46,432 bases of DNA, taken from Bacteroidota bacterium (GTDB taxonomy: Bacteria > Bacteroidota > Bacteroidia > Chitinophagales > Chitinophagaceae). Positions 1 through 46,432 of this stretch are shown here, piece by piece (position 1 is the stretch's first letter; the number at the start of each line of letters is the position of its first letter). The translations under genes and the position numbers were made by a program. The stretch spans positions 1 to 46,432 of the forward strand of contig JAUZOE010000032.1 in the NCBI GenBank assembly GCA_030706605.1, given 5' to 3'. The notes below the pieces were generated by a model that had not been told where the DNA came from, searched no databases, and worked only from the letters and a program-made list of their open reading frames with translations.

Positions 1-1
1 G

Positions 2-76
2 AGCATCACCAATTTTGAAGAAGCCAATCAGTTTGTGAAGAGAGAATACCGCCAGGGCTGGAGTTTAGGAGTTTAA
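2..76 (+). CDS. C-terminal end of a probable Gfo/Idh/MocA-family oxidoreductase (partial)
   Basis: The window opens inside a reading frame that ends at the TAA at 74-76. The last 24 residues contain NFEEANQFVKREYRQGW. This kind of tail (aromatic residue, acidic pair, then FVKREYR.GW) is, from memory, common at the end of Bacteroidota Gfo/Idh/MocA sugar oxidoreductases. Such genes often sit next to DUF1080 genes, as here. Only the tail is visible, so the family call is an inference and the start and domains cannot be judged. A strong hairpin follows directly after the stop. Confidence 0.4.
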   Translation, partial: SITNFEEANQFVKREYRQGWSLGV

Positions 77-86
77 TCAAAAAATT

Positions 87-113
87 AAATCCCGGAGCCT
101 GGCTCCGGGATTT
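87..113 (+). terminator. Perfect GC-rich hairpin, probable transcription terminator
   Basis: Thirteen-base arms at 87-99 (AAATCCCGGAGCC) and 101-113 are exact reverse complements around a single central base, so in practice the loop is the inner few bases. It lies 10 bases after the stop of the partial upstream gene. The A-rich 5' side and T-rich 3' side allow it to work in either direction, although no long T-run follows. Confidence 0.65.
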
Positions 114-174
114 GTAATATATACTGACTGCAGTGATAATTGTAGACTTCGCAGTTTGCTGCATAATTATATTA

Positions 175-182
175 TAGGTTTG
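175..182 (+). promoter_or_regulatory. Bacteroidota-type promoter -7 box for the DUF1080 gene
   Basis: TAGGTTTG matches the Bacteroidota -7 consensus TAnnTTTG exactly. A TTTG at 155-158 could be the -33 element, but the spacer is 16 bases, shorter than the usual 19 or so. The predicted start of transcription is about 35 bases before the ATG at 226. Confidence 0.45.
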
Positions 183-225
183 AATAAAATAAATATTTAA
201 CGGTTGGCTTAATTAAAAATAATAT

Positions 226-867
226 ATGAAAAAAAGCATTTTATTCTTTGTTACCATATTGACTTTAATGGCTTGTTCAAGCACGAACAAAACAAAAAGC
301 AACAAAGGCTGGATCAGCCTTTTTGATGGTAAAACCCTTGACGGCTGGAAAGCCAGTGATAAGCCGGGTACCTTTTCAGTAGAAGATGGTGCTATTAAGG
401 TAGCAGGTCCCACCTCCCACTTATTTTATGAAGGCCCTGTAATGGATCATAATTTTACCAATTTTGAGTTTAAGGCCCTGGTAATGACCAGGCCGGGTTC
501 TAATTCAGGGATATATTTTCATACAGAGTACCAGCAAAGAAGTTTTCCTGATAAAGGATTTGAAGTACAGGTAAATAACTCCCATACCGACTGGAAAAGG
601 ACGGCCGGTTTATATGACATCAAAGATACCAGGGAAGTATATGTTAAGGATAATGTATGGTTCACCGAATATATTAAAGTAGAAGGTAAACATGTTATCA
701 CCAAGATAAATGATATAGTAGTCACTGATTGGACACAACCGGATGGCTTTGTTCCTCCTAAAGGCCATCCCGGCCGGATTATATCCAGTGGAACTTTTGC
801 ACTACAAGGGCATGATCCAAAAAGCGTAGTATTTTTTAAGGATATAATGGTTAAGCCATTACCATAA
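226..867 (+). CDS. DUF1080 (3-keto-disaccharide hydrolase-type) lipoprotein
   Basis: This 213-residue protein starts with a lipoprotein signal peptide. A hydrophobic stretch ends in the lipobox LMAC with Cys17, so the mature protein is expected to be membrane-anchored, probably facing the periplasm or the cell surface. The rest, from about residue 28 (WISLFDGKTLDGWK) to the end, is one DUF1080 (PF06439) domain, a lectin-like beta-sandwich. Typical features are SLFDGKTLDGW near the start, the NSGIYFHTE strand, and the FALQGH and VFFKDI motifs at the end. The family includes enzymes acting on 3-keto-glycosides and many proteins of unknown substrate. It lies downstream of a probable sugar oxidoreductase, which suits 3-keto-sugar chemistry. 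The exact substrate cannot be read from the sequence. Confidence 0.88.
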   Translation: MKKSILFFVTILTLMACSSTNKTKSNKGWISLFDGKTLDGWKASDKPGTFSVEDGAIKVAGPTSHLFYEGPVMDHNFTNFEFKALVMTRPGSNSGIYFHTEYQQRSFPDKGFEVQVNNSHTDWKRTAGLYDIKDTREVYVKDNVWFTEYIKVEGKHVITKINDIVVTDWTQPDGFVPPKGHPGRIISSGTFALQGHDPKSVVFFKDIMVKPLP

Positions 868-961
868 ATAAGTTAAGAAGGCTAATTGCTTTACTTTCCT
901 ATTGATCTAAAAAAATAATCTATTTTTTAGGTTAGCATTTTATTATATGTAATCAAAACTA

Positions 962-1009
962 TTGGGAGTATTAAAAAAATATCAACATTTATTTTTTTAA
1001 TACTCCCAA
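962..1009. promoter_or_regulatory. Perfect 19-bp inverted repeat, candidate operator of the sugar operon
   Basis: Arms at 962-980 and 991-1009 are exact reverse complements of 19 bases (outer end TTGGGAGTATT) separated by a 10-base spacer. The right arm covers the place where a -33 element should lie for the -7 box at 1017-1024. Position and symmetry suggest a binding site for a dimeric or tetrameric repressor or activator. A hairpin in RNA is possible but is AT-rich and upstream of the predicted transcription start, which argues against an attenuator. Confidence 0.55.
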
Positions 1010-1016
1010 CTAGATA

Positions 1017-1024
1017 TACTTTTG
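1017..1024 (+). promoter_or_regulatory. Promoter -7 box for the sugar operon starting at 1048
   Basis: TACTTTTG matches TAnnTTTG exactly and is followed 23 bases later by the ATG at 1048. There is no clear TTTG -33 box. The T-run at 992-998 is at about the right distance and belongs to the inverted repeat at 962-1009. Confidence 0.5.
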
Positions 1025-1047
1025 CAAAACAAAAAATTATTAAAATA

Positions 1048-1740
1048 ATGAATCCTATAGTTCAAATTTCTCTTGACCTGACAAATATTGATGAAGCCCT
1101 GGAAACTGCAGCAATGGCTATGAGGGCCGGCGTTGATTGGTTGGAAGCGGGAACACCACTCATTTTAGCAGAAGGACTGCATGGTGTTAGAAAATTGCGT
1201 GAGGCTTTTCCCGGTGTTCCTATAGTAGCTGATCTTAAAACGATGGATGGTGGTTACCTGGAGGCAGAAATGATGGCAAAAGCCGGAGCGACTCATGTTG
1301 TTGTTATGGCAAGAGCTCATGCAGAAACTATTAAGTGTGTAGTGAATGCAGGCAAAGATTTTGGTGTAAAAGTCATGGGTGATAATCTCGGTTGTGAAGA
1401 CATGGTCGCAGCAGCTAAATGGCTTGAAGATTTGGGGTGTGATTTCGTAATCCATCATATAGGTTATGATGAGCGTCGTGGTATAGCAGCTAGGGGTCTA
1501 AGGATGCCGAGCCCTCTTGATCAACTGCGGGAAGTCGTAGGGGCAGTTAAAATCCCTGTACAAGCTGTAGGAGGTCTTTCCTTGGAACAGGCAATTCAAT
1601 GCCCCGAATATGGGGCCCCTTGAGTTGTGCTTGGTGCACCGTTAACAATTGATGGGGATAGTTTTAAAACAGCGGGTGGCGATCTTGAAAGTTCGCTGCG
1701 TTTAATTTGTGATAAGATCCACTCATATAAAAATAATTAA
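1048..1740 (+). pseudogene. HUMPS-family lyase/decarboxylase (hexulose-6-phosphate synthase or 3-keto-L-gulonate-6-P decarboxylase type), interrupted by in-frame TGA
   Basis: The frame encodes an orotidine-decarboxylase-superfamily TIM barrel of the group that contains 3-hexulose-6-phosphate synthase and 3-keto-L-gulonate-6-phosphate decarboxylase. Residues expected at the active site are present: D10, E33, the D62-x-K64-x-x-D67 motif in ADLKTMD, and H136/H137. After AVGGLSLEQAIQCPEYGAP the codon at 1621-1623 is TGA. The same frame then continues without another stop for 38 codons (VVLGAPLTIDGDSFKTAGGD...) to a TAA at 1738-1740. That is the normal family ending, giving the usual length of about 230 residues. 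Homologues, as I recall them, have Leu at this point, so TTA or TTG to TGA is a one-base nonsense change. The truncated 191-residue product would lack the last beta strand and part of the phosphate site. Sequencing error is the main alternative. It is the first gene of the operon. Confidence 0.8.
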
Positions 1741-1752
1741 TATACAATAAAA

Positions 1753-2778
1753 ATGAAATCAGCTGCCGTAGTAAATTTTGCCCCTGAAAAGGGCTCTGTA
1801 GAAATAAGAGAAATTGAAAAACCTGTAATTGGTGATGAGGATGTATTGCTCGAAGTGGCCAATGTTGGCGTATGTGGTAGTGATCTGCACCAATGGACAG
1901 CCGACCATAGCTGGGCGGTAAATTATCCTGTTGTACTTGGACATGAATTCGGAGGACATATTGTTGAAATAGGGAATAAGGTAACAAGATGGAAAGAAGG
2001 AGACAGGGTAGTGAGTGAAACTGCTGCTGTTATTGATCCCAATAGCCCTATGTCAAGAGTTGGATTGTATAATTTGGATCCTTCAAGAAAAGGATTTGGG
2101 TATGGTGTAAATGGTGCTATGACTCGCTTTGTAAGTGTACCCGCGCGTTGTTTGCATAAAGTACCTGACCAGATTCCATTTGAACATGCATGTCTAACTG
2201 AGCCTTGCTGCGTAGCATATAGTGCTGTTGTTGAAAACACAGGAATTAAACCGGGAGATCGCGTTATTGTGCTAGGACCGGGTACAATTGGAATTTTATG
2301 TGCTGCAGTTGCAAGGATATGTGGTGCTCAAGTCGCTATAGTTGGATTGGAGGCAGATAAACACCGATTAGAAATTGCAAAGCAATATGGTTGCGAAGCA
2401 ATTATCGGGGATGCGACAGAATGGGCATATAAACGGGATGGGCTTGGAGCTGATTGCGTGATTGATGCAGCTGGTGCTAGCATTACATTAAAAATCGCCA
2501 TGCAACTCGTGAGACCTAATGGGAAAATTACAAAAGTTGGATGGGGCCCTCAGCCTTTAGGGTTCTCTCTTGATCCTCTTGTTCAGAAAAATATTACACT
2601 TCAAGGTAGCTTTAGCCATAATTGGCCCATGTGGGAGCGTGTTATCGCTTTAATGGCAAGTGGCCAGTTGGATGTAAAACCAATTATTGGTGGAGTATGG
2701 CCTATAACTGAATGGCATACAGCATTCGAAAAAATGCACAAAGGTGAAGTGGTTAAAAGCGTACTTAAACCAGTATAA
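1753..2778 (+). CDS. Zinc-type medium-chain sugar/polyol dehydrogenase lacking the structural zinc site
   Basis: This 341-residue medium-chain dehydrogenase resembles sorbitol and threonine dehydrogenases. Catalytic zinc ligands are visible as C41 (VCGSD), H64-E65 (GHE) and E150 (TEP). A Rossmann NAD(P)-binding motif, GPGTIG, spans 175-180. In the lobe where the family normally has four structural-zinc cysteines spaced C-x2-C-x2-C-x7-C, this protein has D95, S98, S101 and D109 at exactly that spacing, followed by the conserved YNL.P.RKGFGYG segment. The catalytic site therefore looks intact while structural zinc is lost. It lies 12 bases after the broken HUMPS gene and 10 bases before the SDR, so it is co-transcribed. 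The reaction is probably NAD-dependent oxidation of a sugar, polyol or aldonate hydroxyl; the substrate is not determined. Confidence 0.88.
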   Translation: MKSAAVVNFAPEKGSVEIREIEKPVIGDEDVLLEVANVGVCGSDLHQWTADHSWAVNYPVVLGHEFGGHIVEIGNKVTRWKEGDRVVSETAAVIDPNSPMSRVGLYNLDPSRKGFGYGVNGAMTRFVSVPARCLHKVPDQIPFEHACLTEPCCVAYSAVVENTGIKPGDRVIVLGPGTIGILCAAVARICGAQVAIVGLEADKHRLEIAKQYGCEAIIGDATEWAYKRDGLGADCVIDAAGASITLKIAMQLVRPNGKITKVGWGPQPLGFSLDPLVQKNITLQGSFSHNWPMWERVIALMASGQLDVKPIIGGVWPITEWHTAFEKMHKGEVVKSVLKPV

Positions 2779-2788
2779 AAAATTTAAT

Positions 2789-3580
2789 ATGAGGTTAGAA
2801 AATAAAGTTATTATTGTTACAGGTAGTACGACGGGTATAGGAAAGGCTATTGCAAAACGTTGTGTAGTAGAAGGAGCAAAAGTTGTTATCAATGGTCGCG
2901 ACCACCAGGCGGGGGAAATTGTGGTGAATGAACTCGGCAATGATAATGCAGTTCTACATATTGAGGACATAAGTATTGAGGGTGCCCCACAACGCCTGGT
3001 TGATATTGCAGTAAAAACTTTTGGGAAACTCGATGCGGTTGTCAATAATGCAGCGATGATTGTTTCTTCAAATATACATACTACAGATCTTGCATTTCTT
3101 CGGAAAGTACTTGAGGTGAATACTGTTGCACCATTTGCCCTTATTCAGACAGCCTTACCGTATCTTGTTAAGTCACATGGATGCGTTCTTAATATTGGTT
3201 CTGTAAATGCCTATAGTGGTGAGCCTAACTTACTGCCATATAGTATCTCCAAAGGAGCTATGATGACAATGACCCGTAATCTTGGAGACAGTCTTTTTCG
3301 TGAAGAGGGTGTACGTGTAAACCAGATTAATCCGGGTTGGGTGCTCACTGAAACTGAAACTTTACGTAAACGTGAACACGGACTTTCGGAAGACTGGTAC
3401 AAAGAAATCCCGAATGTCTATGCCCCGGCCGGGCGAATTTTATGGCCGGAAGAGATTGCAGCAGCATGTGTATATTGGCTTGGTGATGAAAGCGGACCAG
3501 TATCGGGACAGGTTGTAGAACTGGAGCAATATCCTTCAATCGGTCGTAATCCTCCAAAAGATTCATCTACTATTCATTAA
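2789..3580 (+). CDS. SDR-family sugar oxidoreductase
   Basis: This is a classical short-chain dehydrogenase/reductase of 263 residues. The cofactor motif TGSTTGIG lies at 11-18, NNAA at 86-89, the structural Asn at 111, and the catalytic Ser138 (NIGSVN), Tyr151 and Lys155 (YSISK) are all present. The frame is open further upstream to 2744, inside the dehydrogenase gene, but the ATG at 2789 gives the standard SDR N-terminus (LENKVIIVTG) and a 10-base gap to the preceding stop, so I chose it. Context suggests oxidation of an aldose or aldonate in the same pathway as the neighbouring dehydrogenase and lactonase. The tail lacks any extra domain. Confidence 0.88.
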   Translation: MRLENKVIIVTGSTTGIGKAIAKRCVVEGAKVVINGRDHQAGEIVVNELGNDNAVLHIEDISIEGAPQRLVDIAVKTFGKLDAVVNNAAMIVSSNIHTTDLAFLRKVLEVNTVAPFALIQTALPYLVKSHGCVLNIGSVNAYSGEPNLLPYSISKGAMMTMTRNLGDSLFREEGVRVNQINPGWVLTETETLRKREHGLSEDWYKEIPNVYAPAGRILWPEEIAAACVYWLGDESGPVSGQVVELEQYPSIGRNPPKDSSTIH

Positions 3581-3607
3581 TTTATCAAAGAGTAAAAATA
3601 TTTTTTT

Positions 3608-4501
3608 ATGCCTAAGTTAGCTGTCTTTCCCAAAGCATTTATGAATGCCTTATGCAAAGATGGAAGTATGCAAGTTTCAGAATGGATAGAATTAGCTGTA
3701 AAGTTGGATATTGAAGGACTGGAGTGGTATGCAGGTTTCCTTGAAATGCAAGATGAAAATAATTGGTCGAAATTTCGGCGGCAGGTTGAAGATCATGGTA
3801 AGGTGATACCTATGATGTGTTGTTCCCCTGATTTTACAAGCCCCGATCCGGCATTTCGTAAAAATGAAATTGAAAAGCAGAAAAGATGGATTGACATGAC
3901 TTATGCTTTGGGAGGGTCTTATTGCAGGGTACTTTCTGGTCAGAAACGTCCTGAGCTTTCAATCGACGAGGGAGTGAAATTAGCGGCTGATTGTATATAT
4001 GAGTGTTTACCATATGCACAGGATAGAAAAATTACTCTTATTCTTGAAAATCATTATAAAGATGATTTCTGGAAATATCCTGAATTTGCTCAAAAGATGG
4101 ATATTTTTTGTAAGCTTGTAGATAGCATAAATCATCCCTTTTTCGGAGTTAATTATGATCCCAGTAACACCTATATCGCAGGGGAAGACCCGATTGAACT
4201 TCTTAAACGTGTTTCGCATCGGGTAGTAACCATGCATGCCAGCGATAGGTATCTTAAAGAAGGCACGCTTGAAGATCTTCGAAAAGAAGAAGGGGGAGTA
4301 GAAGGGTATGCCAAAAGATTAAGTCATGGAGAAATAGGAAAAGGGTTAAACGATTATGATGCCATATTTTCAATTTTGAAAGGCGTAGGTTTTAATAGCT
4401 GGATCAGTATTGAGGATGGTGTAGACGGCATGGACCAATTAGAAAGAAGTGTTTCTTTTTTAAGAAAGAAGTTGGCTATTTACTGGCCGGATAGCAATTA
4501 A
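3608..4501 (+). CDS. Sugar phosphate isomerase/epimerase (xylose isomerase-like TIM barrel)
   Basis: The 297-residue protein is a single AP-endonuclease-2/xylose-isomerase-like barrel (PF01261 type). Supporting segments are the metal-site strand LILENHYKD (Glu and His), GVNYDPSNTY (Asp on a later strand), VVTMHASDRY (His) and WISIEDGVDG near the end (Glu). These fit a divalent metal site formed by Glu, Asp, His and Glu. The family includes ketose 3-epimerases, inosose dehydratases, hydroxypyruvate isomerases and 3-oxo-sugar-acid decarboxylases, so the fold is sure but the reaction is not. It lies 27 bases after the SDR and 53 bases before the lactonase in the same operon. Confidence 0.82.
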   Translation: MPKLAVFPKAFMNALCKDGSMQVSEWIELAVKLDIEGLEWYAGFLEMQDENNWSKFRRQVEDHGKVIPMMCCSPDFTSPDPAFRKNEIEKQKRWIDMTYALGGSYCRVLSGQKRPELSIDEGVKLAADCIYECLPYAQDRKITLILENHYKDDFWKYPEFAQKMDIFCKLVDSINHPFFGVNYDPSNTYIAGEDPIELLKRVSHRVVTMHASDRYLKEGTLEDLRKEEGGVEGYAKRLSHGEIGKGLNDYDAIFSILKGVGFNSWISIEDGVDGMDQLERSVSFLRKKLAIYWPDSN

Positions 4502-4554
4502 TGAAAATTGCGGGTCTGATATCCCAATCATAAATTAATCCCCCATAATCAATT

Positions 4555-5430
4555 ATGAAAGCGGAGTTACTCTATGAGTCACAATCTATTTTAGCAGAAA
4601 GCCCCTTATGGCATGCTGAAAGAAAATGCTGTTATTGGGTGGATATTGATAATGGACTATTGTATGAATATAATTGGCACCATCTAAAAACGCGATTTTG
4701 GAAATTTAATTACAAGCTTACATTAGTTATACAGGGGAAAGGTAATAATCAATTGATATTAGCATTAAATGCGAAAATAGCCAGGTTCGATTTGGAATCA
4801 GAAAGCCTGGAATGGTTGCTTGATGTTGAAATACCACCTTCAGAAAACCGCTGTAATGATGGTGCATGTGATAGCTTAGGCAGATTATGGGTAGGGACCA
4901 TGCATCTTGAACACAAAAATGAAGCAGGCGCATTGTACCTTATTGATGCCAATCTAAATGTACATAAGAAATTGGATCATATCTCTATTTCTAATGGTCT
5001 GGTGTGGTCTCTGGATAATAAGCGTTTATACTATGTTGATAGCCCCACGCAGGTTGTGCAATCTTTTATTTTCGAAGAGGAGTCAGGAGAAATTATTTTC
5101 GAAAAAAATGCCGTTCAAATACCCATTGAAATGGGTACTCCGGATGGAATTACCATAGATGAAGAAGGAATGCTTTGGATTGCCCACTGGGGAGGATTCG
5201 GCGTATATAGATGGGATCCGCTTACCGGTCAGTTAAAAGGTAAGATCGAATTGCCGATTCCCCAGGTTTCTTCCTGTGCATTTGCCGGAGATAATCTGGA
5301 TTATTTAGTAATTACTACTGCCCGGGAAAATATGAAAGAAGAAGACCTAAAAAAATACCCGGAAAGTGGAAATGTTTTTTGGGTAAAACCGGGTGTAAAA
5401 GGTTTTGCATCTAATAAATGCGCATTTTGA
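4555..5430 (+). CDS. SMP-30/gluconolactonase/LRE-family sugar lactonase
   Basis: This 291-residue protein has the six-bladed beta-propeller pattern of the SMP-30 (regucalcin) family. The metal-binding residues known from regucalcin have clear counterparts: E15 (AESPLW), N101 (RCNDG), N147 (ISNGLVWS) and D197 (TPDGIT), with the repeated GRLWVGTMH and GMLWIAHWG strands. The family opens aldonolactones to aldonates, which fits after an aldose dehydrogenase in the same operon. There is no signal peptide, so it should be cytoplasmic. It is the last gene of the first sugar operon and ends in TGA, which shows that TGA is an ordinary stop codon in this genome. That matters for the interrupted gene at 1048. 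Confidence 0.87.
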   Translation: MKAELLYESQSILAESPLWHAERKCCYWVDIDNGLLYEYNWHHLKTRFWKFNYKLTLVIQGKGNNQLILALNAKIARFDLESESLEWLLDVEIPPSENRCNDGACDSLGRLWVGTMHLEHKNEAGALYLIDANLNVHKKLDHISISNGLVWSLDNKRLYYVDSPTQVVQSFIFEEESGEIIFEKNAVQIPIEMGTPDGITIDEEGMLWIAHWGGFGVYRWDPLTGQLKGKIELPIPQVSSCAFAGDNLDYLVITTARENMKEEDLKKYPESGNVFWVKPGVKGFASNKCAF

Positions 5431-6015
5431 TAAAGTGTAATTTTAAAGATTAAATTCTAATTTATTTTAATTTTTCTTTAGATAATTTTCTAAGATCGCT
5501 TCTCATTTATAATCTGCTTTATAACTTATCTAAAGTAGTTTTTTAGCGATATTTTTCAGCAAATTCCAAATAACATTTTCTTTACTGTTACTAAAAATGT
5601 TTTGAATCCTAATCAACCGGAGTTTAATAGTTTTTATTACATTGCATATAATTTAACTGAATAAAAATATTTATTCTTTAGTCTGAAAAATAATTTTTTC
5701 TCTCTTACGATTATTACTATGCTTGTTTCTGAATTGAATAAACTGGGACAAAGATTTTTTGCTAAAAATGGTAAATTGTTTTTTTCTTTTGGGAAGGCCA
5801 GTTTTTATTGTCATTCCCTGCCTAAAGAATTTTTTATTAAAATGTTTGATCCGGAAATTTCATTAATATCCTCTGGACAAGAAGGCGAGTCTCAAATAAA
5901 AATCCTGTAATTTATTTTGGAAGAGTTTAAAAGCAATAGTATAAATAATGTTTGTCAGTATTTTTTTTCTCTTGAAATTATCTAAAAAGAACTTTGAATT
6001 ATTAAAACATAACAC
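5431..6015. other. Long intergenic region upstream of fucI with inverted TTATCTAAA motifs
   Basis: This 585-base AT-rich stretch holds no convincing gene. A 10-base inverted repeat lies at 5476-5485 (CTTTAGATAA) and 5526-5535 (TTATCTAAAG), and a third copy, TTATCTAAAA, lies at 5978-5987, just before fucI. The last copy overlaps a weak -7-like box (GAACTTTG, 5989-5996). A 63-codon frame at 5719-5910 begins with ATG but shows no recognisable motif; I do not call it a gene. The region may combine a terminator for the lactonase gene with the control region of the fucI operon. Confidence 0.4.
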
Positions 6016-7788
6016 ATGAAGGAACAAAATATTTATCCAAAAATAGGGATAAGACCAATTATTGATGGTCGTTTAGGAGGTGTCAGAGAATCACTTGAAC
6101 AAACAACCATGACAATGGCACGAAATGTTGCGGCATTTTATGAAAAGGAATTAAGGTATCCTAATGGAAGCCCTGTAGAATGTGTAATTGCTGATACTTG
6201 TATTGGAGGAGTATATGAAAGTTCGCTTTGTGAAAAGAAATTTGAAATGAACAATGTTGGTGTGTCACTTTCAGTAACGCCATGTTGGTGTTATGGTAGT
6301 GAAACAATGGATATGAATCCATATCTACCTAAAGCTATATGGGGTTTCAATGGAACTGAAAGGCCCGGAGCCGTTTATTTAGCTGCAACTTTAGCCGCTC
6401 ATAATCAAATGGGGTTACCCGCATTTGGTATATATGGAAGAGATGTGCAGGATCTAGATGACGAAAACATACCTGAAGACGTAAAAGATCGCTTGCTTTG
6501 CTTTGCAAGGGCTGGATTGGCAGTAGCTATGATGCGGGGGAAATGCTATCTCTCTATAGGTTCAGTATCAATGGGAATTGCAGGCTCAATGATAACACCC
6601 TCTTTTTTTCAGGAATTCCTGGGTATGCGAAATGAATACGTTGATTCCACTGAAGTACTCAGGCGTATTGAGAAAAAGATTTACAATGAAGATGAATATA
6701 ATAAAGCAATAGTATGGGTTAAAGAAAATTGCCAGGAAGGTGAAGATGCTAACCCTATTGAAAAACAATTTTCCCGTGATCAAAAAGATAAGGATTGGGA
6801 GTTTGTTGTTAAAATGACTCTGATCATTCGGGATTTGATGATTGGCAATAGTCATTTAAAAGAAAAAGGTTTTGGCGAAGAGGCTTATGGTCATAATGCT
6901 ATTGTTTCTGGTTTCCAGGGGCAAAGGCAGTGGACAGATTTTTTACCCAATGGTGATTTTTCTGAGGCAATATTAAATTCTTCTTTTGATTGGAATGGCA
7001 TACGAGCACCCTATATTGTCGCTACAGAGAACGATTCATTGAATGGTATTTCCATGTTATTCAACCATCTTCTCACAAACACTGCTCAAATATTTGCAGA
7101 TGTGCGAACCTTCTGGAGTCCGGATGCTGTCGAAAGAGTTTCTAACTGGAAACCCGAAGGCGTAGCTGCAAATGGATTTATACATCTCATTAATTCTGGT
7201 TCTGCAACTCTTGATGGAAGTGGCTGTCAAACTTCTGATGGTAAGCCTGTTATGAAACCTTTTTGGGAAATAAATGAAGAGGAAGTAAATGCCTGTTTAA
7301 AAGCAACTACCTGGTATCCGGCAAACAATGGATATTTTAGGGGAGGGGGATATTCTTCAAAGTTCGTTACTAAAGGAGGTATGAAAGTTACAATGTGTCG
7401 ATTGAATCTTGTAAAGGGAATTGGTCCGGTATTGCAAATTGCAGAAGGAGAAACAATATATCTGCCGGAAGATGTGCATAAAATACTAGATGAAAGAACT
7501 GATAAATGCTGGCCAACAACCTGGTTTGTTCCTAATCTTACCGGCAAAGGAGTATTTACAGATGTGTATAATGTTATGGCACACTGGGGAGCGAATCATG
7601 GAGCCATAAGTAATGGGCATATTGGTCATGAACTAATTACACTTGCGTCTATACTTCGTATACCCGTTTCAATGCATAATGTAGACGAAGAGAAAATATT
7701 CCGCCCATCTGCATGGAATGCATTTGGATCTGAAATTGAAGGCGCTGATTACCGGGCTTGTAATATCTATGGACCTCTTTATAAATAA
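6016..7788 (+). CDS. fucI: L-fucose isomerase (also D-arabinose isomerase type)
   Basis: At 590 residues this is the full length of FucI and follows the E. coli protein closely from [12 protein letters not shown] at the start to [10 protein letters not shown] at the end. Diagnostic segments are [65 protein letters not shown], the metal-site ATENDSLNG (Glu) and FADVRT (Asp), and WGANHG (His). The enzyme is a Mn-dependent cytoplasmic ketol isomerase that converts L-fucose to L-fuculose and, in many bacteria, D-arabinose to D-ribulose. It is followed 16 bases later by a FucP-like permease and then by an AraB-like kinase, so the three are likely one operon. The pairing with an AraB-like rather than FucK-like kinase leaves open whether the physiological sugar is fucose or an arabinose-type pentose. 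Confidence 0.95.
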
Positions 7789-7804
7789 AAACTGAAATGC
7801 AAAA

Positions 7805-9106
7805 ATGAAAAAATCAAAAGTGTCTCTTTTTATAAAAGACGGTGTCAATTATTCTGGGCCGTTTGTTGCCATTACGACCTTATTTTTTCTTTGGGGAATA
7901 GCACATGGCATGTTAGATACATTGGATAAGAATTTCCAGGTTATGCTGCACCTGGAGAAATGGCAATCCAGTTTTATTCAATTCTCTCTCTATGGTGCCT
8001 ATTTTGGAATGGCAATACCTGCCGGCTTATTTATGAAAAAACACGGATACAAAAAGGGTATCGTATTGGGTTTAATTCTCTTTGCGTCAGGGGCCCTGAT
8101 TGCTGCAGGCACAGCGCCATTGCAGTCGTTTATTTTGTTTTTGATTTGCCTTCTCATTATTGGAGCAGGGCTGGCAACCCTCGAAACTGCGGCTAACCCT
8201 TATACTACCAAGTTAGGTCCTCCGGAAACTGCTGAACGCAGAATCAATTTTTCTCAATCTTTTAATGGGCTTGCCTGGGTGATCGGGCCATTGATCGCTT
8301 TATATATATATGGAAATCAGAGTCATGTTGAGGGCAAAAAAATGATATCAATCGTATTGCCTTTTGCCATCATAGGCCTGATCGTTCTGGCAGTTGCATT
8401 TGTATTTATGCGGTTAACTTTGCCGGAAATAACGGAAGAAGATGAAAATATGGCTCATGGCGCGGTAGTACCCGCTTCACAGCCGGGTGAAGAAGTTAAA
8501 GATGTAACAGACGCAAGATATATATCGAAGAAGCCCTTATGGCAAAACCGGCATTTTAAATTAGGCATTGCTGCTCAGGCCTGCTATGTGGCAGCACAAA
8601 CCGGTGTTTTTAGCTTTCTGATAAATTTTGTTACAGACCAGGATATGCACCCACATTTTGAAGTTAAGTATGCGCCTTACTTTTTGTCATTTGGCTTTTT
8701 GCTGTTTATGATAGGAAGAATCTCAGGCAGCGCTTTGATGAAGTATTTTAAACCTACCAAAATGCTTGCTTTGTTTTCATTAGCGGTTTGCTTGTTACTA
8801 CCCATTGTTGCCCTTGAATTTGGCTGGGCCTCTTTGATTGCCCTTTATGGAGTTTTCTTTTTCATGTCCCTTATGTTCCCTACTATATTTGCATTGGCAA
8901 TCAAATCGCTGGGGACTCATACAAAGGAAGGTGCTTCTTTTTTGGTGATGGCAGTTGCAGGAGGCGCTGTTTTTCCTCCGCTTATGGGAGCTGTTGCAGA
9001 CGCTTATGGAATGTCCTTAGGTTTTCTTGTTCCGATTCCCTTATTCGCATTTATATTATATTATGCATTAGAGGGATATAAAATAAAAGCTGATAATGAT
9101 TATTAA
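7805..9106 (+). CDS. fucP: FucP-like MFS sugar:proton symporter
   Basis: The 433-residue protein has about twelve hydrophobic segments and belongs to the fucose/galactose permease (FGHS) branch of the major facilitator superfamily. Typical segments are FVAITTLFFLWGIAHGMLDTL in helix 1, the helix 2-3 loop GLFMKKHGYKKG, LATLETAANPYTTKLGP in helix 5, and the FGRISGS-like motif MIGRISGSALM in the second half. It should import the sugar handled by the adjacent isomerase with protons through the inner membrane. The central loop (about residues 205-245) is long and charged, as usual. The gene starts 16 bases after fucI and 41 bases before the kinase gene. The exact sugar could be L-fucose, D-arabinose or a related sugar. 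Confidence 0.87.
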   Translation: MKKSKVSLFIKDGVNYSGPFVAITTLFFLWGIAHGMLDTLDKNFQVMLHLEKWQSSFIQFSLYGAYFGMAIPAGLFMKKHGYKKGIVLGLILFASGALIAAGTAPLQSFILFLICLLIIGAGLATLETAANPYTTKLGPPETAERRINFSQSFNGLAWVIGPLIALYIYGNQSHVEGKKMISIVLPFAIIGLIVLAVAFVFMRLTLPEITEEDENMAHGAVVPASQPGEEVKDVTDARYISKKPLWQNRHFKLGIAAQACYVAAQTGVFSFLINFVTDQDMHPHFEVKYAPYFLSFGFLLFMIGRISGSALMKYFKPTKMLALFSLAVCLLLPIVALEFGWASLIALYGVFFFMSLMFPTIFALAIKSLGTHTKEGASFLVMAVAGGAVFPPLMGAVADAYGMSLGFLVPIPLFAFILYYALEGYKIKADNDY

Positions 9107-9147
9107 GGACAAACAAAGATTTATAAAATAAAAAAAGCCTCGGTAAA

Positions 9148-10806
9148 ATGAATAAGCAATATGTGATAGGAGTTGATTATGGTACCGATTCAGTCCGTTG
9201 CCTGATTGTAGATGCAGCAAATGGTCAGGAAATGGCATCCTCTGAATTTTTTTATCCGAGATGGAAAAATGCTCTGTATTGTAATGCGTCTGTTAATCAA
9301 TTCCGGCAGCATCCTCTTGATTATATAGAAGGGTTAGAAAATGTGATTAAGCACTCTCTTGCAAAAGCTGGCCCGATAGTTAAGAAAAATATTAAAGCAA
9401 TATCTATTGATACAACCGGATCTACACCAGTAGCAGTTAATGAATCCGGAACACCTCTTGCATTATTGCCTGAATTTCAAAATGATCCTGATGCAATGTT
9501 TGTGTTATGGAAGGATCATTCCTCTATAAAGGAAATGGCCGAAATCAATGGTCATGCAAAATTGTTTGATACAGATTATCTGAAATATGTAGGTGGTATC
9601 TATTCTTCAGAATGGTTTTGGAGTAAATTACTTCATGTATTAAGAGCAAACAGTTTGGTGAGAAATGCTTGCTTTTCCTGGGTGGAACATTGTGATTGGA
9701 TGCCTTTCCTGCTAACAGGTGGGACGCATATCTCTCAAATGAAAAGAAATGTTTGCACTGCAGGACATAAGGCTCTTTGGGCAGAAGAATGGGGAGGCTT
9801 ACCACCCGATGATTTTTTTGCCTCATTAGATCCTTTGCTTTCCGGGTTTACTTCTAAGCTTTATAAACAAACTTACACGGCGGATAAACTCGCAGGTACG
9901 ATTTGTGCAGAATGGGCAGAAAGACTGGATTTAAGTAAAGACGTAATGATAGGTATTGGTGCAATGGATGCTCATATGGGTGCAGTAGGAGGGCAAATTG
10001 AACCCTATTATCTGAGTAAAGTGATTGGCACCTCTACCTGTGATATGTTAGTAGCTCCTATAACTGAAATGAATAAAAAATATGTTCCGGGTATCTGTGG
10101 TTTAGTTAACGGGTCAGTTATTCCTGGAATGATAGGTATGGAAGCTGGCCAGTCAGCATTTGGAGATGTTTATGCGTGGTTTAGAAATATACTTTCATGG
10201 CCTTTGAAACATTTGGTAAATCAGTCAATGTTCTCCCAGGATAATTTGACCGATGATATTATTGGTAAAATCATTCCTGAGTTGAGCAGGCAAGCCAATT
10301 TGTTGACGTTGCAGGAAGATAGTGAGTTGAGTATAGATTGGTTCAATGGCAGACGAACACCTGATGCAAATGCTTTAGTTAAAGGCTCTATTACAGGGTT
10401 AAATTTAGGGACCGATGCTCCAGGTATTTTTCGTTCTCTTGTAGAATCTACTTGTTTTGGTAGCAAGGCAATAGTGGAAAGATTTTTGGAACAAAATATA
10501 CCCGTGAAGGGGGTAATAGGTATAGGAGGAATTGCAAGGAAGTCACCTTTTGTAATGCAAATGATGTCAGATGTATTGAACATGCCAATTCGAATTAACC
10601 GGTCAGAACAAACAAGTGCTTTGGGGGCAGCAATGTTTGCTGCAACTGCCGCAGGTATTTATGAAAATATCATACAAGCTATGGAAGCTATGGGCCAGGG
10701 CTTTGATATTGAATACTATCCTAATCAGGAAAGAGTGTCAATCTACTCAACGCGTTATAAAAAGTATCAAATAACGGGGAAATTTTTTGAAATGCAGGGA
10801 ACCTAA
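9148..10806 (+). CDS. FGGY-family pentulose kinase, AraB (ribulokinase)-like
   Basis: This is a two-domain FGGY carbohydrate kinase of 552 residues, the usual length of ribulokinases. The N-terminal phosphate motif is VIGVDYGTDSVRCLIVD, followed by ISIDTTGSTPV and LWKDHS. The glycine-rich catalytic region GIGAMDAHMGAVGG (Asp as the general base), the GTSTCDM adenosine-side motif and the late GVIGIGGIARKSPFVMQMM.DVL motif are complete. From memory it looks closer to AraB than to fuculokinase or xylulokinase. AraB enzymes phosphorylate several 2-ketopentoses, so the substrate may be ribulose made by the FucI homologue, or L-fuculose. It is the last gene of the fucI operon and is convergent with the LigD-type polymerase gene, 56 bases away. 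Confidence 0.85.
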   Translation: MNKQYVIGVDYGTDSVRCLIVDAANGQEMASSEFFYPRWKNALYCNASVNQFRQHPLDYIEGLENVIKHSLAKAGPIVKKNIKAISIDTTGSTPVAVNESGTPLALLPEFQNDPDAMFVLWKDHSSIKEMAEINGHAKLFDTDYLKYVGGIYSSEWFWSKLLHVLRANSLVRNACFSWVEHCDWMPFLLTGGTHISQMKRNVCTAGHKALWAEEWGGLPPDDFFASLDPLLSGFTSKLYKQTYTADKLAGTICAEWAERLDLSKDVMIGIGAMDAHMGAVGGQIEPYYLSKVIGTSTCDMLVAPITEMNKKYVPGICGLVNGSVIPGMIGMEAGQSAFGDVYAWFRNILSWPLKHLVNQSMFSQDNLTDDIIGKIIPELSRQANLLTLQEDSELSIDWFNGRRTPDANALVKGSITGLNLGTDAPGIFRSLVESTCFGSKAIVERFLEQNIPVKGVIGIGGIARKSPFVMQMMSDVLNMPIRINRSEQTSALGAAMFAATAAGIYENIIQAMEAMGQGFDIEYYPNQERVSIYSTRYKKYQITGKFFEMQGT

Positions 10807-10862
10807 TATGCAATGGATTTAAAATTTGGGAATCAGAATTTTATATTCAGTTTTGATATCTT

Positions 10863-11867
10863 TTATGAAGGATTTAAATTCCTGGGGAGTTTTTGAATGC
10901 ATTGTTTTATATTTATCCCTTTTCCTAAAACTCCTTTAAAAATATCACCTATTTTTTTTACACGATCTAAAGTATTATAAATAGTAAAATCCCGTGGTGA
11001 TAATCCTTTTCTTACTTCTTCCCAATATAATGGTGTAGATACTGTTGCTCCTGGCTTTGGCCGCAGGCTATAAACTGATGCAATGGTTTGACCTTTGCTA
11101 TTTTGTAAGTAATCAAGATAAATATTTTTTGTTCCTCTCTTTTTAAGATTTCTTTCGAGTGTAGTAATTTTTTTTAATTTATTATTCGTCAGTAAACAAA
11201 TTGAATAGGCAAAATCTTTCACCTGTTCGAAAGCGTATTTTTTTTCGGTAGGAATATACAAATGCAAACCTGATGAGCCGGAAGTTTTACAATAAGAGTC
11301 AACTCCTATTTCATCAAGAATATTTTTAATGTTTAGCGCCACCTCTATCACCTGTTCGAATGTGTTTTTTTCAGAAGGGTCAATATCTATAATCAGGTAA
11401 TCTGGCTTATCTAAAGATTTTACGGTAGAATGCCATGGGTTAATTTCAATGCAACCCAGATTATTTAAATAGGTAAGCGTTGGAAGATTGTCGCAGACTA
11501 TATAATTTATTTCTTTGTCATTAGATTCTGAATGGATATTCTGATTTTTTACAAATGGGGGCGCATTATCAGCCGCATCCTTTTGAAAAAAACTCTGGGC
11601 ATTAATTCCATTTGGATTCCTCAAAAGTGATTCAGGCCTTCCTTTCAGGTATGGCAAAATATAATCTGCCATTGAAATATAGTATTCAATTACATTTCCT
11701 TTAGTAATACCATCTTCAGGGAAATATACTTTATCAATATTGGTAACCTTTACTTTTGTTTTCCCAAGTGTGTACGTTTTTTCAGTATTGTTTGAGGCTT
11801 TGTTATCCTTCAAATATTTTTTCTCCAGGTTTTTTGAATTTCTGTTCTTAGAAGAATTTGTTTTCAT
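10863..11867 (-). CDS. LigD-type DNA polymerase/primase (PolDom), separate gene
   Basis: After a lysine- and asparagine-rich leader of about 35 residues, this 334-residue protein is a LigD polymerase (archaeo-eukaryotic primase-like) domain. The start YTLGKTKVKVTNIDKVYFPEDGITKG is typical. The metal-binding D161-x-D163 (LIIDIDPS), the GSSGLHLYIP segment at 197-206 and the RPKPGATVSTPL.WEE end motif are all present, so it looks catalytically complete. In LigD it adds nucleotides during non-homologous end joining. Here it is a separate frame that begins 3 bases after the stop of the phosphoesterase gene and in the same reading frame (TAA ATA ATG). There is no ATP-dependent ligase domain between the two or elsewhere in the window, and no Ku gene. 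Confidence 0.9.
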   Translation of the reverse strand: MKTNSSKNRNSKNLEKKYLKDNKASNNTEKTYTLGKTKVKVTNIDKVYFPEDGITKGNVIEYYISMADYILPYLKGRPESLLRNPNGINAQSFFQKDAADNAPPFVKNQNIHSESNDKEINYIVCDNLPTLTYLNNLGCIEINPWHSTVKSLDKPDYLIIDIDPSEKNTFEQVIEVALNIKNILDEIGVDSYCKTSGSSGLHLYIPTEKKYAFEQVKDFAYSICLLTNNKLKKITTLERNLKKRGTKNIYLDYLQNSKGQTIASVYSLRPKPGATVSTPLYWEEVRKGLSPRDFTIYNTLDRVKKIGDIFKGVLGKGINIKQCIQKLPRNLNPS

Positions 11868-11870
11868 TAT

Positions 11871-12482
11871 TTACCGGTATTTTGATTTGCCTTTTTTAAC
11901 AGGTTTCCTGTTTTCTTCCATCCATTGATTTATAGGAGAATTTTCCGGAGTATATTCCTCACTATTATATTCCGTTTCTACAGCATAGTTATCATGGTGT
12001 TTTATAAGTAACCAACTATTATCTTCTTTAGTTTTTATTTTCACTAAACTGAACTCCCCTTTTAGCTTTTTGCCAAATAATTGAAATTTAAGATTGCCAG
12101 CTTTTAATCCGGCACGTAATATTTTTTCAGCAATTTCTCTTGGCGAATTGTTCTCATCTGCATAGGTTCCATCGTCCCATATTTCCACAATTCCGGCGCC
12201 ATAATTTCCTTCAGGGATTATGCCTTCAAAATCTTTATAATCATATGGATGATCTTCAACCATCATTGCCAATCTTTTATCTTTTGGATTTAAGGATGGA
12301 CCTTTTGGCACAGCCCAACTTTTAAGAACCCCATCTAATTCAAGCCTGAAATCATAATGCAGTTGCGATGCTTTATGTCGATGTACCACAAAAATTAATT
12401 TCGAAACAGATTTTTTTATTTTTCCTGAAGGTTCAGTGGTTTGTTTAAAATTCCTTTTTTTATTATAAATCGCCAATGTCAT
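11871..12482 (-). CDS. LigD-type 3'-phosphoesterase (PE) domain protein, separate gene
   Basis: The 203-residue protein is a LigD 3'-phosphoesterase domain. It has FVVHRHKASQLHYDFRLE with H42 and D44, SWAVPKGPS, EDHPYDYKDFEG with H78, IPEGNYGAGIVEIWDDG, and a late ENSWLLIKHHD-like segment (DNSWLLIKHHD). The family trims 3' ribonucleotide or phosphate ends before joining and is usually the N-terminal domain of a three-domain LigD in Bacteroidota. Here the frame ends in TAA after a basic tail, 3 bases before the polymerase gene. It should be co-transcribed with that gene from the promoter box at 12516-12523. Stand-alone PE proteins exist in other bacteria and archaea, so this one could be functional alone. 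Confidence 0.9.
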   Translation of the reverse strand: MTLAIYNKKRNFKQTTEPSGKIKKSVSKLIFVVHRHKASQLHYDFRLELDGVLKSWAVPKGPSLNPKDKRLAMMVEDHPYDYKDFEGIIPEGNYGAGIVEIWDDGTYADENNSPREIAEKILRAGLKAGNLKFQLFGKKLKGEFSLVKIKTKEDNSWLLIKHHDNYAVETEYNSEEYTPENSPINQWMEENRKPVKKGKSKYR

Positions 12483-12782
12483 ATCAGGATTTTTTAACTG
12501 GGATATTTACTAATTCAAAGCTAATTGCACTTAGCCAATTTGATTTTATAATTTATGAATTAATAGTTACCAGGAAAATCTATGCCTTTTTTTAAATTGG
12601 CTGAATCTATTATTATAAAAGGTTTTATTTTAAATATCTATTGATTGATGAGGAAAAAATTCTACAAGAAATTTTTTAAATCAAAAAAATATCTCAACTG
12701 AAATGACCTTTTTGGTTTAAAGGTATTTCGTAATTATTTTTTAGAAGTAGTCTTTGCATGATTCCCAGCCTGTCAAATATTC
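12483..12782. other. AT-rich intergenic region between two leftward genes
   Basis: Apart from the minus-strand promoter box at 12516-12523 for the phosphoesterase gene, I see no reading frame, RNA gene or strong hairpin in this stretch between the exporter gene stop and the LigD-like genes. Confidence 0.4.
12516..12523 (-). promoter_or_regulatory. Promoter -7 box for the LigD-like gene pair
   Basis: Read on the minus strand, TAGCTTTG matches TAnnTTTG exactly and lies 33 bases before the ATG at 12482. No clear TTTG is seen at the expected -33 distance. Confidence 0.45.
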
Positions 12783-15101
12783 CTACTTTTTAGTAATATC
12801 TATCAATAATACGGGTAACAATATAAGATTAGTGAGCGTAGCTGTAAATAAGGTAATGGAAGTAAGCCAGCCAAGAGATTGAGTGCCACCAAAACCGCTA
12901 AAACAAAATATAATAAAGCCTGCGATTAAAACAAGAGAAGTATATAGAATACTTAAACCTGTATGTTTTATCGTTTCTGAAACGGTTTTTTTAATATTGA
13001 AATTATGCTCCGGAAGTTCCTGGTTATAATTTACCAGGAACCGGATGGTAACATCTATGGCAATTCCTAATGCCAGGCTGAATATTAATACTGTTGAGGG
13101 TTTTAGACGCACCCCCGCCCAGCCCATTATGCCCGCTGTCACTATCAGCGGTATAATATTCGGAATTAATGAGCAGACTAAAATACGGACAGACTTAAAC
13201 AAATACAACATACAAAGTGTAATAAATAAAAAAGCCCAGAGCAAACTATCTTTCAGCCCATTAATGATAAAAGTACTTCCCTCTAAAAATGTGATTGTGG
13301 AACCCGTAAGCGTGATTTTATATTTGGAAGAATCAAAAAGATGATTGGTTTCTTTCCTGATACCGGCAAGGATTATTGGAAGTTTTTCTGTGCCCACATC
13401 TGCCATATTAATACTCATGCGTGTACTTTCCCGAGCGGTGTCTATAAAACTGGTCAGTAATTTTGAGAGGTTATTTTTGCCATCACTTTCTTTTTGCGGA
13501 CGTAAATAATCTCCTACAAATGCAGCATCGAATGAATTAGGTAAAGCATAATCAGAAGAATCTCCTCCATAAAAACCTTGCTTTACGAATTTTATTCCTT
13601 CTGCAATAGACAGCGGACGATTCATTTCCTTTTGCCCCTTTATATAAGTTGCAAGTGAATCCATTTTCACTAATACGGGCAAGGCCCTTGCTCCTGCCAA
13701 TCCAAATCTTTTTTTGGTATCAATTATTATTTCGAGTGGCATTACGCCATGAAAATTTTTTTCAAAAAATTTAAGATCAGTATATATTTTATCTGTCTTT
13801 GGCAAATCATCAACAATAAAACCTTCAGTTTTTAATTTTAAAATACCAAGAAATGAAAAAATAATTATGACTATCGTAAATACATAGACGAATTTTTTAT
13901 GATTAAAAACCCATCGTTCGATTCTTAATAATAAATTGGTAAAAAATTTTACCTCAAGATATTTTAATTGTTTTTTTTCCGGAACAGCCATATAGCTTAA
14001 AGCGCCTGGCAAAAGAATAAATGAGATTACAAAAATCAACATAATACTTAAACCTGCCACCTCCCCGAATTCCTTTAAAATAGCGCTTTGTGTTAAGGCA
14101 AAAACGGCTAGCCCTATTGCTGCTGTTATATTACAGAATAAGGTGACTATGCCCATTTTGCTCACCATATCTATCAAAGACTGCTCTTTATTTCCCGTTT
14201 TCTTATAGGTTGAGTGATATTTATTTAAAAAATAAATGCAGTTCGGAATACCGATTACCACCACAAGTGGTGGAATTAAAGCGGTAAGCAAGGTGATTTT
14301 ATAGCCAAAAAGTTGGATGAGGGCAACACTCCAGACGACACCTATAATAACAACCAATAATGATAAAAGGGAAGTTTTTACTGATCGAAACATAAATAAT
14401 AAGATCAGGGCAGAAAGTACGAGTGAGCCTATAATAAACCATTTCATTTCTCTGGCAATTCTATCCGCCACCTCTGTACGTATCAGGGGCAACCCACTGA
14501 TATGCGTTTGTACTTTTGTTGCAGCAGAAAAATGGTTAATAGGGCTGATAATATCGTTGATTACTTTTGTGCGCCCTTTGGAATTGAGTATGTCTTTATT
14601 AATCCTGACTAACATTAAATAAGCATTAGTAGCCGGATTATATAATAAGGATTTATAAAAAGGGAGTGAATAAAAAACACGACGGCTGCTATCCATTTGC
14701 TCCTGTGTATGAATGCTATTTGCAAAAACCTGGTTGGCAATTAATTTTTGTGTAATAATGTCTTTGGAGAGATTTACAGCATTGGAAACACTGAGCACGT
14801 CTTCTACATGAGGTACTTTTTTAAGTTCATTATTTAATTGGCGGAAAGCTTCAAAAGTTTTGAGTTCAAAAAACTGATCTGTTTGTATGCCCACTACCAG
14901 CACATTACCGTCATCACCAAATTTTGATTTAAAGGAAAGATAATCCTGGTATTTGGGATTATCTACCGGGATGGCTTTTGAAAATTCGTAGCTGAGCTTT
15001 ATTTTACTGGCAAAAAATGCCATTACAGCCGTTACTGCAAATAATAAGATCAAAAGAAATAAACGGTTATTTAAAACAAATTTCGCCAGTCGCTTCCACA
15101 T
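12783..15101 (-). CDS. RND-superfamily (MMPL-type) exporter
   Basis: The 772-residue protein has the repeated layout of RND transporters. One N-terminal membrane helix (about 13-31) is followed by a large extracytoplasmic domain, five helices from about 220 to 370 (sterol-sensing-domain-like, starting WFIIGSLVLSALILLFMF), another helix near 405-425, a second extracytoplasmic domain, and a second set of five helices to the end. GIPNCIYFLNKYHSTYKKTG and GIAIDVTIRFLVNYNQE are the paired helix-4 motifs; the second keeps an Asp expected in proton relay, while the first has Asn-Cys in the matching place. It belongs to the MMPL/hopanoid-type single-polypeptide group (PF03176), not to AcrB-type tripartite pumps, and no membrane-fusion partner lies nearby. 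The cargo may be a lipid or hydrophobic molecule and is not identifiable. Confidence 0.85.
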   Translation of the reverse strand: MWKRLAKFVLNNRLFLLILLFAVTAVMAFFASKIKLSYEFSKAIPVDNPKYQDYLSFKSKFGDDGNVLVVGIQTDQFFELKTFEAFRQLNNELKKVPHVEDVLSVSNAVNLSKDIITQKLIANQVFANSIHTQEQMDSSRRVFYSLPFYKSLLYNPATNAYLMLVRINKDILNSKGRTKVINDIISPINHFSAATKVQTHISGLPLIRTEVADRIAREMKWFIIGSLVLSALILLFMFRSVKTSLLSLLVVIIGVVWSVALIQLFGYKITLLTALIPPLVVVIGIPNCIYFLNKYHSTYKKTGNKEQSLIDMVSKMGIVTLFCNITAAIGLAVFALTQSAILKEFGEVAGLSIMLIFVISFILLPGALSYMAVPEKKQLKYLEVKFFTNLLLRIERWVFNHKKFVYVFTIVIIIFSFLGILKLKTEGFIVDDLPKTDKIYTDLKFFEKNFHGVMPLEIIIDTKKRFGLAGARALPVLVKMDSLATYIKGQKEMNRPLSIAEGIKFVKQGFYGGDSSDYALPNSFDAAFVGDYLRPQKESDGKNNLSKLLTSFIDTARESTRMSINMADVGTEKLPIILAGIRKETNHLFDSSKYKITLTGSTITFLEGSTFIINGLKDSLLWAFLFITLCMLYLFKSVRILVCSLIPNIIPLIVTAGIMGWAGVRLKPSTVLIFSLALGIAIDVTIRFLVNYNQELPEHNFNIKKTVSETIKHTGLSILYTSLVLIAGFIIFCFSGFGGTQSLGWLTSITLFTATLTNLILLPVLLIDITKK

Positions 15102-15207
15102 AATTTATTATAATTTTTTGCGCAAAGAAAGGAAATAATTTGCTGCTGATATCTTAACACTACTTCCGGACGCTTTTCTATAAATGAAATAGTAGTTATC
15201 TAAACCT

Positions 15208-17031
15208 TTAATAATCCAATTGCATGCTCAGCCGATCCTTCAATTGCTTTACCAATGGGTATTCCTCTATAATTTTTAAATATTGCTGCTTAGTTGATAA
15301 ATGCTCTTCCTTCAATTCATTATTATTTTCATCAGCTACCAGTGTGATGGTATATGTTAGAAATCGGTTATTAAAATGTGTTTGAAGATGAGAAATTAAT
15401 TCACCTCTTTCTGCTTCAATAAATTTCTGCTGCATATTATTGTTGGTAATAATCTCAATACAATTGTTATCGGATATATTTAATTGGGCAGATTTAAAAT
15501 GCGAAACGGCAGGAAGATTTTTATTCTTAACTAATTGTTCAATATATAACCCCCATCCAACATACAATTCTTCTTCTGTTAATTCAACGATGTGATTATT
15601 TCTGTTTTCAATGGCAACCTTTTCTCTTATTTTTTCAAGAGAATCCAATTTGGTAAACTTGTTCGGCGGCTGTACTGTGGCGGTTTTTATACCTGTTTCT
15701 CTAGGCAGTTTTATATTTGATTTTTTTTCTTTCTCTTCAATAATTAATACAGCCTCATCCCTTTGTTTAGGATTTCCGTTATCTGAAGGTTTCTTTTTTC
15801 CGGTAGAAATTATTGATTTTCCATTCTCATTCCTTGTTTTATCAGCTACGGGATTAATAGCTCTAAATGATACTGGCTTTATGCTTTCAATCTGTTTTTT
15901 TTTACCTAAATGCCCGTTATCATTTACCAATTCGAGTGCCTGGTTCAGGTAAGATAATTTAATAAAGGTGAGTTCTACATGCAGGCGTTTATTTTTTGCC
16001 ATTCGGTAATTGATCTCTGATTCACTCAAAATATTAAGTGCACTTAATAACCATTCAGCAGCAATTTTAGAAGAGGTATCGAGGTAGCGCTGTTTAAATT
16101 CCTCAGAGACCTCCAGGAGCATTGCTACTTTAAGATCTTTACTTACCAATAAATTTCTTACAAATTCTGCAAAACCAGTCAAAACCAAATCACCTTCAAA
16201 ACCTTTTCGGTTAATTTCATCATACAGCAGGATCACATCGCTGAGGCTTTGATTTTGCATGGCTTCTATTATCCGGAAATAATAATCTTCATCCAGAATA
16301 TTAAGATGCTCAAGCGTATTGGTGTAGGTTAATTCTCCATTAGTAAAGCTTACAATTTTATCAAGAATGCTTAATGCATCCCTAAGGCATCCTTCACTTT
16401 TTTGAGCAATAATATGTAATGCGGTTTTATCGGCAACGATATGTTCCTTTTCACAAATTTCCTGAAGGTGTTCTACTGTATCCTGGTTGGTAATACGTTT
16501 AAAGTCAAATATCTGGCAGCGCGAAAGAATGGTTGGGATAATTTTATGTTTCTCAGTTGTGGCTAATATAAAGATGGCAAATGGAGGTGGCTCTTCCAAT
16601 GTTTTTAAAAAAGCATTGAAAGCCTGTGTAGTTAACATGTGAACTTCATCCACAATATACACTTTGTATTTACCGGCTTGTGGTGCAAAGCGCACCTGGT
16701 CAACTAAAGCGCGGATGTCATCTACAGAATTATTACTTGCGGCATCTAATTCATGAATATTTAGAGAGGTGCCATTGTCAAAAGAAACACAGGAATGACA
16801 AGTGTTACATGCTTCGCCTTCAATGCTCCTGTTTTCGCAATTAATAGTTTTTGCCAGTATCCTGGCACAAGTAGTTTTACCAACACCGCGCGGACCGCAG
16901 AACAGAAAAGCATGTGCAAGCTGGTTATTTTTAATGGCATTTTTTAAAGTAGTAGTAATGTGCGATTGTCCCACAACTGTATTAAAGTTCTGGGGACGGT
17001 ATTTACGCGCTGATACAATGAATTTATCCAT
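15208..17031 (-). CDS. dnaX: DNA polymerase III subunit gamma/tau
   Basis: This is the clamp-loader ATPase DnaX, 607 residues from the ATG at 17031. A TTG three codons earlier is open, but MDKFIVSARKYRPQNF is the normal N-terminus. The AAA+ domain has Walker A GPRGVGKTT at 46-54, zinc ligands C65, C75, C78 and C81, the Walker B DEVH at 128-131, and the LSRCQIFDF sensor/SRC motif. Domain III follows to about residue 370. The rest is a low-complexity, Lys/Asn-rich linker and a C-terminal tau-like domain (VGWGLYIEQLVKNKN...). It loads the beta clamp during replication. No short gamma-form frameshift signal was recognised in the sequence. The gene is single, with about 100 bases on each side. Confidence 0.96.
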   Translation of the reverse strand: MDKFIVSARKYRPQNFNTVVGQSHITTTLKNAIKNNQLAHAFLFCGPRGVGKTTCARILAKTINCENRSIEGEACNTCHSCVSFDNGTSLNIHELDAASNNSVDDIRALVDQVRFAPQAGKYKVYIVDEVHMLTTQAFNAFLKTLEEPPPFAIFILATTEKHKIIPTILSRCQIFDFKRITNQDTVEHLQEICEKEHIVADKTALHIIAQKSEGCLRDALSILDKIVSFTNGELTYTNTLEHLNILDEDYYFRIIEAMQNQSLSDVILLYDEINRKGFEGDLVLTGFAEFVRNLLVSKDLKVAMLLEVSEEFKQRYLDTSSKIAAEWLLSALNILSESEINYRMAKNKRLHVELTFIKLSYLNQALELVNDNGHLGKKKQIESIKPVSFRAINPVADKTRNENGKSIISTGKKKPSDNGNPKQRDEAVLIIEEKEKKSNIKLPRETGIKTATVQPPNKFTKLDSLEKIREKVAIENRNNHIVELTEEELYVGWGLYIEQLVKNKNLPAVSHFKSAQLNISDNNCIEIITNNNMQQKFIEAERGELISHLQTHFNNRFLTYTITLVADENNNELKEEHLSTKQQYLKIIEEYPLVKQLKDRLSMQLDY

Positions 17032-17161
17032 ATGCCTCAATCCTGAAAGGAAATATTTATTTGAATTTTTAGATTACTGCAAGGTAAGAAACGATTCCTT
17101 AAAAGAAAATTAGCCCTTTTGAAATTGCTACCTATTATCTAAAATGGAACCCGGATTAAAT

Positions 17162-18325
17162 TTAGTTCAATATCGGATGTCTTTTAAATTCTTTGCTTCT
17201 ATCAAAAATATACCGATAGGTAACAAGTCTGCGGCTTTGGGCTGCTCCAAGATTTTTTGAAATGTTTAAGATCTTAGGATTAAAATCTCCTTGCCACTGA
17301 AGTTCAAGATCATCGTAGCGGGTTTCGGTTTGAATAACTTTAGCTCCCTGCATAATCATGTAATGATCTATTCCTTTTCCATGAAATTCAGGAATTACCC
17401 CAAAAACAATCCCTGTAAATTTGTGATTTACCCCCTTTTTCTTTAACCATAAGAATTTTAATTTTTCTAACAATCCAAATTTGCCATTGAAATTTTTGAA
17501 TATCTGGTTTAAATCAGGAAGATTTACCCAAAAAGCAATCGGTTCATTTTTAAAATAAACAAACCAAATAAGTTTTTCATCTATTGCAGGTTTCATCGAC
17601 TGAAACATTTTGAAGGCTACTTCCTTGTTTAATTGTTTATTGCCTTCATGTTTTGCCCATGCTTTGTTATAAATGATAGAAAAATCTGTAGCGTATTTTT
17701 CCAGTTGGTTTTTACTTATGTGAACTGTTTTGTAATCAGGGTTGGTACTATATTTTTTATCCATTTCTAAAAATTTTCCCGACAACTGTGTATCTACAAC
17801 AAGATGCCAGCATATCTGGTTAAAAAAATTTTTGAATCCATAATTTTCAAAAAGCTGAACATAATACGGATAATTGTAATTCATTAAATAAATTGGGGGT
17901 TTAAATCCCTCAACCACCAGCCCCCACCATCTGTCCCGTTCTCCAAAATTAATAGGGCCGTCCATAGCTTCCATACCATGCTGCATAAGCCAGCTTTTGG
18001 CTACATCAAATAACATATCTGCAGCCAGTTGGTCATTAATGCATTCAAAAAATCCGATACCACCGGTTTTTTGTTCGTCACCTTTATTTTTATATTTTTT
18101 ATTGACAAATGCAGCAATGCGGCCAATAAGCTGATCATCTTCGTCTTTTAATAACCATCTTTGACACTCTCCAAAACGAAATGCTTTATTTTTTTTTTGA
18201 TCAAAAACTTCATTCACATCTTTATCAAGCGGACGAATGAAATTAGGATCATCCTTATAAATAATGACCGGAACTTGTAAAAATTCTTTTGCCGAAGCAG
18301 AATCCAAAACAGGTAAAAGTTGCAT
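17162..18325 (-). CDS. GNAT-fold acetyltransferase-like protein, conserved in Bacteroidota
   Basis: This 387-residue soluble protein lacks a signal peptide. The central and C-terminal parts look like a tandem or extended GNAT fold: DQLIGRIAAFVNKKYKN and the GGIGFFECIND strand in the first half, and IAFWVNLPDLNQIFKNFNG and FHGKGIDHYMIMQGAKVIQ in the second, where G-K-G-I-D resembles the acetyl-CoA pyrophosphate-binding loop. The motif MDGPINFGERDRWWGLVVEGF is typical of a conserved group usually annotated as hypothetical or YghO-like. The acceptor is unknown. Its neighbours, dnaX and an amidase lipoprotein, do not inform on function. Confidence 0.65.
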   Translation of the reverse strand: MQLLPVLDSASAKEFLQVPVIIYKDDPNFIRPLDKDVNEVFDQKKNKAFRFGECQRWLLKDEDDQLIGRIAAFVNKKYKNKGDEQKTGGIGFFECINDQLAADMLFDVAKSWLMQHGMEAMDGPINFGERDRWWGLVVEGFKPPIYLMNYNYPYYVQLFENYGFKNFFNQICWHLVVDTQLSGKFLEMDKKYSTNPDYKTVHISKNQLEKYATDFSIIYNKAWAKHEGNKQLNKEVAFKMFQSMKPAIDEKLIWFVYFKNEPIAFWVNLPDLNQIFKNFNGKFGLLEKLKFLWLKKKGVNHKFTGIVFGVIPEFHGKGIDHYMIMQGAKVIQTETRYDDLELQWQGDFNPKILNISKNLGAAQSRRLVTYRYIFDRSKEFKRHPILN

Positions 18326-18416
18326 TAATCTAAAATTAAGAATGGTAAAGTAACAATCAAAATAGGCAAAATCAAAACCTTTTTTATAGTTGAAATATAA
18401 AATTGTTGCAAAAAAA

Positions 18417-19214
18417 TTATTCGTACTTTTTCATAAGATCATAAAGTATTTTTTTATCCGCATCAGTAAGGATACGGCTGCTATCCTGCATTTCGAAATG
18501 GCGCTTAAATGCCTCAATTGCAGCGGACGAATCTTTTACAGAATATCCGATAATGCGCAAGGCCATCAGGCTGTTGAAATTTTCAGGAATGCAGACCCTG
18601 CTGGTATCATCATACCATAAACCATATCCTTGCTGAGCAAGCAATTGCCAAGGAAAAGTTACATTAGGGTCATTTTTTCTAGTGGGAGCAATGTCTTCAT
18701 GGCCGATAAAATGAGCAGTGGGTATTGAATATGTTGATTTTAGTCTGTTTAATATTGTTAATAAACTTTTTATTTGCGCAGGAGGAAATGAATCAAATCC
18801 ATTATTATCCAATTCAATTCCTATGGATGATGAATTGATATCTTTATCATTTCCCCATGATGACCTGCCTGCCTGCCAGGCCCTTAAATAATCGTTAAGC
18901 ATGTGATGTATAGTGCCATCTTTACAAATTACATAATGCGCGCTTACCTGTGTCCTGGGAAGTGTAAATGTTTTTAATGTTTGCTTACAACTGTTCTGTG
19001 CTGTGTGATGAATAATTACAAAATTGGGTTTACGTAATCCAAAATTAGTAGTCCCTACCCAACTGGAACGGGATTCATCATCTAAGGGAGTTTTTCTTAT
19101 TTGTTTAGCGAAAGATTTTACTTGTTTTTTATATACCCTGTTGGTAGAGGCGTATTTATTAGGAGAACAGGAAATGGTCAAAAAAATAAAGATAAAATAG
19201 ATTTTATTATTCAT
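18417..19214 (-). CDS. N-acetylmuramoyl-L-alanine amidase lipoprotein (Amidase_2)
   Basis: This 265-residue protein begins with a lipoprotein signal (FIFLTISC, Cys16), so it should be anchored to a membrane facing the periplasm. The Amidase_2 (PGRP-like, zinc-dependent) domain spans about residues 65-200. The first zinc ligand is in FVIIHHTAQNS, the core is VSAHYVICKDGTIHHML and SIGIELDNNG, and the last ligands are in HFIGHEDIAPTRKNDP. It would cut the bond between MurNAc and L-Ala in peptidoglycan during wall turnover or recycling. The C-terminal 60 residues, after PWQLLAQQGYGLW, are a helical extension found in many Bacteroidota amidases. No SH3 or LysM cell-wall domain is present. Confidence 0.9.
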   Translation of the reverse strand: MNNKIYFIFIFLTISCSPNKYASTNRVYKKQVKSFAKQIRKTPLDDESRSSWVGTTNFGLRKPNFVIIHHTAQNSCKQTLKTFTLPRTQVSAHYVICKDGTIHHMLNDYLRAWQAGRSSWGNDKDINSSSIGIELDNNGFDSFPPAQIKSLLTILNRLKSTYSIPTAHFIGHEDIAPTRKNDPNVTFPWQLLAQQGYGLWYDDTSRVCIPENFNSLMALRIIGYSVKDSSAAIEAFKRHFEMQDSSRILTDADKKILYDLMKKYE

Positions 19215-19354
19215 TTTTTTGGGTAAAGATAAATATCGGAAAGCATTTGCTTTAAAAATATAAAAAGAGTAATTTAGGATTTCTAATTTTTAGAATACCA
19301 CCTAAATTTTTCTCAAGGCCACTGGATTTATTAAATTCAAAGTAGATCGTCAAT

Positions 19355-22300
19355 CTACATATTTCTCCTATATTGCCCACCTACCTCATAGAGGGCATGA
19401 GTAATTTGCCCAAGCGAACAATACTTTACTGTTTCCATTAATTCAGCAAATAAGTTTTCATTATTGACAGCTACATCCTGCAGGCGTTTCAACATTTGAT
19501 CACTTTTATCTATATGCAGCCTATGGAATGCCTGTAGATTTTTTATCTGCTGATCTTTTTCTTCTTTGGTACTTCTGATCACTTCTGCAGGAAGAATAGT
19601 TGGCGAACCTTCTTTATTTAAGAAAGTATTTACACCAACAATTGGAAGTTCGCCATTGTTTTTTAAAGATTCATAATAAAGGCTTTCTTCCTGTATCTTA
19701 TTTCTCTGGTACATCCTTTCCATCGCACCAAGTACGCCACCTCTTTCTGAAATACGGTTGAATTCCGCCATCACCGCTTCTTCTACCAAATCAGTAAGTT
19801 CTTCAATTAAAAAACTTCCCTGGTTTGGATTTTCATTTTTTGCTGTTCCCAATTCACGATTAATGATTAACTGAATGGCCATTGCCCGGCGCACGCTTTC
19901 CTCTGTTGGCGTGGTGATCGCTTCATCATAAGCGTTGGTATGAAGGCTGTTGCAATTATCATAGATCGCGTACAAGGCCTGTAAAGTTGTACGAATATCA
20001 TTGAAATCAATTTCCTGGGCGTGCAAACTTCTGCCGCTTGTCTGGATATGATACTTCAACATTTGGGAACGGGAATTCGCTTTGTATTTATACTTCATTG
20101 CTTTTGCCCAAATACGCCGTGCAACTCTTCCGATAACACTGTATTCAGGATCCATTCCATTGCTGAAAAAGAAAGAAAGATTGTGCGCAAAATCATCAAT
20201 CTTCATTCCGCGGCTTATGTAATATTCTACATAGGTGAACCCGTTTGAAAGAGTGAAAGCAAGCTGCGTAATAGGATTGGCGCCCGCTTCCGCAATATGA
20301 TAGCCGCTTATGGAAACAGAATAAAAATTGCGTACTTTATTTTCAATAAAATATTCCTGCACATCACCCATTAATTTCAAAGCAAATTCTGTAGAAAAAA
20401 TACAGGTATTTTGTGCCTGGTCTTCCTTTAAAATATCAGCCTGAACGGTTCCTCGAACAGATGCTAATGTTTTGGCTTTAATTTCCTCATAGACTTCTCT
20501 GTCTAAAACATCTTCGCCCGATAGACCCAATAATCTTAAACCAAGTCCATCATTTCCTTTTGGCAGATGCCCTTTCATTTCTCCTTTTTCGTGCAAAACG
20601 GCTTCGCCATTTATTCCGATGTATTTAGGCAAATCTTCCGGTTTAAATTTTGATTCTATAACTGCGTTTACGCGTTCCCGTAAGTTATTCTCAAGAATGT
20701 ATTTTTCGCACTGCTGATCAATGGCGGCATTCAAAAAGAAAGCAAGCAACATCGGCGCAGGACCGTTAATCGTCATACTTACAGAAGTTTTGACATCGCA
20801 AAGGTCAAAGCCGCTGTACAGCTTTTTTGCATCGTCCACCGATGCAACACTCACACCACTATTGCCGACTTTCCCATAAATATCAGGACGAACAGCAGGA
20901 TCTTCACCGTACAAAGTAACGCTGTCAAATGCAGTACTGAGACGCTTTGCAGGCTGCCCAACACTCACATAATGAAACCTGCGATTGGTTCTTTCCGGAC
21001 TTCCTTCGCCGGCAAACATTCTCGTAGGATCCTCTTCCACACGCTTTAACGGAAACACGCCGGCTGTATAAGGAAATTTGCCAGGGAAATTTTCCTGCAA
21101 ACGCCACATTAAAATATCTCCCCAATCTTTAAATTTCGGTACGGCTATTTTCGGCACTTTGGTGCGCGAGAGCGATTCAAAAAACAAAGGCTGTTTTATC
21201 ACTTTTCCTCTTACGTGGTATTCAAAAAAATCCTTCTGATAAAGGGCTTTTGTTTTTTCCCATTCATCCAATAATTTTTTACAAACGGGTAATAATTTTT
21301 TTTCAACTTCGACTTTCCTCTTCTCCAGTTCGTTTATAAGTAAAGCGTTTTTTTCTTCCTTTTCTTCAGATATCACTTTAAAATTTTCAATCGTGCCATT
21401 CAACTGATACAACTGAGTAGCAACAGCAGATTGCTCTTCAGCCAGTTTATTATAATTAGCGATTTCTTCTGCAATTTCAGCAAGATATCTCACGCGCTTT
21501 GCAGGAATGATGGAGCGGTTATAACTTTCACTTCGCAAAGGCGCTTCATATTTTTTCCACCCACGGCCGGTTTTAGAATTTACTTCTTCTATAATTTTAT
21601 TAAAAAGCAGGTTGCATCCGGGATCATTAAAAGTAGAAGCTACAGTACCAATCACAGGAATTTCCTCATCTTTAGAATGCCACAAACCATGATTGCGTTT
21701 GTATTGTTTTTTTACATCATGAAGGGCATCCAAAGCGCCTGCTTTATCAAATTTATTGATACAAATTATATCTGCATAATCAAGCATATTGATCTTCTCT
21801 AATTGAGAAGCAGCGCCATATTCAGGCGTCATCACATACATACTCACATCACAATAATCCAGGATAGATGCATCACTCTGGCCCACACCTGCGCTTTCTA
21901 AAATAATAAAATCATAACCAGCCGCTTTGCAAATATCAAGCGCTTCCTGAACGTAATTACTGAGGGCCTTATCATTTTCGCGTGTCGCTAATGAACGCAT
22001 ATATGCGCGAGGATTGTGAATGGAATTCATACGAATACGATCACCTAATAAAGCTCCCCCCGTTTTTTTTCTTGAGGGGTCAACAGAAATAACGGCAATC
22101 GTTTTATCCTCATAAGTTTTTAGAAAGCGACGCACAATTTCATCCGTTACAGAAGATTTCCCTGCTCCTCCTGTGCCGGTAATGCCAAGAACTGCCGCCT
22201 CCCAACCCCCTCCAAGGGAGGGGGAGGTGAGAACTCCTTCACGATTTTCAGATTCCTTTCCGGCTTCAACTTGCGGTGATTTAAAATCTTTTTCCTTTTC

Positions 22301-23296
22301 AAGAAGATTAAAAATTTCTTTGCAAACCTTATCTGAATCCTTTAAAATTTCTTCATTTTTAAATCTCAACACTTCAAAACCCAATTCATTTAATCTTGAT
22401 GTCCGTATTTCATCATTTTCTTTTACTTCCGGAAGTTGATGAATATTGCCATCAATTTCAATAACTACTCCTTTTTGTAAACAAACAAAATCAGCAATGT
22501 ATTTATCAATGATATGCTGCCGCCTGAATTTAAATCCTTCTTTTCGTCCTCTCAATCTTTCCCATAGCATCTTTTCTGCTTTGGTTGGATTACCTTTTTG
22601 ATCTAACGCAAATGCTTTTAAATTTTTATAATAATAAGGATCAGCATTAAGATAATCTTTTATTTGAGGAGATCTTTTGTTTTCTTCTTTTAACCTCTCA
22701 GAATTAGAATTTAAAATTTCCACTTCCTCGCCATTCTCAGCTTTAGTAATTGATTTAGCGACAAGACTAATATCTCTCCATTCCTCCAAAATAAATCTAC
22801 CTCCATTATTTCCATTGCCATTTCTTGCAGAAGTTGAGGTTGTTGTCCCCCCTCCTTTGGAGGGGGTTAGGGGGGGGGCGCTTTTTTCAATCACTTCTTC
22901 AATCATCCCTTCCAGCCCCATTTTTCTCCCATCATCAGGAGAATAAATTTTGGTAATTCCGTAAGCTTCCAGTTCTTCAATTTCTTCAGGCAAAATCGTT
23001 CCGCCGCCGCCGCCAAAAATTTTGATATGCCCATAACCATTCTTATCAAGCAGATCTTTCATGTATTTAAAAAATTCCAAATGGCCACCCTGGTAACTCG
23101 TAATTGCAATACCTTGTGCATCCTCTTCAATAGCGCATTCTACAATTTCATGTACACTTCTGTTGTGACCTAAATGAATAATTTCAGCACCTTGGCTTTG
23201 CATTATTCTACGCATAATATTAATGGCAGCATCATGACCATCAAATAATGAAGCGGCAGTAACAATTCTTACAGTATGATTTTTATTGTCGGGCAT
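19355..23296 (-). CDS. icmF: Fused isobutyryl-CoA mutase IcmF with an inserted DUF559 domain
   Basis: The 1313-residue protein has all parts of IcmF: a B12-binding domain (about 8-138, LFDGHDAA with H21 as the probable cobalt ligand, [11 protein letters not shown]), a MeaI-like G-protein chaperone domain starting with the P-loop [12 protein letters not shown] at 371-382, and a C-terminal acyl-CoA mutase barrel ([33 protein letters not shown]). It interconverts isobutyryl- and n-butyryl-CoA or related acyl-CoAs with adenosylcobalamin. Usual IcmF proteins are about 1090-1150 residues. The excess lies between the first two domains, where residues 222-332 form a DUF559 nuclease-like domain ([20 protein letters not shown] and [11 protein letters not shown]). 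Proline/glycine segments [10 protein letters not shown] (141-150) and SPSLGGGW (358-365) bracket this insertion and are encoded by inverted DNA repeats. All frames remain open, so the enzyme may still be made. Confidence 0.93.
22201..22224 (+). repeat. Left copy of the 24-bp G/C-rich inverted repeat bracketing the DUF559 insertion
   Basis: This copy begins CCCAACCCCCTCC and is itself nearly palindromic, able to fold on its own (CCCCCTCC pairing with GGGAGGGGG). On the icmF strand it encodes the segment SPSLGGGW just before the G domain. It differs from the reverse complement of the right copy at two positions. Confidence 0.75.
22848..22871 (-). repeat. Right copy of the 24-bp G/C-rich inverted repeat, with an adjoining run of nine Gs
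   Basis: Read on the minus strand it begins CCTAACCCCCTCCAAAGG and encodes LTPSKGGG right after the B12 domain. It runs into nine consecutive Gs at 22870-22878 (C9 in the coding strand). Loss of a single C there would put a TAA in frame directly after the tract. Confidence 0.75.
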
Positions 23297-23431
23297 ATCG
23301 GCTTTATTATCCTAATTGAATCAAATTACACGGACTACAATTTAAAGCAAAGAAAACTCTGTAAAATTACGACTAAAGAAAGGGAAAATAAATCAAATGG
23401 TTTTTGAAAAGTAGAAATGGTAAAACGTATT

Positions 23432-24184
23432 TTAAATCATTTTAAAAGTCAGTTCTGCAAATTCTTCCACGCTTAATGTCTCTGCACGACGGTCAAAAAA
23501 CTTATCCTGTAGATCTTCTTTTGCTATTAAACTTTTCACTCCGTTCCTTAATGTCTTACGTCTTTGGTTAAATGCAGTTTTTACCAACACCCAAAATGCC
23601 CTTTCACTTTTTACTGGTAAATAGCTTTTTCGCGCGGTTAAGCGGATCACTCCGCTTTGCACTTTTGGTTGGGGCGTAAAACATTCATTGCCTACAGAAA
23701 ATAAATATTCCACTTTATAATAGTATTGTATAAGCACACTCAAAACTCCGTAAATTTTGCTTCCTTCTTTTGCGGCAGCTCTTTCTGCCACTTCTTTCTG
23801 AAACATTCCAATCACCTCAGGAACATATTCTTTCCATTCCAGCACTTTAAATAAAATCTGTGTAGAAATATTGTAGGGGAAATTGCCGATCACGGTGAAA
23901 GGTTCATCAAAAGGTCGGTCCATATCCAGGAAGCTTTTGTGAATGAGGTCATTTTTTAAAGAAGGAAATTCTTTTACCAAAAAATCTACTTTATCCTGGT
24001 CAAGTTCTACCGCTTTAAAATGAATATCGGGAATTTTTACCAAATGTTTGGTAAGTGCTCCTCCACCCGGCCCTACTTCCAACAAATTTTTAAAAGGATG
24101 CTGCATCAAAGCAGCAACGATTTTTTCTACTACTTTTTCATCTTTTAAAAAATGCTGACCAAGAGATTTTTTGAGTGTATGCAT
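23432..24184 (-). CDS. rsmA: 16S rRNA dimethyladenosine transferase (A1518/A1519)
   Basis: This 250-residue SAM-dependent methyltransferase (also called KsgA) dimethylates two adjacent adenines near the 3' end of 16S rRNA during small-subunit assembly. The start KKSLGQHFLKD, SAM motif LLEVGPGGGALTKHL (34-48), motif IV NFPYNIS and the QPKVQSGVIRL segment are all typical. The NFPYN form in place of the usual NLPYN is a mild variant. The C-terminal RRKTLRNGVKSL matches family members. I chose the ATG at 24184 over a TTG three codons upstream because MHTLKKSLGQ gives the normal spacing. It is divergent from recO, with 118 bases between. Confidence 0.95.
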   Translation of the reverse strand: MHTLKKSLGQHFLKDEKVVEKIVAALMQHPFKNLLEVGPGGGALTKHLVKIPDIHFKAVELDQDKVDFLVKEFPSLKNDLIHKSFLDMDRPFDEPFTVIGNFPYNISTQILFKVLEWKEYVPEVIGMFQKEVAERAAAKEGSKIYGVLSVLIQYYYKVEYLFSVGNECFTPQPKVQSGVIRLTARKSYLPVKSERAFWVLVKTAFNQRRKTLRNGVKSLIAKEDLQDKFFDRRAETLSVEEFAELTFKMI

Positions 24185-24302
24185 GGATTGCAAATTAGTG
24201 ATAACTTGCGGCCTCCCCTAATTCTCTTCCAAAAGAGGAAACTACTTATTATTTTTACCGGAAGTTTGCTCTCGTTATCACTTTCTTACTTTTCATTTAA
24301 CT

Positions 24303-25031
24303 ATGATCTATACTACCCAAGGCATTGTATTGCGGACTATAAAATACGGGGAAACGAGTGTAATAGCTTCAATTTTTACCGAGCTATTCGGCATACAATC
24401 ATATTTGGTAAATGGAGTGCGTACATCGGGGAAAACCTCTAAAGCGCATTTTTTTCAGCCTTCTTCTTTATTGGAACTCCAGGTATATCATAATGAATTG
24501 AAAAATTTACAACGTATTAAAGAATTAAAATGGAGTGTTCTTTATAAAAATATTTTAAGTGATATAACAAAAAATTCAGTGGCGCTTTACATGGTAGAGC
24601 TTTTGCAAAAATGCCTGAAACAGCCTGAAACTAATGAACCCCTTTTTCAATTTTGTGAAGACGCATTTCTTCATCTTGATGTTGCTGATAAAGAGATTAC
24701 CGCCAATTTCCCTATTTATTTTTCCCTACAGTTAGCTCCTTTTTTAGGATTCCGTTTACAGGATAATTATTCTGGAAAAAGAAATATCTTCAATCTGAAG
24801 GAAGGTTTTTTTTCAGATTTAGAATCTTCAGATTCTGAGCATGTAAGCATTGAAATCAGTTTTTACATTTCGCAATTATTGAAAGCTATTCATCCTCACA
24901 GACTAGAAGAAATAAAAATAAACAGGAAAACAAGACAAGCGATTTTAAAAAGCATGGAAAGCTATTACGGATGGCATATTCCGGAGTTTGGGAGCATGAA
25001 AACATTACCTGTTTTATCGGAGATATTATGA
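24303..25031 (+). CDS. recO: DNA repair protein RecO
   Basis: This 242-residue protein has the RecO N-terminal OB-fold (TTQGIVLRTIKYGETSVIASIFTELFGIQSYLVNGVR) and a helical C-terminal domain with the FFSDLE.. and LKAIHPHRLEEIKINRKTR segments. RecO works with RecR to load RecA on SSB-coated single-stranded DNA in gap repair. The zinc-finger cysteines found in many RecO proteins between the two parts are absent: the central region holds only isolated Cys residues. This seems usual for Bacteroidota RecO. The stop is TGA, and the convergent amidohydrolase gene ends 11 bases downstream. Confidence 0.93.
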   Translation: MIYTTQGIVLRTIKYGETSVIASIFTELFGIQSYLVNGVRTSGKTSKAHFFQPSSLLELQVYHNELKNLQRIKELKWSVLYKNILSDITKNSVALYMVELLQKCLKQPETNEPLFQFCEDAFLHLDVADKEITANFPIYFSLQLAPFLGFRLQDNYSGKRNIFNLKEGFFSDLESSDSEHVSIEISFYISQLLKAIHPHRLEEIKINRKTRQAILKSMESYYGWHIPEFGSMKTLPVLSEIL

Positions 25032-25042
25032 GTTTATGCTAC

Positions 25043-26221
25043 TTATATTAGCCTTTTAATTTTTGAATTATCTTTAATTTTTGGGCCATCTGTATGTTCA
25101 ATTAATATAATGCCGGGCTTTTTCCCTTTTTCAAAACTACCCAGGTCTTTATCCATTTTTAAAGCCCTGGCACCGTTAATAGTTGCCCATTTTAATAGTG
25201 TTTCAGTTTTTATTTTCGGAAATTTTTTCACAATGGTTTTTATTTCTTCCAGGATATTAAGCTGATGATTAGATGCCAGGCTATCGGTACCAAGAACAAT
25301 ATGACAATTATTTTTCAGTAATAAATCTGCCGGTGGTAATGTATTTTCAATATACAAGTTGGCATTAGGGCAAAGGCAAAATGAGACTAATTGCTCTTGA
25401 TTTTTATGCTCATTGATGAAGTCAATATCTTTCTGTTTTGTAAAAGTATTATGTACCAAAATAACCGATGCGGCTGGTGATAATTTATTGAAATAACTGG
25501 CTACGCTTCTTGTTTTTGGAGCCTCGTAGAATGAATTATCAATGTTCATCATCTCATACATTTTGGTAAAATTGCCTTTACCTTCCAGGAAAAATAAATC
25601 TTCATCTGCTGTTTCCTGGCTATGAATCGTAATTACTTTGCCAGGAAAAAGTGGAACCAACTTTTCCCACAAATTCTCTGAAACTGAATATGGAGCATGC
25701 GGAACGATGGAGGTTTTTAAATCATTTTTAATAAATTCATTATAAAAAACAGTGCTTTTTTCAAATCTTACATTAGCTATTTGCGGCGACCAACCGCTTG
25801 TTTCGATAAAATTATAATACCTGATTTTCTTTTTTATTTTTTGAAAAAGAGTCGAAGGATTATTGCAGATATCTCCTACGGCAATAATACCATTTTTCAG
25901 CATTTCGTTTTCAGCATTTTCAATGGCATTAAGAATTTCTTCTTCAGCAAAATGCCTTTGGCTAACCACTTTGAAAACGAAATCAATTAATCCTGTCTTC
26001 TCAGGAATCACATTTTTTAGATGAGAAAGTTCCAGGTGGCAATGTGCATTGATAAATCCCGGTGAAATAATGCCTTTTAAAGTAATTACATCTTCACCGA
26101 CCGTTTCTCTTTTAACTATATCTATCACCTCGCCGTTTGTGTTGGTTATCAGCACATGACTCTCTGAAAGAAGAGATTTGCCATCAAATAAATAATCGGC
26201 CTGAAATTTTCGATACCGCAT
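25043..26221 (-). CDS. Amidohydrolase of the MtaD/TrzA/chlorohydrolase deaminase group
   Basis: The 392-residue protein has the metal-dependent amidohydrolase pattern. H60 and H62 lie in AHCHLELSH, a His in HSQETADED (third ligand), a His in ILVHNTF, and the catalytic Asp in LGTDSLASNHQLNILEE. A small beta domain wraps the ends, with the MDKDLGSFEKGKKPGIILIE finish. The HAPYSVSENL segment is typical of deaminases acting on nucleoside-like substrates: S-adenosylhomocysteine/methylthioadenosine deaminases and the aminodeoxyfutalosine deaminase of menaquinone synthesis. The sequence does not separate these; I consider aminodeoxyfutalosine deaminase possible because some Bacteroidota use that route. 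It is divergent from prfA. Confidence 0.8.
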   Translation of the reverse strand: MRYRKFQADYLFDGKSLLSESHVLITNTNGEVIDIVKRETVGEDVITLKGIISPGFINAHCHLELSHLKNVIPEKTGLIDFVFKVVSQRHFAEEEILNAIENAENEMLKNGIIAVGDICNNPSTLFQKIKKKIRYYNFIETSGWSPQIANVRFEKSTVFYNEFIKNDLKTSIVPHAPYSVSENLWEKLVPLFPGKVITIHSQETADEDLFFLEGKGNFTKMYEMMNIDNSFYEAPKTRSVASYFNKLSPAASVILVHNTFTKQKDIDFINEHKNQEQLVSFCLCPNANLYIENTLPPADLLLKNNCHIVLGTDSLASNHQLNILEEIKTIVKKFPKIKTETLLKWATINGARALKMDKDLGSFEKGKKPGIILIEHTDGPKIKDNSKIKRLI

Positions 26222-26237
26222 GTAAAAAGGATTAGAT

Positions 26238-26245
26238 TAATTTTG
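26238..26245 (+). promoter_or_regulatory. Candidate promoter -7 box for prfA
   Basis: TAATTTTG fits TAnnTTTG and lies in the 118-base divergent region, 94 bases before the prfA ATG. No good -33 box is visible, so this is tentative. Confidence 0.3.
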
Positions 26246-26339
26246 CACCTAATTATCAAAGATACAGGGTAAAATTTTCTACAAATAAATTGTGGTGAGC
26301 AACAAACCCTGATCTTGTAAAATAAATATTTAATAAAAC

Positions 26340-27401
26340 ATGCTTGAAAAACTTGAAGCAATAAAGGCAAGATTTGAAGAACTGGGAGTGGCGCTTTCTA
26401 ATCCTGAAATAGTGCGAGATAACAAGAGATATCGTCAGCTTAGTAAAGAATATAGGGATATTGAAAAAATAGTAATTGCCCGTGATCAATACGCTAAAGT
26501 ACTGGATGACATTGAATTTAATAAAGAAGTATTGAATAGTGATGATGAAGAGATGAGAGAAATGGCTAAGGAAGAATTACCCCAATTGCAACAGCAAAAA
26601 GAAGATTCTGAAAAGCAAATAAGGAATATGCTTATTCCTAAAGATCCCCAGGATGAAAAGAATTGTATCCTGGAAATAAGGGCTGGTACGGGTGGAGATG
26701 AAGCATCACTTTTTGCAGGCAACCTGATGCGTATGTATCTAAAGTTTTGTGAATCGAAAGGATGGAAAACTGCATTACTTAGTGAGAGCGAGGGTACTGC
26801 CGGAGGCTATAAAGAGGTGCAAATAGAAGTTACAGGAGAAGACGTTTATGGCACTTTGAAATTTGAAAGCGGCGTACACCGGGTACAGCGGGTCCCGGAT
26901 ACAGAATCAAGTGGGCGTGTACACACAAGTGCTGCTACTGTGGCAGTAATGCCGGAAGCAGAAGAAATAGATGTTGAGGTGAGAGACAGTGACGTGAAAA
27001 TGGAAACTGCAAGGAGTGGTGGCGCAGGTGGGCAAAATGTAAATAAAGTAGAGACGAAAGTGATGCTTACTCATCTTGCTACCGGATTGGTAATTATTTG
27101 CCAGACTGAAAGAAGTCAACTTGGAAACAGGGAGAAGGCCATGCAAATGTTACGTACGAAACTCTACGAAGAAGAAGTACGCAAGCAGGAGGAAGAAATT
27201 TCACGGCATCGCAAAACGCTGGTAAGTTCAGGGGATCGATCTGCCAAAATTAGAACCTACAATTATCCGCAGGGAAGAGTAACAGATCATCGTATCGGAT
27301 TAACTGTTTATGATCTGGAAAATGTACTAAATGGGGAATTACAGGAATTTATTGACGCACTTCAGTTTGCCGAAAATTCAGCAAAACTGACCCAACAATA
27401 A
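26340..27401 (+). CDS. prfA: Peptide chain release factor 1
   Basis: This 353-residue class I release factor reads UAA and UAG stop codons. The catalytic GGQ lies near residue 230 in [13 protein letters not shown], followed by [23 protein letters not shown]. The region of the tripeptide anticodon reads [14 protein letters not shown], with PDT where PxT is expected in RF1, so it is RF1 rather than RF2 (SPF). An N-terminal coiled region spans residues 1-95. It is a single gene, convergent with nothing, and followed by a 350-base intergenic region with a candidate small RNA. Confidence 0.95.
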
Positions 27402-27516
27402 TAATTGTTGTTTTTTTCATTAGCTTTATGGTTGTGAAAAAGTTATTTTAACACTATTTAATGTATTGAATGAAAAAAACAAGGTGTTGTTATAACTTTA
27501 TTAACATTAACCTTCT

Positions 27517-27524
27517 TACTTTTG
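27517..27524 (+). promoter_or_regulatory. Promoter -7 box in front of the candidate small RNA
   Basis: TACTTTTG is identical to the -7 box of the sugar operon at 1017-1024 and lies about 75 bases before a strong terminator with no gene between them. An 11-codon frame (27527-27562, MGFGIYKIIKH) overlaps its end, but its ATG would precede or coincide with the predicted transcription start. Confidence 0.45.
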
Positions 27525-27530
27525 GCATGG

Positions 27531-27630
27531 GTTTTGGAATATACAAAATCATTAAACATTAAAATTCAATTTTCTCATAAGCAGTTAGTTTTGGTAAACG
27601 GCCCCTGTTTCTACAGGGGCCTTTCTTTTT
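27531..27630 (+). ncRNA. Candidate small RNA between prfA and the GH18-NodB-GT2 gene
   Basis: A consensus promoter box (27517-27524) and a strong intrinsic terminator (27600-27630) enclose a stretch of about 100 bases with no plausible protein gene starting after the predicted transcription start. The arrangement is that of a free-standing small RNA. It could also be a leader of the gene at 27752 in which the hairpin acts as an attenuator. No known riboswitch or RNA family was recognised. The remaining bases to 27751 are AT-rich, with a weak promoter-like TTTG (27669-27672) and TACCTTCG (27695-27702). Confidence 0.35.
27600..27630 (+). terminator. Strong intrinsic terminator
   Basis: Perfect 8-bp stem GGCCCCTG at 27600-27607 and CAGGGGCC at 27614-27621, with loop TTTCTA and a T-rich tail (TTTCTTTTT) from 27622. 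It is the best intrinsic terminator in the window. It could end prfA transcripts or a separate small RNA. Confidence 0.85.
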
Positions 27631-27751
27631 CTCAATTTTTTGTTAAGCGAAAGCAAATACATGAATAATTTGCTATTACAAAAATTAAGCGGTTTACCTT
27701 CGCTTGTAATAATCAATTCCTGTGTATAAATATTAATTTGTCATTTTTCAA

Positions 27752-30700
27752 ATGAACAACAATACTCCGCAAATTTTTCAAACCAATAAACCTACGCGCT
27801 GGAAAAGGGTAAAATGGACCTCCCGTATACTCATATTAATCGGCGCTTTCTTTTTCGTGGTTTTGGGTTTTGCCTTGTATAGTGGCACACAACCCAATTT
27901 GCCTAATATGGTAGCCAAAGCCAAAGAATATGAAACCACTCTTGACCCCTCTAATCCCCTGATTTTAAAAAATAATCAAAATTCGAAATTCAAAGGCTTT
28001 AAAGATTTCTTATATAAAAAATTAAAAACGGATTCATTAAAAAAAATTAAAAATAGGAGTGCTTCTAAGGCAAACTCCCTTTCTCTAATCAGGGCAGTTT
28101 TTTATACTCCATGGACAGCCAATACTTCATACCCGGATCTTGAAAAAAATGCAGATAAAATAAATACTATTTTCCCTGAATGGTTTTTCATTGATACAAT
28201 TACCTATCGCTTGCAGACCAGGATTGATAGTGCAGGCCTCGCTTTAATGCAGCAAAAAAAGCTGCGGATCATGCCGTTGTTGTCAAATTTTAATTCTTCT
28301 AAAGGAGACTTTGATGGAAGATTGCTTCACAAGATATTAAATGATACCACTTTAAGAAACAGGCTGATACAACAGATAGTGGATACGCTTTCATTTTATA
28401 AGTTGGGTGGCATTAATATAGATTTTGAGGAACTCATCGAAAAAACCAATATCCCTCTTTCTGCCTTTCAAAAGAAACTTTATGAAACGCTTCATAAAAA
28501 AAACATGTTGGTTAGTATGGATGTGGAGCCCAAGAATAACGATTATGATTACAAGAAGTTGTCAGATTATAATGACTACATTATACTAATGGCTTATGAT
28601 CAGTTTAATAATACTACCGGTCCGGGACCTATAAGTGCACAAAAATGGATTGAGGATGCTGTTTCCTGGACAGCCGCAAAGATTGACCCTTCAAAAATAA
28701 TTCTGGGTGTAAGTGGTTTTGGTTATAGTTGGGTTGATGGGAAATTTGAAAGTACACTTACTTATAATGATGCTATTAATAAAGCAAAAGCGCTGGATGC
28801 AAAAATTATTTATGACAATGATTCTTATAATCTTCATTATAGTTATATAACAGAAGACTCTTCGGACTCGACAACTAAAAACTATCATGAAGTTTGGTTT
28901 ACAGATGCCGCTACCACATTTAATATTCTAAGATTTAGTGATGAATTACCTGTTGCAGGCACGGCATTGTGGCGCCTGGGAAGCGAAGATCATCGTATAT
29001 GGAAATATTACAACCGTAATTTGAGCAATGCCTCAATACAACAAAATCCTTTTAATTTTGATTCCCTCAAAACAATTCCAGTTATTTTAAATAATGTTGG
29101 GTTCCAGGGTGAGGGAGAAGTTTTGGATATTATTTATTCGCCACAACCCGGAAAAATTAGTTTTGAGATTGATAGTTCGGAGCAGCTAATTGCTGAACAA
29201 AATTATTTACAACTTCCGTCCGGATATGTAATCAGGAAATTTGCTGAAGACACTACTGTAGGAAAAGGGCATAAGTTGATTCTGACTTTTGATGATGGCC
29301 CTAGTAGTGAATGGACACCAAAAATTCTTGATATTCTTGAACGTGAAAAAGTACCTGCTACTTTTTTTATTGTAGGTATTAACGCAGAGCAAAATATTCC
29401 TTTACTTCAGAGAGAATATAAAGATGGGTTTGAAATAGGCAATCATACATTTACCCATCATAATATTGCGGACATGAGTCTGCAAAGGGCTGAGCTGGAA
29501 ATGAAACTTACCAGGCTTCTCATAGAAAGTATTACCGGCCATTCCACAATTTTATTCAGGGCTCCTTACAATGCAGATTCCCAGCCTGAAACCTATGAAG
29601 AACTTGCGCCAATCCAGAGAAGCAGAAACGAAAATTATTTGACAATTAATGAGAGCGTTGACCCTAATGATTGGGCCAAAGGTGTTACTGCTGATAGTAT
29701 TTTTGCAAGAGTGATCAGCCAGGTGGAGACTGGAAATGCAAGTATTATTTTACTGCATGATGCTGGTGGAGATACGCGGGCTGCAACAGTGGAAGCATTA
29801 CCAAGAATCATTGATTATTTTAAAAAACGTGGATATATATTCACAACGGTAGCTGATTTAATGGGTAAAACCAGGGATGAAGTAATGCCAAGAGTATCCA
29901 CTTCACGTGACATTTGGACGAGAAAATTTAATTTCTTTCTTGCAGAAACCGGATATTGGAGTGGCCAGATAGTGTTTTCTTTATTTTTAATAGGTATTTT
30001 ACTATCTGTTGGAAGAATTATTGTCATGGCAGTATTGGCAAGTATTCAAAAAAGAAAAGAATCCAAGGAAGGGCCAGCATTATTTCCAGCTTTTCTTATT
30101 AAGGGAGAAAATGAATATCCATTGGTAAGTATTATTGTGCCAGCTTATAATGAAGAAGTAAATGCAATAAGAACTGTTAATAGCTTATTGGCACAGGATT
30201 ATCCTGAAATAGAAATCATTTTTATAGATGATGGGAGTAGTGATAAAACTTTTTCAAAAGTAAGTGAACACTTTAAAGCCAACCCCAAAGTGCAGGTGTA
30301 TACCAAGATTAACGGAGGCAAAGCCTCTGCACTGAATTTTGGTATACAAAAATCGAATGCAGAATATGTAGTATGTATTGATGCCGATACACAACTTAAG
30401 ACAGATGCCGTTACCCTGTTAATGAAAAAGTTTGATAATGAAAATATAGGAGCCGTAGCAGGAAATGTAAAAGTTGGAAATGAAGTAAATATGATTACAC
30501 GTTGGCAGAGTATTGAATATATTACTTCTCAAAATTTTGACCGCAGGGCATTTGATCTTTTAAACTGCATAACAGTGGTGCCGGGGGCCATAGGCGCTTT
30601 CAAAAAAGATGCGATATTAATTGCCGGAGGGTTTACTACTGATACTCTTGCAGAAGATTGTGACCTTACCATGAGGCTGCTACGAAATGGGTACATTATA

Positions 30701-31222
30701 AGGAATTGTACTGAAGCCATTTCTTACACAGAGGCTCCGGAAACTTTCAATCAGTTTTTACGCCAAAGATTCAGGTGGAGTTTTGGTGTGATGCAAAGTT
30801 TCTGGAAGCACAGGGATACTATGTTTAACCGAAAATATAAAAATTTTGGCCTGATAGCTATGCCCAATATTCTTATATACCAAATCCTATTACCGATACT
30901 GGCTCCTTTGGCTGATATTATTTTGGTTTTGAGTTTACTTGCCGCTTCGTTTGGTATTGTGGTAGCCAGTATTCCACACATTATTTTTTATTATATCATT
31001 TTTACTTTGGTAGATATTGCAGGTGCAGCCCTGGCTTTTGCTTATGAAAAAGAAAATCATTTAAAGTTGATCTGGATGTTGCCTCAGCGGCTAATTTACC
31101 GGCAAATGATGTATTATATTTTACTTAAATCTTTTAACAAAGCAATAAAGGGAGAACTACAAGGGTGGGGAGCTTTAAAAAGAACAGGAAGCGTAAAAGA
31201 TATAGCCACAAATCCTGAATAG
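27752..31222 (+). CDS. Trifunctional GH18-like / polysaccharide deacetylase / GT2 membrane glycosyltransferase
   Basis: This 1156-residue protein joins three carbohydrate domains. After one membrane helix (about 23-46) comes a GH18 (chitinase/YaaH-like) barrel with the catalytic strand GGINIDFEEL (Glu near 225) and MAYDQFNN. A NodB deacetylase follows, starting at LILTFDDGPS (about 508-517), with NHTFTHHN, RAPYNAD and LLHDAGGD. A second helix (about 733-760) leads to a processive GT2 with SIIVPAYNEE (about 791), CIDADT (DxD, about 875), AEDCDL (about 967) and QRFRW (about 1004), then three or so membrane helices. All catalytic motifs are present. GT2 plus NodB suggests synthesis and partial deacetylation of an exported N-acetylhexosamine polymer, like poly-GlcNAc; the GH18 part could trim it. 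Both hydrolytic domains should face the periplasm and the GT the cytoplasm. Confidence 0.92.
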   Translation: MNNNTPQIFQTNKPTRWKRVKWTSRILILIGAFFFVVLGFALYSGTQPNLPNMVAKAKEYETTLDPSNPLILKNNQNSKFKGFKDFLYKKLKTDSLKKIKNRSASKANSLSLIRAVFYTPWTANTSYPDLEKNADKINTIFPEWFFIDTITYRLQTRIDSAGLALMQQKKLRIMPLLSNFNSSKGDFDGRLLHKILNDTTLRNRLIQQIVDTLSFYKLGGINIDFEELIEKTNIPLSAFQKKLYETLHKKNMLVSMDVEPKNNDYDYKKLSDYNDYIILMAYDQFNNTTGPGPISAQKWIEDAVSWTAAKIDPSKIILGVSGFGYSWVDGKFESTLTYNDAINKAKALDAKIIYDNDSYNLHYSYITEDSSDSTTKNYHEVWFTDAATTFNILRFSDELPVAGTALWRLGSEDHRIWKYYNRNLSNASIQQNPFNFDSLKTIPVILNNVGFQGEGEVLDIIYSPQPGKISFEIDSSEQLIAEQNYLQLPSGYVIRKFAEDTTVGKGHKLILTFDDGPSSEWTPKILDILEREKVPATFFIVGINAEQNIPLLQREYKDGFEIGNHTFTHHNIADMSLQRAELEMKLTRLLIESITGHSTILFRAPYNADSQPETYEELAPIQRSRNENYLTINESVDPNDWAKGVTADSIFARVISQVETGNASIILLHDAGGDTRAATVEALPRIIDYFKKRGYIFTTVADLMGKTRDEVMPRVSTSRDIWTRKFNFFLAETGYWSGQIVFSLFLIGILLSVGRIIVMAVLASIQKRKESKEGPALFPAFLIKGENEYPLVSIIVPAYNEEVNAIRTVNSLLAQDYPEIEIIFIDDGSSDKTFSKVSEHFKANPKVQVYTKINGGKASALNFGIQKSNAEYVVCIDADTQLKTDAVTLLMKKFDNENIGAVAGNVKVGNEVNMITRWQSIEYITSQNFDRRAFDLLNCITVVPGAIGAFKKDAILIAGGFTTDTLAEDCDLTMRLLRNGYIIRNCTEAISYTEAPETFNQFLRQRFRWSFGVMQSFWKHRDTMFNRKYKNFGLIAMPNILIYQILLPILAPLADIILVLSLLAASFGIVVASIPHIIFYYIIFTLVDIAGAALAFAYEKENHLKLIWMLPQRLIYRQMMYYILLKSFNKAIKGELQGWGALKRTGSVKDIATNPE

Positions 31223-31243
31223 AAATACAACACCATGCGCAAC

Positions 31244-31879
31244 TTATACCTTTATCCAAAATTTTAAATACTCATAATAATCTGTATGGACAATTTCATA
31301 CCCAGGTGGTATTTCGTTCCCAAAACTATGGTAAGTAACCAACCTTGTGCCGGCCGGCTTTTTGTTTAATTGTTTATACAAATAGCGGTTGTAAGAATCA
31401 TATAATTCTTCTGAATATTCTACGTTATAATCTATTTTTTTTGTGCCTTCAATATTTTCGTAAAAGGAATTATAAAAATAGAAGTGATCGTAATTTTCAA
31501 AATCGATATGTGTGATGTTATCACAGGTAAAAAAAACATTCTTTACCTGAAGCCTGTCTTTTAGATCATTGCAAATAAAAACGAGGCTATCCCTTTGTTC
31601 TATTCCATAAAAAGAAGTCTTTGGATACTGATGTGCCGCAATGAAACAAAATTTTCCGGAACCGCTGCCAATGTCCAAAATTTTCACATTCGGGGAAATG
31701 GCTAAAAATGCTGCGGCCTTTTCAGCTACCGCAAGTGGGGTCCAATGTTTATCAGCCACTGCCTGAATTGATACAGGATATAATGAATTAAAGTTTAAAT
31801 CTGAACTAAACCAATCTTTTAACCGGGTATCAATTTTAGGTTCAGGGGAATAATCTTTATTTTTTTCTTTTGAAATCAT
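31244..31879 (-). CDS. Class I SAM-dependent methyltransferase, target unknown
   Basis: The 211-residue protein has the SAM-binding motif ILDIGSGSGKFCFIAA and an acidic residue ending the second strand (FYGIEQRD). Later strands (VKNVFFTCDNITHIDFENYDHFYFYNSFYEN) match a Rossmann methyltransferase that recalls DOT1-like or rRNA/protein methyltransferases in outline. The substrate is not evident. I chose the ATG at 31879 over a TTG two codons earlier. It lies 17 bases downstream of the ABC-F gene stop on the same strand and may be co-transcribed with it. Its end faces the synthase gene, 21 bases away. Confidence 0.75.
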   Translation of the reverse strand: MISKEKNKDYSPEPKIDTRLKDWFSSDLNFNSLYPVSIQAVADKHWTPLAVAEKAAAFLAISPNVKILDIGSGSGKFCFIAAHQYPKTSFYGIEQRDSLVFICNDLKDRLQVKNVFFTCDNITHIDFENYDHFYFYNSFYENIEGTKKIDYNVEYSEELYDSYNRYLYKQLNKKPAGTRLVTYHSFGNEIPPGYEIVHTDYYEYLKFWIKV

Positions 31880-31896
31880 CGTCAAAAATTATAATT

Positions 31897-33792
31897 CTAG
31901 ACGCCTGCTCTCTCACTCAGTTCCAGCCAGCGTGTTTCCTTTTTATCAATAAGTACCATTATTTCGCTGATCTTTTCGGCGGTTTCCTGTAGCTTTTCAA
32001 AATCCATCGAACCATTATTCAATTTTACTTCCAGCAATTTCTTTTCTTTCTCCAAAGCCGGTATTTCTTTTTCTAAGTTTTCAAATTCAGTTTTTTCTTT
32101 GAAAGAAAATTTTTGTTTGGATTGGCTATCCAACGTATTTTCTTTTTGAAACGCCATTGTAGATTTAGAGATGAAAGGTTGAGGTTTATTGTCTTCTAAT
32201 TGTTTCCATGTTCTGTATTGAGAATAGTTTCCGGGGAAATCTCTTATCTCTCCATCGCCTTCAAATGCAAAAAGATGATCTACCAGCCGATCCATAAAAT
32301 ACCGGTCATGGCTCACAATTAAAATACATCCCGGAAAATCCTGTAAAAATTCTTCCAGTGTTCGTAAAGTTTGCAAATCAAGATCATTGGTAGGCTCATC
32401 CAATACCAGGAAATTGGGATTACGGAACAGGATACTCAATAAATGCAATCTTCTTTTTTCACCGCCACTTAATTTGCTCAGTGGCGTAAATTGTTGTTGT
32501 GCTGTAAATCCAAATTTTTCCATGAATTGCGTGGCGCTGATTTTGCTTCCGTCAGCTAAAGGGAAAAATTCAGCGAAATCTTTTACATATTCAATAGCTC
32601 TTTTATCTTCTTTATATTGCAATCCTTCCTGCGCAAAATTGCCAAAGACAATTGTATCGCCATGATTAATTTTCCCGCTATCAGGTGGGACCTGGTCAAG
32701 GGCTACTTTTAAAAAAGTAGATTTTCCTGTCCCGTTTTTCCCAACAATACCTATTCTTTCCCCTTTTTTAAAAGTATAATCAAATCCTTTCATGATCACT
32801 TTATCGCCATAAGATTTATATACTTTTTTCATTTCTAAGACCTTGCCGCCCATTCGGGTCATTTTTACCTGCAGCGAAACCTCAGAAATTTCCTTTTTTT
32901 GATTTACCCTTTCTTCTATTTCTACAAAAGCATCTTGCCTGCTTTTTGATTTGGTAGTGCGGGCTTTTGGCTGTTTACGCATCCACTCTAACTCTTTTCT
33001 GAAAATATTTTTATCCTTGGATAATTCGCTTTGCTGAATTTCCTGCCGGAGTGATTTTTGTTCCAGAAAATAATCATAGTCGCCTTTATACACATACAAT
33101 TTTTCGTCATCCAGTTCAATAATCTCATTGCAAACTGCATCCAAAAAATAACGGTCATGGGTTACTAATAATAAAGTGCTTTTATTACTGGCCAAAAAGT
33201 TTTCTAACCATTCTATCATTTCTACGTCAAGATGGTTGGTAGGTTCATCAAGAATCACTAAACATTTTCCTTCGTGTAATTGTGATTCAATTAATGCCTG
33301 TGCCAGGGCCACTCTTTTGCGCTGGCCGCCACTTAAATTTTTAACAGGTTCCTGGAGGTGATGAAGATTTAATTTCCCTAAAATTTGCTTCAGATCACTT
33401 TCAAAACTCCAGGCATTGGCCTCACTTAACTCAGTAATCAGTTCACTAATGCGGTTTTCATTTTGCAGTTCTTCTTCCAGCAACATCTCATACTCTTTTA
33501 CCAAACGTACTACGGGGTTACCCAGATTCAATATATTATCCCAGATTGACCTTGTATTATCAAAGGCTGTTTCCTGCTGAAGCATGATCACTTTCACATC
33601 TTTATGAACCCAAATTGTACCACTATCTGGCGTGTCCAAACCGGAAATTATTTTCAAAAGAGTAGATTTTCCACTACCATTTCTTGCTACAAAAGCAATT
33701 TTATCACCTTCTTCTACATGAAAGCTGATGTCTTTAAAAAGATTCCTGATCCCGAACGATTTACTTAAATTTTCTATTGAAGCGTAATGCAT
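31897..33792 (-). CDS. ABC-F family ATPase (Uup-like)
   Basis: This 631-residue soluble protein has two ABC domains and no membrane segment, as in ABC-F translation factors. The first site has Walker A ARNGSGKST (36-44), signature LSGGQRKRVALAQ and Walker B CLVILDEPTNHLD. The second has GKNGTGKST, LSGGEKRRLHLL and FLVLDEPTNDLD. The linker between them is Lys/Arg-rich (KQPKARTTKSKSRQ), and a C-terminal coiled coil (about 560-625, ENLEKEIPALEKEKKLLE) is typical of Uup. The first Walker A begins with Ala where Gly is usual; I believe this is common in Bacteroidota members. The frame is open 18 codons further upstream, but MHYASIENLSKSFG is the expected N-terminus, so I start at 33792. Likely role: ribosome rescue or DNA-related Uup function. 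Confidence 0.92.
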   Translation of the reverse strand: MHYASIENLSKSFGIRNLFKDISFHVEEGDKIAFVARNGSGKSTLLKIISGLDTPDSGTIWVHKDVKVIMLQQETAFDNTRSIWDNILNLGNPVVRLVKEYEMLLEEELQNENRISELITELSEANAWSFESDLKQILGKLNLHHLQEPVKNLSGGQRKRVALAQALIESQLHEGKCLVILDEPTNHLDVEMIEWLENFLASNKSTLLLVTHDRYFLDAVCNEIIELDDEKLYVYKGDYDYFLEQKSLRQEIQQSELSKDKNIFRKELEWMRKQPKARTTKSKSRQDAFVEIEERVNQKKEISEVSLQVKMTRMGGKVLEMKKVYKSYGDKVIMKGFDYTFKKGERIGIVGKNGTGKSTFLKVALDQVPPDSGKINHGDTIVFGNFAQEGLQYKEDKRAIEYVKDFAEFFPLADGSKISATQFMEKFGFTAQQQFTPLSKLSGGEKRRLHLLSILFRNPNFLVLDEPTNDLDLQTLRTLEEFLQDFPGCILIVSHDRYFMDRLVDHLFAFEGDGEIRDFPGNYSQYRTWKQLEDNKPQPFISKSTMAFQKENTLDSQSKQKFSFKEKTEFENLEKEIPALEKEKKLLEVKLNNGSMDFEKLQETAEKISEIMVLIDKKETRWLELSERAGV

Positions 33793-33942
33793 AGCCTGCA
33801 AAGTTACAATTGAATTATGATGTCTGATGTAATAGAAGTTCTGCATTTATAGAATATCATTAAAATGGAGTGGTTTAAAAATTAGTTTGATCTGCCAAAA
33901 ATCTATCATATTCAACAATTAAGAGTTACAGTAATTAATTTA

Positions 33943-33950
33943 TATTTTTG
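33943..33950 (+). promoter_or_regulatory. Promoter -7 box for the polysaccharide cluster
   Basis: TATTTTTG fits TAnnTTTG and lies 26 bases before the rfbB ATG at 33976, in the 183-base divergent gap to the ABC-F gene. No clear -33 element is seen. Confidence 0.45.
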
Positions 33951-33975
33951 CAACCCGTTAAAAAGGGGTTTAAAA

Positions 33976-35031
33976 ATGAAAAAAATAATTTTAATTACAG
34001 GCGGCGCGGGTTTTATTGGTTCGCATCTGACCAGGTTTTTTGTAAATAAATATCCTGATTATGCTATTGTCAATCTTGATAAATTAACTTATGCCGGTAA
34101 TCTTGAAAATCTAAAAGATATAGAAAATAAATCTAATTATACATTTGTAAAAGGCGATATTGAAGATATGGATTTGTTAAAAAGCCTTTTTGAAAAATAT
34201 CAATTTACCGGGGTGTTGCATTGTGCTGCGGAAAGCCATGTTGACCGATCTATAAGCGATCCTTTAGCATTTGTAAAGACGAATGTGTTGGGAACTGTTT
34301 CATTATTGCAGGTTGCAAAAGAAGCCTGGAAAGAAAAAAACGAAGGAAAATTGTTTTACCATATTTCTACTGATGAAGTGTACGGCAGCCTTGGAGAAGA
34401 AGGTTTTTTTACCGAAGAAACTGCGTATGACCCACGCAGCCCTTATTCTGCCTCTAAAGCCTCTTCAGATCATTTTGTAAGGGCATTTTACCATACTTAT
34501 CATTTGCCTGTTATCATTTCTAATTGTTCTAACAATTATGGTCCGTATCATTTTCCTGAAAAATTGATTCCGCTTTGTATTCATAATATCATTAACAACA
34601 AACCGTTACCTATTTATGGCAAGGGTTTAAATGTCCGTGACTGGCTATATGTGGAAGATCATGTACGTGCTATTGATACTATTTTCCATAATGGAAATGT
34701 AGGGGAAACTTACAATATTGGTGGTCATAATGAATGGAAAAATATAGATATCATTAAAGAACTTTGCAGGCAGATGGATGGAAAACTGGGTCGCGAAAAA
34801 GGGACTTCGGAAAAATTGATCACCTTTGTAAAAGACCGGGCCGGGCATGATCTTCGTTATGCTATAGATGCCACAAAATTGAAAAATGAACTGGGTTGGC
34901 TGCCTTCTTTGCAGTTTGAAGAAGGGTTGTCTAAAACGATAGATTGGTATTTGAATAACAGCGAATGGCTGAATGAAGTAACCAGTGGAAACTATCAGAA
35001 TTATTATAATGAACAATATGAAAAACGATAA
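33976..35031 (+). CDS. rfbB: dTDP-glucose 4,6-dehydratase
   Basis: This 351-residue extended SDR (also called RmlB) turns dTDP-glucose into dTDP-4-keto-6-deoxyglucose. It has the NAD motif [21 protein letters not shown], the catalytic STDEVYG (Thr-Asp-Glu), [12 protein letters not shown] (Tyr-x3-Lys), [18 protein letters not shown] and [10 protein letters not shown]. It starts the surface-polysaccharide cluster. rfbA follows after 4 bases. No rfbC or rfbD is present in the window, so the product is probably not dTDP-rhamnose; it is more likely used by the WecE-like aminotransferase at 42560. Confidence 0.96.
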
Positions 35032-35035
35032 TCAG

Positions 35036-35896
35036 ATGAAAGGAATTATTCTCGCAGGCGGCAGCGGCACAAGGCTGTACCCGATTACAATGGGGATCAG
35101 CAAACAATTAATGCCCATTTACGATAAGCCAATGATATATTACCCCTTATCGACCTTAATGCTCGCTGGAATTAGAGAAATTCTTATTATTACCACACCG
35201 GAAGATCAACAACAATTCATTCGATTATTAGGAGATGGCAGCCAATGGGGGTGTTACATTCAATATGCAATACAGGAAAAACCCAACGGGCTTGCACAGG
35301 CATTCGTAATTGGAGAAAAATTTATTGCAAAAGATTCGGTTGCGCTTGTTTTAGGGGATAACATTTTTTATGGTAGCGGTTTTTCAAATCTTTTACAAAA
35401 ATCTGCCAACCCGGAAGGTGCAGTAATTTTTGCCTATCCTGTGAGTGATCCTGAAAGATATGGAGTTGTGGAATTTGACAAAGACCTGAATGCGATAAGC
35501 ATTGAAGAAAAGCCATCACAACCAAAATCAAATTATGCAGTTCCGGGGTTGTACTTTTACGATAATTCAGTAGTTGAGATTGCAAAAAACATTGCACCAT
35601 CGCCACGCGGTGAATATGAAATTACTGATGTAAACAGAAAATATCTTGAGAACCGAAAATTAAAGGTCGCTGTTCTGAACCGGGGTTTTGCCTGGTTAGA
35701 TACTGGTACTTTTGATTCATTGCATGATGCGACTGAATTTGTAAGAGTGATAGAAAAAAGACAGGGATTTAAGGTGGGATGTTTGGAAGAAATTGCCTAC
35801 AGGATGAATTTTATTGATAAAGAGCAATTGAATTCTCTCGCAAAAAAATTTGAGAAAAGCGGGTATGGAGAATATTTAAAAAATGTTGAAAAATGA
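35036..35896 (+). CDS. rfbA: Glucose-1-phosphate thymidylyltransferase
   Basis: The 287-residue protein (also called RmlA) makes dTDP-glucose from glucose-1-phosphate and dTTP. The nucleotidyltransferase signature [16 protein letters not shown] and [18 protein letters not shown] are at the start. [10 protein letters not shown], the sugar-binding [20 protein letters not shown] and [12 protein letters not shown] follow. I start at the ATG at 35036, 4 bases after the rfbB stop; the frame is open 17 codons upstream inside rfbB, but the family begins at MKGIILAGG. Its end overlaps the next gene by the four bases ATGA, so translation is coupled. Confidence 0.96.
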
Positions 35897-36465
35897 ATTA
35901 TTACGTACATCCTTCATCAGTTATAGATGAGAATTGTGTTATTGGAGAAGGCACCAAAATCTGGCTTTTTAGCCATGTGATGAGTGGATCAGTCATTGGT
36001 AAAAATTGTACTATTGGCCAAAACGTGGTAGTTTCACCAAAAGTAATTTTAGGCAATAATGTCAGGGTTCAAAATAACGTAAGTATATATGAAGGGGTTA
36101 ATTGTGAAGATGATGTGTTCCTGGGGCCCAGCATGGTTTTTACCAATGTCATCAATCCAAGAAGCGCCATTAGCCGTAAAGAAGAATTTAAGAAAACGTT
36201 GGTAAAAAAAGGAGCCAGCATAGGTGCAAATGCCACAATCATTTGTGGAAATACTATTGGTGAATTTGCTTTTATCGGGGCTGGCGCTGTAGTTACCAAA
36301 GACGTACCCGCTTATGCATTGATTATTGGTAATCCCGGAAGGCAAAGAGGCTGGATGAGTGAATATGGCCAAAAATTGATTTTCAATTCAGAAAACAGGG
36401 CTGTGTGTTCCCAGAGTAAACAGGAATATTTATTAGAATACGAGAGGGTAAAAAGAATAAAATAA
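35893..36465 (+). CDS. Left-handed beta-helix N-acetyltransferase, WlbB/WbpD-like
   Basis: This 190-residue protein is made of hexapeptide repeats ([50 protein letters not shown]) that form a left-handed beta-helix typical of trimeric acetyl-CoA-dependent sugar acetyltransferases. [15 protein letters not shown] and [17 protein letters not shown] match the WbpD/WlbB group, which acetylates the 3-amino group of a UDP-2-acetamido-3-amino-uronic acid. The WlbA-like dehydrogenase at 38607 supports this reading. The dTDP-3-amino-sugar acetyltransferase FdtC is a close alternative. It overlaps rfbA by 4 bases. Confidence 0.78.
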
Positions 36466-36562
36466 GTAACCAGTTCTATAAAAAATCCCGAATAGAAAAA
36501 TGATAAACAGTATCAGTAAAAATTATCTCTTATTGCTGAAGAAATAAAAAATACAAAAGAAA

Positions 36563-38437
36563 ATGTGTGGAATTGCTGGTATTATATCAGTTAATAAAAA
36601 TGAAGTTTCTCAACAGCTTTTGAAATTGATGACCGATATCATTGCATATAGAGGGCCTGATGGAGAAGGCCAGTGGATTAGTGAAAACGGAAATGTAGGA
36701 TTAGGACACAGGCGCCTATCCATTATTGATTTAACGCATAATGCAGACCAACCTATGCATTATATGGATAGATACACCATTATTTTTAATGGGGAAATTT
36801 ATAATTATATAGAACTTAAGAAAAAACTTATCAAACAAGGATATTTATTCAAAACGGAAAGTGATACTGAAGTTTTGATGGCTCTTTATGATAAAGAAAA
36901 AGAAAATTGTCTTTTGCAATTAGACGGTATGTTTTCTTTTGCAATTTATGATACTAAAGAAAATCAAATCTTTGCAGCAAGAGATCGCTTTGGAGAAAAA
37001 CCATTTTATTACAATTATGAACCTGGCAAACATTTTATATTTGGCAGCGAAATGAAATGTCTTTGGGCAGCAGGTATAGAGAGAGAAGTAAATAGCAATA
37101 TGCTATTTGCTTATTTAAATTATGGGATTCTTCAGAATCAAAAGAATGAGAATGAAACATTTTATAACAATTGTACTAACCTTCCTCACAGGCATTATCT
37201 AAACCTTTGCGTCAACAAATGCATATTATCACTTACAAAATACTATGAAATTAGCATTAACAATATTAACCATACCATTACAGAAGCCCAGGCAAAAGAA
37301 AAATTCAGGGAATTGTGTTATACCTCTGTAAGCAGAAGATTGCGCAGTGATGTAACCGTGGGTAGCAGTCTTAGCGGCGGATTAGATAGTAGTCTGATAG
37401 TATGCATAATAGATCAGCTTAAAAAGGGCACCCAACAAAAGCAAAATACTTTTTCTGCAATATTCCCTGGTTACCCAAAAGATGAAAGGAAGTATATAGA
37501 TTACATAATTGAAAGAACAAATGTTTTTCCTCATTTTATTACTCCGCATGATGATGGGTTAATTGAGGATATTGAAAAATTGAGTTATCACCAGGAAGAG
37601 CCTTTTGGAACAGCTAGTATATATGCACAGTTTTGTGTGATGCGCCTTGCTAAAGAAAATAATGTAACAGTTTTATTGGATGGCCAGGGAGCTGATGAAT
37701 ACTTAGCTGGATATCATTCGTATTATCATCAGTTTTTTAATGATCTTAGAAAGAACTATCCGGAAATGTCTCAAACACAATACAATGAATATTTACAATT
37801 GCATCAGGGAAACAATATAAACCCAAAAATGAACAAGGATTTAAAATATTTTGTTCGTTCGAATTTCCCAGGAATACTCAAAGCTGGCAAAAATCTTACA
37901 AATTACTATAATCATAAGAAATCTTCTTTTTTTTCAAAAGAGTTTTATATGTCTAATATAAAAGACAATCCCGTTCCCTATTCTTATTTCAAGGATTTAA
38001 ATTCTGCGTTGTATCACAATATTCTACAAGGCGAGTTGCAAAATTTACTTCGATATTGCGATCGAAACAGTATGGCTCAAAGCAGAGAAGTACGTTTACC
38101 TTTTCTCTATCACGAATTAGTTGAATTTGTTTTTTCACTACCACCTTATTTTAAAATAAACAAGGGTTGGACAAAATGGATAATGAGAACAGCTTTTGAT
38201 AATATCCTTCCTGAACAGATCAGATGGCGAAAAGACAAAATTGGATATGAATCACCTCAAAGCAACTGGCTTCAAAATAAAAATGTCCAGGAAAAAATTC
38301 ATGAAAGTAAAAGAAAACTATATAAGCATAATATAATCAGTAAGAAAGAATTTGAAAAAAATATTTTAGTGAATAGCTCATCTGAAGTTAATAATAAAAG
38401 ATGGGAGATATGGATGACAGGAGAAATGTTTAAATAA
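36563..38437 (+). CDS. Glutamine-dependent asparagine synthase-like amidotransferase
   Basis: The 624-residue protein has a class II glutaminase domain with Cys2 as nucleophile (MCGIAGI), RGPDGEG, GHRRLSIIDL and FNGEIYNY. An AsnB-like synthetase domain follows with the PP-loop SSLSGGLDSSL and LLDGQGADEYLAGY. Free AsnB makes asparagine, but members inside O-antigen or capsule clusters (for example WbpS- and WbtH-like proteins) are thought to turn the carboxylate of sugar uronic acids into amides. The present gene sits between a uronic-acid acetyltransferase and a uronic-acid dehydrogenase homologue, so that role is likely but not proven. Confidence 0.88.
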   Translation: MCGIAGIISVNKNEVSQQLLKLMTDIIAYRGPDGEGQWISENGNVGLGHRRLSIIDLTHNADQPMHYMDRYTIIFNGEIYNYIELKKKLIKQGYLFKTESDTEVLMALYDKEKENCLLQLDGMFSFAIYDTKENQIFAARDRFGEKPFYYNYEPGKHFIFGSEMKCLWAAGIEREVNSNMLFAYLNYGILQNQKNENETFYNNCTNLPHRHYLNLCVNKCILSLTKYYEISINNINHTITEAQAKEKFRELCYTSVSRRLRSDVTVGSSLSGGLDSSLIVCIIDQLKKGTQQKQNTFSAIFPGYPKDERKYIDYIIERTNVFPHFITPHDDGLIEDIEKLSYHQEEPFGTASIYAQFCVMRLAKENNVTVLLDGQGADEYLAGYHSYYHQFFNDLRKNYPEMSQTQYNEYLQLHQGNNINPKMNKDLKYFVRSNFPGILKAGKNLTNYYNHKKSSFFSKEFYMSNIKDNPVPYSYFKDLNSALYHNILQGELQNLLRYCDRNSMAQSREVRLPFLYHELVEFVFSLPPYFKINKGWTKWIMRTAFDNILPEQIRWRKDKIGYESPQSNWLQNKNVQEKIHESKRKLYKHNIISKKEFEKNILVNSSSEVNNKRWEIWMTGEMFK

Positions 38438-38606
38438 AATTTATAGCGAATTGTTGTGTTGTAAATTTGCATATAGTTTATTAGCCTTCATTGATGCACT
38501 TGTTTTTAACTATTTAATCACTATACCAAAAAATGAAAGAGTTTTTAAATCTTAATTAAACAATAATATTGTAGTAAAATTATTCAATAGATAAATGAAA
38601 AAATAA

Positions 38607-39512
38607 ATGAAAAATTTTGCATTAATAGGTGCAGGTGGATACATAGCTCCCCGCCACATGAAAGCAATAAAAGATACCGGGAATAATTTAATCGCCGCTT
38701 TGGATAAAAATGATTCAGTTGGCATATTGGATAGCTATTTTCCTGAAGCAGATTTCTTTACTGAATTTGAACGTTTCGACAGGCACATTGAAAAACAAAA
38801 ACGTAAAGGAATAAAGACAGATTTTGTAAGTGTATGCAGTCCTAATTATTTACATGATGCCCATATCCGTTTCGGATTGCGCATAGGCGCTAATGTTATA
38901 TGTGAAAAACCGATAGTGCTGAATCCCTGGAATATTGATGCCCTTGCTGAAATAGAAAAAGAAACCGGCAACCGGATATTTACAATTTTACAACTAAGAT
39001 TGCATCCAGCAATTATCGCACTGAAAGAAAAAATTGCAGATGAACCTGTTGGCAAAAAACACCAGATTAATTTAGATTATATTACCAGTCGTGGTCATTG
39101 GTATTATACCAGTTGGAAAGGAGATGTTCAAAAAAGTGGTGGTATTGCCACCAATATCGGTGTTCATTTTTTTGATATGCTGATGTGGATATTCGGTGAT
39201 GTAAAGGAAAATATAGTAACCCAGCATTCAAAAGAAACAGCTTCAGGTAACCTGGAATTGGAAAATGCTTCCGTAAAATGGAGATTAAGTATCGATTACA
39301 ATACTTTACCTGCAGAAGTAAAAGCAGCGGGTAAACGTACTTACAGGGCATTAACAATTGATGGTGAATCTTTTGAATTCAGCGAAGGGTTTACAGAACT
39401 TCATACCAAATCGTATGAACAAATTATAGCCGGGAATGGATTTCCTATGATGGAAACTAGGAAAGCGATTGAATTGGTTCATGCGATTAGAAATAAAGAA
39501 TCAATCAGATAA
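38607..39512 (+). CDS. WlbA/WbpB-like UDP-N-acetylglucosaminuronate 3-dehydrogenase (Gfo/Idh/MocA)
   Basis: This 301-residue Gfo/Idh/MocA oxidoreductase is very close to WlbA/WbpB throughout. Examples are MKNFALIGAGGYIAPRHMKA at the start, ALDKNDSVGILDSYFPEADFFTEFERF, SVCSPNYLHDAHI, the catalytic-site CEKPIVL, TILQLRLHPAI, YITSRGHWYYTSWKGD and ATNIGVHFFDML (His). The enzyme oxidises C3 of UDP-GlcNAc-uronate, and an aminotransferase then gives the 3-amino sugar. The 6-dehydrogenase (WbpA) and dedicated WlbC aminotransferase are not seen in the window. The GxGxxG-like loop reads GAGGYI. The next gene starts 3 bases after its stop. Confidence 0.92.
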   Translation: MKNFALIGAGGYIAPRHMKAIKDTGNNLIAALDKNDSVGILDSYFPEADFFTEFERFDRHIEKQKRKGIKTDFVSVCSPNYLHDAHIRFGLRIGANVICEKPIVLNPWNIDALAEIEKETGNRIFTILQLRLHPAIIALKEKIADEPVGKKHQINLDYITSRGHWYYTSWKGDVQKSGGIATNIGVHFFDMLMWIFGDVKENIVTQHSKETASGNLELENASVKWRLSIDYNTLPAEVKAAGKRTYRALTIDGESFEFSEGFTELHTKSYEQIIAGNGFPMMETRKAIELVHAIRNKESIR

Positions 39513-39515
39513 TCA

Positions 39516-40841
39516 TTGTCCATCAAAAAAAGTATATCATTTACGTTTGGTGCACAAATAATAAATTCTGTAATAGGATTTATCTCATCGATAATTATTA
39601 CCCGGATATTAGGTGCAGAAGGAAGAGGTGAAAATGCAATATTTTCAAATGCTATTGCATTTTCGGTTTTATTTTTTGGATTTAGTATTAGTTCCACCAT
39701 TCCTTATTTTATTAATTCGGGCAAAGCAAAAGCCGAAGAACTGCTTACTACAGTTATTATTTTTATTTTCAGCAGCACTATTTTAGTATTTACAACTTTA
39801 TTTTTACTTGAAAGAGCTGGTAAACTGCATTGGGCACTGCCAGATAGTATACAGTCCTTACAATTTAAATTAATTTTTACAGGTATTTATTTTGTGACGC
39901 TATTAAACGGGGTATTGAATATTTATTTAATAACTTATAAGAAATTTAAAGAGGTAAGTATTTATAGTGTAGTATTCCAGGGTTTACCAGTTACTGTTTA
40001 CCTATTACTATATTTTAATGTAATTCCTTATAACCATAAAGATCCTTTTACAGTTATTGTATTTGTTACAGCAATTTTATCTTTGGTGTCTATTGTAGCG
40101 ATCAGCTTTTTATTTATAAAATTATTGCCAGTCCGTCCAGGTAAAAAATTAGTACCACTGAGTTTAATAAGGAAATTTGTATTTTTTTCATCTATGGCAT
40201 ACATTGGGAATGTCGCACAATTTTTTAATTATAAGTTGGATTTTTGGGTGGTAGATAGCTATTTTGGTAAATCCCAATTAGGAATTTATTCTTTGGCAGC
40301 TCAATTATCACAATTATTATGGATGCTACCTTCGGCAATTGCAACGGTATTATATTCTTATGCCAGTATCGGAAGCAGAGAGGATGCTATTAATTTTACA
40401 GTACGCTTAAAACAAATAGCATTTTATGGTACATTGTTTCTGGGGGTTACTGGATTATTCTTATCATATTACTTAATACCAATATTGTATGGCAATGAAT
40501 TTAAGGAATCTTTCAATTTAATGAAATTGTTTATTATTGGCATTGTTCCATTTAGTATTACAACCATCGTATCCAGTTTTTTTGCGGCAAGAGGTAATTT
40601 TAAGATAAGCTTTTTTATTAGCGTTGGTATTTTTATGATTTCTACTATAATGTATTTTACTTTGATACCTCGTTTTGGTTTAAGAGGGGGCGCTATAGGA
40701 TCTTCAATTGCATATTTAATTGCTTCAATTTTATCTGAAATATGGTTTTGCAAAGAATATAAAGTTTCTTATTTAAATTTATTTCAAATTGATAAATCGT
40801 TGTTGTCATTGTCTGGCCTCAAGAAAATATTTAAAAGTTAA
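39516..40841 (+). CDS. wzx: Wzx-type polysaccharide flippase (MOP/PST superfamily)
   Basis: This 441-residue integral membrane protein has about twelve hydrophobic segments, with the PST/Wzx start SISFTFGAQIINSVIGFISSIIITRILGAEGRGENAI. It should flip the lipid-linked repeat unit across the inner membrane. The frame begins at a TTG (39516), three bases after the wlbA-like stop. This start is supported because it gives a normal Wzx N-terminus, and no in-frame ATG exists nearby. No Wzy polymerase is recognised in the window, so it must lie elsewhere or export may be of a single unit. Confidence 0.85.
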   Translation: MSIKKSISFTFGAQIINSVIGFISSIIITRILGAEGRGENAIFSNAIAFSVLFFGFSISSTIPYFINSGKAKAEELLTTVIIFIFSSTILVFTTLFLLERAGKLHWALPDSIQSLQFKLIFTGIYFVTLLNGVLNIYLITYKKFKEVSIYSVVFQGLPVTVYLLLYFNVIPYNHKDPFTVIVFVTAILSLVSIVAISFLFIKLLPVRPGKKLVPLSLIRKFVFFSSMAYIGNVAQFFNYKLDFWVVDSYFGKSQLGIYSLAAQLSQLLWMLPSAIATVLYSYASIGSREDAINFTVRLKQIAFYGTLFLGVTGLFLSYYLIPILYGNEFKESFNLMKLFIIGIVPFSITTIVSSFFAARGNFKISFFISVGIFMISTIMYFTLIPRFGLRGGAIGSSIAYLIASILSEIWFCKEYKVSYLNLFQIDKSLLSLSGLKKIFKS

Positions 40842-40848
40842 GAATCGG

Positions 40849-41658
40849 ATGAAGAAATTAATTAATTTTTTTTTTAAAAAAATAGGATATAGGCTAACTA
40901 GAATTGAAAAGCATATATCAATTTCAAACTTATTTGACGGTTATGACTATGCTACCGAAGGAACTAAAGCAATTGAAATATGCAGAACTCATAGTATGAT
41001 GCCCAAGGTAAATCTTCAAACGCTTTTTGAACAGGCAGTATATTGCGAAAAAAATGGGATAGCAGGCGATTTTGTAGAATGTGGGGTTTGGAAAGGGGGT
41101 GCTGTAGGAGTAATGGCAATAGCTAATATGAAATTTGGGAAACAACGAAGAAATTTACATCTCTTTGATGCTTTTGATGACTTATGTGAACCTGATCCCC
41201 AAATAGATGGGAAAAAGGCTTTATCTGATATGAAAAGACTTGCTCATATAAAAGAATCGGAACTTACCGGAGCATTAAAACCGGTAAAGGGCGTATATGA
41301 TTCATATGGAGGACATGGCACAATTAATATATGCAACAATTTATTAGTTAATGATATTGGATACAATAGAGAGAATATTATTTACCACCAGGGATGGTTT
41401 CAGGATACCTTACCAAAAGATGCAGATAAAATAAACAAAATAGCAATTTTACGGCTGGATGGCGATTGGTATGAATCAATAAAAGTTTGTTTAGAATATT
41501 TATTTGATAAAGTTGAAAAAGGCGGAATTATAGTAATTGACGATTATGGTTATTATGAAGGATGCACAAAAGCAGTTGATGAGTTTTTACTAAAAAGAAA
41601 CATAAAAACATTTCTTTCCTACTCTAATATTGGATGCAGGTATTTTGTAAAAAATTAA
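40849..41658 (+). CDS. TylF/MycF-family (macrocin O-methyltransferase-like) methyltransferase
   Basis: The 269-residue protein has the TylF pattern: an N-terminal cap, SAM-site GDFVECGVWKGGAVGVMA, LFDAFDDLCEPD, and the metal-site strand ILRLDGDWYESIKVCLEYLFDKVEKGGIIVIDDYG. These contain the acidic residues (LDGD, DDYG) that bind Mg in MycF. It probably O-methylates a sugar hydroxyl of the polysaccharide. I chose the ATG at 40849, 7 bases after the wzx stop; the frame is open 20 codons further upstream inside wzx. Related genes in capsule clusters are often annotated as TylF without known substrate. Confidence 0.85.
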   Translation: MKKLINFFFKKIGYRLTRIEKHISISNLFDGYDYATEGTKAIEICRTHSMMPKVNLQTLFEQAVYCEKNGIAGDFVECGVWKGGAVGVMAIANMKFGKQRRNLHLFDAFDDLCEPDPQIDGKKALSDMKRLAHIKESELTGALKPVKGVYDSYGGHGTINICNNLLVNDIGYNRENIIYHQGWFQDTLPKDADKINKIAILRLDGDWYESIKVCLEYLFDKVEKGGIIVIDDYGYYEGCTKAVDEFLLKRNIKTFLSYSNIGCRYFVKN

Positions 41659-41749
41659 AAGTTGCTTCTTGATATTGACCAAAATATTGTTTTAAAATAA
41701 AGACTTAAAACAAATTATTTTAAAATCTAAAAGTTCAACTTCTTTGAAA

Positions 41750-42472
41750 ATGGAAAATGAAAAAATAATTAAAAAATTAGAGTGGGACTCTGATTTTTTT
41801 AATATCAATATTTGTCGGATAAATAATAATATATCAAGTCACGAAGACTTAAAAAAAGTTATTAAGGAATTGAAAAAGTATGATATTGATTTAGGTTATT
41901 ATTCATCCGTTCAACCATTGAAAGAGCTCAACCATAATTCAGAACCATATGATATTACTTTTGTAGATAAGAAAGTTACTTATTTAAAAGAAATCAAAAA
42001 TAAACATCAAATTCAGTACTCTATAACTGCTTATATGGGAGAATACCCAAATGATATGTTGATTAATCTTGCAATTCAAAGTGGGATTTATTCAAGGTTT
42101 AATATTGACAGCAGAATTAGTCGAGTAAAATATGAAGAGTTGTACAGACAATGGATAGTTAATTCTGTTAATAAGAAGTTTGCGAAGGAGGTTCTAGTTT
42201 GTTATGGAAATGATTCGATTTTGGGATTCATAACAGTAGGAGAAAAAAATTTAATTGCTGATATTGGTTTAATTGCAGTTGATGCTAATTACAGAGGTAA
42301 AGGAATAGGTAAATCCTTAATCTATGCTGCAGAAAATTGGTTTATTCAACATAATTATAAGCAGGTACAAGTAATTACCCAAACGGATAACTTGTCTGCT
42401 TGTAAGCTTTATGAAAATTGTGGATATATGAAAAATAAAATAGAATATTTTTATCACTTGTGGAAAAAATAA
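41750..42472 (+). CDS. wecD: dTDP-4-amino-4,6-dideoxygalactose N-acetyltransferase, WecD-like GNAT
   Basis: The 240-residue protein has the two-part layout of WecD (RffC). The N-terminal part starts with LEWDSDFFNINICRI, like the LxWxxxFF opening of WecD. The central SGIYSRFNIDSRI and YEELYRQWIVNSV match the SRF...YxxWIxNSV region. A GNAT domain follows with GLIAVDANYRGKGIGKSLIYAAE (acetyl-CoA loop RGKGIG) and TQTDNLSACKLYENCGYM. It would acetylate dTDP-Fuc4N made by the WecE homologue directly downstream. I use the ATG at 41750; a TTG lies two codons earlier. Identity to E. coli WecD appears modest, so the assignment rests on layout and context. Confidence 0.8.
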   Translation: MENEKIIKKLEWDSDFFNINICRINNNISSHEDLKKVIKELKKYDIDLGYYSSVQPLKELNHNSEPYDITFVDKKVTYLKEIKNKHQIQYSITAYMGEYPNDMLINLAIQSGIYSRFNIDSRISRVKYEELYRQWIVNSVNKKFAKEVLVCYGNDSILGFITVGEKNLIADIGLIAVDANYRGKGIGKSLIYAAENWFIQHNYKQVQVITQTDNLSACKLYENCGYMKNKIEYFYHLWKK

Positions 42473-42559
42473 AAATTAAGATACTTTTTAAATATTTGGA
42501 TAGAAAGTAAATATTCCAAAAAGTAATCAATGATTTAGATTGTAATAAAAAAACAATAA

Positions 42560-43705
42560 ATGCGCTACATCCCATTCAATAAACCTTATTATACAGGAAA
42601 TGAAACAAGTTATATTCAGCAAGCTGTACAGAGCGGAAAAATAAGTGGTGATGGAATATTTACTGAAAAATGTCACAAATTTTTTGAAGAAAAATATGGC
42701 TTCAAAAAATGCCTGTTAACTACCAGTTGTACAGATGCACTTGAACTAGCGGCATTATTAATTGATATACAACCAGGTGATGAAGTGATATTGCCTTCTT
42801 ACACATTTGTAAGTACAGCTAATGCTTTTGTACTCCGAGGCGCAAAATTGGTATTTGTAGATAGTACAAAAGAAAATCCTGATATGGATGTGAAGGGTAT
42901 AGAGCCACTAATAACTGACAGAACTAAGGCTATTGTGCCAGTTCATTATGCTGGAATCGCCTGTGATATGGATCCATTGATGACATTGGCAAAAAAATAC
43001 AACTTATATGTAATTGAAGATGCAGCACAGGCTATCGATAGCTATTATAAAGGGAGACCTTTGGGTAGTATAGGTCATTTGGCAGCCTTTAGCTTTCATG
43101 AAACAAAAAATGTTATTAGCGGGGAAGGCGGAATGCTTGCAATTAATGATGATCAATTTATAAACCGGGCAGAAATAATCAGGGAAAAAGGTACAAACAG
43201 GAGTCAGTTTTTCAGAGGAGAAGTTAATAAATATGGATGGGTGGAACCAGGATCTTCATTTTTACCAAGTGATATCATAGCGGCCTTTTTGTATGCACAG
43301 TTAGAAAATATAGAAACTATTCAATCAAAAAGAAAGCAATTATGGAAATGTTATAATGAGAACCTTTTATCCCTGCAGCCTAAAATTCAATTACCATTTA
43401 TACCGGATTATGCTACTAACAATGCACATATGTTTTACATTGTTTGCGATGGATTAGAAGAAAGAATGGCTTTAATCAATTATTTGAAATCACATGATAT
43501 TTTGTCAGTGTTTCATTATTTATCGCTTCATCAAAGTCCGTATTATGAACAAAAACATGATGGCCGAGTATTGAAGAATTCTGATCATTATACTGATTGC
43601 TTATTAAGGCTGCCTATGTATTTTGAATTAGAATTATCTGACGTTACAAGAATATGCCAATTGATAATTAAATTTTATAGTAGTGAATTTGCATGTGACA
43701 AATGA
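42560..43705 (+). CDS. wecE: dTDP-4-amino-4,6-dideoxygalactose transaminase (WecE/RffA)
   Basis: This 381-residue PLP-dependent DegT/DnrJ/EryC1 aminotransferase follows E. coli WecE closely. Shared segments are LLTTSCTDALELAALLIDIQPGDEVILPSYTF, STANAFVLRGAKLVFVD, IVPVHYAGIACDMD, EDAAQ, FSFHETKN with the PLP Lys183, EIIREKGTNRSQFFRGEV, NAHMFYIV and VFHYLSLH. It converts dTDP-4-keto-6-deoxyglucose, the RfbB product, to dTDP-Fuc4N. Its last 23 bases overlap the next gene in another frame, so the two are translationally coupled. Together with rfbA, rfbB and wecD it completes a dTDP-Fuc4NAc pathway in this cluster. Confidence 0.94.
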   Translation: MRYIPFNKPYYTGNETSYIQQAVQSGKISGDGIFTEKCHKFFEEKYGFKKCLLTTSCTDALELAALLIDIQPGDEVILPSYTFVSTANAFVLRGAKLVFVDSTKENPDMDVKGIEPLITDRTKAIVPVHYAGIACDMDPLMTLAKKYNLYVIEDAAQAIDSYYKGRPLGSIGHLAAFSFHETKNVISGEGGMLAINDDQFINRAEIIREKGTNRSQFFRGEVNKYGWVEPGSSFLPSDIIAAFLYAQLENIETIQSKRKQLWKCYNENLLSLQPKIQLPFIPDYATNNAHMFYIVCDGLEERMALINYLKSHDILSVFHYLSLHQSPYYEQKHDGRVLKNSDHYTDCLLRLPMYFELELSDVTRICQLIIKFYSSEFACDK

Positions 43706-44825
43706 TACTTATGGATTATACCCTTTGGAAATTGCAAAAAGGATTAAAGAATCGGGCCTAGAGGATAATAACCTAATGGTCAATTTATCATTGGAATCAA
43801 CTTTCAAAGATGATATTATTACTTACATTTCTATTTCAAATTCTTCTTTTGAAAATTATGTAGAAAAAATCGATGACCTCAATAAAATTATTTTTCATCC
43901 CTACAGATATGATGGCTGCCGGTTCTTGAAAATTGTAAAAAAAAGATTTCCTCAGGTGAAAGTTTATTGGGCTATATGGAGTTTTGAATTGTATAATTTA
44001 CCCCCTTTACCTCCAGAATATTACGGACCATTCTCTAAGAGATATGTAAAAAGGAGTATGCTTTTTCCAGAAAGGATTAAAGAACTTAAGATTATTGGAA
44101 ACCTTATTTTGCAATTTTGTTATCTTACAGGAATCAAAAGAAATTATATAAAAGAATTAAAACAATCCTATAGTCAGATCAATTTCTTTTGCTCTTTATT
44201 GCCATCTGATTTTTCATATTTCCAAAAGGTGTCTTCAAATCAAAAAACAAAATATTTACCTTTTGCCTATCTTTCATTAGAAGAAATTATGCCAGGATTA
44301 GATAATTTCAATTCAATGGGTAATAAAATAATGGTAGGACATTCTTCATCACCTGCAGGAAATCATTTTGAGATATTAGAGCGGCTATATCAGATAAATC
44401 CGATATTTTCAATCTTTTTACCTATGGCTTATGGTAAAGAAGATTATGGCGACCTGATTGAAGCGGAAGCCAGGAAAATGTTTCCTAATGCTGATATTCA
44501 AAGAAAGAAACTGGATAAAACCTTATACTATAAAAAACTTACCGAAGTGGGATGGTCAATTATTAATGTCAGGGTACAGCAGGGTTTGGGTAATATTATA
44601 GCCCTGATTTGGATGGGGGTAAAAGTTTTTTTAGACGAAGATTCCAGTACATTTAAGGATTTTACTGAATGGGGAATAGTGGTATTTTCAGTGCAACACA
44701 ATTTAAATATCAATGAATTGTCAAACAGGCTAACAGATAGTCAAATTAAAAATAATAAGAAGATCATACAAGAAAAGTGTAATGAAGAAACAGTAAAAAA
44801 ATATTGGAGCAATATTCTTACATAA
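43683..44825 (+). CDS. wecF: Fuc4NAc transferase, WecF-like (GT56)
   Basis: This 380-residue protein resembles TDP-Fuc4NAc:lipid II transferase (E. coli WecF, 359 residues). Matching regions are the start LHVTNDTYG (cf. IHVLGSD), VYWAIWSFELYNLPP (cf. FWHIWGADLYEL), KIMVGHSSSPAGNHFEILE (cf. ILVGNSGDRSNEHI), FLPMAYGKEDYGDLIE (cf. VPMGY), and RVQQGLGNIIALIWMGVKVFL (cf. RQQGIGTLCLLIQAG). The frame starts with GTG at 43683 inside wecE, which gives the family N-terminus. The matches are from memory and identity is modest, but the adjacent wecE and wecD homologues support the call. It should add Fuc4NAc from dTDP-Fuc4NAc to a lipid-linked acceptor on the cytoplasmic face. Confidence 0.8.
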   Translation: MNLHVTNDTYGLYPLEIAKRIKESGLEDNNLMVNLSLESTFKDDIITYISISNSSFENYVEKIDDLNKIIFHPYRYDGCRFLKIVKKRFPQVKVYWAIWSFELYNLPPLPPEYYGPFSKRYVKRSMLFPERIKELKIIGNLILQFCYLTGIKRNYIKELKQSYSQINFFCSLLPSDFSYFQKVSSNQKTKYLPFAYLSLEEIMPGLDNFNSMGNKIMVGHSSSPAGNHFEILERLYQINPIFSIFLPMAYGKEDYGDLIEAEARKMFPNADIQRKKLDKTLYYKKLTEVGWSIINVRVQQGLGNIIALIWMGVKVFLDEDSSTFKDFTEWGIVVFSVQHNLNINELSNRLTDSQIKNNKKIIQEKCNEETVKKYWSNILT

Positions 44826-44851
44826 CCTCTTATTGCAAACTATTACCGGGT

Positions 44852-46231
44852 TTAATTAACAAAAGCTACTGACCTTATCCCTTTGTTGTCTTTACTCATT
44901 AATATTAAATTCCCAGTTTTATTGTATTTTTTGTCCAGGTATATTTTAAAATCTGTTCCAGGATTATCCACTTTATAAATTAAACGCGAATTTTGGTAGA
45001 CCTGCAAATTATTAATTGTATTTTTTAAAAGTTTGATCCCAATTGTGTTTGTCTTTTGGTTATAGTTATAAAAAAAACCACGGTAATCATTTGGCTCCTT
45101 TTCTTTAAAATTCGGGATTGATGACTCTCCATTTATCTGGGAATTAGTATTATTTGCCTCAGAATATATTTTATTTCTTACCTCATTAATGATCTCTTCC
45201 ACTCCCGGATCTACTTGGTTTTTCCACCAGTTTACATGTTCATTATAAAACCAAACATATTTATCTGTTGTTTTATAAGCAAAATATAAATTATCGGTGA
45301 GCCATCGTTCTTTTGTTTGTTTATCAAATCCCTTTTCAAACCTTGGCAGTTTGGCATACAATCCATCTAAATATATTGCTTTGGCAACAGAAATATTTTT
45401 AAAATCAGGCTGAAGATTTGTATTTATCAACTTTATTTCTTTTTCTCTTACATATTCGCCATTTAATACAAAGTTGGTAAAATCCGGATACCAGTACGAA
45501 AATTCATTTCCTTCAATAATGTTACTTAAATTATTTCCCCCTTCTAGCATTCCTTCTACAAAAAAGGGAAATAAAGCCATGCCGGTTTTCTCAATTGGGC
45601 TTACTTTATTTTGTGCATAAACTAAACCAAGCAGCCAAAAGGATAAAATTTTTACATCGGGTTTATAGGTTTGCAATGCCTGTATAAATTGTTTCCCTCT
45701 TTTTCTGACATAGTTGCCAACTTCCTGGTAAGAAAGATTGTTATATAGAGAAGGCCTGTATATCCACGGATTAAGCATTGAATCCGAGAAATTATATTCA
45801 GGGTCGAAACCAATCCCTTTAGCTTTTGAAATAGCCAGTGCTTTTGAAATTTTTATAAGATTCCGCGAAATTTTCCCCCAGCTATCATCATCAAGCCAGT
45901 GAGGCCCAGTTGAGCCTGAACCTCTTATAAATAAAAAATTGTCGGTGAATTTCCCCCACTGAATTTTGGATAAATCATTAAACTGAAATTTTGAATCTGC
46001 ATACTGCACAGTGTCAAAAGCTGTATATATCTTAAAATCGAATGAAAATACTACGCCATCAAAAGGCTTCTTTTCCATCCCGCTAATATTATTTTTTAAC
46101 AAGCTGACATTTGGGTAATCCCATCCAAATTCTATAAGCTTTTTATTGTTCCATTTGTTTTGAGCATTTAAAAGAAATGGAATAAGTACCATTACTAAGA
46201 ATTCAATAAAAACGATCGTTTTTTTAAACAT
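44852..46231 (-). CDS. Secreted protein of unknown function, probable glycoside-hydrolase-like barrel
   Basis: I do not recognise the family with certainty. The 459-residue protein has an N-terminal signal peptide (hydrophobic core FIEFLVMVLIPFLLNAQ, likely cleaved after NAQ) and no lipobox, so it should be exported. The body from about 25 to 370 is rich in aromatic residues and barrel-like strands: FDGVVFSFDF, GIGFDPEYNFSD, ILSFWLLGLVYAQ, YVWFYNEHVNWW. D and E residues near strand ends (FDPEYN, NEHVNWW) could be catalytic. The last 90 residues look like a beta-sandwich tail (NTIGIKLLKNTINNLQVYQ). It is convergent with wecF, 26 bases away. The 201 bases beyond its start hold no other gene. 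Confidence 0.6.
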   Translation of the reverse strand: MFKKTIVFIEFLVMVLIPFLLNAQNKWNNKKLIEFGWDYPNVSLLKNNISGMEKKPFDGVVFSFDFKIYTAFDTVQYADSKFQFNDLSKIQWGKFTDNFLFIRGSGSTGPHWLDDDSWGKISRNLIKISKALAISKAKGIGFDPEYNFSDSMLNPWIYRPSLYNNLSYQEVGNYVRKRGKQFIQALQTYKPDVKILSFWLLGLVYAQNKVSPIEKTGMALFPFFVEGMLEGGNNLSNIIEGNEFSYWYPDFTNFVLNGEYVREKEIKLINTNLQPDFKNISVAKAIYLDGLYAKLPRFEKGFDKQTKERWLTDNLYFAYKTTDKYVWFYNEHVNWWKNQVDPGVEEIINEVRNKIYSEANNTNSQINGESSIPNFKEKEPNDYRGFFYNYNQKTNTIGIKLLKNTINNLQVYQNSRLIYKVDNPGTDFKIYLDKKYNKTGNLILMSKDNKGIRSVAFVN

Positions 46232-46432
46232 CTCTTTTTAAATTTATGTTTTATAGCAAATGCTGGTCCGGAGATTCCGTTATAAAATTTTTCTAATTAA
46301 TTCAAGTTGCTAGTTATTAAGTCAGTTTATTAAAAGTAAATGCTACTATAAACATTAATAGTTTCAGCAAAAATCCTTTAAATGTAACTGCATGTATTTT
46401 TCTTAAAAACAAATTTTTTATTTCACTAAAGC

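Follow-up and report, generated by a model that had tools for sequence, protein, structure and literature searches.

The fused isobutyryl-CoA mutase gene icmF in the window (the whole stretch of DNA analyzed, 46,432 nucleotides of a Bacteroidota contig) encodes a DUF559 nuclease domain between inverted repeats in its linker. We consider it probable that this insert belongs to a mobile protein-coding element, built from a DUF559/EDxHD-type nuclease and palindromic ends, which stays unspliced in its host protein and spreads in a homing-like manner.

The Insert in the icmF Linker

The protein passes the curated IcmF cut-off (1718.5 vs. 1500 bits); its domains and this curated family identify it as isobutyryl-CoA mutase, and the identity with the IcmF of the T6SS was rejected. 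The features of the locus are listed below.

19355..23296, reverse strand: host gene icmF (fused isobutyryl-CoA mutase), 1313 aa, a single open frame across the insert
22958..23269, reverse strand: host B12-binding domain, residues 10-113
22848..22877, reverse strand: N-side palindromic end, inverted relative to its C-side counterpart and probably an independent insert of a solo palindrome
22697..22804, reverse strand: native host linker helix, about residues 165-200; empty icmF genes have the same helix
22301..22621, reverse strand: DUF559 (PF04480) nuclease domain, residues 226-332, with the E-D-H-D residues present
22195..22224, reverse strand: C-side palindromic end, directly before the G-domain
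21554..22201, reverse strand: host MeaB-type G-domain, residues 366-581
19358..21376, reverse strand: host linker and mutase part, residues 641-1313

Residues 145-366 occupy the place of 46 residues in the solved IcmF structure 4xc6. The sequence-only reading of this DNA had described a complete DUF559 domain in frame in the linker and a pair of 24-bp inverted repeats around it, and both descriptions are borne out: the domain is intact (E 5.9e-31 in a domain scan), and the G/C-rich repeats at 22201-22224 and 22848-22871 match as inverted copies at 22 of 24 bases, whereas 200 versions of the 1.1-kb region shuffled by dinucleotides gave 19 at best. The arms can be lengthened to 22195-22224 and 22848-22877, where 26 of 30 bases pair as inverted repeats, and each arm is itself palindromic (8-bp stem, 3-nt loop).

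The whole stretch between the repeats had been taken as foreign, with the reservation that native linker seemed to lie within it. The reservation was correct and the larger claim was not, as about residues 165-200 are also present in empty icmF genes. Two separate insertions, offered earlier as the alternative, are likely to have occurred rather than one, because solo in-frame palindromes exist (see below) and native linker separates the N-side repeat from the DUF559 domain; the N-side repeat is probably a solo palindrome insert of its own.

Fold and Active Site of the Nuclease Domain

The nearest solved structure to the inserted domain is the DUF559 protein 3HRL (HMM, E 1.2e-29), and the catalytic domain of the homing endonuclease I-Bth0305I (3r3p) was recovered both by HMM (E 3.6e-7) and by fold (Foldseek E 2.6e-4, TM(target) 0.70). 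Four residues, E71, D73, H77, and D86 in alignment numbering, are invariant in 25 chosen copies, as well as in 48 copies retrieved by patterns that themselves contain a portion of the motif. The signature ExDGxxH is present in 134 of the 136 copies embedded in host proteins and in 181 of the 184 copies overall. We read the E, D, H, and D residues as a putative EDxHD active site; one DUF559 gene has been placed in the EDxHD family (PMC9403480).

Insert and Host Gene Have Separate Histories

The earlier reading had proposed a comparison with icmF of close relatives, in which a DUF559 segment at the same place in most of them would speak for an old domain fusion; among the 18 genomes of the genus with a readable site (the window's included), only 5 are occupied and 13 are empty. 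A tree of 34 icmF genes holds 10 with the insert and 24 without. In the insert tree, G000 and G018 join G072 and G165 of another genus (support 99/98). Monophyly of the genus is rejected by the insert data (p-AU 2e-7), and a group of G000/G018 with G072/G165 is in turn rejected by the host gene (p-AU 3e-62; L031_G033 was left out of the host test). The insert of G000 is 67% identical to those of G072/G165 and 55-58% identical to those of G009, G010, and G015, whereas the order is reversed for the flanking host domains, in which the latter three stand above G072/G165.

Between G000 and G018, its nearest occupied relative, 20 of 97 silent sites differ in the DUF559 domain and right end taken together (0.21), compared with 327 of 673 (0.49) in the host domains (Fisher 1e-7), and the 137-codon window of icmF with the lowest silent divergence in this pair spans residues 247-383. 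The conflict between the trees, together with the low silent divergence of the insert, argues for movement of the insert from one icmF gene to another at a single site; by these comparisons, it is transferred between icmF genes of different species in the manner of homing elements.

Vertical inheritance of an old domain fusion, followed by many losses, would account for some of these data. In the DUF559 tree, the inserts of the icmF linker make up a single clade (SH-aLRT 96; 88/92 in the icmF-insert tree), silent divergence of the insert equals that of the host, rather than falling below it, in the three pairs that G009, G010, and G015 form, and losses seem to occur, since GGCCTCCCCC is retained at the N-side position in G006 (the sister of G000) and G019, and a right-end remnant is retained in icmF of G002. 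Against this stand the mutual rejection of insert and host trees, the silent divergence of the G000-G018 insert at less than half that of the host domains, and the fusion of the domain to 27 unrelated protein families. We conclude that the insert in icmF is not an old fusion, and vertical descent with losses is quite improbable as a general account. The mobile insert proposed from the sequence is supported by the alternation of occupied and empty sites, by the separate history of the insert, and by in-frame copies in unrelated genes.

DUF559 Inserts in Unrelated Host Proteins

The search for further copies gave 212 DUF559 matches, of which 184 remained after HMM matches of less than 85 positions and identical copies had been dropped; L124_822 was also dropped from the tree. 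Among the matches listed, 60 large-frame and 40 small-frame matches were taken, and 80 of 579 confirmed relatives were kept. Embedded copies number 135 by length and 136 by motif labels, and in 125 of the 136 DUF559 is flanked on each side by 60 residues or more. Host labels follow our motif rules, with 30 proteins checked against curated families; these 30 represent 27 protein families that carry DUF559 as an in-frame fusion, internal in most of them. The hosts are many unrelated, often essential enzymes of Bacteroidota, including LeuRS, IleRS, ValRS, MetG, MetH, RecG, RecJ, UvrA, and AroC. Among marine or environmental isolates, Flavobacterium frigidimaris DSM 15937 and Winogradskyella sediminis DSM 28134 have the insert in MetH, and Flavobacterium difficile KDG-16 has it in RecG.

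One DUF559 clade with mixed hosts comprises 124 of the 135 embedded copies (SH-aLRT 96), and a 14-row subclade (SH-aLRT 97) mixes CinA, MetG, adenine deaminase, and MetH. The jumps between genes are old, given that the closest pair of inserts in different hosts is 75% identical. Insertion sites in icmF (the linker) and LeuRS (a turn) are tolerant positions as judged against empty genes, and in the other hosts a loop or inter-domain linker position was judged by eye. The insert at LeuRS site 1 takes the place of the turn instead of splitting it cleanly, and no target-site duplication was seen by eye at this one site. As the embedded set was chosen by shared reading frame, a rate of out-of-frame insertion is not obtainable from it. 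Among 48 standalone copies, flanks matching the known host set were found in 5, on one side each, and with one-sided matches only, no clear broken insertion was seen among them.

In icmF, the DUF559 domain is under purifying selection (dN/dS 0.06-0.14 in four of five pairs). Such selection would also be expected if the domain had been domesticated to give each host enzyme a useful function; the hosts share little in function, though, and close relatives have the same enzyme without DUF559, which makes domestication the least credible of the explanations considered.

Carriage by phages or plasmids was considered and set aside, as a relative was present in 2 records out of 50,697 from phages and in 38 out of 72,556 from plasmids, each below 60% identity. 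A set of 80 viral loci holds 82 DUF559 matches, 6 of them in frames of at least 260 aa.

Probable Retention in the Finished Protein

The host frames run continuously open through the inserts. A Pfam scan at E 0.1 of icmF and nine more occupied proteins, 10 hosts in all, was negative for the Hint domain, and in 20 further hosts scanned at E 1e-8 or 1e-10 Hint was absent among the matches listed. Rfam at gathering scores gave no match in the whole window, and neither catalytic RNA of group I or II introns nor any other intron was found there. Removal of the insert during expression, whether by splicing or by ribosome bypass (intein, intron, or byp element), would fit its presence in indispensable enzymes, where inteins also reside; the lack of Hint and Rfam matches, the continuous frames, and the tolerance of the icmF linker and the LeuRS turn for inserts render such removal very improbable. 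The insert thus appears to stay in the finished protein. Among 20 genomes carrying LeuRS inserts, none was found to have a second, empty LeuRS copy.

Palindromic Ends and Solo Palindromes

In the 60 elements with both ends, the inverted match between ends exceeds the direct match in 45, equals it in 9, and falls below it in 6, and ends resemble each other in inverted orientation more within one element than between elements. By our hairpin rule, no more than 60 of the 136 embedded copies have a palindrome on each side, and 19 of 48 standalone copies likewise have such hairpins on both. Solo palindromes without a nuclease occur in frame in GcvT of G072 (compared with six homologues) and RecQ of G127, where they are presumably not removed from the product, and a further one in a LeuRS piece; most of the solo palindromes read lie outside genes.

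The window's genome encodes one DUF559 only, the icmF copy, and its two icmF arms are the only full palindromes; further DUF559 frames with the same repeat, which the sequence-only reading had suggested, were sought there and none was found. That reading had also held that repeats absent elsewhere in the genome would point to an old fusion: this is the situation in the window's genome, but relatives have up to 19 palindrome sites. These counts rest on looser palindromes than a long exact end pattern, which was too strict and matched none of 147 genomes. In G009, 19 sites stand beside 9 DUF559 matches, roughly two sites for each copy, so that this genome gives no evidence of a palindrome excess. 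G016 has 2 sites and no DUF559 match, and G006 has 3 sites and one weak match (29.7 bits). Genomes G018, G093, and G032 carry inserts yet have no perfect palindrome anywhere.

Palindromes in genomes without a full DUF559 (G016, G006) and the nuclease-free ones in frame in GcvT, RecQ, and the LeuRS piece would be expected if the coding insert were moved by its palindromic ends and another enzyme, with DUF559 as a passenger or in cellular use. We regard this as unlikely: the ExDGxxH motif is kept in nearly all embedded copies, the icmF domain is under purifying selection, and the segment transferred from one icmF gene to another corresponds to DUF559 together with the right end.

Comparison with Known Systems

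REP sequences are paired with RAYT transposases, a DNA-cutting enzyme with dispersed G/C-rich hairpins, and in this the insert is similar; it differs in having ends that are inverted repeats, in lying in frame inside genes, and in that icmF has no Y1 transposase domain (Pfam scan, E 0.1). Terminal inverted repeats are shared with TIR transposons. We know of no enzyme for coding palindromes and of no nuclease for the Rickettsia palindromic elements. The latter, likened here by description, resemble the in-frame coding palindromes of GcvT and RecQ, but here a nuclease-bearing form coexists with solo palindromes. In Rickettsia, in-frame palindromes in coding genes are described as compatible with enzyme activity (PMC6649704).

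With inteins the insert has in common its in-frame position, patchy occurrence in relatives, essential enzymes as hosts, and a homing-type nuclease; unlike inteins, it has no splicing domain, its sites in icmF and LeuRS are tolerant loops, and its loss possibly leaves scars. Homing nucleases are described in introns, inteins, or free-standing frames, and association with self-splicing sequences frees them to invade highly conserved sequences (PMC3943268). The EDxHD (Vsr-like) homing endonucleases of the I-Bth0305I type have the same catalytic domain, but that of the insert stays inside unrelated host proteins and has palindromic ends. Free-standing DUF559/Vsr-like endonucleases such as 3HRL and Caulobacter VsrA, the latter proposed to be a mismatch repair enzyme (PMC12907096), have the same domain but are not inserts. 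A search of the literature, with subscription papers thinly covered, turned up no account of DUF559 domains inserted into host proteins.

A Model for Homing without Splicing

In the model that we favor, the element combines a DUF559/EDxHD-type nuclease domain with palindromic inverted ends, which encode linkers rich in Pro, Gly, and Ser. It lies in frame in host loops or inter-domain linkers and would be translated with the host enzyme, probably without splicing. Produced within the host enzyme, the nuclease would cut insert-free alleles of the same gene, and repair of the cut allele would copy the insert across; same-site transfer between species is indicated by the trees. Rarer events, perhaps via the palindromic ends, would lead into new genes, as the many hosts indicate, and the short nuclease-free solo palindromes may be non-autonomous relatives of the nuclease-bearing element.

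Whether these elements form a new class in Bacteroidota, namely "protein insertion elements" that remain unspliced inside essential enzymes, home by means of the nuclease they encode, and are accompanied by non-autonomous solo coding palindromes, we judge to be evenly balanced. If so, the host enzyme itself would be a homing endonuclease, and coding palindromes, here linked to a nuclease, would have a mechanism for their spread. The domain persists, apparently unspliced, in LeuRS of the 20 genomes where no empty copy was found and in the 27 protein families, and the inserts mark natural insertion-tolerant sites in essential enzymes. Proteins with such inserts may pass for odd fusions.

An In-Frame DUF559 Insert in icmF

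The window contains a fused mutase gene that scores 1718.5 bits against its family model (cut-off 1500):

19355-23296, minus strand: icmF, fused isobutyryl-CoA mutase, 1313 codons (NCBIfam NF045497)

A DUF559 nuclease domain (residues 226-332, E 5.9e-31) lies between the B12-binding and MeaB domains, which are followed by the mutase; between the aligned parts there are 222 residues, compared with 46 in the solved IcmF 4xc6. The 24-bp inverted repeats that the sequence-only reading had placed around this insert are genuine, as 22 of 24 bases match, a score that 200 dinucleotide shuffles never attained. Longer arms, at 22848-22877 (N-side) and 22195-22224 (C-side, or right end), match at 26 of 30 bases as inverted copies, and each arm is also a palindrome with an 8-bp stem and a 3-base loop.

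Presence of the insert is patchy. Among the matches listed, at least 6 of 59 genomes (the window's own, G000, counted) show a single match spanning the insert, and the remaining complete icmF matches stop near residue 200 and restart near residue 366. Within the genus the site was readable in 18 of 20 genomes, G000 included: it is occupied in 5 (G000, G018, G009, G010, and G015) and empty in 13. The empty genes retain a native helix, EWRDI..AxSITxAENG, which in occupied genes sits between the N-side repeat and DUF559; because native linker separates the two, the N-side repeat is best read, from this arrangement, as a solo insert, that is, a short in-frame palindrome without nuclease. Some empty genes contain short G/C-rich remnants: G006 and G019 have GGCCTCCCCC at the N-side position, G002 a remnant of the right end, and G007 a weaker one. 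These are scar-like, which is suggestive only. The icmF of G009 has a third palindrome immediately ahead of DUF559. In distant Bacteroidota, a second DUF559 site was seen within the mutase part of IcmF (locus L194 by Pfam, L185 and L229 by motif).

Insert and Host Histories

In a tree of 34 icmF rows with the insert taken out, the genus is monophyletic (13 rows, SH-aLRT 100) and far from the genomes G072 and G165, and occupancy requires 7 changes. In the DUF559 tree, G000 and G018 pair with G072 and G165 (bootstrap/SH-aLRT 99/98), and G009, G010, and G015 are placed among other genera (95/96). The insert rejects the genus as one group (p-AU 1.95e-7; icmF rows alone 2.6e-7), and the host gene rejects the grouping of G000, G018, G072, and G165, which was named after the tree was seen (p-AU 3.5e-62). 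Identity to G000 is higher for G009, G010, and G015 than for G072 and G165 in the N-terminal domain (86% vs. 76-77%), the G-domain (76-78% vs. 63-64%), and the mutase (83-84% vs. 79-80%), and lower in the insert (55-58% vs. 67%).

Between G000 and G018, DUF559 and the right end differ silently at 20 of 97 sites, the three host domains at 327 of 673 (Fisher 1.1e-7), and the linker, at 14 of 43, is intermediate; the 137-codon window of lowest silent divergence in the whole gene covers residues 247-383. No drop within the insert was seen when G009, G010, and G015 were compared with one another (three pairs). Tree conflict, identity pattern, and the low silent divergence between G000 and G018 together indicate that DUF559 and the right end passed between the icmF genes of different species after the hosts had split, into the same site, and we interpret this as homing-like behavior. 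Alternatively, related elements could have inserted at that site twice, giving the two icmF subclades, but this explanation likewise requires mobility.

Distribution over Genomes and Host Proteins

Genomes with DUF559 number 76 of 147 in the family and 170 of 296 in the phylum; among the best 150 phylum rows listed, 42 (counted by hand) lie in frames of at least 370 aa. We read 60 large-frame loci of the family and 80 named loci, the latter out of 579 confirmed relatives, which yielded 184 copies once duplicates were removed, 135 of them with at least 180 additional residues in the same frame. At least 60 residues flank DUF559 on each side in 125 of the 136 copies labelled embedded, meaning inside a larger host frame.

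The 30 host proteins scanned belong to 27 families. The domain is internal in 22 (IcmF, LeuRS, MetG, MetH, CinA, adenine deaminase, AroC, RecG, IleRS, ValRS, RecJ, UvrA, RdgB, Acs, a LegC-type aminotransferase, WecB, HsdR, GcpE, an Aldedh/MaoC protein, GH31, CoA-transferase III, and MazG) and N-terminal in ArgB, HisA, GHMP kinase, a nucleotidyltransferase, and guanylate kinase, five families that may therefore be plain fusions. Named isolates carry the insert in MetH (Flavobacterium frigidimaris DSM 15937, Winogradskyella sediminis DSM 28134) and RecG (Flavobacterium difficile, Aequorivita todarodis), so metagenome assembly has not created it as an artefact.

Two inserts at different sites of one gene were seen in LeuRS (L067, L070) and MetH (L211), and two lie in one 1267-aa frame at G018:C11:14745-16208. 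A contig labelled Candidatus Nitrotoga (L215) is probably mis-binned, its insert-bearing MetH grouping inside Bacteroidota MetH; a viral-catalogue contig (L239) with a DUF559 insert in a frame that is ValRS-like by eye is probably cellular DNA.

At LeuRS site 1, 15 of the 30 loci read are occupied and 15 empty; the insert replaces the turn between GAEIxF and VYTTRPDT, which in the empty genes is short in 13 and longer in 2. No empty LeuRS copy was found in 20 genomes with LeuRS inserts (assemblies 72-100% complete), where all LeuRS matches above the curated cut-off fall in occupied frames (two occupied pieces in G031, a split frame in G151). This enzyme, which cannot be spared, thus seems to work with its insert, barring removal by some process not seen here.

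The tree of 183 DUF559 copies (119 columns) is weakly resolved. A single clade of 133 (SH-aLRT 96) takes in 124 of 135 embedded copies with hosts mixed; 55 host changes are required, against a minimum of 36 and 127.7 in shuffles, so copies cluster by host, imperfectly. The icmF linker copies form one clade (SH-aLRT 96), a 14-copy clade (SH-aLRT 97) combines CinA, MetG, adenine deaminase, and MetH hosts, and LeuRS site 1 requires 10 changes, 2 of them forced by well-supported branches. The closest pair from different hosts shares 75% identity, so moves into new genes have been ancient or infrequent relative to same-site transfer. The copies at the ArgB N-terminus in four genomes (L094, L098, L107, L116) branch separately, as a clade (SH-aLRT 96) close to standalone copies.

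Palindromic Ends and Solo Palindromes

G/C-rich hairpins, defined by our own rule, were searched within 250 nt of DUF559. They occur at the left of 78, the right of 88, and both sides of 60 of the 136 embedded copies. The corresponding counts for 48 standalone copies are 25, 27, and 19, and 44 of 358 control pieces also contain such hairpins. Comparing the two ends of one element gives a mean score of 8.5 in inverted and 3.2 in direct orientation; ends from different elements average 2.1, and 87 of 600 between-element draws attained the within-element median. Inverted orientation beats direct in 45 of the 60 copies with both ends, with 9 ties. By eye, a typical end reads AGCCTCCCCCTAACCCCCTCC-NNN-GGAGGGGG, and agreement between the 3-base loops is frequent.

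A strict palindrome pattern gave 2 sites in G000, 19 in G009, and 12 each in G015 and G127, and zero in 6 of 18 genomes, including the insert carriers G018, G093, and G032; the reversed-pattern control gave 0-1 sites. DUF559 is present at 3 of 18 palindrome loci read. Four of the other 15 lie clearly in frame inside a gene (L356, L365, L368, L372), the rest being at gene edges, intergenic, or ambiguous. GcvT of G072 has SPSSGGGRGEAEA in place of a shorter loop of six homologues, RecQ of G127 has TSPPAPLQRRGGQ.., missing from solved RecQ, and a further in-frame palindrome lies in a LeuRS piece of G015. L368:3-3017 (G072) encodes a long repeat-rich protein, Rhs/YD-like by eye, with three PSxGGxGG-type palindrome-like peptides in one frame. 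Coding palindromes within proteins are described for Rickettsia (PMC6649704).

The Nuclease and a Likely Mechanism

The active site is conserved: E71, D73, H77, and D86 (alignment numbering) do not vary among 25 chosen copies or among 48 copies whose search patterns included part of the motif, and ExDGxxH is kept in 134 of 136 embedded copies of the whole set. Four of five pairs of icmF inserts have dN/dS values of 0.06-0.14; silent sites are saturated in the fifth. The predicted structure of the window's domain (pLDDT 83.8) matched the DUF559 protein 3hrl (Foldseek E 1.6e-6) and I-Bth0305I, a homing endonuclease (3r3p, 2.6e-4), with a weak match to Vsr (1vsr, 0.057); a profile search gave 3hrl (E 1.2e-29) and 3r3p (3.6e-7). 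The nuclease is close to the EDxHD homing endonucleases, among which one paper classes a DUF559 gene (PMC9403480).

The insert shares its life style with inteins but lacks their Hint domain, none being detected at E 0.1 in IcmF, LeuRS, MetG, MetH, RecG, IleRS, AroC, CinA, ValRS, or RecJ. A literature search covering few subscription papers found no account of in-frame elements that carry a homing-type nuclease and stay unspliced, and we know of none. In the most likely mechanism, the insert would be translated as part of the host enzyme, the nuclease would cut the empty allele, and repair would copy the insert into it. Since the first methionine past the N-side repeat in the window's icmF falls within DUF559, an internal ATG is unlikely to give a free nuclease, and the fusion protein would have to act. 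At L066:2306-6445, a type I restriction HsdR has a GIY-YIG domain as well as an inserted DUF559 and so combines two nuclease domains of the homing type.
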